DNA from: Vibrio fluvialis
Lineage (GTDB): Bacteria > Pseudomonadota > Gammaproteobacteria > Enterobacterales > Vibrionaceae
Direction: 5' to 3'
NCBI RefSeq assembly: GCF_900460245.1
Contig: NZ_UHIP01000002.1
Span: forward strand, 1,116,001-1,180,000
DNA length: 64,000 nucleotides
Shown: in pieces, positions 1-64,000 of the stretch
Layout: every line of letters starts with the position of its first letter
Position numbering within the stretch: the first letter of the stretch is position 1
Program-made: the position numbers and the translations under genes
Notes under the pieces: generated by a model
Told to the model about the DNA's origin: nothing
Databases searched by the model: none
What the model saw: the letters and a program-made list of their open reading frames with translations, nothing else

Positions 1-597
1 GATGGCGTGGGCAAGTTCGTTAAACGCGTCGAAGACATCATTATCGGCTCTATGATTGCGCTGTTGATCTCACCCGTGCTGCTGGCGGTGGCCATCGGGG
101 TCAAATTGAGCTCGCCAGGCCCGGTGCTGTTTAAGCAAGACCGTTATGGTTTGGGCGGCAAAAAAATCAAAGTGTGGAAGTTTCGTTCGATGAAAGTGAT
201 GGAAAACGACGCGGTAGTCACGCAGGCGACGAAAAATGATCCGCGCGTGACCAAGTTCGGCGCCTTTATTCGCCGTACGTCGCTGGATGAACTGCCGCAG
301 TTTATCAATGTATTGCAAGGTTCAATGTCCATTGTTGGCCCACGTCCGCATGCCGTCGCACATAACGAGCAATACCGTAAACTTGTCGATAACTACATGA
401 TTCGCCATAAAATTAAACCTGGAATTACCGGATGGGCGCAGATCAACGGTTATCGCGGTGAAACGGAGACCGTCGACAAAATGGACAAACGCATTCGTTA
501 CGACATCCAGTACATGCAGAATTGGAGTTTGTGGCTCGATATCAAAATTATTTTTCTGACCGTTTTCAAAGGCTTTGTGAGTGAGACAGCTTACTAG
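1..597 (+). CDS. Undecaprenyl-phosphate sugar-1-phosphate transferase, 3' part
   Basis: This is the C-terminal part of a polyprenyl-phosphate glycosyl-1-phosphate transferase (WcaJ/WbaP/VpsL/CpsA type), the inner-membrane enzyme that starts repeat-unit synthesis by loading the first sugar phosphate onto undecaprenyl phosphate. The reading frame is open from base 1, so the start and the N-terminal membrane domain lie outside the window; a GTG at 7 is internal. Visible family motifs are KVWKFRSM, RRTSLDELPQ, SIVGPRPHA and KPGITGWAQING. One hydrophobic segment near SMIALLISPVLLAVAIG precedes the catalytic part. It overlaps the next gene by 17 nt, so it heads the exopolysaccharide operon seen here. 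Confidence 0.93.
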   Translation, partial: DGVGKFVKRVEDIIIGSMIALLISPVLLAVAIGVKLSSPGPVLFKQDRYGLGGKKIKVWKFRSMKVMENDAVVTQATKNDPRVTKFGAFIRRTSLDELPQFINVLQGSMSIVGPRPHAVAHNEQYRKLVDNYMIRHKIKPGITGWAQINGYRGETETVDKMDKRIRYDIQYMQNWSLWLDIKIIFLTVFKGFVSETAY

Positions 598-1867
598 TGC
601 ATTAATCATCGCGGTGCTGGCTCCGGCGGCACACGCAGAATTAACCCCGAAGTCGCATATTGGTATCGCGGGAATCGATTTTCAAAGCCAGCTCGGCGTG
701 GACTACGGTCACGATGACAACGTGACCTATCAACGTGACTCAGACGCGGCCATCGATTCCAATTTCTGGACGCTGACTCCGACACTGAAGGCCATCGGGG
801 AGCGGGGCGAAGACCGTTATGTGCTGATGTACAGCGGCGAATATCGACGCTACGAAGATTCGTCCGCTGACGACTACGACCGCCATTTTATGATGCTGGA
901 TACCGCGTGGCGGTTTGGACGCATGCATGGCCTGACTTTTAACCTTTCGCAAACCTTTGGTCAGGAAAAACGTGGTCAGGATATGTCGGAAGGCTTTGAT
1001 GACGCCGAATTCAAGCAGTTTGGCTTTAGCGAAGGTGGCTTGAAGAACTCGTTGCTTGATACCAGTTTGCGCTACAGCTACGGCGCGCCGGAAGGTCGCG
1101 GCAAGTTGGAAGTGATGCTACAGAGCAAAACTTTGCGCTTTCGTGATACTGATGCGTTCGAACAAGCATCGGCGTCGTTTTATGAATACCTGCTGGAGCA
1201 AGAGTGGCGGGAAGACAGTTTAGTGGTTGATTTATTTGACCAGTACAGCAGCAAGAGCCGTTTTCGCTATAGTTTCATTACCAACCGTCGTTACTACGAT
1301 GAAGCGGAAAATAAGCGTAGCAATGAATATTATTTGCTGTTCGGTTTAAAAAGTGAGCGTACGGGAAAAACGACCGTCGAGGGGAATGTCGCTTTGTTGT
1401 ACAAAGAGTTTCCCAATGATGAGAATGCCGAGGATTTTAAGGGCTTTAACTGGGATCTCGAAGCAAACTGGAAGCCAGTCAAGCATTCCGAGTTTACACT
1501 CTACACCTGGCAAAAAGTGAAGGATCCCGAACAAGAAGGGGGCTATGTCCTGGAAGGTAAATATGGCCTCGCGTGGACACATTATTGGTGGGTGGATCGT
1601 TTCTCTACCACGCTGGATTACGGCTATCAAACCGATGATTACCGTATCCCAAACAATGATCGCTATGACAAAACGCAGGTGGCCAAGGTTGCCTTCGGTT
1701 ACGATTTCCGCCCTTCAATTCGCGTTGAGTTGAATTATCAGTGGAGCGACATGACATCCAACACCGATGATGTCATTCGGTATGGAAACCAACCAGGGGA
1801 GACGTTCACTCGCTATTTGGGTTACGAACAATCCTTGATTCAGTTGTTATTAAAGGTACAGATTTAG
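581..1867 (+). CDS. Outer-membrane beta-barrel protein of exopolysaccharide cluster (VpsM/CpsB-like)
   Basis: A 428-aa secreted protein starting at GTG 581 inside the end of the sugar transferase gene. Residues 1-19 look like a signal peptide ending AHA before ELTP. The rest is rich in aromatic residues and alternating polar/hydrophobic stretches typical of a transmembrane beta-barrel, with no recognisable catalytic motif. In Vibrio vps-II and cps clusters a barrel of this kind always sits between the initiating transferase and the Wza-like gene. I infer that it forms the outer-membrane exit for the polymer, because the neighbouring export protein is too short to span that membrane alone. Confidence 0.75.
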   Translation: MRQLTSALIIAVLAPAAHAELTPKSHIGIAGIDFQSQLGVDYGHDDNVTYQRDSDAAIDSNFWTLTPTLKAIGERGEDRYVLMYSGEYRRYEDSSADDYDRHFMMLDTAWRFGRMHGLTFNLSQTFGQEKRGQDMSEGFDDAEFKQFGFSEGGLKNSLLDTSLRYSYGAPEGRGKLEVMLQSKTLRFRDTDAFEQASASFYEYLLEQEWREDSLVVDLFDQYSSKSRFRYSFITNRRYYDEAENKRSNEYYLLFGLKSERTGKTTVEGNVALLYKEFPNDENAEDFKGFNWDLEANWKPVKHSEFTLYTWQKVKDPEQEGGYVLEGKYGLAWTHYWWVDRFSTTLDYGYQTDDYRIPNNDRYDKTQVAKVAFGYDFRPSIRVELNYQWSDMTSNTDDVIRYGNQPGETFTRYLGYEQSLIQLLLKVQI

Positions 1868-2440
1868 ATGCGCGCGTTAATTATTGCATGGTTGAGCTTT
1901 ATTTGGCTGGTGGCGATGCCGGTATCGGCGGCTGATTCGCCACAACCCACTGCGCCAGGCGGTGACACTCAGTCGCAGCAGGTGGAAGATTATCACCTGG
2001 GAACCGGTGACATGATCGACATCATCGTTCACGGCGAACCGGATATGTCGATGAAGCTGAAAATCGCCAAAGCGGGTGTAGTGAACTTCCCTTATATCGG
2101 TGAAGTCAAGTTGGCTGGCAGAACACCGACCGAAGTCGAAACGGAAATCGAAACCCGTTTGCGCGGCGACTACCTGCTTAACCCGATGGTGACCGTAAAT
2201 CTGGCGGAATTTCGCAAAATTTACGTCACGGGTGAAGTTCAGCAACCGAATGGTTACGAATATCAGCCTCATTTAACGGTTGAGCAAGCGGTGGCGCTCG
2301 CGGGCGGCTTTACTGATCGCGCCGATCGTAAAGACATCAATATTCGCGTTTCAGCAACCAATGAACTGCTCAAAAAAGTTGAATTAACGCATCTTATCCA
2401 ACCCGGTGACACCATCATCGTCGAACAGAGTTTTTTCTAA
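1868..2440 (+). CDS. Short Wza-like polysaccharide export protein
   Basis: A 190-aa periplasmic protein. The N-terminus is a signal peptide cleaved near VSA-ADSP. A Poly_export domain follows from about residue 43 (YHLGTGDMIDIIVHGEPD) and then one SLBB-like domain (KIYVTGEVQQPNGYEY, about residues 115-185). There is no lipobox cysteine and no C-terminal helix that would cross the outer membrane, so it is about half the length of E. coli Wza (about 380 aa). This short form is usual for VpsN/CpsC-type systems. It starts right after the stop of the barrel gene and probably works with it. Confidence 0.88.
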   Translation: MRALIIAWLSFIWLVAMPVSAADSPQPTAPGGDTQSQQVEDYHLGTGDMIDIIVHGEPDMSMKLKIAKAGVVNFPYIGEVKLAGRTPTEVETEIETRLRGDYLLNPMVTVNLAEFRKIYVTGEVQQPNGYEYQPHLTVEQAVALAGGFTDRADRKDINIRVSATNELLKKVELTHLIQPGDTIIVEQSFF

Positions 2441-2441
2441 T

Positions 2442-4586
2442 ATGTCAGTAAGAATGGTAGAAAGCGGCACGAAAATGGAAAGCAGCATTGATTTTGCGCC
2501 GCTGGTGAAATCGCTTAAAAAACATGGATGGAAAGTGGTTCTGGCGACGGTTCTGGTCACCGGAGCTTGTGTGCCGCTGGTCATGTCGATCAGTTCGAAA
2601 TACGTCTCAACGGCTGCGGTGCTGATCAAAGCGCAAGAAGACAATGCGACCCCGATTCAACAGGTTGACGGCTATGATTCAACGCGCGGTCGCTACTACG
2701 ACACTCAATACAACCTCATGCAGTCGCGTGTGATCCTTGAGCGTGCGATCAAAACTCTCAAACTGGATGAAGATGCGCGTTATAACGGCGATAAGCCGCT
2801 GAGCGAATCCCATCCGGAGTGGACGCTGTCTGAACAGGAGCGCATGGAAAAAGCACTCAAGATGCTGCGTCAGAACATCACGTTTACCGAAGTGCGTCAG
2901 ACTCAGTTGGTGTATGTCTCTTTTGAATCCAAAGATCCTCAGGAAGCGGCAAGAGTGGCGAATGGCGTCTCGCAAGCTTTCATCGACTACACCGTAGATA
3001 AGAAAGTCGAGAAAACCGAAGCTGCACAGCGTTGGAACGAAGAGCAGATGAAAGATCTGCGTCAACAGATTGCGGCGAAGAAGCAGGAAATGGAGCAGTT
3101 TCTGGATAAAGAGGGACTGCTGACATTCCGTGGGATTGATGGCTATGAAACTGAAGAGCTGGGCATTGTTACCAACAAACTGGCGGATGCCAAAGAGCGC
3201 CGTTTAGCGTCGCAGGCGCAGTACGAAATCGTTGCCCGCAACCTGAACGCGCCGATTGAAGATATTGCGTCGATGCCGGAAGTGTCTGCACATCCACAAA
3301 TGCAGGATCTGCGTATTGCGCTGATTCAGGCCAAACGCAATCTGGCGGATCTCGAACTGCGTTACGGGCCAAAACACAACAAGGTATTGGAAGCCAAAGC
3401 GCAGATTCATGCGATTGAAGCGCAAACCCGATCATTACTGCAGGAGCTGAAAGAAGGTCTGCTCAAGCAGTACCAGACAGATCTCGCGAAAGAGAACCGT
3501 TACAAAGCCCTGGCGAAAGTTCAAAAAGACGATTTCAAAACGTTGGTGGCGAAACGTGACCACTACGAAAGTCTGAAAACTGATCTGGATAAAACAGAAG
3601 ATTTGTATCGTCAGCTATTCCTGCGCAGCAAAGAGCAAAGCCTGACGTCGCAATATCGTGAAGCCGATGCGGTGTTGTATGACCCGGCTGCGGCAGCTGA
3701 GCGCCCGCAAAAACCAAACAAAGCCTTGCTGCTGGCAATGGTGGCGATTCTGACGCCCGCGCTGTGCATTCTCTATCTGATCATTCGCGCCGCATTGGAT
3801 CGTAAAATTTACATGTTGAGCCAGATGCAATCCAAACTGGGGCTGAAGCCACTGGCGGATATTCCACGCTTTGAAGGCGAAGAGCCGCGCGAGCAGTTAG
3901 TCAGCCTGATCGAATCCAATCCTTATGCGATGGAAACCATTCTCGGGCTGAAAACGGCGGTGCGGCTGGCGGCGCCACAGGCGCGTGTGGTGGGTGTAAT
4001 GGCAACCACAGTGCAGGAAGGAGCCTCATTGCTGGCACAACTGCTGGCTAAAGCCTGGAGTCAGAACGAACGCACGTTGCTGGTGGATCTTGATTATCGT
4101 GGTAGCGGTGCGCTGTCATTCAGCGTGATTGACCACCCACAACCTGAACCTAACGGTGTGGCGCAGTGGATCGAAACGGAGCAGTCACTGGATACTCTGA
4201 TTCAGCCTCTGACCACTCAATGCGACTTTTTGCCGCGCGGCGTATGGCAGCCGTCACCACTGGTGCTGTTTGCCAATGAACGTTATGCCGAACTGATGCA
4301 CATTTTGAAAGAACGCTACGATTGCGTGATCGTCAATCTGCCTTCGCTGAGCGACAGCAAAGACAGCCAGTTGGCTGCGCAAGCTCTGGATACGGTGCTG
4401 GTGGTGGTGTGTGCTGAGCAACGTCAGGCACCGGAGATGGTGAACGATTTGCGTAAGCTGCATGGTGACAACATTCACGTGGTGGGCGGCGTGCTGAACC
4501 AGGTGAATGCGGAAAATCTGCAAAGCGAGGAGAGCAAACGCTTTATCACGCAAGGAAGTTTCACGACGTTCGCTGCGGTGGAGTAA
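2442..4586 (+). CDS. Wzz/Wzc-type polysaccharide co-polymerase with degenerate BY-kinase domain
   Basis: A 714-aa inner-membrane protein (VpsO/CpsD/Wzc class) controlling polymer length and export. TM1 lies at about residues 28-48, then a long periplasmic coiled-coil region, then TM2 at about 427-447, and a cytoplasmic nucleotide-binding fold. That fold lacks expected kinase residues. The Walker A region reads ATTVQEGASLLAQ (about 520) with no GK[S/T]; Walker A' is LLVDLDYRG, which keeps its Asp; the Walker B position reads CVIVNLPSL with Asn for Asp. The C-terminus has no tyrosine cluster. It is therefore probably not an active tyrosine autokinase. I chose ATG 2442, one base after the previous stop; 2454 and 2475 are alternatives. 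Confidence 0.88.
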   Translation: MSVRMVESGTKMESSIDFAPLVKSLKKHGWKVVLATVLVTGACVPLVMSISSKYVSTAAVLIKAQEDNATPIQQVDGYDSTRGRYYDTQYNLMQSRVILERAIKTLKLDEDARYNGDKPLSESHPEWTLSEQERMEKALKMLRQNITFTEVRQTQLVYVSFESKDPQEAARVANGVSQAFIDYTVDKKVEKTEAAQRWNEEQMKDLRQQIAAKKQEMEQFLDKEGLLTFRGIDGYETEELGIVTNKLADAKERRLASQAQYEIVARNLNAPIEDIASMPEVSAHPQMQDLRIALIQAKRNLADLELRYGPKHNKVLEAKAQIHAIEAQTRSLLQELKEGLLKQYQTDLAKENRYKALAKVQKDDFKTLVAKRDHYESLKTDLDKTEDLYRQLFLRSKEQSLTSQYREADAVLYDPAAAAERPQKPNKALLLAMVAILTPALCILYLIIRAALDRKIYMLSQMQSKLGLKPLADIPRFEGEEPREQLVSLIESNPYAMETILGLKTAVRLAAPQARVVGVMATTVQEGASLLAQLLAKAWSQNERTLLVDLDYRGSGALSFSVIDHPQPEPNGVAQWIETEQSLDTLIQPLTTQCDFLPRGVWQPSPLVLFANERYAELMHILKERYDCVIVNLPSLSDSKDSQLAAQALDTVLVVVCAEQRQAPEMVNDLRKLHGDNIHVVGGVLNQVNAENLQSEESKRFITQGSFTTFAAVE

Positions 4587-4590
4587 GCCC

Positions 4591-5826
4591 ATGAGCCTGC
4601 TCAGAAGCATCTCAACCATTGCCGGTTCGTCAGTCCTGTCGCAGGTGATTGGCGCCGTATCGCTGTGGCTGATCTCTCATCGCTACGGCATGGGCGAGGT
4701 CGGTGTTTACGCGCTTACCTACAGTATTGTTCTGATTGGAGCGCAGGTGTGCACGTTCGCCTCTCAACTGTTGTTACCGAAACAGGCGGATGATTGGCTG
4801 GTGCAGAACATCGTGTTTTGCCTGCTGCAAAGCCTGATTGTGGCGTTACCTTTTACGGCGGCCGTTGTGGTGCTGTTCGATAAGCCGTTTGGCCTGTTTT
4901 ATCTGCTGACGGTGGTGCACGCTTGGGTGTTGGTGTCGGAAAACTTGCTGATGCGCGATGAGAAAATGGCGCTGCTGGCTTTGCAACGCATTTCGATGTC
5001 GGTGGTGGTGATTTCCATGATTGCGCTGTCTCACTCCGCGCTGTGGTTCTACTGGGCGTGGGCGACGACTGCATTTGGGTTAATCATCCTTTGGCTGTGT
5101 TATTCGACCCCGCTCAAACAATTGCGCTGGAGTCATGTTTCATGGACAAATCTCCGCCATTTTTATCGCGCCAACCATCACCATATTTCCAAAGTGGGCA
5201 GCGCTGAAGTGTTGGCGATGGCCAACAACAACCTGCCGATGGTGCTGATCAACTTTTGGTTTTCGTCCGTTACGGCGGGCTACTTTGCGGTCGTCAGCCG
5301 CTTTTGTCTGGCTCCTGTCGTGATTGTCGGCAATGCGGTTCGCAATTCGATTTTCTCAAAGTGGTCGATTGATTTTCGCCATCAGCGCTTTAACTACCCG
5401 GAATTTGTCAAAGTCCGTAAATTGCTGTTTGTGCTTGGCCTAGTCGCAACTGCGGGCGTGTTCATCTTCTATCCGCTGGTGATGGAATTTGCCTATGCCC
5501 AGCACTGGGTCAGCCGCGAATGGGTTGAGTCGGTTCCCACGTCACGCTACATGCTGCCATATTTGTTTCCGGCGTTAGCGGTGTGTCCGCTGACGGTGAT
5601 TGAGCTGGTGTTTGGTTCACCGCGCTACTTTTTGCGCATTCAGATCGAGCAGTTGGCAGCCGTGATACTGGCGTTTGTTGTGCTGCCTTATTTCTACCCA
5701 GACTACGGCATGTCAGTGCTGGCCTTTGCGGTATTGTCGGCGCTGCGTTACGGCTTTATCTACCTCAAAGTGAATCAGCGAGCTCGCCTGATGCGCGAAT
5801 CAGTGGGGGAGACCCATGCTCAATAA
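4591..5826 (+). CDS. Wzx-like polysaccharide flippase
   Basis: A 411-aa polytopic membrane protein with about 12 hydrophobic segments. The start MSLLRSISTIAGSSVLSQVI is typical of MOP-superfamily polysaccharide transporters. It is expected to flip undecaprenyl-linked repeat units across the inner membrane. ATG 4591 is chosen because it begins 4 nt after the preceding stop; the frame could be extended upstream only by overlapping the previous gene. Its end overlaps the polymerase gene by 11 nt, consistent with translational coupling. Confidence 0.82.
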   Translation: MSLLRSISTIAGSSVLSQVIGAVSLWLISHRYGMGEVGVYALTYSIVLIGAQVCTFASQLLLPKQADDWLVQNIVFCLLQSLIVALPFTAAVVVLFDKPFGLFYLLTVVHAWVLVSENLLMRDEKMALLALQRISMSVVVISMIALSHSALWFYWAWATTAFGLIILWLCYSTPLKQLRWSHVSWTNLRHFYRANHHHISKVGSAEVLAMANNNLPMVLINFWFSSVTAGYFAVVSRFCLAPVVIVGNAVRNSIFSKWSIDFRHQRFNYPEFVKVRKLLFVLGLVATAGVFIFYPLVMEFAYAQHWVSREWVESVPTSRYMLPYLFPALAVCPLTVIELVFGSPRYFLRIQIEQLAAVILAFVVLPYFYPDYGMSVLAFAVLSALRYGFIYLKVNQRARLMRESVGETHAQ

Positions 5827-7195
5827 CGGTCTCTACATGCAGGTTTATTTGTGGATGACGTTGGTTGTCTGCGGCATGGTGCAGTATTTCACCGGGGTGG
5901 GCGCCGTGCTCTGGCTACCGTTTGTCCTGGCGTGTGCAATGTTGCTCCTGATGCTGCTGCAAACCCGCTACGCGCCATTCGGACTCGATAACCGCGAACG
6001 GGTGATTGCCGTGGTCTTTGTCGCCTTCTTTGCGATGGCGACAGTCTCAACGCTGCTGCAAAACGGTGTGGTGGTCACCATTGTCGGTTTGAAAAACGAA
6101 CTGGCGATTGCGCTGGTGCTGTTTTGTCTGTTGCTCGGCTTCTGCCGTGAGTCGCAGATCTATCGTTTGACTCGCGCTATGTACTGGATCTTCTACGCTC
6201 AATTTCCCGTGATGCTGTATCAACTGCTGGTTGTGGTTCCCAAACGCGTGGCGATAAAAGGCGAGTTTGAGATGTGGGACTCGGTGGTCGGCACGTTTGG
6301 TGGTGACCCGATGGGCGGTGGTAATACCGCAGCGCTGGGTCTGTTCTGCTTGCTCATTATGCTGCTGAAAGTGTCGGAGTATCGTCACGGCGTGGCGAGC
6401 AAAACCAATACCGCGTTTCATGTGATTGCTGCTTTCATCATGTGCATTCTGGGCGAGGTGAAATTCGTTATCCTGATCGCGCCCATTTTGCTGGCGTTTG
6501 TCTGGTTTGTGCCGAGCTTTATGCACGGGATGAAACGTTACAACGCCAAGATTATTCTGATCATGATTGGCGGTTCGGTGGCTTTGCTGCTGCTCGCCGT
6601 CTTTGCGCTGGCTTCATCCTATTCGTCTGCGTTCGGTACTGATCCCAACAAAGGCGCGTTTGAAATTTTCATCGAATCGATGGAATACATTTTTGACCCC
6701 AACTTCATCATGGAAAATGGCGAACTTGGCCGCATGACCACCGTATTTTTCTGGCTGAAAAACAGCGGCTTGTACGGGCTGCCCAGCATGTTATTTGGTT
6801 ATGGCCTGAATGCCACCAACCATGGCAGTTCGGTCGCCCCCGGTTTCCTCAACGATGTGTTTAATGTGCTGCTGGATTCGACCTCTATGAGCATGTTGTT
6901 GTGGGAAATTGGCCTGATCGGCACGTTCTTGTATCTGTTGGTGGTGTGTATGGTGATTTGGGTAGCGATTCCCCAACCTCGCCTGCACGCATCCGACATG
7001 GATGTGGCTGACATTCGACTGGTGGCCTACCAGCCTGCGTATATCGCGTTTGGTCTGGCGGGGCTGATGAGCATTCCTTACAGCCAGATTCTGATGTTGG
7101 TGCCGATGATGCAGTTTATGTTTTTCTTTTCTCTGGGTGCAGCGCTGGTGATCCGCAAATCTGTACTCACACTGGGAGAGCGTTCTTATGAGTGA
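5816..7195 (+). CDS. Wzy-like polysaccharide polymerase / O-antigen ligase family protein
   Basis: A 459-aa integral membrane protein with about 10-12 hydrophobic segments and one large soluble loop around residues 265-330 (FEIFIESMEYIFDPNFIMENG onward), the architecture of Wzy polymerases and O-antigen ligases. The position between flippase and glycosyltransferases supports a polymerase role. Family sequence conservation is low, so the call rests mainly on topology and context. It overlaps both neighbours (11 and 8 nt). Confidence 0.68.
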   Translation: MLNNGLYMQVYLWMTLVVCGMVQYFTGVGAVLWLPFVLACAMLLLMLLQTRYAPFGLDNRERVIAVVFVAFFAMATVSTLLQNGVVVTIVGLKNELAIALVLFCLLLGFCRESQIYRLTRAMYWIFYAQFPVMLYQLLVVVPKRVAIKGEFEMWDSVVGTFGGDPMGGGNTAALGLFCLLIMLLKVSEYRHGVASKTNTAFHVIAAFIMCILGEVKFVILIAPILLAFVWFVPSFMHGMKRYNAKIILIMIGGSVALLLLAVFALASSYSSAFGTDPNKGAFEIFIESMEYIFDPNFIMENGELGRMTTVFFWLKNSGLYGLPSMLFGYGLNATNHGSSVAPGFLNDVFNVLLDSTSMSMLLWEIGLIGTFLYLLVVCMVIWVAIPQPRLHASDMDVADIRLVAYQPAYIAFGLAGLMSIPYSQILMLVPMMQFMFFFSLGAALVIRKSVLTLGERSYE

Positions 7196-8183
7196 AATGC
7201 CTACCGTCTCCGTCATTATCAAGACTTACAATGAAGAAGAGGGAATTGCGAAGACCATTCATAGTATTCGTGACAACCTCCATGCCTATCCGCATGAAAT
7301 TTTGGTCGCCGACAGCCTGTCGAGTGACAACACCCAGAAAATAGCCCTAGAACTTGGGGCGGTGGTGGTGTCGTTGGTCCATGGAGAGGAGCGCTGTTGT
7401 GGAGTCGGGCACCAGCTTGGTTATCTGCACGCGCAGGGGGAGTTTTTGCTGCTGTTGGATGGTGACATGCAGCTGGCGCCTGGCTTTATTGAGAAAGGGA
7501 TTGAGTTTTTACATACCCATCAAGACTACGCTGGCGTGGCCGGAATGGTGGAGATGGACGACGCGGTGAGCTACGAATTTAAGTCACGTAAACAACGTCT
7601 GCATCAGATTTATCCGTTGGGTGATTGTCATCATCTGGCGGGCGGTGGTTTGTACCGCAAGTCGGCGATTGACCACATCGGTTATCTGACCAATCGCAAC
7701 CTGCACGCTTATGAAGAAGCGGAACTGGGGATGCGCCTGCACCAAGCGGGTTTCAAACTGCGCAGGCTTGATGTGCCGTATTTCCATCACACCTCGTATG
7801 TGATGTCGACGTTTGCCTTGTTGCGTCATCGCTGGCGGAGCCGCTACCTGTGTGCTTCCGGCGAATTGCTCAAAACATCGTGGGGTAAACCGCATTTTGC
7901 TCAAGCCGTCAGCACCGTGAAAAACGAACTGATCTTTGCGCTCTATCTGCTCGGCGTGGCGTTTGCGCTGCTGTTTTTACCGTGGAGTTGGTTTGGCCTA
8001 GCACTACTGCCACTGGCTGCCTTCTTTACGCTGAAAGTGGTAAAAAACCGCTCGCTGCGCGACGCGGCGCAAAGTGTGATTAACCTGAGCGTATTTTCTG
8101 CTGGCCTGATTCGTGGTTTGGGCACGGCGTTAAAAGATCCGGCGACAGCGCCGGAGAATCGCGTCATTCGAGGAGAAGAGTGA
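7188..8183 (+). CDS. Glycosyltransferase family 2 with C-terminal membrane segments
   Basis: A 331-aa GT-A fold transferase. The N-terminus has the GT2 signature VSVIIKTYNEE and ADSLSSDNT, then a metal-binding DGD (LLLLDGDMQL, about residue 91) and the acceptor-side motif YEEAELGMRLHQAGF. Two or three hydrophobic segments follow (ALYLLGVAFALLFLPW and after), anchoring it at the inner membrane. It should add a sugar to the growing lipid-linked repeat unit; donor and linkage cannot be read from sequence. The stop overlaps the next start as TGATG. Confidence 0.88.
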   Translation: MSEMPTVSVIIKTYNEEEGIAKTIHSIRDNLHAYPHEILVADSLSSDNTQKIALELGAVVVSLVHGEERCCGVGHQLGYLHAQGEFLLLLDGDMQLAPGFIEKGIEFLHTHQDYAGVAGMVEMDDAVSYEFKSRKQRLHQIYPLGDCHHLAGGGLYRKSAIDHIGYLTNRNLHAYEEAELGMRLHQAGFKLRRLDVPYFHHTSYVMSTFALLRHRWRSRYLCASGELLKTSWGKPHFAQAVSTVKNELIFALYLLGVAFALLFLPWSWFGLALLPLAAFFTLKVVKNRSLRDAAQSVINLSVFSAGLIRGLGTALKDPATAPENRVIRGEE

Positions 8184-9394
8184 TGAAAGTGTTGTTGGTC
8201 AATAAATTCTTCTTCATGAAAGGCGGCGCGGAAACGGTCTTTTTTCAGGAACGCGAAATGCTGATGAAATCCGGAGCGGTGATCGTCGATTTCTCAATGC
8301 AGCATGAGAAGAATTTCGCCTCAGCGTATCAGGATTTTTTCGTATCGAACGTTGATTATTACGACGGTCAAGGTTTGATGAGCAGCGTACGCACGGCTCT
8401 GGATTTCATTCACAATCGCGAAGCATGCCGGAAAATCCGCATCCTGATTGAACAGGAGCGGCCGGATGTGGTGCATTTCCACAACATTTATCATCAGCTG
8501 ACGCCATCGATCATCAAAGTCGCCAAGTCTCTTGGCTGCAAAACGGTGCTCACCGCGCACGATACCAAAATTGCCTGCCCGAGTTACACCATGTACCGCG
8601 ACGGTCATACCTGCGAAGCGTGTCTGCATGGCTCGGTGTGGAATGCGTGTCGCTACCGCTGTCAGCAAGGTTCACTGTTTAAGAGCGCGTTATTGTCGCT
8701 GGAGGCGGTGTATCAGTCACTGGCCGGTAACTACCAAGCGCTGGATGTGATTGTGTCGCCGAGTGAATTTCTGGCCAATATCATTCGTCAGAAACTGCCG
8801 AACAACCGCATTGATGTGATCGTCAATGGGATTGATGAACACGTCGATGCGACGGGTTGCCGCGATGATGGCTATTTTCTCTATCTTGGTCGTTTGAGTC
8901 AGGAAAAAGGTGTGGCGACACTCGCCTCTGCTTATCAACGGTCGCAGAAACGAATGCCACTGAAAGTGGTAGGGGACGGCCCGTTGTATGAGCCATTAAA
9001 AGCGGAACACAGCGACATTGATTTCCTGGGTTTTCAAAGCGGAGATGCCCTGCACGCACTGATCAAGCAGGCCAGCGCGGTCATTGTGCCCTCGGAGTGT
9101 TATGAAAACTGCTCGATGTCGGTACTGGAGGCAATGGCGTATGGTAAACCTGTCATCGGGGCCAATATCGGCGGCATTCCGGAACAGGTGCGGGACGGCG
9201 TGGAAGGCCGCTTGTTTGAGGCAGGTAACCCGGATTCTCTGGCGAGTGTAATGGACGAGTTCGCCACACAAAAAGAGGCGGCTGTTGAGATGGGACTTCA
9301 TGCACGTCAACGACTGCTGAATAAATACTCGCTGACCACTCACGAACAACGTTTATTAGATTTGTATCAGCAACTCGTCAGTGAGGTGGCTTAA
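8183..9394 (+). CDS. Glycosyltransferase family 4 (GT-B fold)
   Basis: A 403-aa retaining GT-B glycosyltransferase. The N-domain starts KVLLVNKFFFMKGGAETVFF and has a paired-cysteine segment (CPSYTMYRDGHTCEACLHG) common in polysaccharide GT4 enzymes. The C-domain has LGRLSQEKGV and the E-x7-E element in ECYENCSMSVLEAMAYGKPV. ATG 8183 overlaps the previous stop by one base; GTG 8180 is an alternative. It acts in the cytoplasm on the repeat unit. Confidence 0.88.
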   Translation: MKVLLVNKFFFMKGGAETVFFQEREMLMKSGAVIVDFSMQHEKNFASAYQDFFVSNVDYYDGQGLMSSVRTALDFIHNREACRKIRILIEQERPDVVHFHNIYHQLTPSIIKVAKSLGCKTVLTAHDTKIACPSYTMYRDGHTCEACLHGSVWNACRYRCQQGSLFKSALLSLEAVYQSLAGNYQALDVIVSPSEFLANIIRQKLPNNRIDVIVNGIDEHVDATGCRDDGYFLYLGRLSQEKGVATLASAYQRSQKRMPLKVVGDGPLYEPLKAEHSDIDFLGFQSGDALHALIKQASAVIVPSECYENCSMSVLEAMAYGKPVIGANIGGIPEQVRDGVEGRLFEAGNPDSLASVMDEFATQKEAAVEMGLHARQRLLNKYSLTTHEQRLLDLYQQLVSEVA

Positions 9395-9395
9395 C

Positions 9396-10502
9396 ATGAA
9401 AATTACCGTATTGGGCACGCGGGGCATTCCCGATGTGCTGGGGGGCGTTGAAACCCATTGTCAGCATCTTTATCCGCAACTGGTTAAACAGTTCGGCGCC
9501 GAGGTGTGTGTGATTGCGCGTTCGCCTTACGTGCCTTACCAACGCTCTTCTTATGAAGGCGTGCAGACCAAAGCCATTTGGGCGCCGAAGAAAAAGTCAC
9601 TTGAGGCTATAGTGCATTCAACTCTGGCCGCTTTCTCGACCCTGTTTGATGGTTCCGATGTGGTTCACGTGCATGCGATTGGCCCGGGGTTGGTCGTGCC
9701 GCTGCTGCGTCTGCTGGGTAAGAAAGTGGTGTTTACCCACCACGGGCCGGACTACGATCGTCAGAAATGGGGCGGTTTTGCTAAAAAAGTGCTGATGTTG
9801 GGCGAGAAATTTGCCGCGAAGTGGGCCAATGAAGTGATTGTCATTTCAGAGGTGATCAACCGCATTCTGCAGCAAAAATATCAGCGTTTTGATGCCAATT
9901 TGATTTACAACGGTGTTCTGGCGCCTGTGCCTTTAAGCGCAGATATCATCAGATCAACCTTGAGCCAGTATCAGTTGACGCCACAGAACTACATGGTTGC
10001 GGTGGGACGTTTTGTGGAAGAGAAAGGTTTTCACGATCTGATTGATGCATACCGCGATTCTGAGTTGAGCATGCCGCTGGTATTGGTGGGCGATACGGAC
10101 CATGAAACGCCATACAGCGCGGCGCTCAAAGAGAAAGCGCGCACCACACCAGGCGTTATCCTGACAGGCTTTTTGAAAGGCGATGAGCTCAAAGCCGTGT
10201 TCTCGCAAGCCAGATTATTTGTCATGCCTTCCTATCATGAAGGACTGCCGATCGCGCTGCTCGAAGCAATGTCGTTCTCGTTGCCAGCTATTGTCAGTGA
10301 TATTCCCGCCAACAGCGAAGTGGCTCTGGATGCCAATTGCTATTTCCCGGTGGGTGACGTCTCGGCACTCAGTCACAAGCTGGCGGCGCTGCCTGAAGAA
10401 ACGCACGTTGACTATTCTGAATACTTGGCAAAGTATGACTGGCAGAAAATCGCCCAGCAAACCATGCAGGTTTACCAAAAAGTTGTAGGACGGACAGTGT
10501 GA
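9396..10502 (+). CDS. Glycosyltransferase family 4 (rhamnosyltransferase-like N-domain)
   Basis: A 368-aa GT-B enzyme. The N-terminus TVLGTRGIPDVLGGVETH is the signature of the DUF1972/GT4 subgroup often named rhamnosyltransferase. The C-domain shows MVAVGRFVEEKG and YHEGLPIALLEAMSFSLPAI with the E-x7-E pair. ATG 9396 follows the previous stop closely. The sugar it transfers is not deducible. The last 4 nt overlap the next start (GTGTGA). Confidence 0.87.
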   Translation: MKITVLGTRGIPDVLGGVETHCQHLYPQLVKQFGAEVCVIARSPYVPYQRSSYEGVQTKAIWAPKKKSLEAIVHSTLAAFSTLFDGSDVVHVHAIGPGLVVPLLRLLGKKVVFTHHGPDYDRQKWGGFAKKVLMLGEKFAAKWANEVIVISEVINRILQQKYQRFDANLIYNGVLAPVPLSADIIRSTLSQYQLTPQNYMVAVGRFVEEKGFHDLIDAYRDSELSMPLVLVGDTDHETPYSAALKEKARTTPGVILTGFLKGDELKAVFSQARLFVMPSYHEGLPIALLEAMSFSLPAIVSDIPANSEVALDANCYFPVGDVSALSHKLAALPEETHVDYSEYLAKYDWQKIAQQTMQVYQKVVGRTV

Positions 10503-10903
10503 CAGCGGCAAATGAACATAAGGCGGTGACTCAGTTTTACTACGCGCTCGATCAGGAAGTCGCGCAGGAGTTAACCGACAAACAGAAGCAGGCCATTGAG
10601 CATGCGATAAAAAGCGTTGGGTTGGGTAATCGTCATCCGGTTGATGTACGCAAAAGCCTGCCTTGGTTTGGTAAGCGTTACTATCTGGTTTTACTCATGG
10701 GACGCGATCGCCGAACTCAATTGCGGGCGTCTGAATCGAAGCTGGCCAACTTTATTGTCACCTCAGCGATATTAGTGGGTCTGCTCGCGCTGTTGGGCTT
10801 GTCATTTCTGGCGCTGTATCTGCTTAAGTCCGCGATGGGTATCGATATTTTCCCCAACTACTCACTCGGTATCTGGGATTGGTTTAAAGGGCTGATGCAA
10901 TGA
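10499..10903 (+). CDS. Small membrane protein of exopolysaccharide cluster
   Basis: A 134-aa protein with a basic, polar N-terminal half and a strong hydrophobic region from about residue 77 (FIVTSAILVGLLALLGLSFLALYLL), making one long or two short membrane segments near the C-terminus. I do not recognise a family. It overlaps both neighbours by 4 nt and is clearly part of the operon, so a membrane accessory role in polymer assembly is plausible but unproven. Start is GTG 10499; no in-frame ATG lies nearby. Confidence 0.7.
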   Translation: MTAANEHKAVTQFYYALDQEVAQELTDKQKQAIEHAIKSVGLGNRHPVDVRKSLPWFGKRYYLVLLMGRDRRTQLRASESKLANFIVTSAILVGLLALLGLSFLALYLLKSAMGIDIFPNYSLGIWDWFKGLMQ

Positions 10904-12369
10904 GCTCACTCACGAAGCGTTCTTCCCGCGGCTTACTGTGTCACATCGGATGGATTTTGCTGCTGATGTTGCCACTCTCTGCCTGTCAGGCGGAAAAGAA
11001 AACGCCCTCTTCGTCCACATCGGATTCACGCAATGAGCTGATGGTCACTGTGCATCCTGCCGCGCTCAGTGGGCCGATTTCGAATCCCGGTGTCGGTGTC
11101 GAAACCTTTCACAACAGTTGGGGCGTTTCGCTGACCAGCGATCAATATCCGGCGTCAGGTGTGGATTACTACCGTTTTTACTGGAGCGATCTGGAACCGA
11201 AAGAAGGCGAGTACGCGTTTGATACCATCGACCGTCTTCTGGCTCTTAATCAGGCGCAGCAGCCAGCTAAAATGGTCGCACTACGCTTTATGACGGCCGA
11301 TGAGCCGTGGAGTGGCAGTAAAATTCCCACTTGGTTGATCAATAAAGGCATCCGTGGAGTCTGGACGCAAGATGGCAAAACCTTTGTGCCGGATCTGGAC
11401 GACAATCTGTACCTCTATTATGTTGAAAAACTGCTCAATGCACTCGGGCAGCGCTACGATGGCAATCCGAGTCTGAGCCATATCGATATTGGGATGGTGG
11501 GCTCTTGGGGCGAGTGGCACAACAGCAATTTTGCTACGCTGGAACCGTTGCATCAGCGCTACAGCGATGACGAACTGAACAAACTGGTCGATTTGCATTT
11601 TGCTGCGTTTGCACAAACGCCGAAAGTGATGCTGATCAGCGGCGAAAACAGTCTGGCTTATGCAGTGGAGAAAGGGGCAGGATGGCGCGCCGATTGCTGG
11701 GGTGACTGGCACCATTTCTCCGACAGTTGGAGTCACATGGTCGATGATTATCCTTATCGCCTCAAAATGGCTCAGCAAACTTATGCGCTCTTTAATCAGG
11801 CATGGCAGTCCGCGCCAGTCAGTCTGGAAACCTGCGGCAATATGGCTGAATGGCTGAGTACGCAAAACTATACCCGCGAGCAGGTCAAAGCCAGTCTGGA
11901 TTGGGCGGTAGCCCAGCATGCCTCAACGTTAAACCTAAAATCTCAACCCGTGCCGAACCAATATCGGGATCTTCTGGATGATGCGCTGAGTAAAATTGGC
12001 TATCGCCTGCGAGTGGATACACTTGAGCATCAGGCGCAGCTCTCAGCCGGTTCAACTCTGACGATTCAAACGTTATTCGTCAATGAGGGTAACGCGCCGC
12101 CATACCATCACTACTATCTGGCGTATCGTTTGATCAACGATGCTGACGAATCGGCGTTTTTGGCGATTTCGGATAACGATGTGCTGCAATGGCTGCCGGG
12201 TGAGCATTCGACCATGAGCAGTTTTACCCTGCCGAAGCGATTACCTGCTGGCCATTACTTTGTGGAGCTGGCGTTGGTGGATCGCTATGGCAAAGCGCAA
12301 CTGAATCTGGCAAATAGCGGCAAACAACAATCTGGTTGGTATCGGTTATCGGATTTAACGGTGCGATAA
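10900..12369 (+). CDS. DUF4832-type lipoprotein, glycoside-hydrolase-like
   Basis: A 489-aa predicted lipoprotein. The N-terminus has a hydrophobic stretch and the lipobox LPLSAC. The body resembles DUF4832 proteins: a (beta/alpha)8-like domain with SNPGVGVETF, WSDLEPKEGEY and IGMVGSWGEWHNSNF, where acidic residues sit as in glycosidase-like barrels, then a beta-rich C-terminal part from about residue 375. It may bind or trim exopolysaccharide in the periplasm or at the outer membrane. It is the last gene of the cluster and is followed by a hairpin terminator. Enzymatic activity is inference. Confidence 0.75.
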   Translation: MSSLTKRSSRGLLCHIGWILLLMLPLSACQAEKKTPSSSTSDSRNELMVTVHPAALSGPISNPGVGVETFHNSWGVSLTSDQYPASGVDYYRFYWSDLEPKEGEYAFDTIDRLLALNQAQQPAKMVALRFMTADEPWSGSKIPTWLINKGIRGVWTQDGKTFVPDLDDNLYLYYVEKLLNALGQRYDGNPSLSHIDIGMVGSWGEWHNSNFATLEPLHQRYSDDELNKLVDLHFAAFAQTPKVMLISGENSLAYAVEKGAGWRADCWGDWHHFSDSWSHMVDDYPYRLKMAQQTYALFNQAWQSAPVSLETCGNMAEWLSTQNYTREQVKASLDWAVAQHASTLNLKSQPVPNQYRDLLDDALSKIGYRLRVDTLEHQAQLSAGSTLTIQTLFVNEGNAPPYHHYYLAYRLINDADESAFLAISDNDVLQWLPGEHSTMSSFTLPKRLPAGHYFVELALVDRYGKAQLNLANSGKQQSGWYRLSDLTVR

Positions 12370-12380
12370 GCAGTAAGGAA

Positions 12381-12401
12381 AAAGCGGGCTCAGCCCGCTT
12401 T
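12381..12401. terminator. Bidirectional terminator between exopolysaccharide operon and glpC
   Basis: A perfect 10-bp stem (AAAGCGGGCT / AGCCCGCTTT) with a 1-base centre, followed by T-rich sequence on the + strand and preceded by A-rich sequence. It sits between convergent gene ends at 12369 (+) and 12408 (-) and can serve both. Confidence 0.8.
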
Positions 12402-12407
12402 TCTGTT

Positions 12408-13634
12408 TTAGACCAATGCCTGAGCCAGCAAGCTGATAGGGTGAATGGTCTCCAGCGCGGTGTTTTCTTCAATCTGCCATTTACAGGTTTCGCAGTCGGT
12501 AATGGCAAAATCTGCGTCGGAGGCTTTAATCGAATCAAACAGGTGCGAGCCGATTTTCATTGAAACGTCGTAGTTCTCTGCTTTGAAGCCATAAGTACCG
12601 GCTAATCCACAACATTCACTGTCGAGTACAATCAGTTCCAGCCCAGGGATCATGCGCAGCAGTTCAATGGTAAACATTACGTTACCGCTGCGTTCCAAGT
12701 GGCAAGGAGTGTGGTAAACCACCTTCAGATTGACGGGTTTCATTTTGGGCGCGTTACCGTTCATGAACTCTTTGAGCAGGAATCGGGTCACGTATTCAAT
12801 CTCGTTAGAGACTTTGCTGTTATCGACACCCAGCACATGTGGGTACTCTTGCTGCAAAGTAAACGAGCAGGTGGACGAGGTGGAAATCACCTTGGTGTGG
12901 TAATCGTTCACCGCAGCTTCCATGTTCTTCACATTCAATAGCGCATTTTTGCGCGCCTTATCGTGAAAACCGTTGGCAATCAGCGGTACGCCGCAGCATT
13001 TTTCGTTGTCCAGCAGGCGCACGCCAATGTTCATCGCATTCAGAACTTTGACTAAGTCTTTGCCCAATTGCGGGTGGTTGTAGTTCACGTAGCAGCCATG
13101 AAAATACGTGACCTGACGCTGATACAATGGCTGGCTGGTGCAGTTTTGTTTGAACCAGCGGCGAAACGTGCCGTGCGAATATTTTGGCAGGGCTTTGTGG
13201 TCATGCACGCCGATGGTTTTGTGCATGATCTTTTTCACGATCGGCATCGATGTTGCGAAGTTCACCACTGGCGCAAAGGGTGTCGCCAGCGAACCGAACA
13301 GATCGGTGTGGCTGAGTACGTAGTCGCGCATTAGTTTCGGATTGAGCGGTTTCTTGCCGTGTTTACCTCGTGCCACCGCGATAATATCGCCGATTTTCAC
13401 CCCAGAAGGACAGGCCGTCTCACAGCGTTTGCAGTTGGTGCAGTATTTCAGTGCTTCATCGTAGTATTCCGGGCTTTTGATGCGTAAACGCTCACCGTCC
13501 GGGCCGCACTGTTTCGGCCCCGGGTAATCCGGGTTGGCTTTGGCGACCGGGCAGTAGACGGTACACACCGTGCACTTAATACATTGGTCAAAGCTGGTGT
13601 TCAGAGGAGCAGCTTTTGAAAATGGCGCGTTCAT
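12408..13634 (-). CDS. glpC: Anaerobic glycerol-3-phosphate dehydrogenase subunit C
   Basis: A 408-aa iron-sulfur protein linking the GlpAB flavoprotein to the membrane quinone pool. Two [4Fe-4S] clusters are visible near the N-terminus (CIKCTVCTVYC and CTNCKRCETACP). Two CCG-type cysteine domains follow (NEKCCGVPL and DSECCGLAGTYGFK, each with an upstream HGC or TPCH element). Length and order match E. coli GlpC. Its start overlaps the end of glpB by 4 nt, so glpABC form one operon. Confidence 0.96.
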   Translation of the reverse strand: MNAPFSKAAPLNTSFDQCIKCTVCTVYCPVAKANPDYPGPKQCGPDGERLRIKSPEYYDEALKYCTNCKRCETACPSGVKIGDIIAVARGKHGKKPLNPKLMRDYVLSHTDLFGSLATPFAPVVNFATSMPIVKKIMHKTIGVHDHKALPKYSHGTFRRWFKQNCTSQPLYQRQVTYFHGCYVNYNHPQLGKDLVKVLNAMNIGVRLLDNEKCCGVPLIANGFHDKARKNALLNVKNMEAAVNDYHTKVISTSSTCSFTLQQEYPHVLGVDNSKVSNEIEYVTRFLLKEFMNGNAPKMKPVNLKVVYHTPCHLERSGNVMFTIELLRMIPGLELIVLDSECCGLAGTYGFKAENYDVSMKIGSHLFDSIKASDADFAITDCETCKWQIEENTALETIHPISLLAQALV

Positions 13635-14962
13635 GCGAGCACCTCCTGATCAGATGGTTTAGGGTGAGAAACGGGCACTTGCGGATTCATACATTGCATG
13701 ATGGCGTGATAGGCCGTACCAATCGCAACGCCACCGCCGCAGCCTTCAAAAACCGGATCGTAGCCTGCCAACATCGAACCACAGCAGTAGAGATTTCGCA
13801 CTGCTTCCCCGTTGCGTGTGGGATTGAGCTGAGCGTTGGTTTCCACACCGAAAGCCATAAATGGGTGTGAACGGTCAGCGAAAAAGGCGGGATTACGCCA
13901 ATCCGCCCGCGCGGGTTTGTGTGTCACTTGCAGCCCAAACACAGGTTCGGTGATGGTGTGTTGCTCAGCATGCAACCCCTGACTGAAATAACTGCCGGTT
14001 GCCATGATGTAGTGTTCAGCGCTGATGGGCATATCGCGCAGGTTTTGTGTTTGCAGGCTCACCAGACGGCCGCGTTCAAAATGGCCATTAACCACTTTGT
14101 CGCCTTTGAGGTGAATACCACCCAACTGAATAAAGGTGCGGCTCAACGCTTCTTCGATACGGATTCCGAGCAGAGAAGGCGGCATAGTCGGCACTTCATG
14201 AAAGCGAAGTTGCGTCGTAGCGCGCAGCTTGGTGAGCAGCGTCAGGCCGTCACCGTCACCGTTGCCCATAATCGCGGGCATGATCACCAAGTCATCACGA
14301 TTGGCGACACGCATTAGCCCGTCACACAGCGTGGTCCACGCGGCTTTCTGTTTGAGCAGGCGCGCAATATCGATAGAGCGCAGCTCGTTCGGGTTGCGGC
14401 GATAGCCTTCAAAACCCGGAATCGACAACGTCACCGTATGAATCGGCACAGCATGAAAATCAGGGTGTTGGCTGAGGTTATCTTTCAGCATTTGCGGTTG
14501 GAAATCGCGATAGCCGTCTATTGAAACCACCACGATGCGCTCAAATGGCACCTCGCTACGGTGTTGATAAACGAACGGTTGCGAAAGCCAGGTTGCTTTC
14601 AGTGTGCCCAGCGGGGTAATACGTCCGTGGTTCGCTAAATCATCCTGATGCTGCAGCGGCACATTGGCGGCCGCTAAAGTATGACGAAACCAATCCAGAC
14701 TTTTTTGCAACGTGGTGCGGCCCACCGCATTGTAAGGGTGCAACGGCGCTTGCTGTTTTAATGCTTCGAGCGCATCAAACGGATGCGTTACCGGGCTGCC
14801 GTCTGGTAATTTAGCCAGTACATCAATGGAGCCGGATGAGAAATGCAGCGCGCTTTGGCCCTGACTGATTAACACGGTCTTTTTACCGGCTTGTAGGCTG
14901 CGAATGGCGGCGGTGTAGCCAGCAATTCCGCCACCGATAACCGCCACATCATAGTGCATCAT
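13631..14962 (-). CDS. glpB: Anaerobic glycerol-3-phosphate dehydrogenase subunit B
   Basis: A 443-aa flavoprotein subunit, slightly longer than E. coli GlpB (about 419 aa). The N-terminus MMHYDVAVIGGGIAGYTAA is the FAD-binding Rossmann motif; a late GCGGGVAIGTAYHAI element completes the FAD site. I chose the first ATG of an ATGATG pair at 14962, overlapping the glpA stop by 4 nt; the frame is open further upstream inside glpA but without family similarity. It works with GlpA and GlpC. Confidence 0.95.
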   Translation of the reverse strand: MMHYDVAVIGGGIAGYTAAIRSLQAGKKTVLISQGQSALHFSSGSIDVLAKLPDGSPVTHPFDALEALKQQAPLHPYNAVGRTTLQKSLDWFRHTLAAANVPLQHQDDLANHGRITPLGTLKATWLSQPFVYQHRSEVPFERIVVVSIDGYRDFQPQMLKDNLSQHPDFHAVPIHTVTLSIPGFEGYRRNPNELRSIDIARLLKQKAAWTTLCDGLMRVANRDDLVIMPAIMGNGDGDGLTLLTKLRATTQLRFHEVPTMPPSLLGIRIEEALSRTFIQLGGIHLKGDKVVNGHFERGRLVSLQTQNLRDMPISAEHYIMATGSYFSQGLHAEQHTITEPVFGLQVTHKPARADWRNPAFFADRSHPFMAFGVETNAQLNPTRNGEAVRNLYCCGSMLAGYDPVFEGCGGGVAIGTAYHAIMQCMNPQVPVSHPKPSDQEVLA

Positions 14963-16617
14963 AAACCCGCCTCCTGTTGTTCTTGTTGTTCTGGCTGAGA
15001 GTGATGGGGAAGGTCGCTGGCACCGAGCAGACCTTCGTAGATCCAATAACTGAATTCCGCTTCGCGCAGTGCATCACCCCAGAAGATCGGTTTAATGCCT
15101 TTCCAGCGCTCTTCCAGAAAATCGACCAGCAAGCCGCTTGATTGACAGCCGTCGACCTGACCATATTCGGAAAACAGGCTGGCCGCGCGGTAGCTGCACA
15201 GTTCGCCCTGACAAGGGCCCATACCTAAGCGAGTGCGGCGGCGTAAATCGACCAGATTATTGACGTCGAGCTGCTTAATGGCGTATTCGATTTCGCCAGC
15301 GGTGACCATTTCGCATTCACAAATAATCGCTTGGCTCTTGGCATCATCGGACAAGAACTGTTTTGCGCGTTCGCCATGACGGTAGATCGCCGATTCATAA
15401 ACTGGCTTGGCAATGCTGGCCGTTTTCTTAACCGTTTTTGGTGTTTCGTTTGAGCCCGGCAGCGGGCGGGTATGTGTTTCACACGCGGCGGTATTACCCA
15501 GTTTCTCGGCCACCAAATTGGTCGCCCATTCGGCCATCAGACGATAGGTCATCAGTTTGCCGCCAGTAATGGTGGTAAGGCCTTTCAGGCCGTCACGCTG
15601 TTGGTGATCCAGTAACACGATGCCACGGCTGATATTGCGGCCGCTGCCGTCGTCGTCCACCGCCACAAGAGGACGTACGCCCGCATAGGCGCGCAGCACG
15701 CGGGTATTGGCCATGATTGGAGCGAGTTTCGCGCCTTCGGCCAACAGTACATCCACTTCGCGCTCGGTCACATGCAGATTATCGATCTGGTCGTAGTCGA
15801 TGTGCTCGGAGGTGGTGCCGATGAGCGAAATGGTGTCGCCCGGAACCAGAATGTCCGCATCCGATGGTTTACGGCAGCGGTTAATCACCAGATTATTGAT
15901 GCGGTAATCGAGGATCAGCAGTGAACCTTTGGCTGGGAACATCTTGATGTTGAGATCGGCATATTCGCAGATATGTTGTCCCCAGATGCCCGCTGCGTTG
16001 ATCACCTCTTTAGCAAAGATTTCAAACTGTTGGTTGGTGCCCAATTGCAGGCAGCGCACGCCCAGCACGGTATCGCCCTGACGAATCAAACTGGTGACGA
16101 TGGTACGGTTAAACATGCGCGCGCCATGTTCTTTTGCATCCAGCACGTTAGAGGCACACAAGCGAAATGGGTCCAGCGTGCCGTCTGGCACTTTGACCGC
16201 GCCAATCAGCGCAGGGTTAACGTTCGGCTCCAGAGCCAGCGCCTCTTTAGGTGTTAAACGGGTGGTTTCGATGCCTGCATGGCCACATGCCTGAATAAAA
16301 GTGTCTTGAAAGCTGAGTTCGTCTTCAGGGAGGGTAATGAACAGACCGTCAGTTGCCTCCACACAATGGCGGGCAATACGTTTGAGCGTTTGGTTTTCCT
16401 GAATGCACTCTTTCGCCGACTCAGCGTCGGTCACCGCATAGCGCGCGCCAGAATGCAGAAGGCCGTGATTTCGACCTGTGGTGCCAGAGGCAATGTCATC
16501 TTTTTCCAACAGGATGCAGGCGATGCCTCGCAATGCGCAATCCCGCATAATCCCGGTTCCGGTAGCACCGCCGCCAATGATTACGACGTCGGTTTCCATT
16601 CGTTGATAAGCCGTCAT
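14959..16617 (-). CDS. glpA: Anaerobic glycerol-3-phosphate dehydrogenase subunit A
   Basis: A 552-aa catalytic flavoprotein oxidising sn-glycerol 3-phosphate to dihydroxyacetone phosphate in anaerobic respiration. FAD motif DVVIIGGGATGTG lies near the N-terminus. A C-terminal BFD-like iron-sulfur region carries IICECEMVTAGE and MGPCQGELC. I place the start at ATG 16617, preceded by an AAGG-type ribosome site and matching the E. coli N-terminus; the frame continues to 16674 without similarity. It is first in glpABC and diverges from glpF. Confidence 0.95.
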   Translation of the reverse strand: MTAYQRMETDVVIIGGGATGTGIMRDCALRGIACILLEKDDIASGTTGRNHGLLHSGARYAVTDAESAKECIQENQTLKRIARHCVEATDGLFITLPEDELSFQDTFIQACGHAGIETTRLTPKEALALEPNVNPALIGAVKVPDGTLDPFRLCASNVLDAKEHGARMFNRTIVTSLIRQGDTVLGVRCLQLGTNQQFEIFAKEVINAAGIWGQHICEYADLNIKMFPAKGSLLILDYRINNLVINRCRKPSDADILVPGDTISLIGTTSEHIDYDQIDNLHVTEREVDVLLAEGAKLAPIMANTRVLRAYAGVRPLVAVDDDGSGRNISRGIVLLDHQQRDGLKGLTTITGGKLMTYRLMAEWATNLVAEKLGNTAACETHTRPLPGSNETPKTVKKTASIAKPVYESAIYRHGERAKQFLSDDAKSQAIICECEMVTAGEIEYAIKQLDVNNLVDLRRRTRLGMGPCQGELCSYRAASLFSEYGQVDGCQSSGLLVDFLEERWKGIKPIFWGDALREAEFSYWIYEGLLGASDLPHHSQPEQQEQQEAGL

Positions 16618-17151
16618 GACCTTTACCTTATGCAACTTGAATAAACTTACACTTAGTGTGTCATTTTTTATCATTTGTGTTCGGTATGTTGCTCACAAAA
16701 GCGCGAACGAGCGCTAAATTGATATATTTGGTGGTTGTTTAGTAGGGTTGTGGAGAAATTAACCAACAATGTTGCGGGTTTTTAACAGCTTGATGCACAG
16801 AAATGTTACATATAAGTGGATGAAAATAAGGATAAATGAGCTAACGAGCTGGTCAGATGTGTTCGTTGTTGAATGGGTAAGTTCGGTAATAAAAAACGTA
16901 CAACGCCTTATTTAATCAGTAACTCTCTGTTTATTTAGTGTTTGCTCAATTAGATAAAGGTAAGGTGAAAAGTGAACCTACTGATGAAATGATCAAAATG
17001 ATGCGCCAATTAACAAAAAACGAGTTTGACGTTAACAATTTTGTGCTCGAACGCTCATAAATTTCCATATTCGATTTTCGAGAGCAGTTTTCTGTGCCAG
17101 ATTCGCCCTACACAAACATTGTGTACATAACAATAAACAGGACTCTTACTT
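16618..17151. promoter_or_regulatory. Divergent glpA-glpF control region
   Basis: 534 bases without a gene between divergent glpA and glpF. It must hold promoters for both operons. Visible are two GTTCG half-sites exactly 20 bp apart (16861 and 16881), reported separately as candidate GlpR sites, and a related CGAAC at about 17049. I found no convincing CRP palindrome and no strong sigma-70 pair. The region is AT-rich, as expected for a regulatory segment. Confidence 0.6.
16859..16896. promoter_or_regulatory. Candidate tandem GlpR operators
   Basis: Two sites in register, GTGTTCGTTGTTGAATGG (16859-16876) and AAGTTCGGTAATAAAAAA (16879-16896). Against the E. coli GlpR pattern ATGTTCG-TTAACGAACAT they match about 11 and 12 of 18 positions, with the TGTTCGTT left half intact in the first. 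Tandem operators at this spacing suit GlpR tetramers. No GlpR gene is in the window, so this is inference. Confidence 0.4.
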
Positions 17152-18006
17152 ATGACTCGAACAAAACAACATACTCTTTTAGGAGAGTGTATCGCGGAGT
17201 TTATCGGCACCGGACTGCTGATTTTCTTCGGTGTGGGTTGTGTGGCAGCACTTGTGCTGACAGGCGCACAATTTGGTCAATGGGAAATCAGTATCATGTG
17301 GGGCATGGGCGTTGCCATCGCCATCTACTGTACTGCTGGTGTCTCTGGCGCACACATCAACCCCGCGGTAACGATCGCACTGGCCGCTTTCCATGGTTTT
17401 GATAAAGCGAAAGTGGTTCCTTATATTGTGGCGCAAATGCTAGGTGCATTCTGCTCGGCAGCTTTGGTTTACAGCTTGTACAGTAACCTTTTTACCGATT
17501 ACGAAATCGCGCACAATTTTGTACGTAGCAGCCAAGAAGCGTTGGCAACAGCGGGTATTTTCTCTACTTATCCGAATGCATCATTGTCGTTTGGTGGTGC
17601 TGTGGCGGTAGAATTTACCATTACTGCTGTGCTGATGTTTGCCATTCTGGCGCTGGGCGACGAAAACAACGGCGCACACCGTAATGCCATGAACCCGCTA
17701 CTGATCGGTATTCTGATCGCAGTGATCGGCGGCTCGCTTGGTCCACTAACAGGTTTTGCCATGAACCCGGCACGTGACTTCGGTCCTAAGCTGTTCGCTT
17801 ACCTGGCTGGTTGGGACTACGCGCTGACTGGCGCTAAAGACATTCCATATTTTATCGTACCAATCATTGGCCCAATTGCTGGTGCTTGTTTTGGTGCGTG
17901 GGCATATCCGAAATTTATCGCTGTTTACCTACCAACAGTCGGCACCGGATGTACCATCCCGAACCAATGTGATGACGTGGAAGAAAGTGAACAGGCACAC
18001 GTCTAA
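17152..18006 (+). CDS. glpF: Glycerol uptake facilitator
   Basis: A 284-aa aquaglyceroporin of the MIP family letting glycerol diffuse across the inner membrane. Both pore NPA motifs are present: AHINPAVT (NPA at 70-72) and FAMNPARDFGPKL (NPA at about 205-207 followed by the selectivity-filter Arg). Six hydrophobic segments fit the fold. An AGGA element lies upstream of ATG 17152. glpK follows 51 nt downstream, so uptake and phosphorylation are co-transcribed. Confidence 0.96.
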   Translation: MTRTKQHTLLGECIAEFIGTGLLIFFGVGCVAALVLTGAQFGQWEISIMWGMGVAIAIYCTAGVSGAHINPAVTIALAAFHGFDKAKVVPYIVAQMLGAFCSAALVYSLYSNLFTDYEIAHNFVRSSQEALATAGIFSTYPNASLSFGGAVAVEFTITAVLMFAILALGDENNGAHRNAMNPLLIGILIAVIGGSLGPLTGFAMNPARDFGPKLFAYLAGWDYALTGAKDIPYFIVPIIGPIAGACFGAWAYPKFIAVYLPTVGTGCTIPNQCDDVEESEQAHV

Positions 18007-18057
18007 AATTAAAGTAATTCGAAGCTAGCAAGAATGTGAAACTATAAGGAATAAACC

Positions 18058-19575
18058 ATGACTGAGCAGAAATATGTGGTTGCATTAGATCAGGGCACCA
18101 CCAGCTCGCGAGCTGTTGTACTGGACCACGATGCAAATATTGTGAGCGTTTCTCAGCGTGAATTCACTCAAATCTACCCAGAAGCGGGTTGGGTTGAGCA
18201 TGATCCAATGGAAATCTATGCAACTCAGAGTTCAACGCTGGTTGAAGCACTGGGCAAAGCGGGCATCCGCAGCGATGAAGTGGCGGCGATTGGTATTACC
18301 AACCAACGTGAAACCACCATCGTTTGGGATAAAGAAACAGGCAAACCGGTTTACAACGCCATCGTATGGCAATGTCGCCGTACGGCTGAAATCTGTGAAG
18401 AGCTGAAATCTCGTGACGGATTGGAAGCGTACATTCGCGAAAATACCGGTCTGGTTCTGGACCCATACTTCTCAGGCACCAAAATCAAATGGATTCTGGA
18501 TAATGTAGAAGGCGCACGTGAAGCGGCCGAATCGGGCAAACTGCTGTTCGGTACCGTTGATACATGGCTGGTGTGGAAAATGACTCAAGGTCGCGTACAC
18601 GTGACCGACTACACCAACGCATCACGTACCATGCTGTTTAACATCAATACCCTGCAATGGGATGAAAAGATCCTGAAAGAGTTCAACATTCCTCTGGCAA
18701 TGATGCCAGAAGTGAAACGCTCTTCAGAAGTGTACGGCCAAACCAACATTGGTGGTAAAGGCGGTACGCGTATTCCAATCGCAGGTATTGCGGGTGACCA
18801 ACAAGCGGCGCTGTACGGCCAAATGTGTGTTAAAGCTGGTCAGGCGAAAAACACGTACGGCACAGGCTGCTTCCTGCTGATGAACACCGGTCAGGAAAAA
18901 GTGACCTCAAGAAATGGTCTGCTGACGACTCTGGCTTGTGGTCCGAAAGGCGAACCTGCGTACGCACTGGAAGGTGCAGTATTCATGGGCGGCGCTTCTA
19001 TTCAGTGGCTGCGTGATGAGCTGAAACTGATCTCTGACGCGCACGACTCAGAATACTTCGCAACTAAAGTGGATACCTCAAACGGTGTGTACGTGGTTCC
19101 GGCGTTTACTGGCCTTGGCGCGCCATACTGGGATGCTTACGCTCGTGGCACCATCGTTGGCCTGACTCGTGGCGTGAACTCTAACCACATCATCCGTGCA
19201 ACGCTGGAAAGTATCGCTTACCAGACTCGTGACGTACTGGATGCGATGCAGGCAGACTCAGGCATTCGCCTGTCGGCTCTGCGCGTGGATGGCGGCGCGG
19301 TTGCCAACAACTTCCTGATGCAGTTCCAGTCTGATGTTCTGGACACCGAAGTTCACCGTCCGAAAGTTACTGAAGTCACAGCACTGGGCGCAGCCTACCT
19401 GGCTGGTCTGGCAGTGGGTTTCTGGGACGACCTGGAAGAGCTGAAAGACAAAGCAGAAATCGACCGCAGCTTTGAACCTCACCACGACGAAGAGAAACGT
19501 CAACGTCGTTACAAAGGTTGGAAGCGTGCAGTGAAATGTGCTCAGGCATGGGCAGAGCTGCATAACGAAGAGTAA
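18058..19575 (+). CDS. glpK: Glycerol kinase
   Basis: A 505-aa FGGY-family kinase making sn-glycerol 3-phosphate from glycerol and ATP, trapping glycerol entering by GlpF. The N-terminal [13 protein letters not shown] phosphate motif, GITNQRETT, the [13 protein letters not shown] loop and [14 protein letters not shown] match E. coli GlpK along its length. AAGGA upstream of ATG 18058 supports the start. A terminator follows. Confidence 0.97.
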
Positions 19576-19630
19576 TCATGCATGTAACCGTTTCTTCGTA
19601 GGGGAGCAGCGGTTATCGGGGAAAAGCAAA

Positions 19631-19659
19631 AGCCCGGGTGACAACCCGGGCTTTTTTTA
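19631..19659 (+). terminator. Intrinsic terminator of glpFK
   Basis: A 9-bp perfect stem AGCCCGGGT / ACCCGGGCT with loop GACA and a following T-run (19653-19658), 56 nt after the glpK stop. The A-rich left flank means it may also serve the convergent small gene at 19679-19939. Confidence 0.88.
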
Positions 19660-19678
19660 CACGTCTTTTTTATTCTTT

Positions 19679-19939
19679 TCAGGCGGCGCTTTGCACACCT
19701 TCGGCTTTATCAGCCTTCTTTTCCTGCTGCATCTTGAACAGGAAGTATACGTTAACGCAGGCGATGAACGCGTTTGTGGCAACCACTGGCCATGCGTTAA
19801 TCATCAAACCGTACACAACAAACAGTGCACAGCCGATAAAGTTTAGAACGCGGAGTTTCACGATGTCTTTCATTGTTAGCGAAATCGCTACGCCGATTGA
19901 TGCCGCATAACCCATGATTTCAACCATGTTCATGTCCAT
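19679..19939 (-). CDS. Small YgjV/SemiSWEET-like membrane protein
   Basis: An 86-aa protein with three hydrophobic segments (about residues 7-25, 32-50, 52-70), the size and topology of half-SWEET or YgjV-type inner-membrane proteins. The short charged C-terminus ends QQEKKADKAEGVQSAA. A GAGGGT ribosome site lies upstream of the first of three closely spaced ATGs (19939). Transport function is only suggested by topology; the substrate is unknown. Confidence 0.65.
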   Translation of the reverse strand: MDMNMVEIMGYAASIGVAISLTMKDIVKLRVLNFIGCALFVVYGLMINAWPVVATNAFIACVNVYFLFKMQQEKKADKAEGVQSAA

Positions 19940-20210
19940 TTTTTGACCCTCTTTAAATTTTGCCGAACAGTGTCAGTGTCGGTACCAATCTTCTCGTCGT
20001 GAGATAAGTGAGGATGCTCCATGCCTCGAATGGTTCGGTTGTTTTATCTGTGGTCACTATAACAACAGGGTTATTGTGATAAAACCCTCAAAAACGAGTT
20101 CGGTGAAGGTTAGCGATTACGCAAACGTTTAATGTTAATCACACTTTTGTCATTACCTAATTCTGTTGGCGCAAATAGTAGGCAATCGGGTAGGGAGATG
20201 AAGCAGGCAA

Positions 20211-20380
20211 CACTGACGATGTGTGTCCGTAGAACGTTTGCAGTGGACACTCCGAAAGGAATTGGCCAAGTGATTTCAGACAACCCGACCTACGTATCAT
20301 TCGAGATCAACCACAAGAACGGGCGCAACTTTAAGATTATCGGCAAAGCCATCGCGCCAGTGTTTAAGAAGATTTTTTAA
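20211..20380 (+). pseudogene. 3' remnant of a phage cI-type repressor gene
   Basis: From about 20211 the sequence matches the 3' end of the intact prophage repressor (54384-54555), nearly identically from 20275 to the stop. In the old reading frame there is a stop (TAG at about 20229) and a one-base deletion (GTGGACACTCC here, GTGGAACATTCC in the intact copy), so it is broken as well as truncated. Upstream sequence no longer resembles phage. It marks the deleted left end of a second prophage sitting in tandem with the intact one. Confidence 0.88.
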
Positions 20381-20384
20381 AATG

Positions 20385-20407
20385 AAGCCACCTGATAGGT
20401 GGCTTTT
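20385..20407 (+). terminator. Repressor terminator, remnant prophage copy
   Basis: Stem AAGCCACC / GGTGGCTT with loop TGATA followed by TT, the counterpart of the hairpin after the intact repressor at 54561-54586. Cargo sequence begins about 15 nt downstream, in both prophages. Confidence 0.75.
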
Positions 20408-20439
20408 CTTATGGGGTGGGGGATTGGTTTAAATGTTTG

Positions 20440-21297
20440 TTATACGAGCTCTTTCTGGATGCTTGAAAGATATGCAAAATGTTTGTACTCAACGGGTATG
20501 TTACGTCCAACGCCCAATTCGCGATAGCTAAATTTCAGTGCACATGCCCCTAGAGCTGCCACATTAAGCCCTTGCATGTATGGTTGATAATTTTCTGGCA
20601 AATAACCATTACCTAACATCATTGCATTACTTACTCCAAACCATGGGTCAGTAGCTATTGCCGTTAAGGAACGCTTAACTCTTTTAAAGCCAGTTTCTTT
20701 CATAACGCGATTGAAATCATTTAAATCGCGATGAAGTTTATTAATTGCTTTGTTCTTTCGTTTAGGTATGTCTTGGCTTGCAACTACAGTATCTACAATT
20801 GAATCCATGGCATCACGTAACGCTAAAAGCTCTGGTAACCTTTTATTCTTAAAATCAATAACTTCTGGAAGAGGGACATCACCTGTTGGAATTTGGATAG
20901 CATTATACAATTCAAATTCTAAACACCCCTGTGTTTTTGCATATTGCTGAGGAACAATTAATTGAGCCGTTGGCTGGGCAATACTCCACTCTTCATTTTC
21001 AACTTCGTTGTTTTCTTCGTAAGCTGCCATTTGAGTTGCTAGTGGTAAAAATCCATTTTGAACACCTCGTAACTCACGAAATTGTACCGCTGTAGATTTA
21101 GCAATCCCTTCCTGAATGAGGAAGTCAACATCATGGCCACCACCAATATGAATCATATTGTTTGTTGGATAATCTATCTTGTCCCAAAAAAGAAGGTAGT
21201 TTCTGAGATTTATCGGCTCGACAGAGCCATTCATTTGTAATCCATGCCCATTATTCAAAATTGAATAATTTGGAGTAATTATTATACCGCGTTCCAT
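20440..21297 (-). CDS. Cargo protein of remnant prophage, unknown function (DUF6236-like?)
   Basis: A 285-aa soluble protein. It begins MERGIIITPNYSILNNG and has YLLFWDKIDYPTNN, then a charged helical middle (DFKNKRLPELLALRDAM) and a C-terminal part with a glycine/alanine-rich stretch. From memory this resembles proteins annotated DUF6236, which often occur with a small partner, but I could not verify this. It is second in a two-gene minus-strand unit with the gene at 21337-21945. After the stop a truncated attC start (TATAACAAAC) meets phage sequence. Low GC against the neighbouring glp genes suggests transfer. Confidence 0.7.
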   Translation of the reverse strand: MERGIIITPNYSILNNGHGLQMNGSVEPINLRNYLLFWDKIDYPTNNMIHIGGGHDVDFLIQEGIAKSTAVQFRELRGVQNGFLPLATQMAAYEENNEVENEEWSIAQPTAQLIVPQQYAKTQGCLEFELYNAIQIPTGDVPLPEVIDFKNKRLPELLALRDAMDSIVDTVVASQDIPKRKNKAINKLHRDLNDFNRVMKETGFKRVKRSLTAIATDPWFGVSNAMMLGNGYLPENYQPYMQGLNVAALGACALKFSYRELGVGRNIPVEYKHFAYLSSIQKELV

Positions 21298-21311
21298 TTC
21301 GCCTCCTGCTC

Positions 21312-21341
21312 GTATAACTCCCTATTAAATTGCTTGTTAAC
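21312..21341 (-). repeat. Collapsed attC-like junction between the two remnant-prophage cargo genes
   Basis: On the minus strand the gap reads GTTAACAAGCAATTTAATAG then GGAGTTATAC, that is, the outer ends of a Vibrio-type attC (TTAACAAGCAATTTAA and GTTATA) joined with the inner part missing. It is too short to fold as a working attC. Read as a deletion scar of a cassette junction; this is inference. Confidence 0.4.
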
Positions 21342-21945
21342 TGTTTGATAGCAGGAAATTTGACGCAGATGTAATGTAAGTTCCAAACACATCGAATAAG
21401 TTCTTCGCTGACTCAATATCCGGTGCAAAGGTACACGCTACACTAGTAACTACACCGTAAGCTGCTTGACGCCACCCTTCTTTACTACCTTGTTCCAGTT
21501 TTTCATTTAACATCTCAAATGACTTTTCTAAATATGCTTGTTGTATTTCCGTCAACTTTACAAGGTCTTCTATACGACTTTTCATGAGATCCATTTGATC
21601 CTTGAGTATCGTTACTTCTTGTTCAGTAAAATTAGGGTTAGTGCCTTTAAAAATATGTGACTGATTAAAAATGCTTTCAGCTTCTTTCAATACTGGCAAT
21701 TTTGTCAGTAATATGCGAGCACTTGTATAATTTGCGTCAAGTAATCTGACCTCAAATAGATCACCAAAAAGGCAAGTGAAAGCCTCGTTTGTACCTAGTT
21801 CAGAGCCATCATTCGGGTAACCTGGTCGTCCTGCTGATACATACCAACCTTGATTTCCTGCTTCATAATGCATCGTAAGTGAATGCTCTTGCACAAACTC
21901 TGTAGTGTTTTGTTTTAAAACAATAATATCTTGGGTTTCAAACAA
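21337..21945 (-). CDS. Cargo protein of remnant prophage, coiled-coil, unknown function
   Basis: A 202-aa protein I do not recognise. Residues 1-85 look globular (GNQGWYVSAGRPGYPNDG). Residues about 100-155 form a charged helical or coiled-coil segment (LKDQMDLMKSRIEDLVKL), and the last 45 residues contain a moderately hydrophobic stretch (AAYGVVTSVACTFAPD). It is the first gene of the cargo unit, reading away from the old integrase promoter region; a candidate promoter lies 59 nt upstream. Its location in an exchangeable prophage cargo site makes an anti-phage or exclusion role plausible, not shown. Confidence 0.65.
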   Translation of the reverse strand: MFETQDIIVLKQNTTEFVQEHSLTMHYEAGNQGWYVSAGRPGYPNDGSELGTNEAFTCLFGDLFEVRLLDANYTSARILLTKLPVLKEAESIFNQSHIFKGTNPNFTEQEVTILKDQMDLMKSRIEDLVKLTEIQQAYLEKSFEMLNEKLEQGSKEGWRQAAYGVVTSVACTFAPDIESAKNLFDVFGTYITSASNFLLSNS

Positions 21946-21992
21946 ACCATTGACTCCTAAATAAAATAAAACAGTTAACAGTCTCTTTTAAC

Positions 21993-22038
21993 TAGACTTT
22001 GTCTGTATAAGTCCACAATAAAATACAGACAAAGTCTA
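21993..22038. promoter_or_regulatory. 16-bp perfect inverted repeat in the integrase-cargo gap
   Basis: TAGACTTTGTCTGTAT (21993-22008) and its exact complement ATACAGACAAAGTCTA (22023-22038), 14 nt apart. Each arm supplies TTGTCT and the facing arm a TATACA/AATACA-like box at 17 nt, so the repeat could hold face-to-face promoters for cargo (-) and integrase (+). The intact prophage has a degenerate version at 57748-57790. Confidence 0.5.
22004..22032 (-). promoter_or_regulatory. Candidate sigma-70 promoter for remnant cargo genes
   Basis: On the minus strand TTGTCT, 17 nt, TATACA (4/6 and 4/6 matches to consensus), just upstream of the gene starting at 21945. The equivalent in the intact prophage is CTGTCT-17-TATACC at 57754-57782. 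Confidence 0.4.
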
Positions 22039-22241
22039 TCTAATACACCATGGCAAACAGGTGTTCACAACTGACAAATGAAACGCATCAACAGTATCAA
22101 ACAACCGTGTCTTTTGGTGTGATCGGTTTGGGTTTTATCACCATAATTATGCATCAATGTGCATTTCTGTGTGAGTTGAATACTGTGTTTATGCACAGTT
22201 ATGTTTTATTATTCCTGCTCATGTCGTTAAGTGAGCTGATT

Positions 22242-22322
22242 ATGAGCATCAAGAAAGAGGGCAGAAACGGAAGCGTCTTGCCGCCAGCTTGAGAACTAAG
22301 ATTAAATGCTGTGAAATCTGGG
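22242..22322 (+). pseudogene. Decayed integrase gene start of the remnant prophage
   Basis: The roughly 170 bases before 22242 match the leader of the intact integrase gene (57843-58014) with few changes. ATG AGC ATC AAG AAA GAG then follows as in the intact start, after which about 33 bases are missing, homology resumes for about 30 bases (AACGGAAGCG, GCCGCCAG), and the rest of the gene is gone up to the attachment core. Only about 17 codons remain open. Confidence 0.85.
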
Positions 22323-22365
22323 TTTGCTAGGTATGGCGGGAATAAAAAACCCGCCATTGGGCGGG
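22323..22365. repeat. Prophage attachment site, left copy (junction of remnant and intact prophage)
   Basis: A 43-base sequence starting TTTGCTAGGTATGGCGGG, identical to 59081-59123 at the right end. It contains the CCCGCC-ATTG-GGCGGG hairpin. Phage tail sequence begins just to the right and the dead integrase lies just to the left, so this is the attL of the intact prophage and the attR of the older remnant. The exact crossover within the 43 bases is unknown. Confidence 0.88.
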
Positions 22366-22441
22366 CTGGTATGTTACTTAACTAATTGATTTATAATGCT
22401 TGTATAAAATCAATGACCACATTTTGTCCTCGGGTGTGGTT

Positions 22442-24343
22442 CTAATAGCTCCAGCCTAAGTTTCCGACATCCAGATTCAGATCGGTTCCTTTGTCGCTCT
22501 TTGCCTTGTCCACCGTCACCGGTTTGTCTGACTTAATTGTCAGTGCGACTTCCGATCGGCTGTTCAACGTCTGGCTCTTGATTGGCTGATAGGGGTTATA
22601 AGGTTTGTGAGCAGGCAAGCCGCCGCTTTGATAGTCAGCATAGGCTTTGGTGCGCTCTGTTTGGTTGCGGGTTTCGTTGGTAACAATTCCCAGAGTGGCG
22701 TTTTTGTCTTTGATGCTGTCGAGTTTGTTCGCCAGGTTATCGACTTCTGTGCCGGCAGCGTCCAAACCTGTTTTCCAGCCGTCAGGAATGAGAGAGTCCG
22801 GCAGCATGTTGATGAGTTTCTTAACTCCGTCCCACAGTCCGATGAATTGCTCTTTCACCCAGTTAATCACTTTGTCTAAACCGATAAACTTATCCACCAG
22901 GTAGGTAATGGCAATAATCGCGGCGCCAATCGCCGTGACCATCATGCCAATCGGGTTGGCCATGATCACCGCATTGAGGCCAATCAGCGCCACTTTGGCG
23001 ATCGCCAAAATGGTGATAATGCCTTTGAAGTTCTGCGCAACAAAAATCAGCCCTTTACCTAAGAACTCCAGCGCCTGATACAGCCCGTTGACGGTCTGAA
23101 TCACTTTGTCCATAAACTCGGTGCGCCATTGGGTGTTTTTGAATTTTTCTGAGAACTCGGTAAACAGCCTGGTGGCTTTTTCCATAATCGGTGCCAACGC
23201 GGCAAACTTAATCGAGCGCAGGCTTTCAGAGATGCGCTGCACTGCGTCGTTGTACGCTTCGGCTTTCGCGGCATCTTCTGCAGTAGCGCCGCCACCCAAA
23301 TCGTTGAACTCCTGACGCGCAGCAGTCAGCCCCTGCGTGCCTTCGCGCAGCATGATGAGCATTTCCCGCCCGCTGTCACCAAAGGCGGCATCCGCAAACG
23401 CCATCTGCTCCTGCGCGGTTTTCAGTTTGGAGAAAGACTCTAGCAGCATCTGGTAGGCTTCCTGGGTATCTTTCGCGCCCTGCAAATCGCGGAACGCGGC
23501 GTTCTTACTCTTTTTCAGGTAACTGCCCAGTGCGCCCGCTCCGGTGGTTTGAAGAACACCCAGACGACGGGTAAAGCGGGTCATCGACGCCGACAGCGCA
23601 TCGGCGCTCACGCCCGCGTGTTCGGCCTGCGATTGCATGGCCTGCAGTTCGCTGATCGGCAGATTGAGGTTGGCGGATTTCTTGGCAAGTTTGTCCATCT
23701 CTGCCGCGCTGCTGTTTACCTCGGCTGCCAGTCCGGCCAGGCTGAAACCTCCGAGCAGGGCGGCACCTTTGCCGAGTGCCGCTCCGGCCACATTCGGCAG
23801 GCGAATGGCGCCATTGAGCTTTTGCAGTGGAGCCATCGCGCCGCGCAGGATGGCGTATTTCTTACTCAGTTTGATGATTTCCGCGCCGTGCTTTTTGTAG
23901 CTTTTCTCAAGGCGCTTGTTCTCGCCATTGAGGTCATGCACTTTGACGCCTGTCTTTTTCAGCTCGCCACCCAGTTTGACCAGGTGTGTTTTGTACTGGT
24001 CCTGCTGCTGAGTGAGCTTATCGACTCGCTGCTGCTGTTTGGCAATTTTCTCGGTGAGGGCAGCGGTCGGTTTACCCGCCGCGGCTGCGCTGGCTTGCAG
24101 CTCCCGAAGTTTCTCACTGGCCGCTGCCATCGCAAGCGTATTCTGGCTCATCGCTTTTTTGGTGTTTTTAAATGAGCCAATCATGCCGATCGCGGCGGTA
24201 TCATCCGCCTGCGCTTTCTGAATCTTTTTGATGGCGTTGGCGTAGTGGTCGGAATCACTCGCCATGCCTTTGAGTGGCGCGGACACTTTGTCTTTCAGTC
24301 CCATCACCACGGAGAGGTTCATCTTCATTCGGATGTCCTTCAT
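22442..24343 (-). CDS. Phage tail tape measure protein (P2 gpT / Mu gp42-like)
   Basis: A 633-aa protein setting tail length and probably helping DNA entry. The N-terminal 180 residues are charged and helical (AKQQQRVDKLTQQQDQYK); a region around residues 230-360 shows the MDKLAKKSANL and ALSASMTRFTRRLG pattern of phage tape measures. Hydrophobic stretches at about 440-490 (IITILAIAKVALIGLNAVI and MMVTAIGAAIIAITYLV) could be membrane-active. It is the last gene before the attachment site and follows the frameshifted chaperone gene. Confidence 0.88.
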   Translation of the reverse strand: MKDIRMKMNLSVVMGLKDKVSAPLKGMASDSDHYANAIKKIQKAQADDTAAIGMIGSFKNTKKAMSQNTLAMAAASEKLRELQASAAAAGKPTAALTEKIAKQQQRVDKLTQQQDQYKTHLVKLGGELKKTGVKVHDLNGENKRLEKSYKKHGAEIIKLSKKYAILRGAMAPLQKLNGAIRLPNVAGAALGKGAALLGGFSLAGLAAEVNSSAAEMDKLAKKSANLNLPISELQAMQSQAEHAGVSADALSASMTRFTRRLGVLQTTGAGALGSYLKKSKNAAFRDLQGAKDTQEAYQMLLESFSKLKTAQEQMAFADAAFGDSGREMLIMLREGTQGLTAARQEFNDLGGGATAEDAAKAEAYNDAVQRISESLRSIKFAALAPIMEKATRLFTEFSEKFKNTQWRTEFMDKVIQTVNGLYQALEFLGKGLIFVAQNFKGIITILAIAKVALIGLNAVIMANPIGMMVTAIGAAIIAITYLVDKFIGLDKVINWVKEQFIGLWDGVKKLINMLPDSLIPDGWKTGLDAAGTEVDNLANKLDSIKDKNATLGIVTNETRNQTERTKAYADYQSGGLPAHKPYNPYQPIKSQTLNSRSEVALTIKSDKPVTVDKAKSDKGTDLNLDVGNLGWSY

Positions 24344-24356
24344 ACAAAAAAGAGAG

Positions 24357-24787
24357 CTAGTCGCTCTCTTGTGTTTCGGTTCGTTGCCGTGCCAGCTCGC
24401 GGAACAGTAATAAATCGTCGTAGCTGAGGGCGTCTATTTCGCTCGGCGGCCAGTGAAATACCATGGCGATGTCGGCGTAGTAGTCCTCAACCCGGTTTAT
24501 CAGAGTTCCGTATTCACGAAAAAAGAGGCGATGGTGGTCAAAAGTGGCGCCCAGTTCTCCGGTGGCAAGTTCAGCAAATCGCGCTCAGTCAGAGACGAAA
24601 TGCGCGGCAGCAGGATTTCACCGGCATCAAATTTCATCTCACACACATCAATCAGGCTGAGTCCGCGCAGGTTGCCCGAATGCGGTTTACGGATCTCCAC
24701 CGTGTTGATTTCCACGCCATCTTTCACGATAGGGGTGGCCAGCGTGGCCGTTTTCACTTCAGCCTGATTGTTAATCGGAGTTGCCAT
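24357..24787 (-). CDS. Tail assembly chaperone, -1 frameshift long form (gpE+E' / gp41-type)
   Basis: The short chaperone frame (24500-24787) contains T TTT TTC at 24518-24524, in the X-XXY-YYZ register for -1 slippage. After a slip the frame stays open for about 55 codons to a TAG at 24357-24359 and encodes REYGTLINRVEDYYADIAMV then FHWPPSEIDALSYDDLLLF. The AMVFHWPPSEI and DDLLLFRELA elements are what I expect of the E' extension in P2/Mu-type phages. The long product would be made in small amounts and prime tail assembly around the tape measure encoded next. Confidence 0.8.
24500..24787 (-). CDS. Tail assembly chaperone, short form (Mu gp41 / P2 gpE-like)
   Basis: A 95-aa protein, MATPINNQ to VNTEL. 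The central GVEINTVEIRKPHSGNLRGL and KFDAGEILLPRISSLTE segments match the phage tail assembly family (Mu gp41-type). It sits directly before the tape measure, as in all contractile-tail phages. Start ATG 24787 overlaps the previous gene end by 17 nt and has AGGAAG upstream. Confidence 0.85.
   Translation of the reverse strand: MATPINNQAEVKTATLATPIVKDGVEINTVEIRKPHSGNLRGLSLIDVCEMKFDAGEILLPRISSLTERDLLNLPPENWAPLLTTIASFFVNTEL
24518..24524 (-). other. Slippery heptamer for programmed -1 frameshift
   Basis: TTTTTTC read T-TTT-TTC in the zero frame of the chaperone gene, eight codons before its stop. It is followed by a new frame with family-like sequence, which argues that the slip is used. Confidence 0.78.
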
Positions 24788-25466
24788 AACCGAGTTCTTC
24801 CTTCAGTTCGTTGAGTCGGGTCTTGCGACCGCCTTTGTTCGGATCGAGTTTCATCACCGCATCAAACAGCGCGTACGCTTTCTCGGTGTCGCCATCTGCG
24901 TCATACCAGTCGCCTGCCAGGCGGAACATCTTCACCTTGAGCGGCGCGTTGGTGGCGAGGTTTCCGGCCTGTAAATCGGTAACAGCCTGAAGCAGGTAGT
25001 CGCGGTTAAACGCCAGCTTCTCTTTCGAGGCACTGTGCGAGTACTGAAACACGATGTCGCAGAACGCGGTCTGGCCGTTTGACTTCCAGCTGTCCGGCGT
25101 TTCCAGCCCCATGTCGATGGCCGCCCGGAAGCTGTCGTGTACCGTCGTCAGTTGGCCTAAATCGACCTGCCACTGATAGAACCACCACACCACATCGAGA
25201 TTGCCGAGGTCGGTGTGAGTGGCGAGAAGCTTTTCAACCAGCGGCTGGTATTTCTTCACCAGTTCAGCTTTGTACGGGTCTTTTTCCTGAGAGCCGGCCA
25301 GAGTGCGCAGGAACGCCAAATCTTGTTTGAGCATGGCCTGCGTTTCTTCCCACGGTTTGTCGGCCAGCGTCGGGCGGGCGGTTTTTCCCGTCGGCGCGGC
25401 TGGCATCGGCTTGGCCTGAGCCGCCTTTTGTTGCTGAGCCTGACGTTTTAACAAAATCGATAGCAT
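24771..25466 (-). CDS. Terminase small subunit (P2 gpM-like)
   Basis: A 231-aa protein. After a basic, alanine-rich N-terminus, segments such as WFYQWQVDLGQLTTVHDSFR, AAIDMGLETPDSW and MFRLAGDWYDADGDTEKAYAL parallel P2 gpM, the DNA-recognition subunit of the packaging terminase. ATG 25466 is chosen for its AAGGAGC ribosome site; the frame extends to 25496 over the tube gene. It lies between tail tube and tail chaperone rather than after the capsid gene as in P2, an unusual place for this function. Confidence 0.72.
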   Translation of the reverse strand: MLSILLKRQAQQQKAAQAKPMPAAPTGKTARPTLADKPWEETQAMLKQDLAFLRTLAGSQEKDPYKAELVKKYQPLVEKLLATHTDLGNLDVVWWFYQWQVDLGQLTTVHDSFRAAIDMGLETPDSWKSNGQTAFCDIVFQYSHSASKEKLAFNRDYLLQAVTDLQAGNLATNAPLKVKMFRLAGDWYDADGDTEKAYALFDAVMKLDPNKGGRKTRLNELKEELGYGNSD

Positions 25467-25476
25467 GTCACGCTCC

Positions 25477-25842
25477 TTATTGTGAGATGAGCTCATAGCC
25501 GTTGAACAGCACTTCCAGCTGGCCGTCTTTGACGTTCAGCGTGAGCGGATCCACCGCCCAGGCATCCGTGAGGGTGTAGACTTTGCCGCTGTTGAGCTCA
25601 AGGGTGATGTTCTCATCCACGAACGCCTTGATGGCGTCTTCATCGGTGGCTTTGGCGTGCACGATGGTGGCTTTGATGTAGGGCGCGCCGTCGTACACTT
25701 CACTGTGTCCCAGCACGCCGTCATCGCCCATGACCGCTTCACGCTTGAGGTTACCAAACCCGATTTCTGCGCCTTCTTTAATGGGCAGGCGACCCAGAGA
25801 GCCGGCGTTCAGTACGGCGCGGCTGGTGATTGTGGTTCCCAT
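25477..25842 (-). CDS. Phage tail tube protein
   Basis: A 121-aa protein with the beta-rich pattern of contractile-tail tube subunits (NITLELNSGKVYTLTDAWAV and DGQLEVLFNGYELI). It follows the sheath gene by 3 nt, the usual sheath-tube order in Mu- and P2-type tails. The subunit stacks in hexamer rings around the tape measure. Confidence 0.8.
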   Translation of the reverse strand: MGTTITSRAVLNAGSLGRLPIKEGAEIGFGNLKREAVMGDDGVLGHSEVYDGAPYIKATIVHAKATDEDAIKAFVDENITLELNSGKVYTLTDAWAVDPLTLNVKDGQLEVLFNGYELISQ

Positions 25843-25845
25843 GGC

Positions 25846-26979
25846 TTACTTCCTGAATTGAATTTTGCCGGCAACGATGATCAATCCGTTCACGAACTGC
25901 GGTGAGTCCTGATAGTTGATCCGCTGCTTGTTGGTGTCATCGAGCTCAACAATGAGCGACTTCTTGTAGCCGTCGAAGTCCTGCACGATGCCGTTGTATT
26001 CCAGCTCTTTGTACAGCGCCAGCAGCTCGGTTTTGAACATGCTGGGCGTGACAATTGCCTGTCCCGGCGCAAAGCGGGTGCCGTCTTTGGCCACTTTGAA
26101 ACGGGCGTATTTGCTTAAGATGCGTGAGCGTTGTTTCTGACGAAAATACATCGCCGTGGCTGGCGTCATGATGTCGAGGTAGCTGTTATCGGCAATCCCC
26201 GACGCGTTTTCGGTGTAAGCGGTGACCGCACGCTCCACCTGCACTTCTTTGGTGGAGGTGACGACGTACGTGCCCATTCCTTCGTGGAGCAGCAGGTTAC
26301 GCTCGGCCCAGTCAAACTCGGTGTCCGCAATGGAGTAGACGCCGCTCATCTTGAGCGTTTGCAGCGGGCGGCACGGGTCGTTTGCCAGTGACGGCGCAAT
26401 TTGTCCCGCCCAGGCACCGATCGCCGCCGCATCCGTCAGGGCTTCATCGGCGGAGTTACCGAGCGCGTTCACCGGCATAAAGCTGATCAGCGGGCAGTTG
26501 CTTTTATTGGCAAAGGTAATCAGCTCCGCATGGGTGCCTTTTTTCGGGATGTAAGCCACGCCGGGGATCTGTTGTAGTGCCTGATAACGCTTTTCCAGAA
26601 ACTCGCCCAAATCGCGGATGGTGGTGTCATCATTGAGCGAGCACAGGATGTGGTGGTACTGCACATCGCCGAGGGCTGCCAGTGCTGACATAGTATCGGC
26701 CGCGTCCACGCTGATGGCGTAGACGGGCATGCTTTCATCCTGCTTGCGAAAATAGGTCACCATGTCGACGATGTCGGAGGCGCCGAACTGCGCCTGCGCC
26801 TTGGTTTCGTCCATACACAGCACAACGGTGTTGGGCGCCACCGGTGCGCCCGCAACCGCATTGCCGATCACCAGGCACAATTGCTGGTCTTCCGCGCTGT
26901 TGGCCAGGCTGTTGTCGATTTCGACATACATGCCGGGCACATAAGCGCTGGCCGGAACTTCTGAGAAGCTGATGCTCAT
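25846..26979 (-). CDS. Phage tail sheath protein (DUF2586-like)
   Basis: A 377-aa contractile sheath subunit. The N-terminus ISFSEVPASAYVPGMYVEID and the C-terminal GYKKSLIVELDDTNKQRINY and FVNGLIIVAGKIQFRK fit the DUF2586/Mu gpL-type sheath families. It is shorter than Mu gpL (about 495 aa). It overlaps the DUF2635 gene by 4 nt and is followed by the tube gene, so assignment by order is strong. Confidence 0.8.
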   Translation of the reverse strand: MSISFSEVPASAYVPGMYVEIDNSLANSAEDQQLCLVIGNAVAGAPVAPNTVVLCMDETKAQAQFGASDIVDMVTYFRKQDESMPVYAISVDAADTMSALAALGDVQYHHILCSLNDDTTIRDLGEFLEKRYQALQQIPGVAYIPKKGTHAELITFANKSNCPLISFMPVNALGNSADEALTDAAAIGAWAGQIAPSLANDPCRPLQTLKMSGVYSIADTEFDWAERNLLLHEGMGTYVVTSTKEVQVERAVTAYTENASGIADNSYLDIMTPATAMYFRQKQRSRILSKYARFKVAKDGTRFAPGQAIVTPSMFKTELLALYKELEYNGIVQDFDGYKKSLIVELDDTNKQRINYQDSPQFVNGLIIVAGKIQFRK

Positions 26980-27158
26980 TGGCCGTTCTCCTTATTCGTT
27001 GCCGTTTTCGTGGTGACGAGCACGACGGATTGGTCTTTAATGCGACGCAGCCAGTAAGGGTTACGCGGCTTCTCTTCGCCTGCGGCCTTTAACGGCTCGC
27101 GGGTTTCCGGGTCACGAACCAGTAACCCTTTTTGTGGTTTGACTTTGATGGTTTGCAT
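26976..27158 (-). CDS. DUF2635 family phage protein (Mu gp38 position)
   Basis: A 60-aa basic protein, MQTIKVKPQKGLLVRDPETR onward, with NPYWLRRIKDQSVVLV, the pattern of DUF2635. Such genes precede the sheath gene in Mu-type tail operons, as here. The function is unknown; conserved placement suggests a tail assembly role. Confidence 0.75.
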   Translation of the reverse strand: MQTIKVKPQKGLLVRDPETREPLKAAGEEKPRNPYWLRRIKDQSVVLVTTKTATNKENGQ

Positions 27159-27698
27159 TTAACTTTCCACGTCAGTTGTAAAGTGCTCGGCCGCCATGGC
27201 GAGCAGCTCGCGCTCGATCTCTGGCGTCCAGCCGATGAAGGTACGCCGGGGCATCTGATAGTTCTGTTTGACCCGCCGCCCGCCTTGCCAGCGTCCGGTC
27301 TTGCTGTCGAAGAAGCCATTCACGCGGGTGGTAAACGAGAGCTGGCTGCCCTGATTGTGTTCCTGGCCGATGCGTCCGGCGACGCCCGCCAGACCCACTT
27401 CAAAATGGTGTTCATCGGCCTGCGTGCGCAGGGATTTCGACAGGCCCATCAACATGTTCTTGTTGTTGACGGTATGGCGTAACGATGTCCCGTCCCGCAG
27501 GCTCACTTTTTTGCGCCCTGTGCGGCTCTGGTACGGGTTATTCTCAATGTCCCGCTGCGCCCGGATTTGAGCCCGGAAGAACTGGCGCGCGCGGTTGGCC
27601 ATGCGCCGGTTCAAATCCAGTTTGTCAGTGGCGGTCAGCACCAGACGCTCAACCACCTGAGTAAGCTGCTCCGGTGTTTTCAGCGTGAGCTCGTTCAT
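27159..27698 (-). CDS. Phage virion morphogenesis / tail completion protein (P2 gpS-like)
   Basis: A 179-aa protein with RMANRARQFFRAQIRAQR, NKNMLMGLSKSLRTQ and PRRTFIGWTPEIERELLAMA, the signature of the phage virion morphogenesis (gpS) family. gpS helps connect tail and head. Its start overlaps the stop of the gpR-like gene as ATGA. Confidence 0.85.
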   Translation of the reverse strand: MNELTLKTPEQLTQVVERLVLTATDKLDLNRRMANRARQFFRAQIRAQRDIENNPYQSRTGRKKVSLRDGTSLRHTVNNKNMLMGLSKSLRTQADEHHFEVGLAGVAGRIGQEHNQGSQLSFTTRVNGFFDSKTGRWQGGRRVKQNYQMPRRTFIGWTPEIERELLAMAAEHFTTDVES

Positions 27699-28159
27699 GG
27701 CAAATCATCCAGATGGCCGACAAACAGCACCAGTTCGTTCAGGTCGTCTTCGTCGACACGGGCAGCAAAATCGCCCACGCATTCAAAACGCTCGCCGTGC
27801 TGTTGCCAGTTTCCTTGCGGGTGGGCTTGCAGTGAGAAGGCTTCCCGCAGGTCAATTTTGATTTTGATGTCGCAGCGGCCGTTATCCAGCAGCTCGGTGG
27901 CGAAGGTCGGAAACGGCAATCCTTTTTCCATCCGGTACGGGTCGTGCGTATTCATCCAGGAGACTAAGTGCATCATCAGAATGTGCGGCTGCACTCTGAC
28001 ATCCTGCATAAACACGATGGCGGTGTACTCGAGTTCAAACCCGTCGACGCTGTCGCCCTGAGTACAGAACAGCGCGCCGTCTTCGGCCCAGACGGTGAAG
28101 TTATTGGCATCCGCCACGTGCTCTCTGAACAGGTCCGTTAAACTTTGCAGCGCTTTCAT
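27695..28159 (-). CDS. Tail completion protein (P2 gpR-like)
   Basis: A 154-aa protein in the gpR position, with MKALQSLTDLFREHV at the start and PHILMMHLVSWMNTHDPYR in the middle, as in tail completion proteins. ATG 28159 is preceded by GAGGTGG; a GTG one codon earlier is possible. It overlaps both the gpL and gpS genes. Confidence 0.75.
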   Translation of the reverse strand: MKALQSLTDLFREHVADANNFTVWAEDGALFCTQGDSVDGFELEYTAIVFMQDVRVQPHILMMHLVSWMNTHDPYRMEKGLPFPTFATELLDNGRCDIKIKIDLREAFSLQAHPQGNWQQHGERFECVGDFAARVDEDDLNELVLFVGHLDDLP

Positions 28160-28608
28160 CACACCACCTCAAAACAGTAGGTTTCCCGCCCGTGAAGCAG
28201 CAGATCCACCGCCTGGCGGTATTGCACCTCACAATGGTATTTCTTGCTGCTCAGCGCTTCCTGACGCTCTGCCGCTTCGGCGGTGGCATCGGAGCTGAGG
28301 CGGATGCCAATCAGTTCGCTGGCCGTCAGCGCAAACACCGCCTGGGTGTAGAGCGTGGTACCGGATTCCTCATCGCCGAACTTGTCCTTTGAGAGCGCGG
28401 CAAGGCTCTCGTACTGCGCGATGGTATTGACCAGCTCGCGGTGCACCTTAATGCGCGAGACCTTCGCCTGTTGCAGAATGCCTGCCTCTGTCTCATTGCT
28501 GAGGAAATGAAACAGAGACTGAAACTCTGAAATTTTGAGCGCAGGAAAGTTATCCGTGGCGGGCAGCTCGGAGGCATACACGTCGCTTTTATTGCCGATA
28601 AATTCCAT
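28159..28608 (-). CDS. Head completion/stabilisation protein (P2 gpL-like)
   Basis: A 149-aa protein that fits gpL by order (capsid, then completion) and by segments LKISEFQSLFHFLSNETEAG and KFGDEESGTTLYTQAVFAL. gpL caps the filled head before tail joining. In P2 the small terminase gene lies between capsid and gpL; here that interval (28609-28716) is only 108 nt of non-coding sequence. Confidence 0.8.
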   Translation of the reverse strand: MEFIGNKSDVYASELPATDNFPALKISEFQSLFHFLSNETEAGILQQAKVSRIKVHRELVNTIAQYESLAALSKDKFGDEESGTTLYTQAVFALTASELIGIRLSSDATAEAAERQEALSSKKYHCEVQYRQAVDLLLHGRETYCFEVV

Positions 28609-28716
28609 ACATCACCTTTGAGGGAATGCAGGCAGCAGTGCACGAATAACAATCTGTGTAGGAGCCAGATTGATAACGTGACAGAGCCTGCATTGGAGGG
28701 GGTCAGTCTGGCGCGG

Positions 28717-29754
28717 TTATACCCACGCCCCGTTAATCTTGAGTTTGACGTTGCCGAACTCGACCGCCGCCACTTTTTCAAGCTGCTCGATGACGTAGGC
28801 CATGTTCATCGACTCAAAGTTTTCCATCTGGTCTTTGGCGTCGTTTTTCTTACCAACCGTGCGGCGAACCGAGTCTTCCTGAATGTAGATAGACAGGTTG
28901 TCGTAGCTGGTCACCATGATGCCCGTTGACGGGAAGCCCGGAACCGACACCGCAGGCAGGCCGCCATAGGTGCCGATGACCTGACGTTCCTGAATCTTGC
29001 TCTTTTCTGTCGGCGTATTGCCGTGCGCGTCGTAGAACTTGGCCTTTTCATAGGCCAGCAGATCAGAGCCGATGATGGCAATCAGGTCAGAGTCGTTTTC
29101 GCATGCCGGGTGCAGCAGGTTTTTCAGGTTCAGCACCGCCAGATCGAGGTTGGCAAAGTCGCCGCCTTCACCAATTTGGATAACGCCGGAGCCTTCTACG
29201 CCTTCGGTGATTAAACGTTCGGCGTTGTGCTCACGCATTGCCTGGAACCAGCCTTTGTTGACGTCTTCGCCGTTCGGGTTGGCGGCGGCATCCGTATTCG
29301 CGGCCGCGGTTTTACCAAACCAGCCGACGGTGATTTTGTTGGCATCGATCTGCTCGCGGGTGTGTTTGGACACAATCTGGTTGAAGCTCTTCATGTGCGC
29401 CCAGGCATCAAGCTTGGCATAACGGATCGCCGTGTCGAAGTTGGTCTGTACACAGGCGTAAGGCATGGCTCTCATGCCGTGGTAGTCTTTCGGTTTGCGC
29501 TCGCCGTCGCCGGAGGTGTCGGTGCGGCTGGCAATCATGCCGCTCACACCCAGACCAATGGCTTCACCAATCTGGTTTTTCACGGTGATGATGTTGATTC
29601 GGCTCAGGAACCAGTTACTTTCACGAATGGCCGCGATGATGCGCTGAGTTCCGTTCGGCGAGACGTTGAACATCTCGGTGGCGTTCTCGACGCCGTTTTG
29701 CTGCGCGACCGCCTGAACGTAGGCGCTCAGTTTCTTTTTGGTATGCTCTTGCAT
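28717..29754 (-). CDS. Major capsid protein (P2 gpN-like)
   Basis: A 345-aa HK97-fold capsid precursor. The N-terminal KKLSAYVQAVAQQNGVENA and FNVSPNGTQRIIAAIRES, the central DLIAIIGSDLLAYEK and the C-terminal NLSIYIQEDSVRRTVGKK match the P2 capsid family. The N-terminus is expected to be processed by the neighbouring scaffold/protease. Confidence 0.9.
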   Translation of the reverse strand: MQEHTKKKLSAYVQAVAQQNGVENATEMFNVSPNGTQRIIAAIRESNWFLSRINIITVKNQIGEAIGLGVSGMIASRTDTSGDGERKPKDYHGMRAMPYACVQTNFDTAIRYAKLDAWAHMKSFNQIVSKHTREQIDANKITVGWFGKTAAANTDAAANPNGEDVNKGWFQAMREHNAERLITEGVEGSGVIQIGEGGDFANLDLAVLNLKNLLHPACENDSDLIAIIGSDLLAYEKAKFYDAHGNTPTEKSKIQERQVIGTYGGLPAVSVPGFPSTGIMVTSYDNLSIYIQEDSVRRTVGKKNDAKDQMENFESMNMAYVIEQLEKVAAVEFGNVKLKINGAWV

Positions 29755-29796
29755 GTGTTTACCTATACAAATGGGGTGAGAGACTAAAGCCGGCGC

Positions 29797-30609
29797 TTAC
29801 AGATACGGCTCGGGTTCCGCATCCTGACCCGCCAGTGTGCGCGCCTGCTCATCCGTGATGCTGCTCAGTTTGGTGGTCAGTTCACCAAGCTGGGAGGAGA
29901 GCATTTCGACTTTCTCTTCCAGCTCGCTTTTCTGCGGCTCGTCTTTAACTTCCGGCTCTGCGGGCTGCTCTTTGGCGCTGAGTGTCTGCACCAGTTGGCC
30001 GAGCTGATCGCTCAGCTTGGTGTTCTGTTCAATTTGTTGCTGCAGCAGCTCTTCGGTTTCTTTGTTCATGTCGTCTTCTTCCTCAGTGTGAGAGAGCTGC
30101 TCGGGCGCGTTTTCGCCTTTGAGCCAGCTTTTGAATTTTTGAAACATCGAGAGTTCGTCGTCGGTGCTCTGATGTGAAAAGTGTTCTGGTTTGATGGGGA
30201 AATGCGTCTGCACGTACTTCTTGCCATCGGACTGACTGGACAAATGGATTTGCGTGGTGCCGAGTGACGCAGGTTTGTCGGTCAGTGCCAGACCCGTCAG
30301 ATAGGCCTTATCAGTGTCAGCAAATTTTTCAATCAGTTCGCACGAGGTATGCAGCAGTTGCCCCTGTTCTACCGCACTCAATAAGAGTGAGTTGGGTTTC
30401 AGCACCGCAAACAGTTTGTCGCCACGCTTTTCCACCGACTGCACCGAACCGAATTTTTTGCCAAGGACGAAGTGTTCTTCATTGATCCGCGCGGTATAGA
30501 CCTCGGGGTTATAGCTCTCTGCGATTTCATCAATGATGTTCTGCCCAATCACACGTCCGTCGACGGTCGTGCCTGCCTGCAAAATACAAATGGGTTGTGA
30601 CTGAAACAT
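29797..30609 (-). CDS. Capsid scaffold and maturation protease (P2 gpO-like)
   Basis: A 270-aa protein with an N-terminal serine-protease domain (GRVIGQNIIDEIAESYNP; candidate Asp in TVDGR, His in NEEHF, Ser in HTSCELIEKF) and a C-terminal scaffold of charged coiled coil from about residue 165 (NKETEELLQQQIEQNTKL onward). gpO cleaves itself, capsid and scaffold during head maturation. It is first in the late operon running to the tape measure; a late activator site lies 69 bp upstream. Confidence 0.9.
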   Translation of the reverse strand: MFQSQPICILQAGTTVDGRVIGQNIIDEIAESYNPEVYTARINEEHFVLGKKFGSVQSVEKRGDKLFAVLKPNSLLLSAVEQGQLLHTSCELIEKFADTDKAYLTGLALTDKPASLGTTQIHLSSQSDGKKYVQTHFPIKPEHFSHQSTDDELSMFQKFKSWLKGENAPEQLSHTEEEDDMNKETEELLQQQIEQNTKLSDQLGQLVQTLSAKEQPAEPEVKDEPQKSELEEKVEMLSSQLGELTTKLSSITDEQARTLAGQDAEPEPYL

Positions 30610-30677
30610 GCCTGAATGCTCCTGAATTCGATGATTCCAATCTAACCAATGGCCTTAACTTTTTGTATTCACGGCGA

Positions 30678-30698
30678 TTCTAGATACCCGATATAGAA
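30678..30698. promoter_or_regulatory. Predicted late-activator (Ogr-like) site between divergent head operons
   Basis: TTCTAGAT-ACCCG-ATATAGAA, an imperfect palindrome with a 5-nt spacer, lying between the divergent scaffold (-) and terminase (+) genes. The same 21-bp pattern occurs upstream of the lysis operon (39934-39954) and the baseplate operon (46614-46634). One site here could drive both directions. Confidence 0.65.
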
Positions 30699-30743
30699 AG
30701 TCTCTCTGCTGAGTCGCGGCGGGCTCTGTTGCACACTGCCAGC

Positions 30744-32504
30744 ATGAAAACGAATCTGGCTATTGAGCAATCCTCACCGATGTACACCGCAGACCAAACC
30801 AAAGCGCTTGGGCTGTATCTGCGTCAGTACAAACCTGCCGAAGTTGCGCAGGCGGTGGGCGTTGCGGTGCGAACCGTCCAGCAATGGATTTCGAAATTTG
30901 ACTGGAAAGCGATGCGGGACGATGCGCCCGTAGAGCTGATGCTGCGCCAGCGGATCGCCTATCTGTTGTGGCTTGACCAAAAGCACGATGAGCAGCTCAA
31001 AGAGCTGGAAATGCTGCTGGCCCAGAAGCGCAAACGCGATGAAGCCGAAAGCCGGCCGCATCGGCCTGCAAGCAGTCACAGCGAAGGCAATAAGCGTGGC
31101 CGCAAGCCGAACAAAGTGAAGAACGATGTTTCGCACATCACTCAAACGGTGCTGAATGAGTTTCGTGAAAAGACGTTTTTCGAGTACCAGAAAGACATTC
31201 ACGCCCACAAGTGCAATCCGGAGCTGAACGAGTTCCGCTTCTACCTCAAATCGCGCCAGATTGGCCTGACGTATTACTTCGCCTATGAAGCGTTTGAGGA
31301 TGCGGTACTGAACGGTGACAACCAGGTGTTTTTGTCGGCCTCGCGCAAGCAGTCCGAAATCTTCAAAAACTACATCCGCCGTTTCGCGCTGGAAATTGGC
31401 GATGTGGAGCTCAAAGGCAAAGATGAGCTGCAACTTTCCAATGGCGCGACGTTTTACTTCCTCTCCACCAACGCCCGCACATCGCAGGGCTTTAACGGCC
31501 ATGTCTATTTCGATGAAGTGTTCTGGATCCCCAAATTCGGAGAGCTGGACGATTACGCGGGCGGGATGTCGATTCACGACAAGTACCGCACCACGTATCT
31601 GTCGACGCCGTCGACCGTGGCGCATGAAGCGTATCCGAAGTGGCAGGGCAAGAAAGAGCAAGGCATTGACATCAGCCATGCGGCGCTCAAAAACGGTTCA
31701 CTGGGCGTCGATGGCATTTTCCGTCAGATCATCACCATTGATGACGCGATTGAGAAAGGCGCCACGTTCTTCAACATGGAGAAACTGCGCCGTAAGTACC
31801 CGGACAAAACCGTATTCGACAACCTGCTGCGCTGCGTGTTTCTGGATGATTCGGCGTCCATCTTTGCGCTCAAAGCGCTGCTGGCGTGTAAAACCGATTC
31901 ATCGCTGTGGAAGGACGTGGACCACAACAAGGCTAGGCCAGCGGGCAACGCCGAAGTGTTGGTGGGCTATGACCCGCGCGGCGGCGGTCAGGGCGAAGGC
32001 TCCGACGATGCCGGATTGGTGGTTGCACTTAAACCCAAACGCAAAGGCGGCGTGTTCCGGCTGATTGAACGGGCGCGCCTGAAAGGCTCCAGCTACGAGC
32101 AGCAGGCGCTCGCGATTAAAGCCATGACCGAGAAATATAACGTGGTGCATCTGGCGATTGATGTCAGCGGCGTCGGGTCGGCCGTGGCCGAGCTGGTGCG
32201 CAAGTTCTACCCGAGCCTGATTGAGCTGGACTATTCGCCGGAAGTGAAACGGATGATGGTGTACAAGGCGCGCGAAATCATCAACGACGGGCGTCTGCAG
32301 TTCGACGGGGAATGGGATGACCTGGTGCATTCCTTTCTGATGATCCGACAGCAGACCACCAAAGCCAGCAATCAGGTGACCTTTATTTCTACCCGCAGCA
32401 AGGTGGGCTCGCACGCTGACCTGGCCTGGGCTTCGATGCATGTGATGCACTGGGAGCCGATTGATATTCACAGCGAGGATGACACCACGGTGTCGTTCTT
32501 CTAG
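30744..32504 (+). CDS. Terminase large subunit (P2 gpP-like)
   Basis: A 586-aa packaging motor. The N-terminus has a helix-turn-helix-like segment (EVAQAVGVAVRTVQQWISKF). The ATPase has SRQIGLTYYFAYEA (Walker A region, about 172) and HVYFDEVFW (Walker B, about 255). The nuclease domain has VGYDPRGGGQGEGSDDAG and AIDVSGVGSAVAELV. ATG 30744 is my choice among a TTG at 30729 and ATGs at 30744 and 30780; none has a strong ribosome site. Portal follows 10 nt later. Confidence 0.93.
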   Translation: MKTNLAIEQSSPMYTADQTKALGLYLRQYKPAEVAQAVGVAVRTVQQWISKFDWKAMRDDAPVELMLRQRIAYLLWLDQKHDEQLKELEMLLAQKRKRDEAESRPHRPASSHSEGNKRGRKPNKVKNDVSHITQTVLNEFREKTFFEYQKDIHAHKCNPELNEFRFYLKSRQIGLTYYFAYEAFEDAVLNGDNQVFLSASRKQSEIFKNYIRRFALEIGDVELKGKDELQLSNGATFYFLSTNARTSQGFNGHVYFDEVFWIPKFGELDDYAGGMSIHDKYRTTYLSTPSTVAHEAYPKWQGKKEQGIDISHAALKNGSLGVDGIFRQIITIDDAIEKGATFFNMEKLRRKYPDKTVFDNLLRCVFLDDSASIFALKALLACKTDSSLWKDVDHNKARPAGNAEVLVGYDPRGGGQGEGSDDAGLVVALKPKRKGGVFRLIERARLKGSSYEQQALAIKAMTEKYNVVHLAIDVSGVGSAVAELVRKFYPSLIELDYSPEVKRMMVYKAREIINDGRLQFDGEWDDLVHSFLMIRQQTTKASNQVTFISTRSKVGSHADLAWASMHVMHWEPIDIHSEDDTTVSFF

Positions 32505-32514
32505 GAGACAGAAC

Positions 32515-33480
32515 GTGATTGAGATTGAATTTTCTAACCCGGTCAGTGTGATGAATAGCGATATTCTCAGCTACCTTGAAGTGGCACTGATTGATGATTT
32601 GTACGAGCCGCCGATCGCACTCGATACGCTGGCCAAAGCGCTGCGCGTTAACCCGATGCACTCGAGCGCGATTGAGTTTAAACGCAATACGCTTACCTAC
32701 GCCGTTACGGTGAGCGATGTGCTGCCGCGCCGCGACCTTAAGCGGTTTATTCAGGACTACCTCACCTTTGGCAATGGCTACTTTCAGGTGGTACGCAACC
32801 TGTTCGGGCAGGTGGTTCACATCAGACACCTTCCGGCGCTCTACATGCGCCGCCGCGGTGATTTGGGTTACACCTACAAGCCCCGCGCCTACAGCAATGA
32901 AGGGCGGATTGATTACCGCGACGGGCAGATTTTTCACCTGGCTGAATACGATGTGGCGCAGGAGCTGTACGGCCTGCCGCAACACGTCAGCGGGCTGACC
33001 TCTATCTGGCTCAACGACGATGCCACGCTGTTCCGCCGCCAGTATTACCGCAACGGTTCGCACGCAGGTTACCTGCTGTATATGAACGAGCCGGGCATGA
33101 CCAAAGAGACGGAAAACGACATTCGCAACAAGCTGCAGGCCAAAGAAGGGATGGCGTTCAAAAACCTGTTTGTAAATGCCAAGGGGAAAGACACCAAAGC
33201 GCCGGAACTCAAACCCATCGGCCAGGTGGAAGCGAAAGACTCGTTCAAAGACGTGAAGAACCAGACCATGAACGATGTGTTGGCCCTGCACCGCGTGCCG
33301 ATTGAGCTGATGAGCATCCGCCGCGAGAGTATTACCTCACTCGATCTCAACAAAGTGGACTGGCTATTCCACAAAAATGAGTTGTTGCCGCTGATTGATT
33401 CACTGGCCGAATTGAACGGGTTTGTGGGGAGTGAAGTGTTGAAACTGAATGAGTATGTGAGTTTGGGGCAAGATAGCTGA
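32515..33480 (+). CDS. Phage portal protein (P2 gpQ / PBSX family)
   Basis: A 321-aa portal subunit. Motifs FGNGYFQVVRNLFGQVVHIR, HLPALYMRRR and MNDVLALHRVPIELMSI match the PBSX/gpQ family. GTG 32515 is chosen for the AGGAG at 32503-32507; the frame is open upstream only over the terminase end. The dodecameric portal is the DNA gate of the head and docks the terminase. Confidence 0.92.
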   Translation: MIEIEFSNPVSVMNSDILSYLEVALIDDLYEPPIALDTLAKALRVNPMHSSAIEFKRNTLTYAVTVSDVLPRRDLKRFIQDYLTFGNGYFQVVRNLFGQVVHIRHLPALYMRRRGDLGYTYKPRAYSNEGRIDYRDGQIFHLAEYDVAQELYGLPQHVSGLTSIWLNDDATLFRRQYYRNGSHAGYLLYMNEPGMTKETENDIRNKLQAKEGMAFKNLFVNAKGKDTKAPELKPIGQVEAKDSFKDVKNQTMNDVLALHRVPIELMSIRRESITSLDLNKVDWLFHKNELLPLIDSLAELNGFVGSEVLKLNEYVSLGQDS

Positions 33481-33928
33481 AGCCTTCGGCTAATCTCTGG
33501 GCCAATGTATTCTGCGTTGGCTCGCAGATAAACGACGTAATTCATCTTTGCCCCAAAAGAGTTAACGCGTTGTTTGTGGCGCAGTCAAACGCATACTTTC
33601 TCGCCTACAAATTTTCATCCATTTAACTCAAATGTTGCCATTCTCTTTGCAATGCCTAAAAGCTGGGCAGGCATACAGTTATATAGAAATTATGATGATT
33701 TTTATCTCAACTTCGTGCGCGTTTTCACATTCCGATATGCATGAATATTCTTAAAATCATGCAATTATAAAACCTATGGGTTAGATAATAGGTTTGGGGA
33801 AACGCGCATGCGCGTTTTTCCAGATGGTGAATTTAGCAAATTGCTGATAAGTTCATTACATACAAGTAGTTAACTGTGCGCGTTTTTACTGGTCTAATGA
33901 GATAAACGCGCATGCGCAATAATAAAAT
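33481..33928. other. Non-coding segment after the portal gene with repeated palindromes
   Basis: About 450 bases without a convincing gene. It holds an 18-bp perfect palindrome at 33800-33817 (AAACGCGCATGCGCGTTT) and a second copy of its core, GCGCATGCGC, at 33908-33917. GCGCGTTTT-type fragments also occur near 33713 and 33874. AT content rises past 33640. The phage cos site may lie in this region by analogy with P2, but I cannot identify it. Confidence 0.5.
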
Positions 33929-33960
33929 GTTAGGCATCAGATACTTTTACGAGGATTATA

Positions 33961-34725
33961 GTGAAGATAATACCTACTGAAGAAGCAGCATTTGACTCAG
34001 ATATGTCGTTAAAAAAAATGATAAAGGTCTTAGAATGCTATATAGAAATTAATCATGAAATGAGGTCTATTTCGCAGGCTCTTTTGGGCTTATATGATTC
34101 TAGTTATGAACAGAAGTCACTTCCTAACCTAGAGTTTTCTAATGAGCAGTTGGAAGAACTAAAGGACATTGAAAACTCGTTTGCTCCTCTTATCGAGGAG
34201 TACAATACGTCAAGAGATCCCTTTCAAGTCATGAGAGATTCACTCTGGGATATTAAGAGAGAACTTGGAACATACTCTACATTGATGTTAGTTAACAGTA
34301 AGCTAGTTATGAGCTTAGAGCTGCTTTTATCAGGTGCAATTGTTACGTATGCTAAAGCTTTTAATGCGTCACAGAGACGAACAAATCTAGATGCTACAAA
34401 AATATTTACTAATAAAGAGCAATTAGATTTTCATAAGTATGTAATCGATCTCCGAAATAAACACTATGCACACTCAGAGTATGAACTAAGTAAGCATACT
34501 TTGAGATTCATGTTAACTGAGGATTCAGAGGAAATTAACCTAAATACTACTGCTCATAGTTGGACAGAACTCTGGTCAACATTTGACTATATGCAGCTTT
34601 TTGGCTTGCTCGAAACAGTAAAACGTTACTTAAAGAAAGAAATAGCAGGTAAATCAAGTGTAATTAAAGATAGGTTGACACCAGAACAAAAAGAAGTGTT
34701 GAAGTCTGCATACAAAGCTGCCTAA
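33961..34725 (+). CDS. Integron-cassette gene: HEPN-like protein
   Basis: A 254-aa, mostly helical protein with low GC. DLRNKHYAHSEYE carries the R-x(4-6)-H pattern of HEPN ribonucleases and lies after a long helix (STLMLVNSKLVMSLELLLSG), the usual place. The start is GTG 33961 with GAGG upstream. The stop codon is part of a downstream attC and the gene begins 26 nt after a GTTAGGC junction, so it is a gene cassette. Many HEPN proteins are toxins or phage-abortive RNases; activity here is inference. Confidence 0.75.
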   Translation: MKIIPTEEAAFDSDMSLKKMIKVLECYIEINHEMRSISQALLGLYDSSYEQKSLPNLEFSNEQLEELKDIENSFAPLIEEYNTSRDPFQVMRDSLWDIKRELGTYSTLMLVNSKLVMSLELLLSGAIVTYAKAFNASQRRTNLDATKIFTNKEQLDFHKYVIDLRNKHYAHSEYELSKHTLRFMLTEDSEEINLNTTAHSWTELWSTFDYMQLFGLLETVKRYLKKEIAGKSSVIKDRLTPEQKEVLKSAYKAA

Positions 34726-34846
34726 CAAAGCGTTTAAGACGGATTCCCAACGCTTGGCATTTTTAGTTTGCTTCAGTTTTAGTGTTTACGGCACAATGGT
34801 TTAGGTTGGGTGGTAGCGTTGCTCACCACTTAACGCGGCGTTAGGC
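34723..34846 (+). repeat. attC recombination site (Vibrio type) of cassette B1
   Basis: About 124 bp starting TAACAAAGCGTTTAAGACGG, at the cassette gene's stop codon, and ending ACTTAACGCGGCGTTAGGC. The two ends are complementary, and the inside has the CCCAACGCTTGGCATTTTTA and GTAGCGTTGCTCACCAC blocks of Vibrio superintegron repeats. The recombination point is the G/TTAGGC near 34840. Confidence 0.85.
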
Positions 34847-34884
34847 CTCGTTTACTCTAGCATAGGCGGACAAGGAAAATTTAA

Positions 34885-35832
34885 GTGGAAGAATTAAAGC
34901 ATCAAATAAGAATGCAAGCTACTGCCAATGTGTTTCAAACTATGGGCACGGAAGGTTCTGGTGCCAAAGTTATCGAACAATTTAAAAGCATGCCTGATGA
35001 ACTACTAGATATGCTGGGAACAAATGCAGGTATCAAGAAAGAGCACTTACCAATATATCGCAAGTTAACTCGAGGCGAAGAAAATGATTTTACTGAAAAG
35101 CTTCAGAATTTTAAGGATGAACTGAAAACAGGAGATATTATTCTTGTAACTGGTACTTCAAACTCCTCAAAGGTATTGGCGAAATTACAAAAAACAGTTT
35201 ACTCAAAAGCTCGATCTAGTCATGTTGTAATCGTTCTAGCCGACTTTATATGTATAGATGCAATGCCCAATATCGGTGTTTCTCTTAAATTAATACCTGA
35301 AGTTTTGAATGATGTTCAAGAAGGTTGGCGGATTATTAGATTTAAAGGACTACAAGAGAAAGACAGTGAGTTGCTCAGCAAGACATGCGCTTATTATATT
35401 GAGCAACCATATATAATTTTGCCAAAAAAGAAACCGGCAAAGAAATTCTCATACTGTTCCGAATTAGCACGTAAAGTTTATCTTGATAGCAAAATTAAAA
35501 ATACTGGGATTCCAAATAATACTATTATAAAGCCATGTGATTTCGATAAAATCGCCGATCAAAATAGTCAGTGGCTAGACGTAACAGATTCCGTTAAGCC
35601 TTATGTAGAGTTCTGTATAGAATATGAAGGGGTCTTAAAGTTCATAGCTAAGAGCTTTACACAAGGCATAGAGCTAAACCGGCAACGATTTAGCGAACGA
35701 AGAAAAGTTAAAGAAAATGTATCGAAAATGCATAAAAAAGGTGTGATTACCGACTCTGGTGCAGCTCAGATAAAAAATAAAATAGAGTTACTTGAAAAAT
35801 CATTAAACTATAAGTTTTGGGATTATCAATAA
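34885..35832 (+). CDS. Integron-cassette gene: permuted NlpC/P60 (YiiX-like) protein
   Basis: A 315-aa protein whose middle matches circularly permuted papain-like (YiiX/NlpC-P60) enzymes: LKTGDIILVTGT, then SSHVVIVLADFICIDAMPN with the catalytic His, and later SYCSELARKVYLDSK with the catalytic Cys. Helical, charged arms flank it on both sides. Such folds act as amidases or acyltransferases on peptidoglycan or lipid substrates. GTG 34885 has AAGGA upstream. It is the second cassette of the array; the target is unknown. Confidence 0.72.
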   Translation: MEELKHQIRMQATANVFQTMGTEGSGAKVIEQFKSMPDELLDMLGTNAGIKKEHLPIYRKLTRGEENDFTEKLQNFKDELKTGDIILVTGTSNSSKVLAKLQKTVYSKARSSHVVIVLADFICIDAMPNIGVSLKLIPEVLNDVQEGWRIIRFKGLQEKDSELLSKTCAYYIEQPYIILPKKKPAKKFSYCSELARKVYLDSKIKNTGIPNNTIIKPCDFDKIADQNSQWLDVTDSVKPYVEFCIEYEGVLKFIAKSFTQGIELNRQRFSERRKVKENVSKMHKKGVITDSGAAQIKNKIELLEKSLNYKFWDYQ

Positions 35833-35934
35833 GGCCTAACAAGCGCCTCAACAAAGGACGTAAAAAGCTTGGCTTACGCTCCTTCGTCGCTAATTATAGC
35901 CAAGCATTTTACGCCTGTTAGGCAGGCGTTACCC
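35833..35934 (+). repeat. attC site of cassette B2
   Basis: About 102 bp from GCCTAACAAGCGCCTCAACA to AGGCGTTACCCC, with complementary ends and an internal fold (AAAAAGCTTGGCTTACG paired with AGCCAAGCATTTTACG). It starts one base after the cassette stop. It belongs to a different attC sequence group from the neighbouring site, as is common in large integrons. Confidence 0.78.
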
Positions 35935-36065
35935 CATAGAAATCTTTATCCGAAATTCTCCTGATAATGCCGACGCCCTAACTCGGATATGTCCAAATGT
36001 GAGTTTATTCATGCCCACCAGAGCCTAGAGCAACCTCATGCTGCCTAGGCTCAAACCAGTTTTCA

Positions 36066-36683
36066 TCAATGTTTTTGTTCAATGAAGCGCTTTAGTTCGT
36101 CGGCGCCTTGATATTCCAACACCATTCCTTTGTATAAGTTGATGTGGTTAATCGCATCAATTTCTGCGTCTACCTGCGAGCGAAACGCTTTAAGCTCGCT
36201 TTCCATGTGATCGCAAAACGAACGCATCATGTTGATTTGCTGCTGCATGGTTTGATACTGGCGGTGGCTTTCCCCGTGGCGCGCTTTGAGTTCGTCAAAC
36301 TGCGAAAAGGCACATTGTAAGAATCGGGCTTGTTTGGCGGTAAGAGTGACACCGGATGGTGTAATTTGCGGTTGGCTTGTGAGTGCGTCGAACGCGCGGA
36401 TGACTTGCAGGTGAAACCTGGCGCTAATCCACATCGCGTAGGCGTAGACCAGTTCTTTGCATACCCAAGTTCCTTGGAGTTTCCCACCTCGTAACACTTT
36501 GCAACCGATCACCAGATCTGGTGATCGCTCTATTTCAGCGATTAGTTCAACGGTTTGTTCATTACGCATGAATCGAAAAGGGGCGTGTTTGGCTTTGTTT
36601 CCGCTTGCTTTATGCAGGTCATTCAGAGAATACAAGCCGTCTAAAATGCGGATATCTTTGGAAAGAATAGATAGATGGGTCAT
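36066..36683 (-). CDS. KilA-N domain protein
   Basis: A 205-aa protein. Residues about 8-100 are a KilA-N domain: IRILDGLYSLNDLHKASGN, then FRFMRNEQTVELI and TWVCKELVYAYAMWISARFH. The C-terminal half is a helical or coiled-coil region (HRQYQTMQQQINMMRSFCDH). KilA-N proteins of phages and P4-like elements are DNA-binding regulators or anti-repressors. A GGAGGT ribosome site precedes ATG 36683. It lies directly downstream of an Ash-like leader segment, an arrangement typical of P4-type immunity regions. Confidence 0.88.
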   Translation of the reverse strand: MTHLSILSKDIRILDGLYSLNDLHKASGNKAKHAPFRFMRNEQTVELIAEIERSPDLVIGCKVLRGGKLQGTWVCKELVYAYAMWISARFHLQVIRAFDALTSQPQITPSGVTLTAKQARFLQCAFSQFDELKARHGESHRQYQTMQQQINMMRSFCDHMESELKAFRSQVDAEIDAINHINLYKGMVLEYQGADELKRFIEQKH

Positions 36684-36698
36684 AGCGACCTCCGATGG

Positions 36699-36905
36699 TT
36701 AACTTTGTTTACCACCACTCAAAGGTCCTAATCTTCGGGTGATGGACTGAACAGGGTTAGGACTACCGCACCATCGACACGGCCAGCCCGAAGGCTGCCC
36801 CGCCCAGCCCACCATTGATGAGGTGTATTTGCGCATAATCACAACAAATTCACCATGTACAGGTGTGCCGAAGCCACACATAAAAAAACCAGCATACGCT
36901 GGCAC
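36699..36905 (-). CDS. Ash/Icd-like small ORF in a P4-immunity-type leader
   Basis: A 68-aa reading frame whose middle, FGTPVHGEFVVIMRKY then TSSMVGWAGQPSGWPC, resembles the Ash/Icd-like sequences found in P4 and related immunity leaders. In those elements the conservation partly reflects RNA structure rather than protein. Here the DNA has a GGTCCTAATC repeat (at about 36723 and 36930) and several hairpins. It starts from GTG; whether the peptide is made is uncertain. KilA-N follows 15 nt downstream. Confidence 0.6.
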   Translation of the reverse strand: MPAYAGFFMCGFGTPVHGEFVVIMRKYTSSMVGWAGQPSGWPCRWCGSPNPVQSITRRLGPLSGGKQS

Positions 36906-36970
36906 TTATGTGCCGATGGTTCTAAGCGGGGTCCTAATCCCGGTACTGGATTTTGCCAGTACAGCGATAG
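36870..36970 (-). ncRNA. Structured leader upstream of ash-like ORF and KilA-N (possible immunity RNA/attenuator)
   Basis: On the minus strand a perfect GTACTGG / CCAGTAC stem-loop (about 36939-36958) is followed by CCAGC-GTAT-GCTGG and a T7 run (about 36885-36904), which reads as an attenuator hairpin. P4 immunity works by a small RNA (CI RNA) made from such a leader. A functional RNA here is inferred from structure and the Ash-like neighbour, not from sequence identity to P4. Confidence 0.4.
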
Positions 36971-37274
36971 GGTAAGGGCGGCGAGGGTAGGGTGTCAATG
37001 CTTTAACACACACAAATGTGCGTAACCATACATAACTAGATGCGTTTCTTTCGCCATTTGTTGATATATTTTAGCGAATGCTTGATTATAAAGATGGCCT
37101 GATATGCGTCAGGTTTTTATGAGTTTAAGTTACTCCAATACCGTCAGCTGAGCTGATGTAGAGGTGTTTGGTTAAAGGCGCTACAAATTGCGACGGAAAA
37201 GTGTACTTCTCTATGAAATAGTCGGTACGAGCTACCGGAATTGCATATACATGTACTTTATTAAGTGAGCTGAT
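36971..37274. other. Gap between ash-like leader and RexA-like gene
   Basis: About 300 bases without a gene. It should contain the minus-strand promoter of the ash/KilA-N unit and the plus-strand promoter of the Rex-like pair. The only clear element is a small hairpin, CCTGA-TATGCG-TCAGG, with five T's at 37098-37118 (+ strand), a weak terminator candidate. Confidence 0.4.
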
Positions 37275-38285
37275 ATGGTTGTTAAAAAAGAAAAGCCAAA
37301 AAATAGAACCGTTTATTATTTTCGCTGTGAATTTGAAAAAGTTGATGGGATCAGTGTGAAGAATTCTCTTGAGCTTATGGCAAACTCTGCTTGGGCAAAA
37401 CTGAATTCGACACAAGCACGTACGTTCTACCTAGGAGATGATCGTTCAGTAGTTGGCATGAAGCTATCTAGCCGTAGAGCAAAACTAAGCCACGGGGATA
37501 AAGATTGTACACTTTTCTCGGTTGGACTGTATGAGGAAGGCGCTGCGGCTAATACGATTGACAGACCTTCAATTACTAGTGCCGAACTTGAAGCTAGTAC
37601 TTATGATGCGCCAGTTGACCAAGAATTTCTCGATGGAGAAGGATTTGTTTGCCTTTTTGGCAATCATTTGATTATGAGTCCAGCGACAACGTTTAGGGCT
37701 ACATCTATCAATACTTTCCTCGCGTTGCTGCTGACGAAAGGCGGGTTTAATCATGAGGCCGACGTAATGGAAATACAACAAGTGGCTGATATTGACACTA
37801 TTAAAACAATAGAAGACGAAGGTGTTAGTAATATCGTGGTTAATGCTGTGTCATATCTGTCGACTTTGGAGTACATTAAGCGCGTTAATCCCAAGGAAAA
37901 GGTCTCTGGGAAACTGCAAAAAATTACGCGTATGGTTAAAGGCGTTTTTGATGTTTTGCGAGATGATGATACGGAGACTGAAATTTTAGAAAAAGAGGGA
38001 CTTAATGTTCGAGTTGTGATTTCGCATGATGGTCGAACGACAGGTGACGCTGCTGACATCGGTCACGGACACGCTAAGGACACGGCAAAGCTACTTGCTT
38101 CTACAGATGTTGGTGGTTACGTGATCACAACGAAGAGTGGAACTAAACTCACTAATGAAGACACTGTTTTAAAACATACAGTAAAAGTTAAGCGACATGG
38201 AAAGTCCGTAGATAGAGAGCAAATGTGGCTTAGATTAGTTGAAGCACTGGAAAACTATGAACGTGAAGGTATTCTAGAACAATGA
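37275..38285 (+). CDS. RexA-like cytoplasmic protein of a two-gene exclusion-type pair
   Basis: A 336-aa soluble protein with low GC. The region GFVCLFGNHLIMSPATTFRA, then TFLALLLTKGG and the following NIVVNAVSYLS, parallels lambda RexA (its FLFVEGDTIGFARTVFGPTT region, then a short helix, then a strand near TTVKVEA), as I recall that sequence. Its stop overlaps the next start by 4 nt (ATGA), and that gene encodes a membrane protein with about four segments, just like rexAB. In lambda, RexA senses infection and activates the RexB channel. A Kiwa-like soluble/membrane pair is the main alternative. The homology is remote. Confidence 0.6.
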   Translation: MVVKKEKPKNRTVYYFRCEFEKVDGISVKNSLELMANSAWAKLNSTQARTFYLGDDRSVVGMKLSSRRAKLSHGDKDCTLFSVGLYEEGAAANTIDRPSITSAELEASTYDAPVDQEFLDGEGFVCLFGNHLIMSPATTFRATSINTFLALLLTKGGFNHEADVMEIQQVADIDTIKTIEDEGVSNIVVNAVSYLSTLEYIKRVNPKEKVSGKLQKITRMVKGVFDVLRDDDTETEILEKEGLNVRVVISHDGRTTGDAADIGHGHAKDTAKLLASTDVGGYVITTKSGTKLTNEDTVLKHTVKVKRHGKSVDREQMWLRLVEALENYEREGILEQ

Positions 38286-38821
38286 GTAATTTGGAAAAGT
38301 ACAGGAGAAAAACAATCTACTTACTGCTGACTATCGTTAGTAGTGGTTTTTTTGCTGTTCTTTTTCAGCCAATACTGACAGATAAAGCTCTAGATGTTTT
38401 AGTTAATATATATTCTATTTTGGCTGGTTTTCTGGTAGGGGTCATTGCCTTAATTGGCGACCCTAGCTCTTTGCCTAATGGCTCATGGCGTGTTGCTGAA
38501 AGTGCAACAAAAAATACATTTCGAAAACTAAGTAGTACAAAAAACTTGTTACACGTATATCTTGTCACTTTATTTGCTATCTTCTCATATAAACTTTTCT
38601 CTGTGCCTCAGACAATAGAAATAATAAAGGATTTGCCATATGGAACAATGCTCTTGCCTTATTTGGGTAAGATTAAATCTTTTGTTGAACAGGTTATTTT
38701 GTTTCTTTCTTTTGTGGCTTTTTCTTACTCGTTTACCCTCCCTAATAGTTTGTTTAATATCCAAAAAATGAGAGTTGAGAAAGAGATAGAGAACCGACGT
38801 AAAGACGCCAATATTAAATGA
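38282..38821 (+). CDS. RexB-like multi-pass membrane protein
   Basis: A 179-aa protein with about four predicted membrane segments (residues about 12-29, 38-60, 90-107 and 133-153) and a basic C-terminal tail (KEIENRRKDANIK). The second segment, NIYSILAGFLVGVIALIG, followed by a polar loop, recalls RexB, though RexB is shorter (144 aa). It is translationally coupled to the RexA-like gene. If Rex-like, it would depolarise the membrane on infection; that is inference. Confidence 0.6.
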   Translation: MSNLEKYRRKTIYLLLTIVSSGFFAVLFQPILTDKALDVLVNIYSILAGFLVGVIALIGDPSSLPNGSWRVAESATKNTFRKLSSTKNLLHVYLVTLFAIFSYKLFSVPQTIEIIKDLPYGTMLLPYLGKIKSFVEQVILFLSFVAFSYSFTLPNSLFNIQKMRVEKEIENRRKDANIK

Positions 38822-38964
38822 ATTTCTCCATTGTTCTTAGTCAGTTTATCTGAACACCTAATGCTTAGATTACCGATTCTCAGGTTCACAATGAAAGGTT
38901 AGTTACTTTTTAGATAAGCTATCTATTCAATAGTGCGGAACGGGAACCTTGTGGCTCCCGCGGA

Positions 38965-39216
38965 CTATGCGACCTCTCTCCCTTGCAATAGGGAATGAAT
39001 CCGGTCGAACTCTTTCACCATGCTGCGTTCAATCCGATCTCCGAGTTCTTTGACATCGTCCTTCGTTGCGTAGGTTTCAGCAACATGGGTTTTGTATTCG
39101 CCCAGCTCTTTGGACAATCGGAACAGGTAACCAATCAGTAAACTCAGGATCAGCGTCACGAATGTGCCAAAGGCGAGTACGGCATTCACCCAGCTCGGGT
39201 CCAACGTCATTCCCAT
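38965..39216 (-). CDS. Single-TM phage protein of the lysis cassette (holin or spanin candidate)
   Basis: An 83-aa protein with one membrane segment (AVLAFGTFVTLILSLLIGYLF, about residues 12-32) and a charged coiled-coil tail (TKDDVKELGDRIERSMVKEF). Topology and position beside the endolysin suggest a holin-like or i-spanin-like role. It overlaps the gene upstream by 10 nt. Confidence 0.6.
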   Translation of the reverse strand: MGMTLDPSWVNAVLAFGTFVTLILSLLIGYLFRLSKELGEYKTHVAETYATKDDVKELGDRIERSMVKEFDRIHSLLQGREVA

Positions 39217-39437
39217 TGCTCGACCTCTTTGAGTTTTTTGCCTTTCAGCGACAGGATGATGTCGTTCACGGTTTCCTGCGTGACATCATTGGTGGACAGG
39301 CTTTTGATTTTCTCTAATCCCCAAATTACCAGGCGGCTCGCAAAGCGTTCCAGAATGACTTTCCAGGCAACCTGAAAAAACAGACCTTTCAGAACTTCCC
39401 ATAGTGTTTTGCCGAGGATACTGGTTAAAAAGTTCAT
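39207..39437 (-). CDS. Small amphipathic protein of the lysis cassette
   Basis: A 76-aa protein with a hydrophobic and amphipathic N-terminal half (LWEVLKGLFFQVAWKVILER) and a charged tail. I do not recognise a family. Placement between endolysin and a one-TM protein suggests lysis or phage-coded membrane function. Confidence 0.55.
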   Translation of the reverse strand: MNFLTSILGKTLWEVLKGLFFQVAWKVILERFASRLVIWGLEKIKSLSTNDVTQETVNDIILSLKGKKLKEVEQWE

Positions 39438-39447
39438 GGTGTTCTCC

Positions 39448-39864
39448 TTATTGCAGTGGCGCGCCGGTGCGCATCATTTCGCTGAGTGTCTTCGCCCGTT
39501 TGCCAACCTGACGCGCCCAGCGGCTATTCAGCATTTCGTTGGCGGCCACATGCCAGAGTTGCTGCTCGATGGCAGCGATCATTTTCTTGAACATGCCAAA
39601 ACGGGGCAGGCCAAGATTGAAAATCATGTCGACGATGACCGCCTGACGCGTTTCGTTAAGCGACGCGAAATACGGCAGCGTTTCTGCGTCTTTCACCGCA
39701 GCATCGAGGTCATGTTGAAGCAGGGCTTCCGCTTCTTGTTGGCTGATGCCGTTATCCTGCAGGTTGCGGCCGTAGCCGATGGTGAGTTTTTGATTGCTGC
39801 AGCGATAGGGTTTCAGCCGCAGCCCTTCGTGTTTTTTGATGAGTTGGGTTGCCAGTGCTTTCAT
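39448..39864 (-). CDS. Phage endolysin, lysozyme GH24 family
   Basis: A 138-aa muramidase. LIKKHEGLRLKPYRCSNQKL then TIGYGRNL contains the GH24 catalytic Glu (HEG) with the downstream T-x-GYG. It has no signal peptide, so it needs a holin from the neighbouring small genes to reach peptidoglycan. It is the first gene of the lysis unit; a late activator site lies 70 bp upstream. Confidence 0.92.
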   Translation of the reverse strand: MKALATQLIKKHEGLRLKPYRCSNQKLTIGYGRNLQDNGISQQEAEALLQHDLDAAVKDAETLPYFASLNETRQAVIVDMIFNLGLPRFGMFKKMIAAIEQQLWHVAANEMLNSRWARQVGKRAKTLSEMMRTGAPLQ

Positions 39865-39933
39865 GGTTTAACCTTCGTTGAATGAACAAAGGCCAGTGTA
39901 TCGCCCGGAATTACTGACTGATATTGAAGCGGT

Positions 39934-39954
39934 TTCTAGATGGGGGATGTAGAA
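39934..39954. promoter_or_regulatory. Predicted late-activator (Ogr-like) site upstream of the lysis operon
   Basis: TTCTAGAT-GGGGG-ATGTAGAA, the second copy of the 21-bp palindrome, 70 bp before the endolysin start. It abuts the hairpin terminator that ends the tail fibre operon. Confidence 0.65.
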
Positions 39955-39977
39955 AACCCGGCGCTGAGGCCGGGTTT
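39954..39977. terminator. Hairpin between tail fibre and lysis operons
   Basis: AAACCCGGC-GCTGAG-GCCGGGTTT-type stem, 9 bp including the A/T flank, 31 nt after the end of the tail fibre assembly gene on the minus strand. Confidence 0.7.
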
Positions 39978-40007
39978 GGTATAATGACGTTTGGATAAGA
40001 AAGAGAC

Positions 40008-40484
40008 CTAATGCGGCCTTGACGGACGTGTATCACCCACAACTGAAATGATGCCACTATCGTCGGTTGTGGTGTAGTTGCGTAAGTCACGAGTGTATTG
40101 CTTCCAGACTTCCAGGGTAAAACTGGCTCGTTCGTCATCTGTCCAGTGATACATGAGTTCAATCTGGACAGATTCCAGCTCTGACTGAACCCAAGTATGC
40201 TCCGCTTTAGTTTTTTGGTCGTCCATTTCTTCAGGACTGGGCGCCACTAGTTGTTGAGCCTCTTGTTCTGAAATCGGCGTTAATTCGCCACCAATGCGAA
40301 TGGTAGAACGAAGCTGATTTATGAGTGCATCATAATCTTGCGAATTGCCAGCCTCATCTTGTTCCGGCGGGTTAAGTTTCTCGGCTTCTAATTCAGCGAT
40401 ACGACTTTTTACCTGTTCATCATGCTCCAGGTCTTCTTTATAAAAAGCGTAAACGTCCTTCGTATTGTCGGTAAAGTAAATCAT
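40008..40484 (-). CDS. Tail fibre assembly chaperone
   Basis: A 158-aa protein ending in the Caudo_TAP-like pattern (WKQYTRDLRNYTTTDD). The N-terminal part is acidic and helical. Such chaperones fold the distal part of the fibre encoded directly upstream; the genes overlap by 4 nt. Confidence 0.78.
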   Translation of the reverse strand: MIYFTDNTKDVYAFYKEDLEHDEQVKSRIAELEAEKLNPPEQDEAGNSQDYDALINQLRSTIRIGGELTPISEQEAQQLVAPSPEEMDDQKTKAEHTWVQSELESVQIELMYHWTDDERASFTLEVWKQYTRDLRNYTTTDDSGIISVVGDTRPSRPH

Positions 40485-41833
40485 CTTAGTTCGCTCCAGA
40501 TTGTGGTTGCATTAGCATTGAAAACCACTGAATAAGTTGAGCCCGAAGGAACAATGAAAGACGTTGTGGCCACATCACCTGCGCTGTCACCGAATACAGC
40601 GATCGCCAATCCGTCAACCTTTATCATTCCACTTGTCGCGGCGTCTTCATTTGATGTAATGCTGACCATGATGGGCCTGGTTGTGTTGTTTGTGTACGTA
40701 ACACCCGAAAGCCGGCTACTGGTATAATCACCCCATGACTGATCGCTGGACCCGATGGTGGTCTCTTTCAGAAAGGAATTTAAGACGGAGGTATCCGGGT
40801 ATAAGTTTTTTGTTCCATTTCTGGCGTCACTGATTGATGCTTTTTTTCTGTCATCCCAGACCATAAACCATGGTGTTGTCCCCGCGGAACCGGTCCTGAA
40901 CCGACAATGCATGATCCCACTTCCATGCAATGCATGAATTTGCAGGTTAACTCCGGCGCTTTCACCAAAACACATCAGAGCTGCATTGCCTTGAACGGGA
41001 GAGTTACTCCAAGGACTAACCAAGGTATTCACTCTACCCACAAGCTGCTGATTTGCATCTGATATTGATGGTGCGCCACCACCGACACCATACTGGTTAA
41101 ATGCTTGATGCACTCTCTCTGATGTCCACTTTCTCGGCGTGCTTGATGTACCTTCTTCAGCTTCTGCCTGAGAGACAGTTTCTGCCGTCCAATCACGAGC
41201 ATTGGTCCATCGGGTATCATCCATAATGTCTGCCAAGGCTTGACTCAGAACCCCAACCACCTTTTCACTAGCGGCAACATCAGTTCTTGTACCTGTGGTC
41301 GCGCTCGAAATACGGCGTGCCATCAGACGAAGCGCTTTTGTCACAGTGAGAATGGCGTTGTCATCATTTTCACTGTCCACCTGGCCATTACTCACGATTT
41401 TGGCAATACCGGCCACTTGTTCCGTGGCGTAAGGTGAGCCGAGCATTTCCACCGTGATGTTCTCAATCGTGGACGCTGCCAGATTCAGTTCACAGGCTTC
41501 AGTGACGACGGTGTTTTTGCGTTTGTAGGTGATGACCTCACCATCGCGACTGTCGACCGCAAACAGCGTCCCGTCTTCCAGCCAGTAACCCAGCTCTTTG
41601 CCTTCAAACTCTTCTTCGCCATCCCAGACCGTTTCAAAATGCAGTTGGCCTTGTGCTACCAACGCACCGCGCGTCAGCGCCTTTTTCTGGATTTCAGCAA
41701 CGAGTGCGGTTTGCTCCGGATTCGGAACATAGCCGGCCGAGCCGATGCTGATGTGAGTGATTTTGTATTCAATGCCCAGATCACCGGCACGAATCGCGGC
41801 GGCAATCCCGGCATGGGTGATGAGTAAGCTCAT
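40481..41833 (-). CDS. Phage tail fibre protein
   Basis: A 450-aa receptor-binding fibre. The N-terminus ITHAGIAAAIRAGDLGIEYK and GKELGYWLEDGTLFAVD is the conserved baseplate-attachment domain of Mu/P2-type fibres. The middle (KWTSERVHQAFNQYGVGG) is typical of fibre repeat linkers and the C-terminal about 200 residues look unrelated, as expected of a host-range domain. It overlaps the baseplate gene upstream by 4 nt. Confidence 0.85.
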   Translation of the reverse strand: MSLLITHAGIAAAIRAGDLGIEYKITHISIGSAGYVPNPEQTALVAEIQKKALTRGALVAQGQLHFETVWDGEEEFEGKELGYWLEDGTLFAVDSRDGEVITYKRKNTVVTEACELNLAASTIENITVEMLGSPYATEQVAGIAKIVSNGQVDSENDDNAILTVTKALRLMARRISSATTGTRTDVAASEKVVGVLSQALADIMDDTRWTNARDWTAETVSQAEAEEGTSSTPRKWTSERVHQAFNQYGVGGGAPSISDANQQLVGRVNTLVSPWSNSPVQGNAALMCFGESAGVNLQIHALHGSGIMHCRFRTGSAGTTPWFMVWDDRKKASISDARNGTKNLYPDTSVLNSFLKETTIGSSDQSWGDYTSSRLSGVTYTNNTTRPIMVSITSNEDAATSGMIKVDGLAIAVFGDSAGDVATTSFIVPSGSTYSVVFNANATTIWSELR

Positions 41834-42309
41834 TGGGTGATCTCGTAAGTGTGTTGATTGCGGATATGCCGGCAGTTAGCAAGCTGATGATGGACATCAA
41901 GCCGGGAGTGATACATCCAGGTAATTTCAGTGTGCGGCAGGCGCTTTTCCTCAAACGCGGCCCAGGCCTGCGCGCATGAGATTCGGGCGTCTTCCTGCAG
42001 CGCGACATAAATCAGATTCGGCGTGGTCCGGTCATCAGAGACGGTTCCGGCATCATCACCTGCCTGGGTGTACAGCAGCGCCTGATAGTCGCTGATTTTC
42101 CAGCCGAACAGCGCTTCCTGAAAGTCAGTCAGCAGAGACAATTCAATGTCATCGTGCGTGGCTTTGAAGTCGGTGGCCATCGCCTCAATGAGGCTGGTCA
42201 GCTCCGGGTTGTCGGCTTCCTGCCAGTATTGCCCTTTGGGCAACAGGGCGCGGATGGCCTGCGCAAAGTCTTCCGCACTGTAATCGATAATTACGCTGGA
42301 GGTGTCCAT
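41830..42309 (-). CDS. Baseplate/tail protein (Mu gp48, YmfQ/DUF2313-like)
   Basis: A 159-aa protein with ALLPKGQYWQEADNPELTSL and LLTDFQEALFGWKISDYQAL, the pattern of YmfQ/DUF2313 proteins that follow gp47/gpJ in contractile tails. It links baseplate wedge and fibre. It overlaps the gp47-like gene by 19 nt. Confidence 0.8.
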   Translation of the reverse strand: MDTSSVIIDYSAEDFAQAIRALLPKGQYWQEADNPELTSLIEAMATDFKATHDDIELSLLTDFQEALFGWKISDYQALLYTQAGDDAGTVSDDRTTPNLIYVALQEDARISCAQAWAAFEEKRLPHTEITWMYHSRLDVHHQLANCRHIRNQHTYEITQ

Positions 42310-43337
42310 GTCACGTCTCCTAATACATGAATCTGATGGCTCTGAATCATCACTTCATCGGTTGGCGATTTCACAATGAAGTTGGTGGTGACACTCGACA
42401 CCGTTAGCACAATTTCCGTCGGCGTGACGGATTCCGGATTGCCCATCGCGGCGTTGATTTTGCCCATTTTGCTTTGCACCAGGCTCTGCAGCGCAGTGAC
42501 GACATCATCACGAATTGATGGATCTTGGATGCCCTGAATCTCAATGTTCAGCAGAACATGCTCAGGCAGTAAGGCGATGGGATGACAACCTGCCAGACGA
42601 TGCGCTTCGAAGGTTTGCTGAACCAGACTGATCACTTCGCTGCTCAGTGTCGGGTCAGCGGTGCGGCGACCGATATACACTTCCACCATGCCGCGCTCCG
42701 GGGTGTTATCCAGCGCCCAGGCAAAGTCGACATCGGCATGCGCAGATGTTGCCCAGGCTTCATAATCCTCCGCTTTGCCGATCAGGTCGTTTTTCTCGTA
42801 GGCCACAATCACTCGGGCGCGCCAGTGTTCCAGTGTTTCAATGTCGGCGCCGCCTTCAATGCCAAGGCTCTGAACCTGAGTCGGGTCGATACCACCTAAG
42901 CCTTCGGACAGGGTCAGAATGTTTCCGGCTGGCAGATTGCTGGCACTGCCCGACACGCGGGCAATCACGCTGACCGGCACGTCACTGTATTGCTCTTTGG
43001 TGGTTTCGTATTCATTGCCGGCGGCATCGGTCAGCAAAGTTGCTTTGGGGATGACCACCACGCCACCGAGCTGAGTAAACCGGACGGTGCCTGATGCAAA
43101 CGTGGGCAGCAGGCGCGGCGTGTCATGACGATTGGCATGCAGATAAAGCCAGGCTTCGGAGCAGGTTTCCGGGTGAAGCTGGCGAAACAGCAAATCCTGA
43201 TAGCCGTACTGACCGTAACTCACGCCCGCAATCGCGCACGCGATGGCATCGATCGCTGGTGTGTTCTGCCCGGTTTTCGCCATCAGTGTCGATTTGGCGC
43301 GATCGATAAGTGTCTGCAGGCTGCGTTGTGTACTCAT
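42291..43337 (-). CDS. Baseplate J-like protein (Mu gp47)
   Basis: A 348-aa wedge protein. FTQLGGVVVIPKATLLTDAA, LPAGNILTLSEGLGGID and IEGGADIETLEHWRARVIVA are hallmarks of the Baseplate_J family. It forms the baseplate periphery with the gp46- and gp48-like products. Confidence 0.9.
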   Translation of the reverse strand: MSTQRSLQTLIDRAKSTLMAKTGQNTPAIDAIACAIAGVSYGQYGYQDLLFRQLHPETCSEAWLYLHANRHDTPRLLPTFASGTVRFTQLGGVVVIPKATLLTDAAGNEYETTKEQYSDVPVSVIARVSGSASNLPAGNILTLSEGLGGIDPTQVQSLGIEGGADIETLEHWRARVIVAYEKNDLIGKAEDYEAWATSAHADVDFAWALDNTPERGMVEVYIGRRTADPTLSSEVISLVQQTFEAHRLAGCHPIALLPEHVLLNIEIQGIQDPSIRDDVVTALQSLVQSKMGKINAAMGNPESVTPTEIVLTVSSVTTNFIVKSPTDEVMIQSHQIHVLGDVTWTPPA

Positions 43338-43720
43338 AGTGTGACCTTAAACGTGGTGTCATCGGTGAGGGTAATGATCACATCACGCCCCATCTGATTG
43401 GGTTTCGCTTCCCATACGGAAACCGTCACGGCTTTGGCGTGGCCCTCGGTGATGAGCCAGGCTAACGCTTCTTCATAAAAGCGTTTGGCCATGACGAGCG
43501 TCTGCGGGGTGAGTTTGTCCCGGCGCAGCGTCCAGTCGCGTGAGCCTACGATGGTCAGCAGTTCGTCGCTCCAGTTGCCGCCGCGTTCGTCTTCGGCCAT
43601 TCGCGCGCGGTCGTTCTGTGTCGACTCGCTGTGGTTGTAAATGCTCTGCCAGACGGCGTGTGTCATGCCTTCCTCGGAGTGCATCGGCGCCGTGACTGCG
43701 TTTAAACGGAAATAGTTCAT
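43334..43720 (-). CDS. Baseplate protein GP46 family
   Basis: A 128-aa protein with LTIVGSRDWTLRRDKLTPQT and RFYEEALAWLITEG, characteristic of phage GP46 (gp25/gpW-like sheath-initiating wedge) proteins. The gene overlaps both neighbours by 4 nt in the order gp45-46-47. Confidence 0.85.
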   Translation of the reverse strand: MNYFRLNAVTAPMHSEEGMTHAVWQSIYNHSESTQNDRARMAEDERGGNWSDELLTIVGSRDWTLRRDKLTPQTLVMAKRFYEEALAWLITEGHAKAVTVSVWEAKPNQMGRDVIITLTDDTTFKVTL

Positions 43721-44292
43721 GATTGGTTTGGCCCGTCAGAAGTGCGTTGGTTGTTGTCGTCCACGTAGTCGTGAGTGTGGGTTTCCACCGTGACGCCCGC
43801 AAACTTGCCGGAGCTGCCGCCAACGTTGCCCGCGACGTTGAGGTTGCCACCGATGTCCACATTGCCGGAGAACGAAACTTGGGGCGCGGTGACATCCACT
43901 TTGGGCGCTGTAACGCTGACATCGCCTGCGGCCGTGATATCCAGTTTTGCCTTAGTGTTCACCTTGATACCGTCTGCGGTGAAGTGAACTAGATTGCCTT
44001 TGTCATCGAGCATGGCGACCTCACCCGGCTGCAGTGCCATCTGGTAACGTTCGTCTTCCACATTCACTGTGATACCGCGCGCGGTGACGCCTCCAATAAA
44101 CAGGTTGTAGGTTTTGGCGCCCACCAACGGACGGCTCATAAAGCCGTAGTTGTGCACGCGGCGAATGCGATCGTTCGTGCGCCCCGTGGCGGTCTTAATC
44201 TGCAGCCACTGCGTCTCCGCTCCCGTGACCGTGCCGGTGCCAACCAGATTCTTAATCCGGCTCATCAAACGGGCCAGCAGTGTGTCAGACAT
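43717..44292 (-). CDS. Baseplate spike assembly protein (Mu gp45 / gpV-like)
   Basis: A 191-aa spike protein: an OB-like N-domain (RVHNYGFMSRPLVGAKTYNL, ARGITVNVEDERYQMALQ) and a C-terminal beta-helix of short repeats (LDITAAGDVSVTAPKVDVTA and onward) that forms the membrane-piercing tip. The tail end is rich in His, Asp and Asn (VETHTHDYVDDNNQRT), consistent with metal binding at the tip. Confidence 0.88.
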   Translation of the reverse strand: MSDTLLARLMSRIKNLVGTGTVTGAETQWLQIKTATGRTNDRIRRVHNYGFMSRPLVGAKTYNLFIGGVTARGITVNVEDERYQMALQPGEVAMLDDKGNLVHFTADGIKVNTKAKLDITAAGDVSVTAPKVDVTAPQVSFSGNVDIGGNLNVAGNVGGSSGKFAGVTVETHTHDYVDDNNQRTSDGPNQS

Positions 44293-45223
44293 CGCTTTGC
44301 TCCCTGAATGGCCGGAACAGTGTCATCGAGGTGGTTTGTGCGCTTTCCGAGACGGACAGGCTCAACGCTTTGATGACCAGCATTTCACTGAACTGCTGCG
44401 TCTGGTCGATAACCCGGATGACCCGGTTGAGTCCGTCGATGGCGAGCGCCGGGAACAGTCCGGCAATGCTTGTTGAGGCCGTCAGACTCTGCGCGATCGC
44501 CAGGTTGTGCTCATACCGGGCGCGGGACAAACACGCATCGGCGGACTGTAACTGATCGCAGATAATCACCCGCGTGCGCGAAGCATCGATGTCGGCCGCG
44601 GTGACCACCGCGCTGGCATCGTCCCACGCGCCCTGAACTTCGGTGCGGTGAAAGCGGGTATGGAACTGACGGGCAATCTCAAGGCGTTCGATGTTGTTGC
44701 CGACTTCAAGCCCGATGCCCTGAATGATGCTGTGCGCGGTGTTTTCAATCGTCAGCACGCCATTGCGTTCAATCAGCGCCAAGCCTTGCTCTCGAATCAG
44801 CTGCGCGATGTTTTCCACCGGCGACTCTGCGTTGATCTGAAACTCCGGTACGGCCTTCAACGCGGAGACCAGACTCTCTACCCGCAAGCCAAACGGTGCG
44901 GCCAGACGGCGCAGTAATTTATCCATCGGCTGGTCGTAAAGCGCATCCATGGTGATGCGCGAGTCAATCATGTTGGCACTGACGGAGCGGCCCGTAATGG
45001 TGACTGAGCGGCTGCCTGAATCGGTGGCGGACTCAACCTGGTCAATTTGTCCTTTCAGGATGAGCTGGCCGCCGAGGTAGAAGCTCACCGGCAGCGGCTG
45101 GTTAATGGCCATCACCGGCACTTTGCAGCGAAAGGTGTGCGCGAGCTGCTCGAGAGAGTAGCTGAGTTCGGCTGAGTAAAACGCGGTCTGCGCGCCATTG
45201 ATGTGCATCGTAAGCTGGCTCAT
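44285..45223 (-). CDS. Baseplate hub protein (Mu gpP / gp44-like)
   Basis: A 312-aa hub subunit. YSLEQLAHTFRCKVPV, then a beta-rich FYLGGQLILKGQID and SRSVTITGRSVSANMIDS, match the Mu gpP/P2 gpD-type hub fold. It sits between the circulation protein and spike genes, as in Mu. Confidence 0.85.
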   Translation of the reverse strand: MSQLTMHINGAQTAFYSAELSYSLEQLAHTFRCKVPVMAINQPLPVSFYLGGQLILKGQIDQVESATDSGSRSVTITGRSVSANMIDSRITMDALYDQPMDKLLRRLAAPFGLRVESLVSALKAVPEFQINAESPVENIAQLIREQGLALIERNGVLTIENTAHSIIQGIGLEVGNNIERLEIARQFHTRFHRTEVQGAWDDASAVVTAADIDASRTRVIICDQLQSADACLSRARYEHNLAIAQSLTASTSIAGLFPALAIDGLNRVIRVIDQTQQFSEMLVIKALSLSVSESAQTTSMTLFRPFREQSDV

Positions 45224-46422
45224 TGCGGGTTCCTCACTGCAATGTCACCACGCAGAAACAGAGGGTGCTGCAACGCATTCATCGCGGTAACGATCGGTTC
45301 TGCCGTGTACTGGTCGTGCGCGATGGTCAGGGCCGGTTTGCTGCGCGGCTGCTCAATCACACGGTGCGCCGCGGTGCCTTTGATGACTTTGTCATGCTGC
45401 GTCTGAATGCCGCCTTTCAGCGCCTCCAATGCATTGAAGATGTCTAAGCTCTCAACCGTTGAGACGCTTGTCGTTTCACGCACGCGCGCATCAATCCCGT
45501 CAAGCAGCGCCACGAGGTCGCTTTGAATGATGGCTGGCTGTGTGCTCACGGCGGTGATGTCAAACTGGTCCAGCTTCTCCAGACGGGTAACATCTTGGCT
45601 GACCTTCACGGCTCCGGTCACCATCTGAATGTTGTGATGAGGGGTAACGGCGTCCTCTTTAACCTGACCCAACATCAGTTGCTGCGCGGTGCGCGCATTG
45701 TCGACGGCCTCACTGTCGGAGTCTGGCTCAGACTGAACGCCCTCGGCGACGCGATCAACGGCGGTGCTCAGCAGCGTAGCGAACTTATCCGGCGCACTGC
45801 TGATGCTGCTGATGGCACCAAACGCTTCGTTGATGGCTGAGTTGATGCTTTGCAGCTTGTCATCGGCGAGGTTCAGGCGGTGGGTGATGTCCACCAAGAC
45901 GTTGAGTGACTGAGTGAAATCGTTCTGTGTCTGGTTGATGTCGGCCACACTGAGGTTTTTCACATCACGGGCGAACGACTGCGCTGAGACACTTTCCACC
46001 GCGCTGGCCTGTTGCTTCACGCGGACGGTCGCTGATGTGTTGATGGTCGGCTGCGTGCCGGCACGGACAAAGCTCAGGCTGAGTGTGACCACGCCACGCT
46101 TGGTGCTGATGCTTTGCGAAAAGGTGTCGAATACCAGCGTTAGTTCGCCCAGCCAAGGGTGTTCCAGCTCTCCGGCAGGGGAAGACTCAAGGTTAGCAAT
46201 GAACGCGTTGGCATCGGCCAGCGAGTCGGCGCCGACAAAGACGACATCGAGTTTGATGGTGCGGGATTTACTGCCCATCACACGGATGTTGGGCAGTTCG
46301 GCGTAGGGAATTTCACTGACGTGCAGGCGTTGGCCGCCATCAATGGCCGTCGCCAGGATGTTGAGCTGATGCCCGTTCCATCGCCCGCGCTCGTACTGTC
46401 GTTCCCACATGAAAGCTCTCAC
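45220..46422 (-). CDS. DNA circularisation protein (Mu gpN-like)
   Basis: A 400-aa protein. The N-terminal WERQYERGRWNGHQLNILAT, then LKVDVVFVG-like strands and ESSPAGELEHPWLGELTLVF, define the DNA-circulation N-terminal family. The C-terminal part is helical. In Mu, gpN is a tail component between tape measure and hub. Here the tape measure gene is about 24 kb away across the lysogeny module. It heads the minus-strand operon to the tail fibre. Confidence 0.85.
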   Translation of the reverse strand: MRAFMWERQYERGRWNGHQLNILATAIDGGQRLHVSEIPYAELPNIRVMGSKSRTIKLDVVFVGADSLADANAFIANLESSPAGELEHPWLGELTLVFDTFSQSISTKRGVVTLSLSFVRAGTQPTINTSATVRVKQQASAVESVSAQSFARDVKNLSVADINQTQNDFTQSLNVLVDITHRLNLADDKLQSINSAINEAFGAISSISSAPDKFATLLSTAVDRVAEGVQSEPDSDSEAVDNARTAQQLMLGQVKEDAVTPHHNIQMVTGAVKVSQDVTRLEKLDQFDITAVSTQPAIIQSDLVALLDGIDARVRETTSVSTVESLDIFNALEALKGGIQTQHDKVIKGTAAHRVIEQPRSKPALTIAHDQYTAEPIVTAMNALQHPLFLRGDIAVRNPQ

Positions 46423-46582
46423 TTCATCTCAAATAAATCAAAGAAGGCAGCAGGCTGGAAAAATGATGGCGGGGAAGGGCGCTCAGGCCTAATTCGGACT
46501 CACCCCTCCCTCCGCACCAAAATTCAGCACTGCAATTTTGCGCAATCAGAGACGCAAAATAATTAGGTAGGGTTATTGCACC

Positions 46583-46614
46583 ACAGCCCTGATGGGAACT
46601 GAACTCAGGGCTGT
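46583..46614. terminator. Hairpin between early operon and baseplate operon
   Basis: Ten-base arms ACAGCCCTGA and TCAGGGCTGT with a 12-nt loop, followed by TTT on the + strand. The only genes entering this gap are minus-strand early genes ending at 46690, and on that strand there is no T-run, so it may be a weak terminator or an RNA structure. Confidence 0.45.
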
Positions 46615-46634
46615 TTTAGATTGGGGATTTAGAG
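46614..46634. promoter_or_regulatory. Predicted late-activator (Ogr-like) site upstream of the baseplate operon
   Basis: TTTTAGAT-TGGGG-ATTTAGAG, third copy of the palindrome with the same 5-nt spacer, 192 bp upstream of the gpN-like gene. It is the most diverged of the three. Confidence 0.58.
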
Positions 46635-46689
46635 AAGTGCCGGGATCGCAAACGTGCGTTTTTGATCGTTTTTTTTGAAAAGAAGATCT

Positions 46690-47157
46690 TTACACGATTA
46701 GGGTAGAGTAAGAAGACCTCATTTTGTCGATAAAGCTCGCTTTGAAATCCGAAAAATCTTTGTCTAAACCTATTCTCTCCGTTCTTTTGAACACTATGGG
46801 TAAGTAACTCTGAGTAACTTTGGTTACGTGGATTTTGGAGAAAGGTCTGTACTTGAGTATCTTTTCATTGAGTTGAACATGATCAATCAAGTTGAACTGA
46901 TCACCAGTAATATCAACTACATGTTCTTCTATCTCCAACCAAACGTGTGAAACCATATTCTCGCCATAACCAGTTACGCAGGTTATTTCTATGTTGTTTA
47001 GACGTTGAAAGTAGTGAAAAGCGAGCAACAGTGAGGCGAATTTACAGTTCATGATGGGAAAGGTATTAGTCAATATCGTAGAGGAATCTTTGTCACAGGA
47101 ATCCATTGCAGTACGAAGCCTAAGTGCTTCGCGTCTCAAGATTTGAATATTGACCAT
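46690..47157 (-). CDS. Small protein with a possible Cys-His-Asp (transglutaminase-like) triad
   Basis: A 155-aa protein of unknown function. FPIMNCKFASLLLAFHYFQ, SHVWLEIEEHVVDIT and GDQFN give a Cys, His, Asp order and strand pattern like small transglutaminase/papain-type enzymes. I chose ATG 47157 with GGGA upstream; the frame is open to an ATG at 47244, which would add a hydrophobic stretch (IFIHWLITQYFLLLISGL) and overlap the previous gene by 49 nt. It ends the early operon. AT-rich codons contrast with the structural genes, suggesting recent acquisition. Confidence 0.6.
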   Translation of the reverse strand: MVNIQILRREALRLRTAMDSCDKDSSTILTNTFPIMNCKFASLLLAFHYFQRLNNIEITCVTGYGENMVSHVWLEIEEHVVDITGDQFNLIDHVQLNEKILKYRPFSKIHVTKVTQSYLPIVFKRTERIGLDKDFSDFKASFIDKMRSSYSTLIV

Positions 47158-47195
47158 CGATAGTCCCGAAATGAGAAGTAAAAAATATTGGGTGA

Positions 47196-47555
47196 TTAGC
47201 CAATGGATAAAAATATAGCTCGATGTTTCTTGAGCATTGTCCATGACGAAACTAATTCATTTATATAGGAAAAGTTAGTGTCATCAAAGCAGTTGAACAC
47301 ATAAACATTTCCTGAATAGCCTGCAGATGTTTGGCTGTTAGGGAGTAAGAACGTCAGCGTTGTACCATTGGGCAATATAAGCGGGTTGCCAGACAGAGTC
47401 AGCCCGTACGAGCTCGCCAACTCAATGATACGCTCTCGAATCCTCTCGCTCTCATCTGTCGACGCAGACAAGAATATCTGATTTTCCTTCGTTTGAATCG
47501 CGTCGACTAGGGCATTTTTGCAAATGTGCAATTCGATTGAATCTATATTCATCAT
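47196..47555 (-). CDS. Terminase-ATPase-like mini protein (possible decoy)
   Basis: A 119-aa protein that aligns with the ATPase segment of the phage's own large terminase. NQIFLSAS here is NQVFLSAS there; LILPNGTTLTFL is LQLSNGATFYFL; QTSAGYSGNVYVFN is RTSQGFNGHVYFDE; and both end near a FLS/YLS strand. The acidic Walker B residues are replaced (DE to FN), and the region holding Walker A is missing, so it should not hydrolyse ATP. It overlaps the KorA-like gene upstream by 4 nt. Function unknown; interference with a terminase is an inference. Confidence 0.65.
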   Translation of the reverse strand: MMNIDSIELHICKNALVDAIQTKENQIFLSASTDESERIRERIIELASSYGLTLSGNPLILPNGTTLTFLLPNSQTSAGYSGNVYVFNCFDDTNFSYINELVSSWTMLKKHRAIFLSIG

Positions 47556-47782
47556 GACAACCTATATGCTTTGAGAAGTATCCTATCTATTTGGTCTAAT
47601 TTGCGAGCAGCCAGAGAAATGCGCTTGCTCGATACGCCCGTTCTAAGGGACGCGAGCTCATATGAATAACCAGACTCAAAGACCAGCCTCAATGCCGCTC
47701 TGGTTTGCTCTGGAATTTCGCGCATAGGAAGAACATCCAATAGTGCGTTCAGACGCTGTGATGGAATGACATTAATTTTCAT
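47552..47782 (-). CDS. KorA/TrfB-like helix-turn-helix protein
   Basis: A 76-aa protein whose C-terminal half, SGYSYELASLRTGVSSKRIS then LAARKLDQID, is a helix-turn-helix resembling the KorA/TrfB family. It is probably a small repressor or adaptor for the two genes that follow in the same coupled unit. Confidence 0.6.
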   Translation of the reverse strand: MKINVIPSQRLNALLDVLPMREIPEQTRAALRLVFESGYSYELASLRTGVSSKRISLAARKLDQIDRILLKAYRLS

Positions 47783-47800
47783 GCAGTCTAGACTTCTGGT

Positions 47801-48052
47801 TTATTGGATTTGCTCAAAGGCACTGAAGATGTCCATCTGATCCACATCTCCCTTACACAGCTCCGGCTGCAGTTCCGGGTCTGGCTTGGCGCCAGTCGGT
47901 TCAATAATGCGGTTAACCGTGGTCAGCGTGGTAAACGCTCGGCCGCAGTTTAGGTTCAGACATTGGCAATAGGCTTCGCGCGTTTCGTTACTCATCGCTT
48001 TGGACGTTGCAATACGTGCTTTGCTTCCACAAATAGGGCAGGTGATTAACAT
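47801..48052 (-). CDS. ogr: Ogr/Delta-type late transcription activator
   Basis: An 83-aa zinc protein. Cysteines at 5, 8, 31 and 36 give C-x2-C-x22-C-x4-C, exactly the Ogr/Delta spacing, with the surrounding CPICGSKA and CLNLNCGRAFTT. Ogr proteins bind palindromes upstream of P2-type late promoters and contact RNA polymerase alpha. The three TTCTAGAT-N5-ATNTAGAA sites in this prophage are its likely targets. The gene lies just after the replication gene. Confidence 0.88.
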   Translation of the reverse strand: MLITCPICGSKARIATSKAMSNETREAYCQCLNLNCGRAFTTLTTVNRIIEPTGAKPDPELQPELCKGDVDQMDIFSAFEQIQ

Positions 48053-48061
48053 GGGATCTCC

Positions 48062-50692
48062 TCACGCTAACGGCCAGTCATCTTCCAACTCAGGGAAGAA
48101 CGACAGGTCCGGTTGTTGATACTCTTCGGTTTCTGGTTGGGCTAACACTTCGTCCCAACCTTCAAAATTCATCCACGACAAATCATCGGCAGGCACGCGG
48201 CTGACTTCGACCAGCTGAGCCGGGCGTTTTTCGCCGTACTCGTCTACCTCCGCAGGGCGGATTTGGATACTTCGTTCATCATCGATGCGAATTGAACTGC
48301 CTTTTCTGAGTGCGGCCAGTGCCGCTTCATCAATATTTGGCGGTTTATTCGCCTTTCTTCGCTCTGGTGCTAACAACCTGGTGAGCTGATCGCTGACCTG
48401 ATCCTCGCGGGGCTCCGTACAGTTATTGACAGAACTCCGAGAGGCGGCGGGGCCGCCAATGACGGTCGCTGCGCTCCCTTGGGCGATCGCTTCCGCATCA
48501 TCGCTAACCTTGGGTTTCTGTTTAATCGTCCAGACTCTGAGGCGTGTTTTGATGAACACGCCTGATGCGTCAAACCCATCCAACTTGCGAACGGTTTCAC
48601 CGTGCGGAGAAGCAAACGGCAGCTCTTCATAAACGTTGGTGATCAGCAGGTCAGCGCGTTTCACGAACGGGCCACCCTGACCCATGATGTAATCACGCCA
48701 CTGGCCACGGTCGGCGGCTTTCATCACTTCCGTGACGGTGCCGTTTTCGTGTTCCAGATCGGCCTGATAAACCTGCGTGAGCAGCACAAACAGATACTTG
48801 CTGTCGAACTTCTTATGGCGACGAATCAGCTCTGCCGGAATAGGCGGGCCGATCAGCTTGCGGCCTTCGCGAATGTCCAACTCTTCATAAATGGTCAGCA
48901 GCTCTTCATAGTTCAGTTGAGTGAGGTACTGGTTAAAGCTGGCTTTGTCGTTGTTGGCAAAGCGGCGCAGCTCGCGGTAAGTCGTGACCGGAGCGCCACC
49001 AAAAAACTGAAACTGGCGGATAGCCCAGCGGCTTTTCCAGGCACTCACATTCTTGGCCATGTCTTTCACGGGCTTACCTGTTTCGTCGGAAATCTCATCG
49101 TCCATGGCAAAGCCGTCGATGTTCTTGGAAATGTATTTGGCGATGTAGCCGGTTGCCGTGCCTTTGGCCGGATCGATGTAACCAAAGTCGCAGCGCGGTT
49201 TGTAATTGAACGGCCCGTGAAAGGCCTGCTTCTTCTCGGCGCGTTTCGGGTTGCGGTCGAACTGCGGATACAGCTCTTCTTTGTCTTCTTCGACGGCGTA
49301 GGAAATAAACACGTCACGCACTTGCGCGACATCTTCCGGCTTCACCCAGATCAGCAAATGCCAGTGCGGCGTGCCATCGTGATGCGGCTCGGCAACGCGA
49401 ACCCCGAACCAGCGAATTTCGTCACGGCCCAGCTTGGCGCGAATACGCTGCCACACATTGTTAAGGTAGGCTTGCGTATCGCGCGGGCTGGCGCCGTTCC
49501 AGTGGTCGATAAAGCCGCCTTTCTTGTAGCTGTTGTGGTACTTGGACGGCGAAGTGAGCGTGAGAAACAAACCTTGCAGCTCAAGCTCATTGCCGATGTC
49601 TTCGCAGCCACTGCAGCGCACCATCAGCTCATGGCGGCGGATCGCCGGATTAGACAGGCTCTTTTTCGCCATGTCCCACAAATCGGCTTCTTCGCCCGTA
49701 ATCTCATCGATCAGTTTTCTCTGCTTAATATATTCATAGTTGGCTTTCTGCTGCTCCTGATGCTCACGGACACAATCCCAAGAGGCATAAGGCGAGGCTT
49801 TGTAGCTCACTTGCCCCATGGCGATCGCCAGATGTTCGCGCATGATTTTGCGAATGTGCACCAGTCGGCCGCGCCACCATTTTTCATCGAGCATTCTTGA
49901 GATGTCGTTCAGGGCCGTCAGTTCGGTTTGCTTCTTGCGCTTGCGGGGCGCTTTGATGCCGAACTCATTCACGAAAGCTGCCAGCTTGTGATAGGTGTTC
50001 ACCACCGCAATCTCGCCGATTTTTGATTCAGAGGCTTTGACCTCGCGCTTCGCCAGATCTGCTTTCACTTCTTTGATGGCAGAAGCCGCAAAGCGTTGGT
50101 GACGGGCAGAGGCGATTTGCGACAGTTTGAATGCCATGTCTCTGAGTTCGTCGGGTTCGAGTTCGGCAACGCTGCGGTTCTTCTCTGGCTTGGTATGTTT
50201 TTCGGCTTGGTCGAAGTCAAAAGAGAGCTGAGGACGCTGAAAGTCTTCAGGCAGGCTGTGCTCTGTAAAGTACACGGAGGCGAATGCGTTATCGCCGCTT
50301 TCGAATTCTTTAGAGAACATCGCCACTTTTTGTGTGGTTGGCAGTTTGCTGTATTTTTCCAAGACCTTTTGCGCGCGTTCTGTTGCGGGTGCCATACGCT
50401 CACGCAGGTAAATGTTGGCCTCTTTACGGCCGAGTTTTTCAAACACGCTGATGTAGCGCGTGACGAAGTATTTGGTTAGGTAATCGGGCAAGTCTTGGAT
50501 GCGCGATTGCGCCCAGGCAAAGTCGTCCGGGTTGGCTTCAAACAATTTACGTTCAAGCACACTCAGGCTTTCTGGCTGAATCACTTCATTGAATCGGCGA
50601 TCACCAAAGCAGCCCGCTTCAACTTCCGTTAAAGGGGCTTGCCATGGGAATTCGTAAAGGTCGATTTCAGCGGGTACTTTTAGGTTTTCCAA
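48062..50692 (-). CDS. Rolling-circle replication endonuclease (P2 gpA-like)
   Basis: An 876-aa HUH-family nickase that starts phage replication. The HUH motif is TPHWHLLIWV at about residue 445. The paired active-site tyrosines are in GYIAKYISKN at about 514 and 518 (Y-x3-Y), as in P2 gpA. CxxC pairs (CSGCEDIG) lie upstream. It is longer than P2 gpA (761 aa); the extra length includes an unconserved C-terminal tail from about residue 740. In P2 the origin lies inside this gene. Confidence 0.93.
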   Translation of the reverse strand: MENLKVPAEIDLYEFPWQAPLTEVEAGCFGDRRFNEVIQPESLSVLERKLFEANPDDFAWAQSRIQDLPDYLTKYFVTRYISVFEKLGRKEANIYLRERMAPATERAQKVLEKYSKLPTTQKVAMFSKEFESGDNAFASVYFTEHSLPEDFQRPQLSFDFDQAEKHTKPEKNRSVAELEPDELRDMAFKLSQIASARHQRFAASAIKEVKADLAKREVKASESKIGEIAVVNTYHKLAAFVNEFGIKAPRKRKKQTELTALNDISRMLDEKWWRGRLVHIRKIMREHLAIAMGQVSYKASPYASWDCVREHQEQQKANYEYIKQRKLIDEITGEEADLWDMAKKSLSNPAIRRHELMVRCSGCEDIGNELELQGLFLTLTSPSKYHNSYKKGGFIDHWNGASPRDTQAYLNNVWQRIRAKLGRDEIRWFGVRVAEPHHDGTPHWHLLIWVKPEDVAQVRDVFISYAVEEDKEELYPQFDRNPKRAEKKQAFHGPFNYKPRCDFGYIDPAKGTATGYIAKYISKNIDGFAMDDEISDETGKPVKDMAKNVSAWKSRWAIRQFQFFGGAPVTTYRELRRFANNDKASFNQYLTQLNYEELLTIYEELDIREGRKLIGPPIPAELIRRHKKFDSKYLFVLLTQVYQADLEHENGTVTEVMKAADRGQWRDYIMGQGGPFVKRADLLITNVYEELPFASPHGETVRKLDGFDASGVFIKTRLRVWTIKQKPKVSDDAEAIAQGSAATVIGGPAASRSSVNNCTEPREDQVSDQLTRLLAPERRKANKPPNIDEAALAALRKGSSIRIDDERSIQIRPAEVDEYGEKRPAQLVEVSRVPADDLSWMNFEGWDEVLAQPETEEYQQPDLSFFPELEDDWPLA

Positions 50693-50735
50693 TGTGTTAA
50701 GCTCAATTTCGCACTAATCAACAAAGAGTTGGCTT

Positions 50736-51044
50736 ATGAAAACAAAACTATTTAAACCTGAACTAAAGCTAGATTTTGACGATTCAATCGTTTCGTTTGT
50801 CGAAGGTTATGAATCGAATGAACTGTTGCCTGAGTTAAAAGTTGCTTTGCTTTCGGATAAAGCTAAGAGCCAATACCGCTCGATTACAGTTTTCGGACAG
50901 GAAGCATTAGATGACCTGGACGAAGAACTGGAGGAGTGGGGACTCGTTAACCTTTTAGCCGGACATCCTCCTGTTTCGCCATACGTTGCAATCTACGGTT
51001 ATGAGCCTGAGATTGAGTCGTTCGATGAAGACGAAATAATCTAG
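50736..51044 (+). CDS. Small highly acidic protein on the opposite strand
   Basis: A 102-aa protein with 24 Asp/Glu against 8 Lys/Arg, ending IESFDEDEII. I do not recognise it. It reads plus while every neighbour reads minus. It starts 43 bases from the replication gene start (divergent) and overlaps the convergent gene below by 98 bases. The strong negative charge resembles DNA-mimic anti-restriction or anti-repressor proteins, but nothing beyond composition supports that. Confidence 0.55.
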   Translation: MKTKLFKPELKLDFDDSIVSFVEGYESNELLPELKVALLSDKAKSQYRSITVFGQEALDDLDEELEEWGLVNLLAGHPPVSPYVAIYGYEPEIESFDEDEII

Positions 51045-51237
51045 TTGCATCAGACAGAGAGCCATTAGATAAAGCAGTGGCTCTCAAACATCCCAAATAG
51101 CGCCATTCAGTCAGCGGTCTGTTGGGGAATTCGCCCGCAGCCAACTCTCTAGCAGTGTCCAAGCTAGAAAACTTGCTTTTACAGATGCTTTCAAAATGTT
51201 GAATCAAACGTTCCAATGTGATGATTGGTTCACTCAT
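50947..51237 (-). CDS. Hypothetical early phage protein
   Basis: A 96-aa protein, MSEPIITLERLIQHFESICK onward, with a helical N-terminal half and an Arg-rich C-terminal end. Its start overlaps the previous stop (ATGA), which supports it as part of the early operon. The last third overlaps the acidic plus-strand gene, so one of the two may be shorter than drawn. Confidence 0.5.
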   Translation of the reverse strand: MSEPIITLERLIQHFESICKSKFSSLDTARELAAGEFPNRPLTEWRYLGCLRATALSNGSLSDATRLFRLHRTTQSQAHNRRLQRMAKQEDVRLKG

Positions 51238-51470
51238 ACTTCCTCCAACTCTTGCGTAGTAACTAACAGATAACCGCCTTTACCTCGTCCTTTGCTGATT
51301 ATTCCCTTCTCGCGTGGATGCATCACACTGCAATCAAGATCACGGCAGGCTTGGTTCATGGCTTCTTGCATCGAATCGAAATCGCCAATCAGAATGTTGG
51401 CGACTTCCTGAGTTTGTTCGTGGCGGATCACTCCGCCATCGGAACACAGCATTACTGCGGCGTATTGCAT
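51234..51470 (-). CDS. Hypothetical early phage protein
   Basis: A 78-aa protein (MQYAAVMLCSDGGVIRHEQT onward) with no recognised family. It overlaps neighbours on both sides (19 and 4 nt) in a compact early operon. The C-terminal GKGGYLLVTTQELEEV looks like a beta strand and helix. Confidence 0.6.
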   Translation of the reverse strand: MQYAAVMLCSDGGVIRHEQTQEVANILIGDFDSMQEAMNQACRDLDCSVMHPREKGIISKGRGKGGYLLVTTQELEEV

Positions 51471-51919
51471 GGCTGACTCTCCGCGAAGGTATTCAGAAAC
51501 TGGTTAGCCTCTTCAATAAACACTCGGCCGCCCTCTACTGTCATTGCCGCATCTGACGTGGAATGGCCGGAAGAACGTGCGATGCCATAACCCGCTTCAA
51601 TGCAGTCACAAGTTTCTTCCAAGCGATCACGCAGGTACTCAATCAACTTTTGGGCTTTGTTGTGAGTGGTATTCTTTAGCGAGAGAACACACCATCCTTC
51701 AGCCAAACCATACTGATCACCGTGAAGTACATGGCTGATTTGAGTATTCATTTCTTGCCCGGTGTAATGGCCGCTCTCATCGATTTCGCGAAGGTTTAAA
51801 CAGTCACCAATTTGATAATTTCTGTCGTTGAATCGAACTTCATGCGTTTTGCGTCCGGCCAGCACTTCCGTGAAATTCTCGGCGCTAATTTTGAGTTCGT
51901 GAATTGTCAGCGTGCTCAT
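51452..51919 (-). CDS. DUF3850 / ASCH-like domain protein
   Basis: A 155-aa protein. The N-terminal TIHELKISAENFTEVLAGRK and THEVRFNDRNYQIGDCLNLR match the DUF3850 group of the ASCH/PUA-like superfamily, thought to bind RNA or modified bases. The C-terminal half is a helical segment of unknown role. It lies in the early operon, coupled at both ends. Confidence 0.78.
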   Translation of the reverse strand: MSTLTIHELKISAENFTEVLAGRKTHEVRFNDRNYQIGDCLNLREIDESGHYTGQEMNTQISHVLHGDQYGLAEGWCVLSLKNTTHNKAQKLIEYLRDRLEETCDCIEAGYGIARSSGHSTSDAAMTVEGGRVFIEEANQFLNTFAESQPCNTPQ

Positions 51920-52212
51920 GCTTCTTCCCCCTTCTCCAACTCATCGCGGCGCGCAGCGATGCGCTCAATCAAGTCATCTTCGATGTCCAGCAGGTCTTTC
52001 AGGGCTTGTTTGCTATCGAGCAGCACAATGCTGTGGGCGTGGTCGGTTGTGGTGGCGGAGAAGATCACCACGTTCAGCATCTTCATGCTTGAGGAATATT
52101 CGATACGCACGCTCATCACATCGGCGCTGTCGATGGCCAGCTCATACAGGCTGGTGATAGTGGCGAGAATCGCGCGTTCAAACGCGGCTTTGGTAACTGG
52201 GTCATTCATCAT
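51916..52212 (-). CDS. Hypothetical early phage protein
   Basis: A 98-aa protein, MMNDPVTKAAFERAILATIT onward, alpha/beta with a charged end (ERIAARRDELEKGEEA). I placed the start at ATG 52212 because AGGAG lies 8-12 nt upstream; the longer frame to 52272 has no ribosome site. Confidence 0.62.
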   Translation of the reverse strand: MMNDPVTKAAFERAILATITSLYELAIDSADVMSVRIEYSSSMKMLNVVIFSATTTDHAHSIVLLDSKQALKDLLDIEDDLIERIAARRDELEKGEEA

Positions 52213-52284
52213 CTTTGCTCCTACGCTGAGACGAAAAAGGCCCCCATTCCGAGAGGAATACCACGGGGGCAAAGGTTGGCTAGG

Positions 52285-52617
52285 TTAATGGGTGTTGCTG
52301 AACTGGTAGTGCTTGAGGCGGCGAACATCGCCGACCTTGCTGTCGAACGTGACCGTCAGGTTTTTCAGGTACTGCATTCCGGTGCGGATTTTTTGCAGTT
52401 CCAGGTCATCGAACGATTCGAATTCTCGGTTGTAATCGCGCGCGGGCAGGCCGCCGGCGATCAGCACCAAGCCACGGCTTTTCTCTGGCAGTTCGTTGAA
52501 CATCTTCTTCAACTGGCAGCGGGTGGCGGCGCCGTTAAACAGCGATTTGCACGCGGCGATGCTCTCTTGCGCTGGCGGCGTGTGTTGGGTGTGTGCGTTT
52601 CTGGCTAGCTGATTCAT
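52285..52617 (-). CDS. Hypothetical early phage protein
   Basis: A 110-aa protein with ACKSLFNGAATRCQLKKMFN and EFESFDDLELQKIRTGMQYL. AAGGAGC lies upstream of ATG 52617. I do not recognise a family; comparable genes occur between CII-like and replication genes in P2-like phages. Confidence 0.65.
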   Translation of the reverse strand: MNQLARNAHTQHTPPAQESIAACKSLFNGAATRCQLKKMFNELPEKSRGLVLIAGGLPARDYNREFESFDDLELQKIRTGMQYLKNLTVTFDSKVGDVRRLKHYQFSNTH

Positions 52618-52626
52618 CTTGGCTCC

Positions 52627-53166
52627 TTAGGACAGGCCCGGAATTGGCGCGCCTTGGGTGATAAAATCCACGCTCATCGCAAAGAACGGCGTCGCCCCAG
52701 AGGTGCGGTTTTCAAGATCAGAAATTAAAAGCATCAGGTTGCCGATGCTGGCCTGTGCCTTAGAGATAATTTTGTGTCGGGTTGTGCGGGGTAGGCGGGT
52801 GTCGCCGCCGTGGTCTAACGCCATGCGCGACAGGTCGCCCGACAGCATCGAATGTTCCAGCACCCGCTTGAGGAAGGTTTCGGCTTTCTCTTCTTGTGGC
52901 AGTTGTGCGGTCACCACACCAAGGCCAAGCAAAAGAGAATTGATGATGGTGTAGTCGCCACTGGCTTTGGTGATAGCAACCAGCTCGGCGCACGTCAGAA
53001 CATGTGGCTGCTCTGGGTTGAGCTTATTGCGCAGCACCGATGCATCTAAGCCAACGGCGGCAGCAATAGCCGACACCTTGTTGGCCGCCCGGAACGCGCA
53101 GCACGCTTCATCAAATGCCTTTTGTTTGCCCTCAAGGAAAACGTACATTGAAGTGTTCATGTCCAT
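52627..53166 (-). CDS. Phage regulatory protein CII family
   Basis: A 179-aa protein of the CII-type regulators of P2-like and related phages: FDEACCAFRAANKVSAIAAA and LRNKLNPEQPHVLTCAELVA show a DNA-binding helix region. The C-terminus (FITQGAPIPGLS) is also typical. It lies just after the Cox-like gene in the lytic operon and is preceded by an AAGGTGAG ribosome site. Confidence 0.85.
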   Translation of the reverse strand: MDMNTSMYVFLEGKQKAFDEACCAFRAANKVSAIAAAVGLDASVLRNKLNPEQPHVLTCAELVAITKASGDYTIINSLLLGLGVVTAQLPQEEKAETFLKRVLEHSMLSGDLSRMALDHGGDTRLPRTTRHKIISKAQASIGNLMLLISDLENRTSGATPFFAMSVDFITQGAPIPGLS

Positions 53167-53223
53167 ATTTGATACTCACCTTGTCGCAAGTGAAATGAGC
53201 TCACAGCCGCAATGGCTGCTCAC

Positions 53224-53682
53224 TTAAAACGAATGATAAAAGTGGTCGTTTTCAGGCTTTTCAGAATCTTCAATGGCGTGTTGCCACAGCGCGCCCATGT
53301 TGACGTAGTGCTTGCCCTTGGCGCCATCGCGCTCAATCACAGGCAGCTTTCCCTCGCGAATCATGTTGCGAATCGAGTTTTCAGACACACCCCAACGGCG
53401 GGCCAGTTCACAGGTAGGGAGGATCGGGGAATCGGGTTGAATTGAAACGTGCATATTTAGCTTCTCCAATAGGTCAGGTTGGTCTTTAAACTCTTTACAC
53501 AAACGCATGCGTGAAAGGGTGACCATATTGACGAAGCGCTTCTTCTCGCAGCGTGTCGCGGCCTTCATGGGCAGCTTTCCAGCCTCAATCAGTTGCTCCG
53601 ACTCAACCAAATCAATATGTTGACGTCGCGCATACTCTTCGATTGGCAGGTACGGCATATCTAGTTTAATCAGCGGGGTCAT
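53224..53682 (-). CDS. Cox/excisionase-like regulator with two MerR-type DNA-binding segments
   Basis: A 152-aa protein. The first half has LPIEEYARRQHIDLVESEQL, then IEAGKLPM; the second has LPTCELARRWGVSENSIRNM, then IREGKLPV. These are two copies of the winged-helix excisionase (HTH_17-like) pattern. It is the first gene of the lytic operon facing the repressor, the place of Cox/Apl, which excises the prophage and blocks repressor transcription. Start ATG 53682 has GGAAG upstream. Confidence 0.82.
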   Translation of the reverse strand: MTPLIKLDMPYLPIEEYARRQHIDLVESEQLIEAGKLPMKAATRCEKKRFVNMVTLSRMRLCKEFKDQPDLLEKLNMHVSIQPDSPILPTCELARRWGVSENSIRNMIREGKLPVIERDGAKGKHYVNMGALWQHAIEDSEKPENDHFYHSF

Positions 53683-53829
53683 GGTATCTTCCATACATAA
53701 CTGTGCATAAATGCTCACGTAGATGCCTTCAAAACTTCATCGTGTGCAGTTGTGCTTACTTGTGTTTGGTTAATTTTGCTCAATTAAATGATCAATTAAG
53801 GTATAGATCAAGGGCTAAATAAGGTACTT
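53683..53829. promoter_or_regulatory. Divergent repressor-cox switch region
   Basis: About 150 bases between the divergent repressor and Cox-like genes. It contains the direct repeat TCAATTAA at 53780-53787 and 53792-53799 (12-nt period) and related blocks TAACTGTGCATAA and CAGTTGTGCTTAC on either side of 53730. These are candidate operators for the repressor or Cox. Confidence 0.55.
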
Positions 53830-54555
53830 ATGCGCGAATGGTATACCAGTAATGAGCTAGTTGAGCTCGACGGTACGCCTAATACCCTAGAGGGTATTAG
53901 CCAAAAATCTAAAAGAAACAAATGGTTAAGAAGAAAGGCGTCAGGGCAGGGACGGGCGTTTGAATACCATATCTCTAATTTCCATGCTGACGTAAAAAAG
54001 CAGTTAATTGAGAGATACATCACGGACCCAGACGAAGCAAAAGCGCTGATGGCACTGGAAGCACCTACAAAAGAGGATGCTCCAGAACCAAGTAATGTTT
54101 CTAAAATCGTGCCACTGGCGGAAGTCAGAGACTGGTGCGAATTGCCCGTGTTTGACGTTCACGCAGCAGCAGGGGCGGGCTCACTGGTGCACAGCGAGTA
54201 CCAGATAGACAAGCTCATCATTCCCAAAAGCCTGCTGGCTGAGTTTGGCCTTGCGCCGAACTGCGCAGCCATCATCTACGTTGACGGCAACTCAATGGAA
54301 CCCACCCTCAGCCACAAAGACAGGCTGCTGGTTGATACCCGCGAACTACAACACCCGGTCACGGATGGGGTATACGTGATTCGCATCGACGATGCGGTTT
54401 ACGTAAAACGTTTGAAGTGGAACATTCCGAAAGGGATTTACCAGGTGATTTCAGACAACCCGACCTACGAGTCATTCGAGATCAACCACAAGAACGGGCG
54501 CAACTTTAAGATTATCGGCAAAGCCATCGCGCCAGTGTTTAAGAAGATTTTTTAA
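53830..54555 (+). CDS. Phage repressor with Mu-type DNA-binding domain and S24 peptidase domain
   Basis: A 241-aa repressor maintaining lysogeny. The N-terminus (MREWYTSNELVELDGTPNTL then RNKWLRRKASG) is a Mu-repressor/transposase-type winged helix. The C-terminus is a LexA/S24 self-cleaving domain: an Ala-Gly site in HAAAGAGSLV, nucleophile Ser in DGNSMEPTL, and Lys in YVKRLKW. DNA damage via RecA should trigger cleavage and induction. Its 3' end is duplicated in the remnant prophage at 20211-20380. Confidence 0.92.
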   Translation: MREWYTSNELVELDGTPNTLEGISQKSKRNKWLRRKASGQGRAFEYHISNFHADVKKQLIERYITDPDEAKALMALEAPTKEDAPEPSNVSKIVPLAEVRDWCELPVFDVHAAAGAGSLVHSEYQIDKLIIPKSLLAEFGLAPNCAAIIYVDGNSMEPTLSHKDRLLVDTRELQHPVTDGVYVIRIDDAVYVKRLKWNIPKGIYQVISDNPTYESFEINHKNGRNFKIIGKAIAPVFKKIF

Positions 54556-54560
54556 AAAAG

Positions 54561-54586
54561 AAGCCACCTTGATAGGTGGCTTTTTT
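54561..54586 (+). terminator. Terminator after phage repressor
   Basis: Stem AAGCCACC / GGTGGCTT with loop TTGATA and a run of T's, 6 nt after the repressor stop. Cassette-array sequence starts about 12 nt further on. Confidence 0.88.
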
Positions 54587-54597
54587 GATGGGGTGGG

Positions 54598-54619
54598 TTT
54601 GACTGTTTGTTATATTGGT
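54598..54619 (-). repeat. Truncated attC start at the array/phage junction
   Basis: On the minus strand, right after the last cassette gene, TATAACAAACAGTC begins like an attC and then runs directly into phage sequence (CCCACCCCATC). The remnant prophage has the same arrangement at 20421-20442. The rest of the site is missing, so this end is probably locked. Confidence 0.55.
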
Positions 54620-55012
54620 TTAGCCACCATAATACTGTTTACAGGATGGACATTTATGATGACCAAAAGTACTGAATGTCCCTGATACTTTGCTTAACGT
54701 GACTTGTTTATTTTTAGTTTCGTAACAAGCCGAACAGAAAGGACCATCGTTATTTGCACCATAGTACGCAAAATCTCTGAACTCTAACTGACTTAAATTA
54801 TTACCCTGGGAGTTTTTAAGTTCGTTAACTTCAAGTTTTAGCGTCGAGTTTTGTTCCATGACATCTGCAAGTGCTAATTTTGTATCTGCCAGCTCCAAGT
54901 TCAAATCTGCCAACAAATTCTTAAATTCTGCATCTTCGATATTTTTACTGATTTCACGTAAACGTTTTGCCAGATTGATAGCCTGACCGATTGAACCTAA
55001 TACATCACTCAT
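54620..55012 (-). CDS. Integron-cassette gene: coiled-coil protein with zinc ribbon
   Basis: A 130-aa protein. Residues about 10-75 are a helical coiled coil (LADLNLELADTKLALADVME). The C-terminal part has two CxxC pairs (FCSACYETK and HKCPSCKQYYGG), a zinc ribbon. It is the fourth and last cassette of the array. Function unknown; RNA-, DNA- or ubiquitin-like binding are all possible for such ribbons. Confidence 0.72.
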   Translation of the reverse strand: MSDVLGSIGQAINLAKRLREISKNIEDAEFKNLLADLNLELADTKLALADVMEQNSTLKLEVNELKNSQGNNLSQLEFRDFAYYGANNDGPFCSACYETKNKQVTLSKVSGTFSTFGHHKCPSCKQYYGG

Positions 55013-55036
55013 TTAAAGCTCCAAACTCAATTGCCA

Positions 55037-55161
55037 ATATAACGCTCAATTAGGGTGTGAGGCACGTAATACCGATGCTGCGGCATACCACCTTAAACAC
55101 TAAACGCAACGCATAGTAAAAATTCCACGCGTTGCGAATCACTCTTGGACAGATTGTTAGA
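55037..55161 (-). repeat. attC site (Vibrio type) after the membrane coiled-coil cassette
   Basis: About 125 bp on the minus strand, from TCTAACAATCTGTCCAAGAG to CACCCTAATTGAGCGTTATAT. It includes ATTCGCAACGCGTGG and ACTATGCGTTGCG blocks, as in Vibrio superintegron repeats. Confidence 0.85.
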
Positions 55162-55162
55162 A

Positions 55163-55750
55163 TTATCTTTCACCGTTATATGACACTTCAGACTTGTCGA
55201 TACCAATGTCTTTGCGCATTGCGTTGGTTAAATTGAGAGCCTTAGATCTAATAACTTCCCAACTCACATATTTACCATCAAATACAACGGCTAATAACTG
55301 ATCTATGAACACATCATTTGCATCCATCACCTCTTGCGGCGCTATCATTGCTAGATACCCATAAATCTTGAGGCGCTCTGCCTCGAATTGCTCTCTTTCT
55401 TGTGCTGTTAGCTGCTGCTTGTTTCTAAGAACGATCATTTCCACTTTAGCCAGCATTGTAGCCACCAAGTCAATTGTAGCTCTATAGATCAACAATTTAT
55501 CATTGTGCTCTCTGAGTTGGGTTTGCTTATAGACTTCAATCTCACTATTGAGTTTAGCTAAATTTTGCTGGCTTTCCTGATGTAACCCAGTTCTCAGCTT
55601 CTCCAGCTCTCGATCATGTTCGGCTTTTTCCTTTACCATTAGCCGGTTTGCCCAAATTTTACCTAAGTAGTTTGCCAACCCAAGAATAATGGCACCACTT
55701 CCGCCAAGAGCAGCAATGATAGTTGCCCCAATTTTTAGATATTCGTCCAT
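55163..55750 (-). CDS. Integron-cassette gene: membrane-anchored coiled-coil protein
   Basis: A 195-aa protein with one N-terminal membrane segment (IGATIIAALGGSGAIILGLANYL, about residues 7-29), then a long charged coiled coil (ELEKLRTGLHQESQQNLAKL) and a helical C-terminal domain (YGYLAMIAPQEVMDANDVFI). Similar single-TM coiled-coil proteins are common in Vibrio integron cassettes, by recollection. Function unknown; the topology (anchor plus cytoplasmic sensor) is seen in phage-exclusion proteins. Confidence 0.7.
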   Translation of the reverse strand: MDEYLKIGATIIAALGGSGAIILGLANYLGKIWANRLMVKEKAEHDRELEKLRTGLHQESQQNLAKLNSEIEVYKQTQLREHNDKLLIYRATIDLVATMLAKVEMIVLRNKQQLTAQEREQFEAERLKIYGYLAMIAPQEVMDANDVFIDQLLAVVFDGKYVSWEVIRSKALNLTNAMRKDIGIDKSEVSYNGER

Positions 55751-55764
55751 AGTTATCCGATAAT

Positions 55765-55855
55765 TTCTAACGCAGCATTAAGGTGTGAGCGGCATACTTG
55801 AGCGAAGCGAAACTGCCAAGCGTTGCGAATCACTCTTAAATGCTTTGTTATAAAT
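55765..55855 (-). repeat. attC site (Vibrio type) after the nuclease-like cassette
   Basis: About 91 bp on the minus strand, starting TTATAACAAAGCATTTAAGAG at the cassette stop and ending CACACCTTAATGCTGCGTTAGAA. Ends are complementary; the inner loop is shorter than in its neighbours. Confidence 0.83.
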
Positions 55856-56606
55856 ACTTGTGATTCGTTCCTGACCCTAGAGATATAGTATTTTTCTCGT
55901 TAGTCACAGAATAATTTCTGTCATTTAGTATATGAGATTCATAGTCAAAAATACGCTTCTGAATAAAGTCATTTACATTTTCCTTATAAATATCCAGACG
56001 CGCCCTAAATTCATCTCGGCCTTGCTGGGGTGTGAAATGCGTATTCTGGCTCGGCAACCTAAATACTGGAATATCATCAGCCTGTATCTGGGAATCCCTG
56101 AACTTATCCTTACGCACATTTGTTTCCTGCAGATGATAAGGACCATCATATTCTAAAGCAGCTTTCGCTATGATGTTCTTACTGTCCCCAGACATAAAGT
56201 ATAGTTCTAGTAGAAGGTCTATTTCATATGACTTACGTGTATCGCCTAGTAAATTCTTGTTCCACTTACTTTGCGGGGTTGCACTAATAAAGTATGTATT
56301 CCCTAGTCTAGTTTCGTATGAATTTAGTTGTGATACGAGAGTAAAACTAAGAGGATGCTCGACTAAAAGCGGCACATTAAATGATCTTTTATTACTTAAT
56401 GAACTAAGAATTTCACCGATAAACTTTACTTCTTCTGTGGTAACGGCTCTCTTTTGTTCCAAGCAGAGTAGCAATATTGTTGCTCTGTAACCAACCATAG
56501 GGCTTAAGAATTGATAAAGGTTACATACTTTCTTATGATTAAAATCAATTAAAACCTCTGACATCAAACAAATTTGATTGTGTCTCTCTATATTTTCTTT
56601 ACTCAT
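55848..56606 (-). CDS. Integron-cassette gene: PD-(D/E)XK nuclease-like protein
   Basis: A 252-aa protein. Residues about 125-195 read YEIDLLLELYFM, then AALEYDGPYHL, then KDKFRDSQIQADDIPVFRL, which matches the pattern of restriction-type folds (acidic residue, E-Y-D-G-x-x-H, then K/R-D). The N-terminal half is helical and unrecognised. Start ATG 56606 is chosen over an upstream frame (to 56699) that runs into the attC. It may be a single-gene nuclease effector; its target is unknown. Confidence 0.68.
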   Translation of the reverse strand: MSKENIERHNQICLMSEVLIDFNHKKVCNLYQFLSPMVGYRATILLLCLEQKRAVTTEEVKFIGEILSSLSNKRSFNVPLLVEHPLSFTLVSQLNSYETRLGNTYFISATPQSKWNKNLLGDTRKSYEIDLLLELYFMSGDSKNIIAKAALEYDGPYHLQETNVRKDKFRDSQIQADDIPVFRLPSQNTHFTPQQGRDEFRARLDIYKENVNDFIQKRIFDYESHILNDRNYSVTNEKNTISLGSGTNHKYL

Positions 56607-56649
56607 AAAAATTCTATTAGTTCCAAGGTATACACCAATAATCACGTAT

Positions 56650-56775
56650 TTATAACGCCCTGTTAAGGTGTGAGCAACGCAATACAAAAGCTGCCACATA
56701 CCACCTTAAACACTAGTCGCAACGCATAGTGAAAATGCCACACGTTGCGAATCACTCTTAAACAGTTTGTTAAAC
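56650..56775 (-). repeat. attC site (Vibrio type) after the AbiTii-like cassette
   Basis: About 126 bp on the minus strand, from GTTTAACAAACTGTTTAAGAG to CACACCTTAACAGGGCGTTATAA. Contains GATTCGCAACGTGTGGCATT and TGCGTTGC blocks of the superintegron consensus. The cassette stop TAA lies inside the left end. Confidence 0.87.
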
Positions 56776-57708
56776 GTTTTTGTTCTCCTCGAGGTGCAGC
56801 ACCTCTCCCAGAAACAGGTAAGTATTAAGGAAAAGTGCTTTTGCTTCTTCTGGGGTAACATCCTTGTGAACCCCCGTTGAGACTCTATCGAACAAATTAG
56901 CTAAGTTTTGGCGAAAACGTTGTTTACGCGATTTACTTTCACACCTTTGGTGAATGTAAGCATTGATTCTATTTTGATGCTTACTTGCGTCTAGTTTTAA
57001 CTCATTGCCACCAATGTTCATAGTTTCATCAGAAGCCGGAAAAATTGAATCAGCGAAAGATTCGATTACGCGTCGACAAGTGGTAAGTGCATGACTAATC
57101 GCCTCGGCATTACCGGAACTAAGTCTTTCCATAACAGTTGGAATCTGTTCAAGTACATCACCACAGTTTTCTGAAATTAAGTGGTCAACCTCTCGTTTGT
57201 AGCCCTCAAAGATTGATTCAGATAAATTATCAAATACTTTCTCGTAGTATACGTCGGTTATAAATTTGTGTAGTAATGCTATGACTTTGCTGCGAATTCC
57301 ACTGAACTTTGAAATATTATTTGTTGTCTCATTCATTGCTCTAGTTGCATGGTGAACAGCGTAATTGTGGTCACCTGAAGAGTCCGGTGTTCTCATGACT
57401 GATAACTTAGCTTTATCGGCTTCAATGCGAGCTTCAATCTGAGCAAGGGGCATCCAATATCCCTTATTTTCATCACGATTTGTCCAACGCCCAGTTAATG
57501 TCATGTATTTAAGTGAGATGGAATTATCTGAATAGAAGCCACCCAGCTCAAAGCGCAACCATTCTTTAACTTCTTCAGCGCCAACGATTCTTGCTAACCG
57601 AGACGCTTTTAGGATAATTTTTTCGACGGAAGAACGCCCAAGCTCTAAGTCATCCAACAGGTCTTGAACTAACTCTAATGTATGTTCACTCTTACTTACA
57701 ACCACCAT
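56770..57708 (-). CDS. Integron-cassette gene: AbiTii-domain abortive infection protein
   Basis: A 312-aa protein. The N-terminal region (LELVQDLLDDLELGRSSVEK, then KASRLARIVGAEEVKEWLR and FELGGF) matches the AbiTii domain of abortive-infection proteins. The middle is helical (FSGIRSKVIALLHKFITDV), and the C-terminal part (SHALTTCRRVIESFADSIFP) looks like a HEPN-like or AbiV-type helical bundle. It is the first cassette of the array, nearest the integrase-side promoter region. Role as a phage defence gene is inferred from the domain. Confidence 0.75.
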   Translation of the reverse strand: MVVVSKSEHTLELVQDLLDDLELGRSSVEKIILKASRLARIVGAEEVKEWLRFELGGFYSDNSISLKYMTLTGRWTNRDENKGYWMPLAQIEARIEADKAKLSVMRTPDSSGDHNYAVHHATRAMNETTNNISKFSGIRSKVIALLHKFITDVYYEKVFDNLSESIFEGYKREVDHLISENCGDVLEQIPTVMERLSSGNAEAISHALTTCRRVIESFADSIFPASDETMNIGGNELKLDASKHQNRINAYIHQRCESKSRKQRFRQNLANLFDRVSTGVHKDVTPEEAKALFLNTYLFLGEVLHLEENKNV

Positions 57709-57729
57709 AACTCCTTCAAAACGTTTAAC

Positions 57730-58014
57730 AGTCCCTTTTAACTAGACCTAATAGGTATAAGTTCAGAATAAAGTACAGACAGAATCTATCTAAAACACCA
57801 TCCCAAAGGGGACATATGCTTTGGTGGCTTTATGTACTCACAACTGACAAATGAAACGCATCCACAGTATCAAACGACTGTGTCTTTTGGTGTGATCGGT
57901 TTGGGTTTTATCACCACAATTACGCATCAATGTGCATTTCTGTGTGAATCAAATACTGTGTTTATGTACAGTTGTGATTTATCATTTCTGCTCATGTTGT
58001 TGAGTGAGCAGATT
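57730..58014. promoter_or_regulatory. Integrase leader and cargo promoter region
   Basis: 285 bases without a gene of their own, conserved with 21980-22241 in the remnant prophage. It starts with CTTTTAACTAGAC at the cargo junction, then a degenerate copy of the inverted repeat (57748-57790) with a weak minus-strand promoter candidate CTGTCT-17-TATACC (57754-57782). Beyond it are repeated ACTGTG / CACAGT elements (57865-57985) that may be integrase arm sites. The open frame upstream of 58015 shows no protein-like conservation. Confidence 0.55.
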
Positions 58015-58983
58015 ATGAGCATTAAGAAAGAGGGTAAAAAGTGGTTGGTTGACCTGCGGCCGCAAGGCCGGAACGGTAAGCGCTATCGCCGCCAGTTCGA
58101 TACCAAGTTCGAAGCTACCCAATATGAAAAGCATGTGCTGGCGACGGCCCATGATAAAGAGTGGCTAGAAAAGCCCGCCGATCGCCGCTCTCTGAGTGAG
58201 TTGATTGAACTGTGGTGGAAGTACGAAGGGCAATCGAAGAAAACCGCCGAAGCCTACCTTAAGGAAGTGAAATTGGTCGACAAGGAACTCGGCTTTCCTA
58301 AAGCGCACCAGATCACCCACAAACTGCTCGCAGATTACCGAATGGCTCAGCTCAACAAGGGCAGGGCGATGACTACCTTTAACCGCAAGATGAACTGTTT
58401 GAGCAATGTGTTTACCGCGCTCATCGCGGTGAAGGAGTTCCACAACCCGCATCCGGTTTCTGGCTTTAAACTGAAAGTCCCCAAAACACGCGAAATGGCG
58501 TTTCTCTCGGTTGATGAAATGAATCACTTACTCAGCGTGCTTTCTGGGGATAGCTACAAGGTTGCCAAGCTCTGTTTGGCCACAGGTGCACGATGGGGTG
58601 AAGCAGAAGAGCTAAAGGGCAGCACGGTCAGCCATTGCAAAGTGACCTTTCTCGATACCAAGAACGGGAAAGACCGCACGGTGCCGATCAGCCAGGAACT
58701 GCAAGATGAAATCGTCACGGGCAAGTCTGGCCGATTGTTCAAAGATTGTTATGCCGAGTTCTATGTGCAGCTCAAACAGTGCAATTTCGATTTGCCCAAA
58801 GGGCAGGCCGCCCACGTCCTTCGCCACACGTTCGCCAGCCACTTTATGATGAATGGCGGCAACATCCTCACGCTGCAAAAAATACTCGGCCACGCGACGA
58901 TTCAGCAAACGATGACCTACGCGCATTTCGCGCCGGATTACCTGCAAGACGCAGTCAGATTCAACCCCTTAAACAGCCTTTAA
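58015..58983 (+). CDS. int: Tyrosine-type phage integrase (P2-like)
   Basis: A 322-aa site-specific recombinase. Catalytic elements: Arg in TGARWGEAEEL, Lys region KNGKDRTVPIS, HVLRHTFASHF (His-x-x-Arg), LGHATIQQTMTYAHF (His and nucleophile Tyr). The N-terminal KKEGKKWLVDLRPQGRNGKR is an arm-binding type domain. ATG 58015 gives the standard start; the frame is open upstream without similarity. It ends 98 nt before the right attachment core and acts at the yeeX terminator. Confidence 0.94.
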   Translation: MSIKKEGKKWLVDLRPQGRNGKRYRRQFDTKFEATQYEKHVLATAHDKEWLEKPADRRSLSELIELWWKYEGQSKKTAEAYLKEVKLVDKELGFPKAHQITHKLLADYRMAQLNKGRAMTTFNRKMNCLSNVFTALIAVKEFHNPHPVSGFKLKVPKTREMAFLSVDEMNHLLSVLSGDSYKVAKLCLATGARWGEAEELKGSTVSHCKVTFLDTKNGKDRTVPISQELQDEIVTGKSGRLFKDCYAEFYVQLKQCNFDLPKGQAAHVLRHTFASHFMMNGGNILTLQKILGHATIQQTMTYAHFAPDYLQDAVRFNPLNSL

Positions 58984-59080
58984 AGTGGCCGGAAAATGAT
59001 CCACAAATTGACCACATAGACTATACATCGATACATATAAGCGTGATTGAGTATGTCTGGAGGCCTTGAAAATACTAGAC

Positions 59081-59123
59081 TTTGCTAGGTATGGCGGGAA
59101 TAAAAAACCCGCCATTGGGCGGG
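59081..59123. repeat. Prophage attachment site, right copy (attR)
   Basis: Identical over 43 bases to 22323-22365. It overlaps the yeeX terminator hairpin, 22 nt from the end of yeeX. Insertion therefore duplicates the hairpin and does not harm the host gene. Confidence 0.9.
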
Positions 59124-59127
59124 TTTT
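59104..59127 (-). terminator. yeeX terminator overlapping the attachment core
   Basis: Ten-base stem AAAACCCGCC / GGCGGGTTTT with loop ATTG; on the minus strand it runs into TTTTTTA. It also faces the integrase gene from the other side, so it is probably bidirectional. Confidence 0.85.
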
Positions 59128-59144
59128 AAACTCAAGCGTCAGGC

Positions 59145-59462
59145 TTATTTTTTGCCTTGGTGCATCAGTTTGTCTTGTTCAGTCAGTTCGCGAATGCGGC
59201 GGCTGATTTCACGGCGCTCTTTTGAAATTTCTGCGCTCTTGATGATGTGGTCATCAACACGATCTTCGTAGTCCGCTTTCATGTTTTTCACGATAGCGAT
59301 GATTTCTTCCTGAGTCATATCAGGTTTGATGTAATCCACCAGGTTTTCCAGCAGATCAACACGCTTACGGTTATCACGAACTTTTTTCTCGTTGTCTAAA
59401 AGTTCACGTTTTAGTTTGTTTTTACGGCGAGCCAGACTCACGATTTCAAATACGCTGTTCAT
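59145..59462 (-). CDS. yeeX: DUF496 family protein YeeX
   Basis: A 105-aa, almost wholly helical, highly charged protein. [35 protein letters not shown] and [18 protein letters not shown] align along the full length with E. coli YeeX (DUF496). Biochemical role is not known. Its terminator is the prophage attachment target. Confidence 0.93.
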
Positions 59463-59651
59463 AGGTCCCTTTTCCTAGAATGAATGCAACTGTCAATGAT
59501 TAAAACACAACATCAAGGCTCATAACAGCCTTTAGATCAAACCTAACAACACCTTGACCAATAAATAGTCACTCGGTATTCGCAGAGATTGTACTTGCCT
59601 GAAATTGCGCTATATCATGAGGCCAATTAATGACGAAACAATGATTCGACC

Positions 59652-59849
59652 ATGCAACCCTCAGAAATTATTGTTCCTAAGAAAGAAGCATTGCCAGCCG
59701 AGCCCGATCTTCGCCCCAAGCTTCGACAAGCTTACATCAGCGAACGGCAAAGCCTTGAATTACTAGAAATTGAATTAAACCGTTCTAAAGTTGTCATGAT
59801 TGATGAAAACGGCAGGATTGTGCGCTTTTCACTGACTTCAGAACATTAA
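59652..59849 (+). CDS. Small conserved hypothetical protein
   Basis: A 65-aa protein (MQPSEIIVPKKEALPAEPDL onward) ending VVMIDENGRIVRFSLTSEH. I do not recognise a domain. It lies 44 nt upstream of the DUF480 gene on the same strand and is likely co-transcribed. Codon use and layout look like a real host gene. Confidence 0.65.
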   Translation: MQPSEIIVPKKEALPAEPDLRPKLRQAYISERQSLELLEIELNRSKVVMIDENGRIVRFSLTSEH

Positions 59850-59893
59850 GAATGGGAGCACGAGGCCAGCCTCGATAAAAGAAGGAAACGACA

Positions 59894-60529
59894 ATGAATT
59901 ACGAACTTTCTCCGCTAGAGGCCCGCGTTATTGGCTGCCTGATTGAAAAAGAAGTTACCACTCCGGATCACTATCCGCTGACGCTCAACAGCCTGACGAC
60001 CGCTTGTAACCAGAAAAGTAACCGTGAACCGGTGCTGTCGCTATCTGAAGCGGATGTGCAGGATGCCGTAGAAGGCCTGATTGCCCGCCGTTTGGTGAGT
60101 GATGAAAGTGGTTTTAATAGCCGTGCATCGAAATATCAGCATCGCTTCTGTAACACTGAATTCGGTGATCTTAAACTGAACGACAAAGAGCTTGGCATTG
60201 TATGCTGCCTGCTGCTGCGCGGCGCGCAAACGCCGGGCGAGTTGAGAACTCGTACCAACCGCCTGTGTAACTTTAGCGATGTTAAAGAAACCGAAGCGGT
60301 ACTGGAAGATCTGGCGAACCGCTCTCTGGTGGTGAAACTGCCGCGTGAACCGAGCAAACGTGAATCGCGTTATCAGCATCTGTTTTCTGGCGACGTTGAT
60401 TTTGACAGCTTGGCGAGCTTCTCTGAGCACGAACCTTCAAACTCTCAGCTTGAAGCGTTAGAGCAGGAAGTGGCGGCGCTGCGTGAAGAGGTCGCAGAAC
60501 TGCGCGCTCTTATCGAACAAAAGCTGTAA
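59894..60529 (+). CDS. yceH: YceH family protein (DUF480)
   Basis: A 211-aa protein with two winged-helix domains. [20 protein letters not shown], then [10 protein letters not shown], then [10 protein letters not shown], and later [19 protein letters not shown], are signatures of DUF480/YceH. The C-terminus is a short coiled coil ([20 protein letters not shown]). A GAAGGAAACGAC ribosome site precedes the start. Probably a DNA-binding regulator; targets unknown. Confidence 0.93.
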
Positions 60530-60539
60530 TCGGGTTCGA

Positions 60540-60821
60540 ATGAACTCGGAAATTGTCAGTCCGAACTGGTGGGTTTATCTGGTTCGGACGTCAGGTAACG
60601 CGCTGTATTGTGGCATCACTACCGATGTTGAACGGCGCTTTACCCAGCACCAGAAAGGTCAGGGTGCTAAAGCCTTGCGCGGAAAAGGCCCTCTTTCTCT
60701 GGCGTGGCAACAGGAAATCGGCCCGAGCAAAGGCGACGCCCTCAAACTGGAATACCGCATCAAACAACTGTCCAAAGCCGACAAAGAGCGTCTGGTGTGC
60801 GGACAAACCTCTCTTATCTAA
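60540..60821 (+). CDS. GIY-YIG nuclease superfamily protein (UPF0213/YhbQ-like)
   Basis: A 93-aa GIY-YIG domain: [18 protein letters not shown] contains the Y and GI-type pair, followed by [20 protein letters not shown] with the conserved Arg and His. Glu in [11 protein letters not shown] fits the catalytic position. ATG 60540 is the sensible start; the longer frame overlaps yceH. Likely a small structure-specific nuclease of unknown substrate. Confidence 0.9.
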
Positions 60822-60934
60822 CGATTGTGAATCAGGCATCGTTTACGACCGCGAATGCCTGCCATTAATCGGTGAAATCTGAATTTCTGTATTAACCTTG
60901 TTTATGAGCCTGACTCATAGAGGTGAATAAGGAA

Positions 60935-62092
60935 ATGCATCATTATAAATATCTTTCAGCAGTGATCATGTTTGGTATCTGTCCTTTGTCTGCTTACGCT
61001 GCCAATGGCGTTGCGGATGCTCGTGGTAACGCGATGGGCAATACCGGCGTAACAACTTCAGACTATTTACTGGCGCCTTTCTACAATCCGGCGCTGACAG
61101 CGGTGTATCGTGACCGGGACTCGGTCGGGCTGCTGGTTCCTGCACTGGGAGCGAACATCCGTGATTCGGATGAGTCGCTTTCGACCATTGATGATCTGCA
61201 AAGCTCCATTGATCAATTTGAAGCGGCAGGCGTCGGCGCGGCGACACAGGAGAATATTGATCAGCTTAACGGCTATCTTGATGATTTAGCGGATGACAAA
61301 CCTTTTGCGGTTTCCGGTGGAGCAGGCATTGCTGTCGCGCTGCCCATGAATGCGGTGTCGCTGAACTTTTTTGCCCGTGGCTATGCGGAAATTCTGGCGG
61401 ATTCCAGTATTGCCGCCAACACCGGCAATACGGCATCCGATGTCGAAACCCGTTATCAGAATTCGTACGTTAACATGCTGGCCTTTGGCTATTCGGAATA
61501 TGGTGTGGCCGTCGCGAAGCTGTTTACGCTACAAGGTCAACAGATAGCGATTGGGATTACGCCCAAAATTCAGGAACTGCGAACATACAAAGAGGTGGTG
61601 ACGGTAAAAGACTTTGACCTGAGCGACTACGATCAGAGCAAAACTTCCAAGAATGCCTTCAACCTCGATATTGGTGCCGTGTGGTTAAAAGATAACTTCA
61701 GGGCTGGTATTGCAGCAAAAGACCTGATTTCTCAGGAAATTAAAACTTACGATGACCAGAGCAGTTATACGCTTGATCCGCAGGTGACAGTCTCTGGCGG
61801 GTATGTTACTGACTTCCTTGCACTGGCGATCGACTGGGATTTGACTAAACAAAAACGCTTTAAAGGCGTGGATGATGATACGCAGTTCCTGCGATTTGGT
61901 GTGGAAGGCAACGCGTGGGGATGGGCGCAACTGCGAGCGGGTTATGAGATTGATTTGGAAAGCACGTTAGATAACTCGATCACGGCCGGGCTGGGGATCA
62001 GCCCCGGCGATTTAGTCAGTGTGGACCTGGCCGCCAATTATGCGGGTAACTATCAATATGGGCTTTCTGCCAACCTGGCTTTCACTTTCTAA
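60935..62092 (+). CDS. TraF-like outer-membrane protein (conjugal transfer TraF_2 family)
   Basis: A 385-aa exported protein. The signal peptide ends near PLSAYA-ANGV. ADARGNAMGNTGVTTSDYLL, then APFYNPAL, is the family hallmark, shared with FadL-like barrels; the C-terminus (YQYGLSANLAFTF) ends in Phe as outer-membrane barrels do. Despite the family name no conjugation genes are near. AGAGGTG precedes ATG 60935; a GTG at 60923 would add four residues. Confidence 0.82.
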   Translation: MHHYKYLSAVIMFGICPLSAYAANGVADARGNAMGNTGVTTSDYLLAPFYNPALTAVYRDRDSVGLLVPALGANIRDSDESLSTIDDLQSSIDQFEAAGVGAATQENIDQLNGYLDDLADDKPFAVSGGAGIAVALPMNAVSLNFFARGYAEILADSSIAANTGNTASDVETRYQNSYVNMLAFGYSEYGVAVAKLFTLQGQQIAIGITPKIQELRTYKEVVTVKDFDLSDYDQSKTSKNAFNLDIGAVWLKDNFRAGIAAKDLISQEIKTYDDQSSYTLDPQVTVSGGYVTDFLALAIDWDLTKQKRFKGVDDDTQFLRFGVEGNAWGWAQLRAGYEIDLESTLDNSITAGLGISPGDLVSVDLAANYAGNYQYGLSANLAFTF

Positions 62093-62123
62093 CGCCGGCG
62101 GGTTGCGGTTTATTTCAGCAGTT

Positions 62124-62155
62124 GCAGACATGTTGACAGATTTTTGCATGTCTGC
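62124..62155 (+). terminator. Hairpin after the TraF-like gene
   Basis: Perfect 9-bp arms GCAGACATG and CATGTCTGC with a 14-nt loop, followed by GCTTTTATTT. It separates this gene from luxP. Confidence 0.65.
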
Positions 62156-62191
62156 GCTTTTATTTGTACGCCGTATGCTTAATAATCGTAG

Positions 62192-63400
<1,209 letters not shown>

Positions 63401-63421
63401 TCGGTAGCAAAGGAACACTGA

Positions 63422-64000
63422 GTGGGCATCAGATCAAGCACAGTCAAACAGAAAAGAAAAATCGCAACGTTCATCAGCCGAGCGATTGTGACGGTGCTTG
63501 GTGCGCTGACGTTGACGGTACTGTTTCAAAGCTATCAAATCAGCAGTCGTTTGATCTCACAGGAAGTGGCCCGCACTTCAACTCAAACCTCCAGCCTGAT
63601 TCAGAACCTGTTCAATTACCGATTGGCCACGCTGCAGATTCATCAGGACAGTAGCGCAAAAAATGCCAGTTTGATTCAGGCTCTGCACGGCGATACTAAT
63701 GACGCACTGGATCAGTACTTTCTCAGTGTTGACCAGCTTGAACTCAACAATACGCCGGATATTCGTTTCATTACCGACCTCAAAGAGATGGTATGGGAAG
63801 ACGGCAACTCTCAGTTTTATGGGGTTCAGTCGAAAGAGCTCAATGCCATCATCCGAAAAGTGTCAATCAGCAGTAACTGGCACCTAATCCAAACGCCTTC
63901 AGAGTTAGGCACGGCCTACCTGCTTGTTCGCCGCTCACCGATTGTGGATACCGCAACCGGCGAAGTCATCGGTTTTCTCTACGTCAGTATTGTACTCAAC
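63422..64000 (+). CDS. luxQ: Autoinducer-2 sensor kinase/phosphatase LuxQ, 5' part
   Basis: The first 193 codons of LuxQ; the gene runs out of the window. Start GTG 63422 directly follows an in-frame TGA and has AAAGGA upstream. KQKRKIATFISRAI then VTVLGALTLTVLF is the cytoplasmic tail and TM1, followed by the periplasmic PAS-fold sensor (LIQNLFNYRLATLQIHQDSS, IGFLYVSIVLN) that clasps LuxP. The kinase and receiver domains would follow. It feeds LuxU-LuxO in quorum sensing. Confidence 0.95.
   Translation, partial: MGIRSSTVKQKRKIATFISRAIVTVLGALTLTVLFQSYQISSRLISQEVARTSTQTSSLIQNLFNYRLATLQIHQDSSAKNASLIQALHGDTNDALDQYFLSVDQLELNNTPDIRFITDLKEMVWEDGNSQFYGVQSKELNAIIRKVSISSNWHLIQTPSELGTAYLLVRRSPIVDTATGEVIGFLYVSIVLN

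Follow-up and report, generated by a model that had tools for sequence, protein, structure and literature searches.

How a run of integron cassettes comes to lie inside a temperate phage, and whether it arrived there once or repeatedly, are the questions raised by the 64,000-nucleotide stretch of the Vibrio fluvialis genome analysed here, hereafter the window. A sequence-only reading of this DNA had described a superintegron cassette array between the repressor and integrase genes of a prophage, and had taken it for a run picked up by a phage from a chromosomal integron. The observation of a cassette array in the prophage is confirmed, and is larger than first described, while the interpretation as a whole is partly supported.

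The prophage, its cassettes and the host integron

The prophage, delimited by its att cores, its phage genes and its relatives, looks intact (Table 1). The two att cores are 43 bp long and identical (22323-22365 and 59081-59123), both cassette arrays lie between them, and the gene content is that of a P2-like (K139-like) temperate phage, with replication protein A, CII-/Cox-like, portal, terminase, tail and integrase genes. Over 39% of a 5.7-kb query, the replication and early-gene DNA shares about 73% identity with that of the Vibrio phages K139 and Kappa, which are also P2-like. The DNA of array 1, at docking site 1, found matches in 2 of 50,697 phage records, and K139 and Kappa were not among the two. 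A search of Rfam at gathering scores gave C4 and isrK, and nothing further.

Table 1. Features of the window discussed in the text (positions are those of the window; the slash marks the joint)
Feature	Position	Strand	Remarks
Remnant, outside attL, of an earlier phage of this kind	20215-22322		end of repressor to start of integrase
Cargo genes of the remnant	20440-21297, 21337-21945	-	
Prophage, K139-like (P2-type)	22323-59123		36.8 kb, intact-looking
Docking site 2, copy of host attI region	33783-33935	+	88% identical over 153 bp
Joint G/TTAGGC of site 2	33929-33935	+	by eye
First cassette gene of site 2	34003-34725	+	
attC of site 2, cassette 1	34720-34846	+	R1 132.3 bits
Second cassette gene of site 2	34912-35832	+	weakly Peptidase_C92-like, 23.8 bits (below cut-off 27)
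Short attC-like site of another type, site 2	35834-35923	+	hairpin GCCTAAC..GTTAGGC, z -4.2; R1 unmatched
Phage repressor (Peptidase_S24, CI-like)	53830-54555	+	
Truncated half attC, distal end of array 1	54598-54615	-	by eye
Cassette gene, 130 aa	54620-55012	-	
attC 3	55037-55162	-	R1 87.7 bits, E 1.3e-16
Cassette gene, 195 aa	55163-55750	-	
attC 2 (short)	55765-55853	-	R1 63.3 bits, E 3.8e-11
Cassette gene, 254 aa	55848-56612	-	
attC 1	56650-56775	-	R1 117.6 bits, E 2.5e-23
First cassette gene, AbiTii-like, 312 aa	56770-57708	-	
Joint G/TTAAAC, phage/first cassette (docking site 1)	57723-57729	-	
Conserved non-coding phage flank of site 1	57729-58008		
LexA-box-like CTGTGTTTATGTACAG	57956-57971		in site-1 flank
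Phage integrase, P2-type tyrosine recombinase	58009-58983	+	distinct from integron integrases

The attC sites were detected with R1, a custom covariance model whose training set was 10 chromosomal attCs taken from outside the window in the same genome (two of which are truncated before R'); the search spanned 25 sources. At site 1, the three attCs proposed from the letters alone score far above chance with this model; all are on the minus strand, with genes between them and no integron integrase nearby, as expected of a CALIN. The truncated fourth attC can be recognised by eye as half a site, and the GTTAAAC given as the start of the array is present on the minus strand. Site 2 has one R1 attC and one attC-like hairpin. 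An origin of these attCs by chance is ruled out by the R1 scores and by 41 more distant portal loci, in which the model found no attC at E <= 0.01. A cruder arm scan, which is a weak test, recovered one of the three attCs of site 1 and both of those of site 2, together with one false position; three shuffles gave 0, 0 and 2 matches. Bottom-strand folding was strong for one of five attCs (z -4.23) and weak for the other four (z -0.25 to -1.62), for which folding energy is not counted as evidence.

With regard to function, the AbiTii assignment of the first cassette gene holds (Pfam PF18864, 63.5 bits for a cut-off of 27.6; PADLOC AbiTii, 72.8 bits), and the protein has no sequence relative in the PDB at E <= 0.01. 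The PD-(D/E)XK nuclease label given to the 254-aa protein in the first reading could not be confirmed: the protein found no match in Pfam or PADLOC, its predicted structure is of low quality (pLDDT 60), and the PDB gave no match to it by sequence and none at Foldseek E <= 0.001; five homologs were found in a large protein set, and none of the gene among 148 Vibrio genomes beyond the window's own. The 130-aa protein, also without a match in Pfam and PADLOC, has 127 homologs, and Vibrio supplies several of the best-matching ones. In locus L188, the 195-aa protein has a 37% homolog with no attC within the 2.1 kb examined. The PADLOC input consisted of 20 ORF proteins, several chosen after Pfam matches, so that the 9 positives among these 20 give no fair rate of defence genes. 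Expression of the cassettes in the lysogen, as put forward in the first reading, found no support in a scan of 57650-58100, at site 1, which yielded no sigma-70-like promoter, and their defence function is putative.

Two of the three site-1 genes tested for occurrence in other integrons were found between attCs elsewhere, outside this phage, at 92-97% DNA identity. The AbiTii cassette has a 96.6% identical counterpart within an attC array of another genome (G025), the homology beginning exactly at the joint of site 1, and the 195-aa cassette shares 92% with an integron cassette of a further genome (G040), between attCs and 1.1 kb from intI. At its repressor-integrase locus, the prophage carries true integron cassettes such as also occur in Vibrio integrons. 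Neither of the two outcomes on which the first reading was to be given up, a lack of attC hits or genes confined to this phage family, was observed.

That no integron integrase accompanies the array was also borne out. The cut-off of TIGR02249 is exceeded genome-wide at C2:138016-138951 only (389 bits), which is the distant host intI; the phage integrase matches this family in two pieces, of 39 and 31 bits. The prophage holds attI and cassettes without the intI that stands beside attI and array in a complete integron. It might be supposed that the cassettes are simply chromosomal, with the prophage inside or next to the host superintegron, or with a misassembled contig, and V. anguillarum prophages that excise at integron attC sites are described in the accessible portion of PMC9892861. 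Here, host intI lies about 1 Mb away, a distance that rejects a position inside the superintegron, the arrays are inside the 43-bp att cores, and the same structure of a prophage with cassettes recurs in independent contigs and in V. furnissii, all of which makes this explanation hardly credible.

Docking site 1 in related phages

Comparison of ten copies of site 1 revealed ten different first cassettes and one common joint base. Mean identity is 0.86 over 30 nt on the phage side of the joint, and 0.29 over bases 4-40 on the cassette side. R1 attCs are present in eight of the ten arrays and absent from B and from H (242 bp of H examined), and arrays I and J have T instead of G at the joint. 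Capture of the cargo as a single run is rejected by the change of first cassette from copy to copy at one base, which points to repeated loading.

We consider that the locus belongs to a K139-like Vibrio phage lineage without an integron integrase, whose fixed docking sites are loaded by the host IntI, and give this reading a probability of somewhat under four in five. In a lysogen, IntI from the host chromosomal integron would act in trans and insert folded single-stranded attC cassettes at the G/TT of the docking sites, so that the newest cassette would be the one nearest the site. Five arrays have a repressor-adjacent segment in common (about 390-780 bp pairwise, and 914-1219 bp in three of them) and differ at their site-adjacent ends, a combination that suggests array growth at the site. 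The distal edges are not clean cassette ends: half an attC terminates arrays A and B, a truncated one arrays C and G (R1 38.9 and 33.7 bits), and a gene lacking an attC arrays D, F and I; no G/TT was seen where it was looked for at the distal edge.

No empty site 1 was found among 227 Vibrio genomes, two of which contain the flank, and cargo is present in every copy examined. In a sample of 20 Vibrio loci, from which one with cargo and four without a repressor match were set aside, the gap between repressor and integrase in the cargo-free loci matching both genes does not exceed about 41 bp, as judged from alignment ends (15 out of 15). The two genes lie apart without attC (E <= 1) in L080 (166 bp) and L160 (556 bp), and also in L088 (6.3 kb) and L081 (9.0 kb), where the repressor matches are weak.

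The absence of a known empty site and the worn distal edges would also suit a different history, in which IntI made one old chance insertion at an attG-type site and whole blocks of cargo were afterwards exchanged between phages through the flanks, by homologous recombination, with no dedicated docking. Such exchange is possible given the conserved flanks, and attG insertion by IntI has been described (Loot 2024, as cited in the available parts of PMC12901181 and PMC12444791); site 1, where a cassette is found outside attI and the joint fits an attG, may itself be of this type. However, under block exchange the first cassette would be preserved or the breaks would fall randomly, whereas each of the ten arrays has a new first cassette at the same base. 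Likewise, attG insertions in E. coli are described as dispersed over many positions (Loot 2024, as cited in PMC12444791, consulted in part), whereas site 1 is re-used and conserved. We regard this history as unlikely.

P2-type phages carry variable cargo, and the arrays could be ordinary morons or defence genes, shuffled through homologous or illegitimate recombination that took attCs along as passengers. Array E, which also contains two plus-strand ORFs (369 and 511 aa) and mixes cassettes with other genes, could be taken in this sense, as could the long gaps without attC in L081 and L088. This possibility is strongly disfavoured by the common joint in all ten arrays and by integron-cassette homology that starts exactly at that joint, and we judge it very improbable.

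attI copies and a chromosomal remnant

The first description places the features of array 1 correctly but had missed two others, namely an attI followed by two cassettes (33783-35923) and a degraded second copy of the locus (20215-22322). Site 2, located after the portal gene, combines homology to the host attI with a G/TT joint, and is an attI copy. The flank of site 1, unlike site 2, shows no match to the host attI; neither of these two queries found a match in four other Vibrio intI loci, which are hence little informative.

In the survey of 54 related portal loci, the 13 closest phage loci included 8 with attI copies, and the 41 others none; the remaining five near relatives gave no attI match within the stretch examined. 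Portal loci L225 and L251 showed loose motif matches unsupported by BLAST and were dropped. Five different sequences are found behind site 2 among the near relatives, with R1 attCs in L208 and L213, two of the five loci. A third locus has a weak R1 attC (24.6 bits), and L209 and L216 have none. In V. furnissii G056, the attI is without its GTT, and some relatives harbour a third, attI-like site further on. By tblastn, no intI was detected in the examined stretches of the 54 portal loci and 8 attI loci. Sites 2 and 3, as attI copies likewise followed by different sequences, also argue against exchange of cargo blocks after one chance insertion.

The remnant outside attL has an identical joint, at 21979, and no R1 attC. 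Cassettes could persist in this way in the chromosome once a prophage has decayed, which would provide a route to integrase-less cassette islands.

A possible SOS link and relation to known systems

A LexA-box-like motif, CTGT-N8-ACAG, is present in eight of nine site-1 flanks examined, upstream of host intI, and in three of four other Vibrio intI loci. Its occurrence before both genes suggests SOS control of intI and of the phage integrase, and SOS might switch on the two together. A broader proposal can be put forward: a mobile-integron phage without integron integrase, having two or three docking sites (one of its own, the others copied attI) that any host IntI could load, with loading SOS-coupled to excision, which would trade anti-phage cassettes across Vibrio species and leave islands on decay. 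We hold this wider scheme tentatively, as a proposal slightly less probable than its negation.

How cassettes pass from the chromosomal integron of one species to that of another has long been debated, and for this a phage with fixed docking sites offers a concrete and testable vehicle, with different cassettes at one base of the same backbone. It would carry cassettes, some of them defence-like, to further hosts, and would so transport genes with a potential to block rival phages. Judged by titles and abstract openings among the matches listed, with subscription journals mostly outside, no phage lineage re-using one docking site was found in the literature.

The sedentary chromosomal integrons of Vibrio are now regarded as a store in which anti-phage genes accumulate (Darracq 2025, Getz 2025, Kieffer 2025, as cited in the parts available of PMC12444791 and PMC12409362). 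The arrays described here share with them Vibrio-type attCs, defence-like cassettes and an attI joint, but have a temperate phage as carrier and no integrase gene.

Cassettes in phages are already known, as CALINs and integron parts have been reported in phage genomes, and the recognition of phage attCs by IntI1 was shown (Qi et al. 2023, PMC9892861, sections accessible to us). Those phages, like the present one, have attC clusters without integrase. As far as these sections go, they are treated as separate cases, whereas here one lineage re-uses one base with different cassettes, and differs also in its two or three docking sites and chromosomal remnants. In the same sections, a CALIN of a cryptic prophage starts at a Shewanella-type attI (AAACGCGCATGCGCACTAATAAAATGTT), which is nearly the core of site 2.

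The prophage and its cassette array

The element carries genes for replication protein A, CII- and Cox-like proteins, portal, terminase, baseplate hub, tail fibre and integrase, and its DNA is similar to that of K139, Kappa and other P2-like Vibrio phages, which together identify it as a K139-like P2-type prophage. Array 1, namely, the minus-strand cassettes at site 1 (the phage-cassette joint, located between the phage repressor and integrase genes), was searched with R1, a covariance model trained on ten attC sites (the recombination sites following each cassette) from elsewhere in the host genome; 25 sources were searched. The sequence-only reading had described an array with three attCs, and R1 independently detected all of them on the minus strand (117.6, 87.7 and 63.3 bits), the earlier coordinates being accurate within one or two bases. 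The proposed lack of an integron integrase in the prophage also holds, since the sole match of the window to this family is the phage integrase (39 and 31 bits, against a cut-off of 265); that of the host (IntI) is encoded at C2:138016-138951 (389 bits), about 1 Mb from the prophage.

Features of the prophage and its surroundings in the window
Feature	Position	Strand	Remark
Degraded remnant of an earlier prophage of this type	20215-22322		site-1 locus copy with other cargo, just outside attL
Prophage borders	22323-22365 and 59081-59123		identical 43-bp cores
Copy of the host attI (site 2)	33783-33935		after portal gene
Further attC	34720-34846		R1, 132.3 bits
C4 antisense RNA and isrK RNA families	36735-36819 and 36883-36962	minus	near the attI-bearing site
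Array 1 end, half attC	54598-54615
Array 1 start, GTTAAAC	57729 to 57723	minus
CTGT-N8-ACAG	57956-57971		upstream of phage integrase

The cassettes had been attributed to an integron, and two of them indeed occur in integrons outside the phage. The AbiTii cassette shares 96.6% DNA identity over 959 bp with a G025 cassette flanked by attCs on both sides, the match beginning exactly at the G of GTTAAAC; close to its end, the G025 copy is interrupted by what, by eye, resembles a transposase gene. For the 195-aa cassette, the counterpart is a G040 cassette located between attCs, 1.1 kb from intI, with 91.9% identity over 741 bp; this match extends into the attCs, which are alike in any case. More distant homologs of the 195-aa gene were found in an attC array (L189, 32%) and in L188 (37%), with no attC within the 2.1 kb examined, and the site-2 gene of 306 aa has homologs (58% and 32%) located in attC arrays (L191, L192). 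Among 148 genomes, the 254-aa gene matched the window's own genome only. Kinship with host DNA was also seen in relatives: a stretch of L215 is 96% identical over 424 bp to a chromosomal cassette of the host, and 559 bp of the V. furnissii phage are 91% identical to another stretch of the host. In the host chromosome, the attCs at L067:15588-15713 and L069:1251-1379 terminate in one common unrelated sequence (GGGCTACATGGACTCCCTC), perhaps an insertion targeting attC ends.

Re-use of one joint at site 1

Three probes led to related loci: the integrase, a 19-base motif adjoining the joint, and part of the integrase gene. The ten copies compared comprise the window array (A), the window remnant (B), V. 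furnissii CIP 102972 (C) and its remnant (D), viral contigs L078, L171, L172, L174 and L178 (E to I), and V. fluvialis record L179 (J). Phage sequence switches to unrelated sequence at the same base in all ten, G|TTA on the cassette strand; I and J have T in place of the G. The 30 phage bases beside the joint have a mean pairwise identity of 0.86, against 0.29 for cassette bases 4-40. R1 found attCs in eight of the arrays and none in B; H is covered over 242 bp only.

A repressor-side segment is common to C, D, F, G and I (387-778 bp pairwise), with 914-1219 bp in common among D, F and I, and the site-side ends differ. This is the polarity that insertion at an attI would be expected to leave. 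The distal edges are worn: A, B, C and G end in attCs that are halved or truncated, and D, F and I in a gene lacking an attC; G|TT was sought at the distal edges and none was seen. Among 20 Vibrio loci fetched for the gap count, one carried cargo and four had no repressor match; in all 15 remaining cargo-free loci, the gap between repressor and integrase, as judged from alignment ends, does not exceed about 41 bp. A second set includes loci in which the two matches are separated by 166 bp (L080), 556 bp (L160), 6.3 kb (L088) and 9.0 kb (L081), with no attC by R1 at E <= 1, so other relatives may carry other cargo in this position.

The window remnant retains two cargo genes at the same joint, one coding for a DUF6236 protein, and 364 bp of cargo beside the joint are identical in viral contig L176. 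Similar remnants occur in V. furnissii, with four R1 attCs, and in a V. fluvialis record, with one. As these decayed loci still bear cargo, it can outlast the phage.

With regard to L179, recorded as V. fluvialis plasmid pIDH5335-3, luxP, luxQ and other genes are collinear with the window (98.8% DNA identity over 4898 bp), and it may be a chromosomal piece. Five arrays (L044, L171, L172, L178, L181) have at their repressor end a gene weakly resembling EACC1 (L044:7362-7655, minus; 23.3 bits, just below the cut-off of 23.6), or the corresponding DNA, which is absent from the window phage. Among 50,697 phage records, two matched array 1 (7-10% of the query): MT188663.1 (vB_Vipa36), in an unannotated stretch, and MK672802.1 (Va_90-11-286_p16), a phage discussed in PMC9892861.

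attI copies downstream of the portal gene

The site-2 copy shares 88% identity with the host attI region, and behind it come G|TTAGGC and two cassettes. Its core nearly matches a Shewanella attI reported from a cryptic prophage (PMC9892861). Related portal genes were found in 54 viral loci; portal identity is 97% or more in 13 (including L208, whose portal is identical and which may be the same strain) and 75-84% in the other 41. Copies of attI (BLAST E <= 1e-5) were present in eight of the 13 and R1 attCs (E <= 0.01) in seven, against none of the 41 in either case. The sequences behind site 2 differ among five loci, two of which bear R1 attCs and a third a weak one (24.6 bits). An additional attI-like site lies further downstream: BLAST places it in L209, L211, L212, L215 and L219, and a pattern match in L213; in V. 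furnissii, its GTT is lost. Host IntI gave no tblastn match in the examined stretches of the portal and attI loci. The attI motif was also noticed in viral contigs L202, L203 (with an attC of 100 bits), L204 and L207, whose examined stretches contain neither this portal nor this terminase; they may belong to other phages that behave likewise.

Among the papers listed by the literature search, none described, in its title or the opening lines of its abstract, a phage lineage with fixed docking sites re-used from member to member, and this lineage-wide re-use appears to be the novel element, cassettes borne by phages being already known (PMC9892861).

Cargo and SOS motifs

The AbiTii assignment of one array-1 gene stands, and the cargo over all arrays further includes an AbiJ N-terminal-domain protein with a TIR-effector match, FRG (PDC-S15), DUF4917 (PDC-S21), a trypsin-like protein (PDC-S45), DUF3800 (PDC-M04A), a PD-T4-10_B relative and a nuclease-like protein (PDC-S02). 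PADLOC (E <= 0.001) matched nine of 20 array proteins, a non-random pick with several matches to candidate families, and gave no match for three of the four proteins of window site 1. The sequence itself shows the cassettes and their joints, the repeated use of one base, the attI copies and the relationship to integron cassettes; beyond this, we propose that host IntI would insert the cassettes, whose ensuing expression could confer immunity.

The LexA box has the consensus CTGT-N8-ACAG. This motif is present in eight of nine examined site-1 flanks, upstream of host intI, and in three of four other Vibrio intI loci, and the repressor contains a Peptidase_S24 domain; judging from these motifs, the SOS response may drive both the phage integrase and host intI systems. 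The window holds three such motifs against 0.9 expected, one of them elsewhere (40584).
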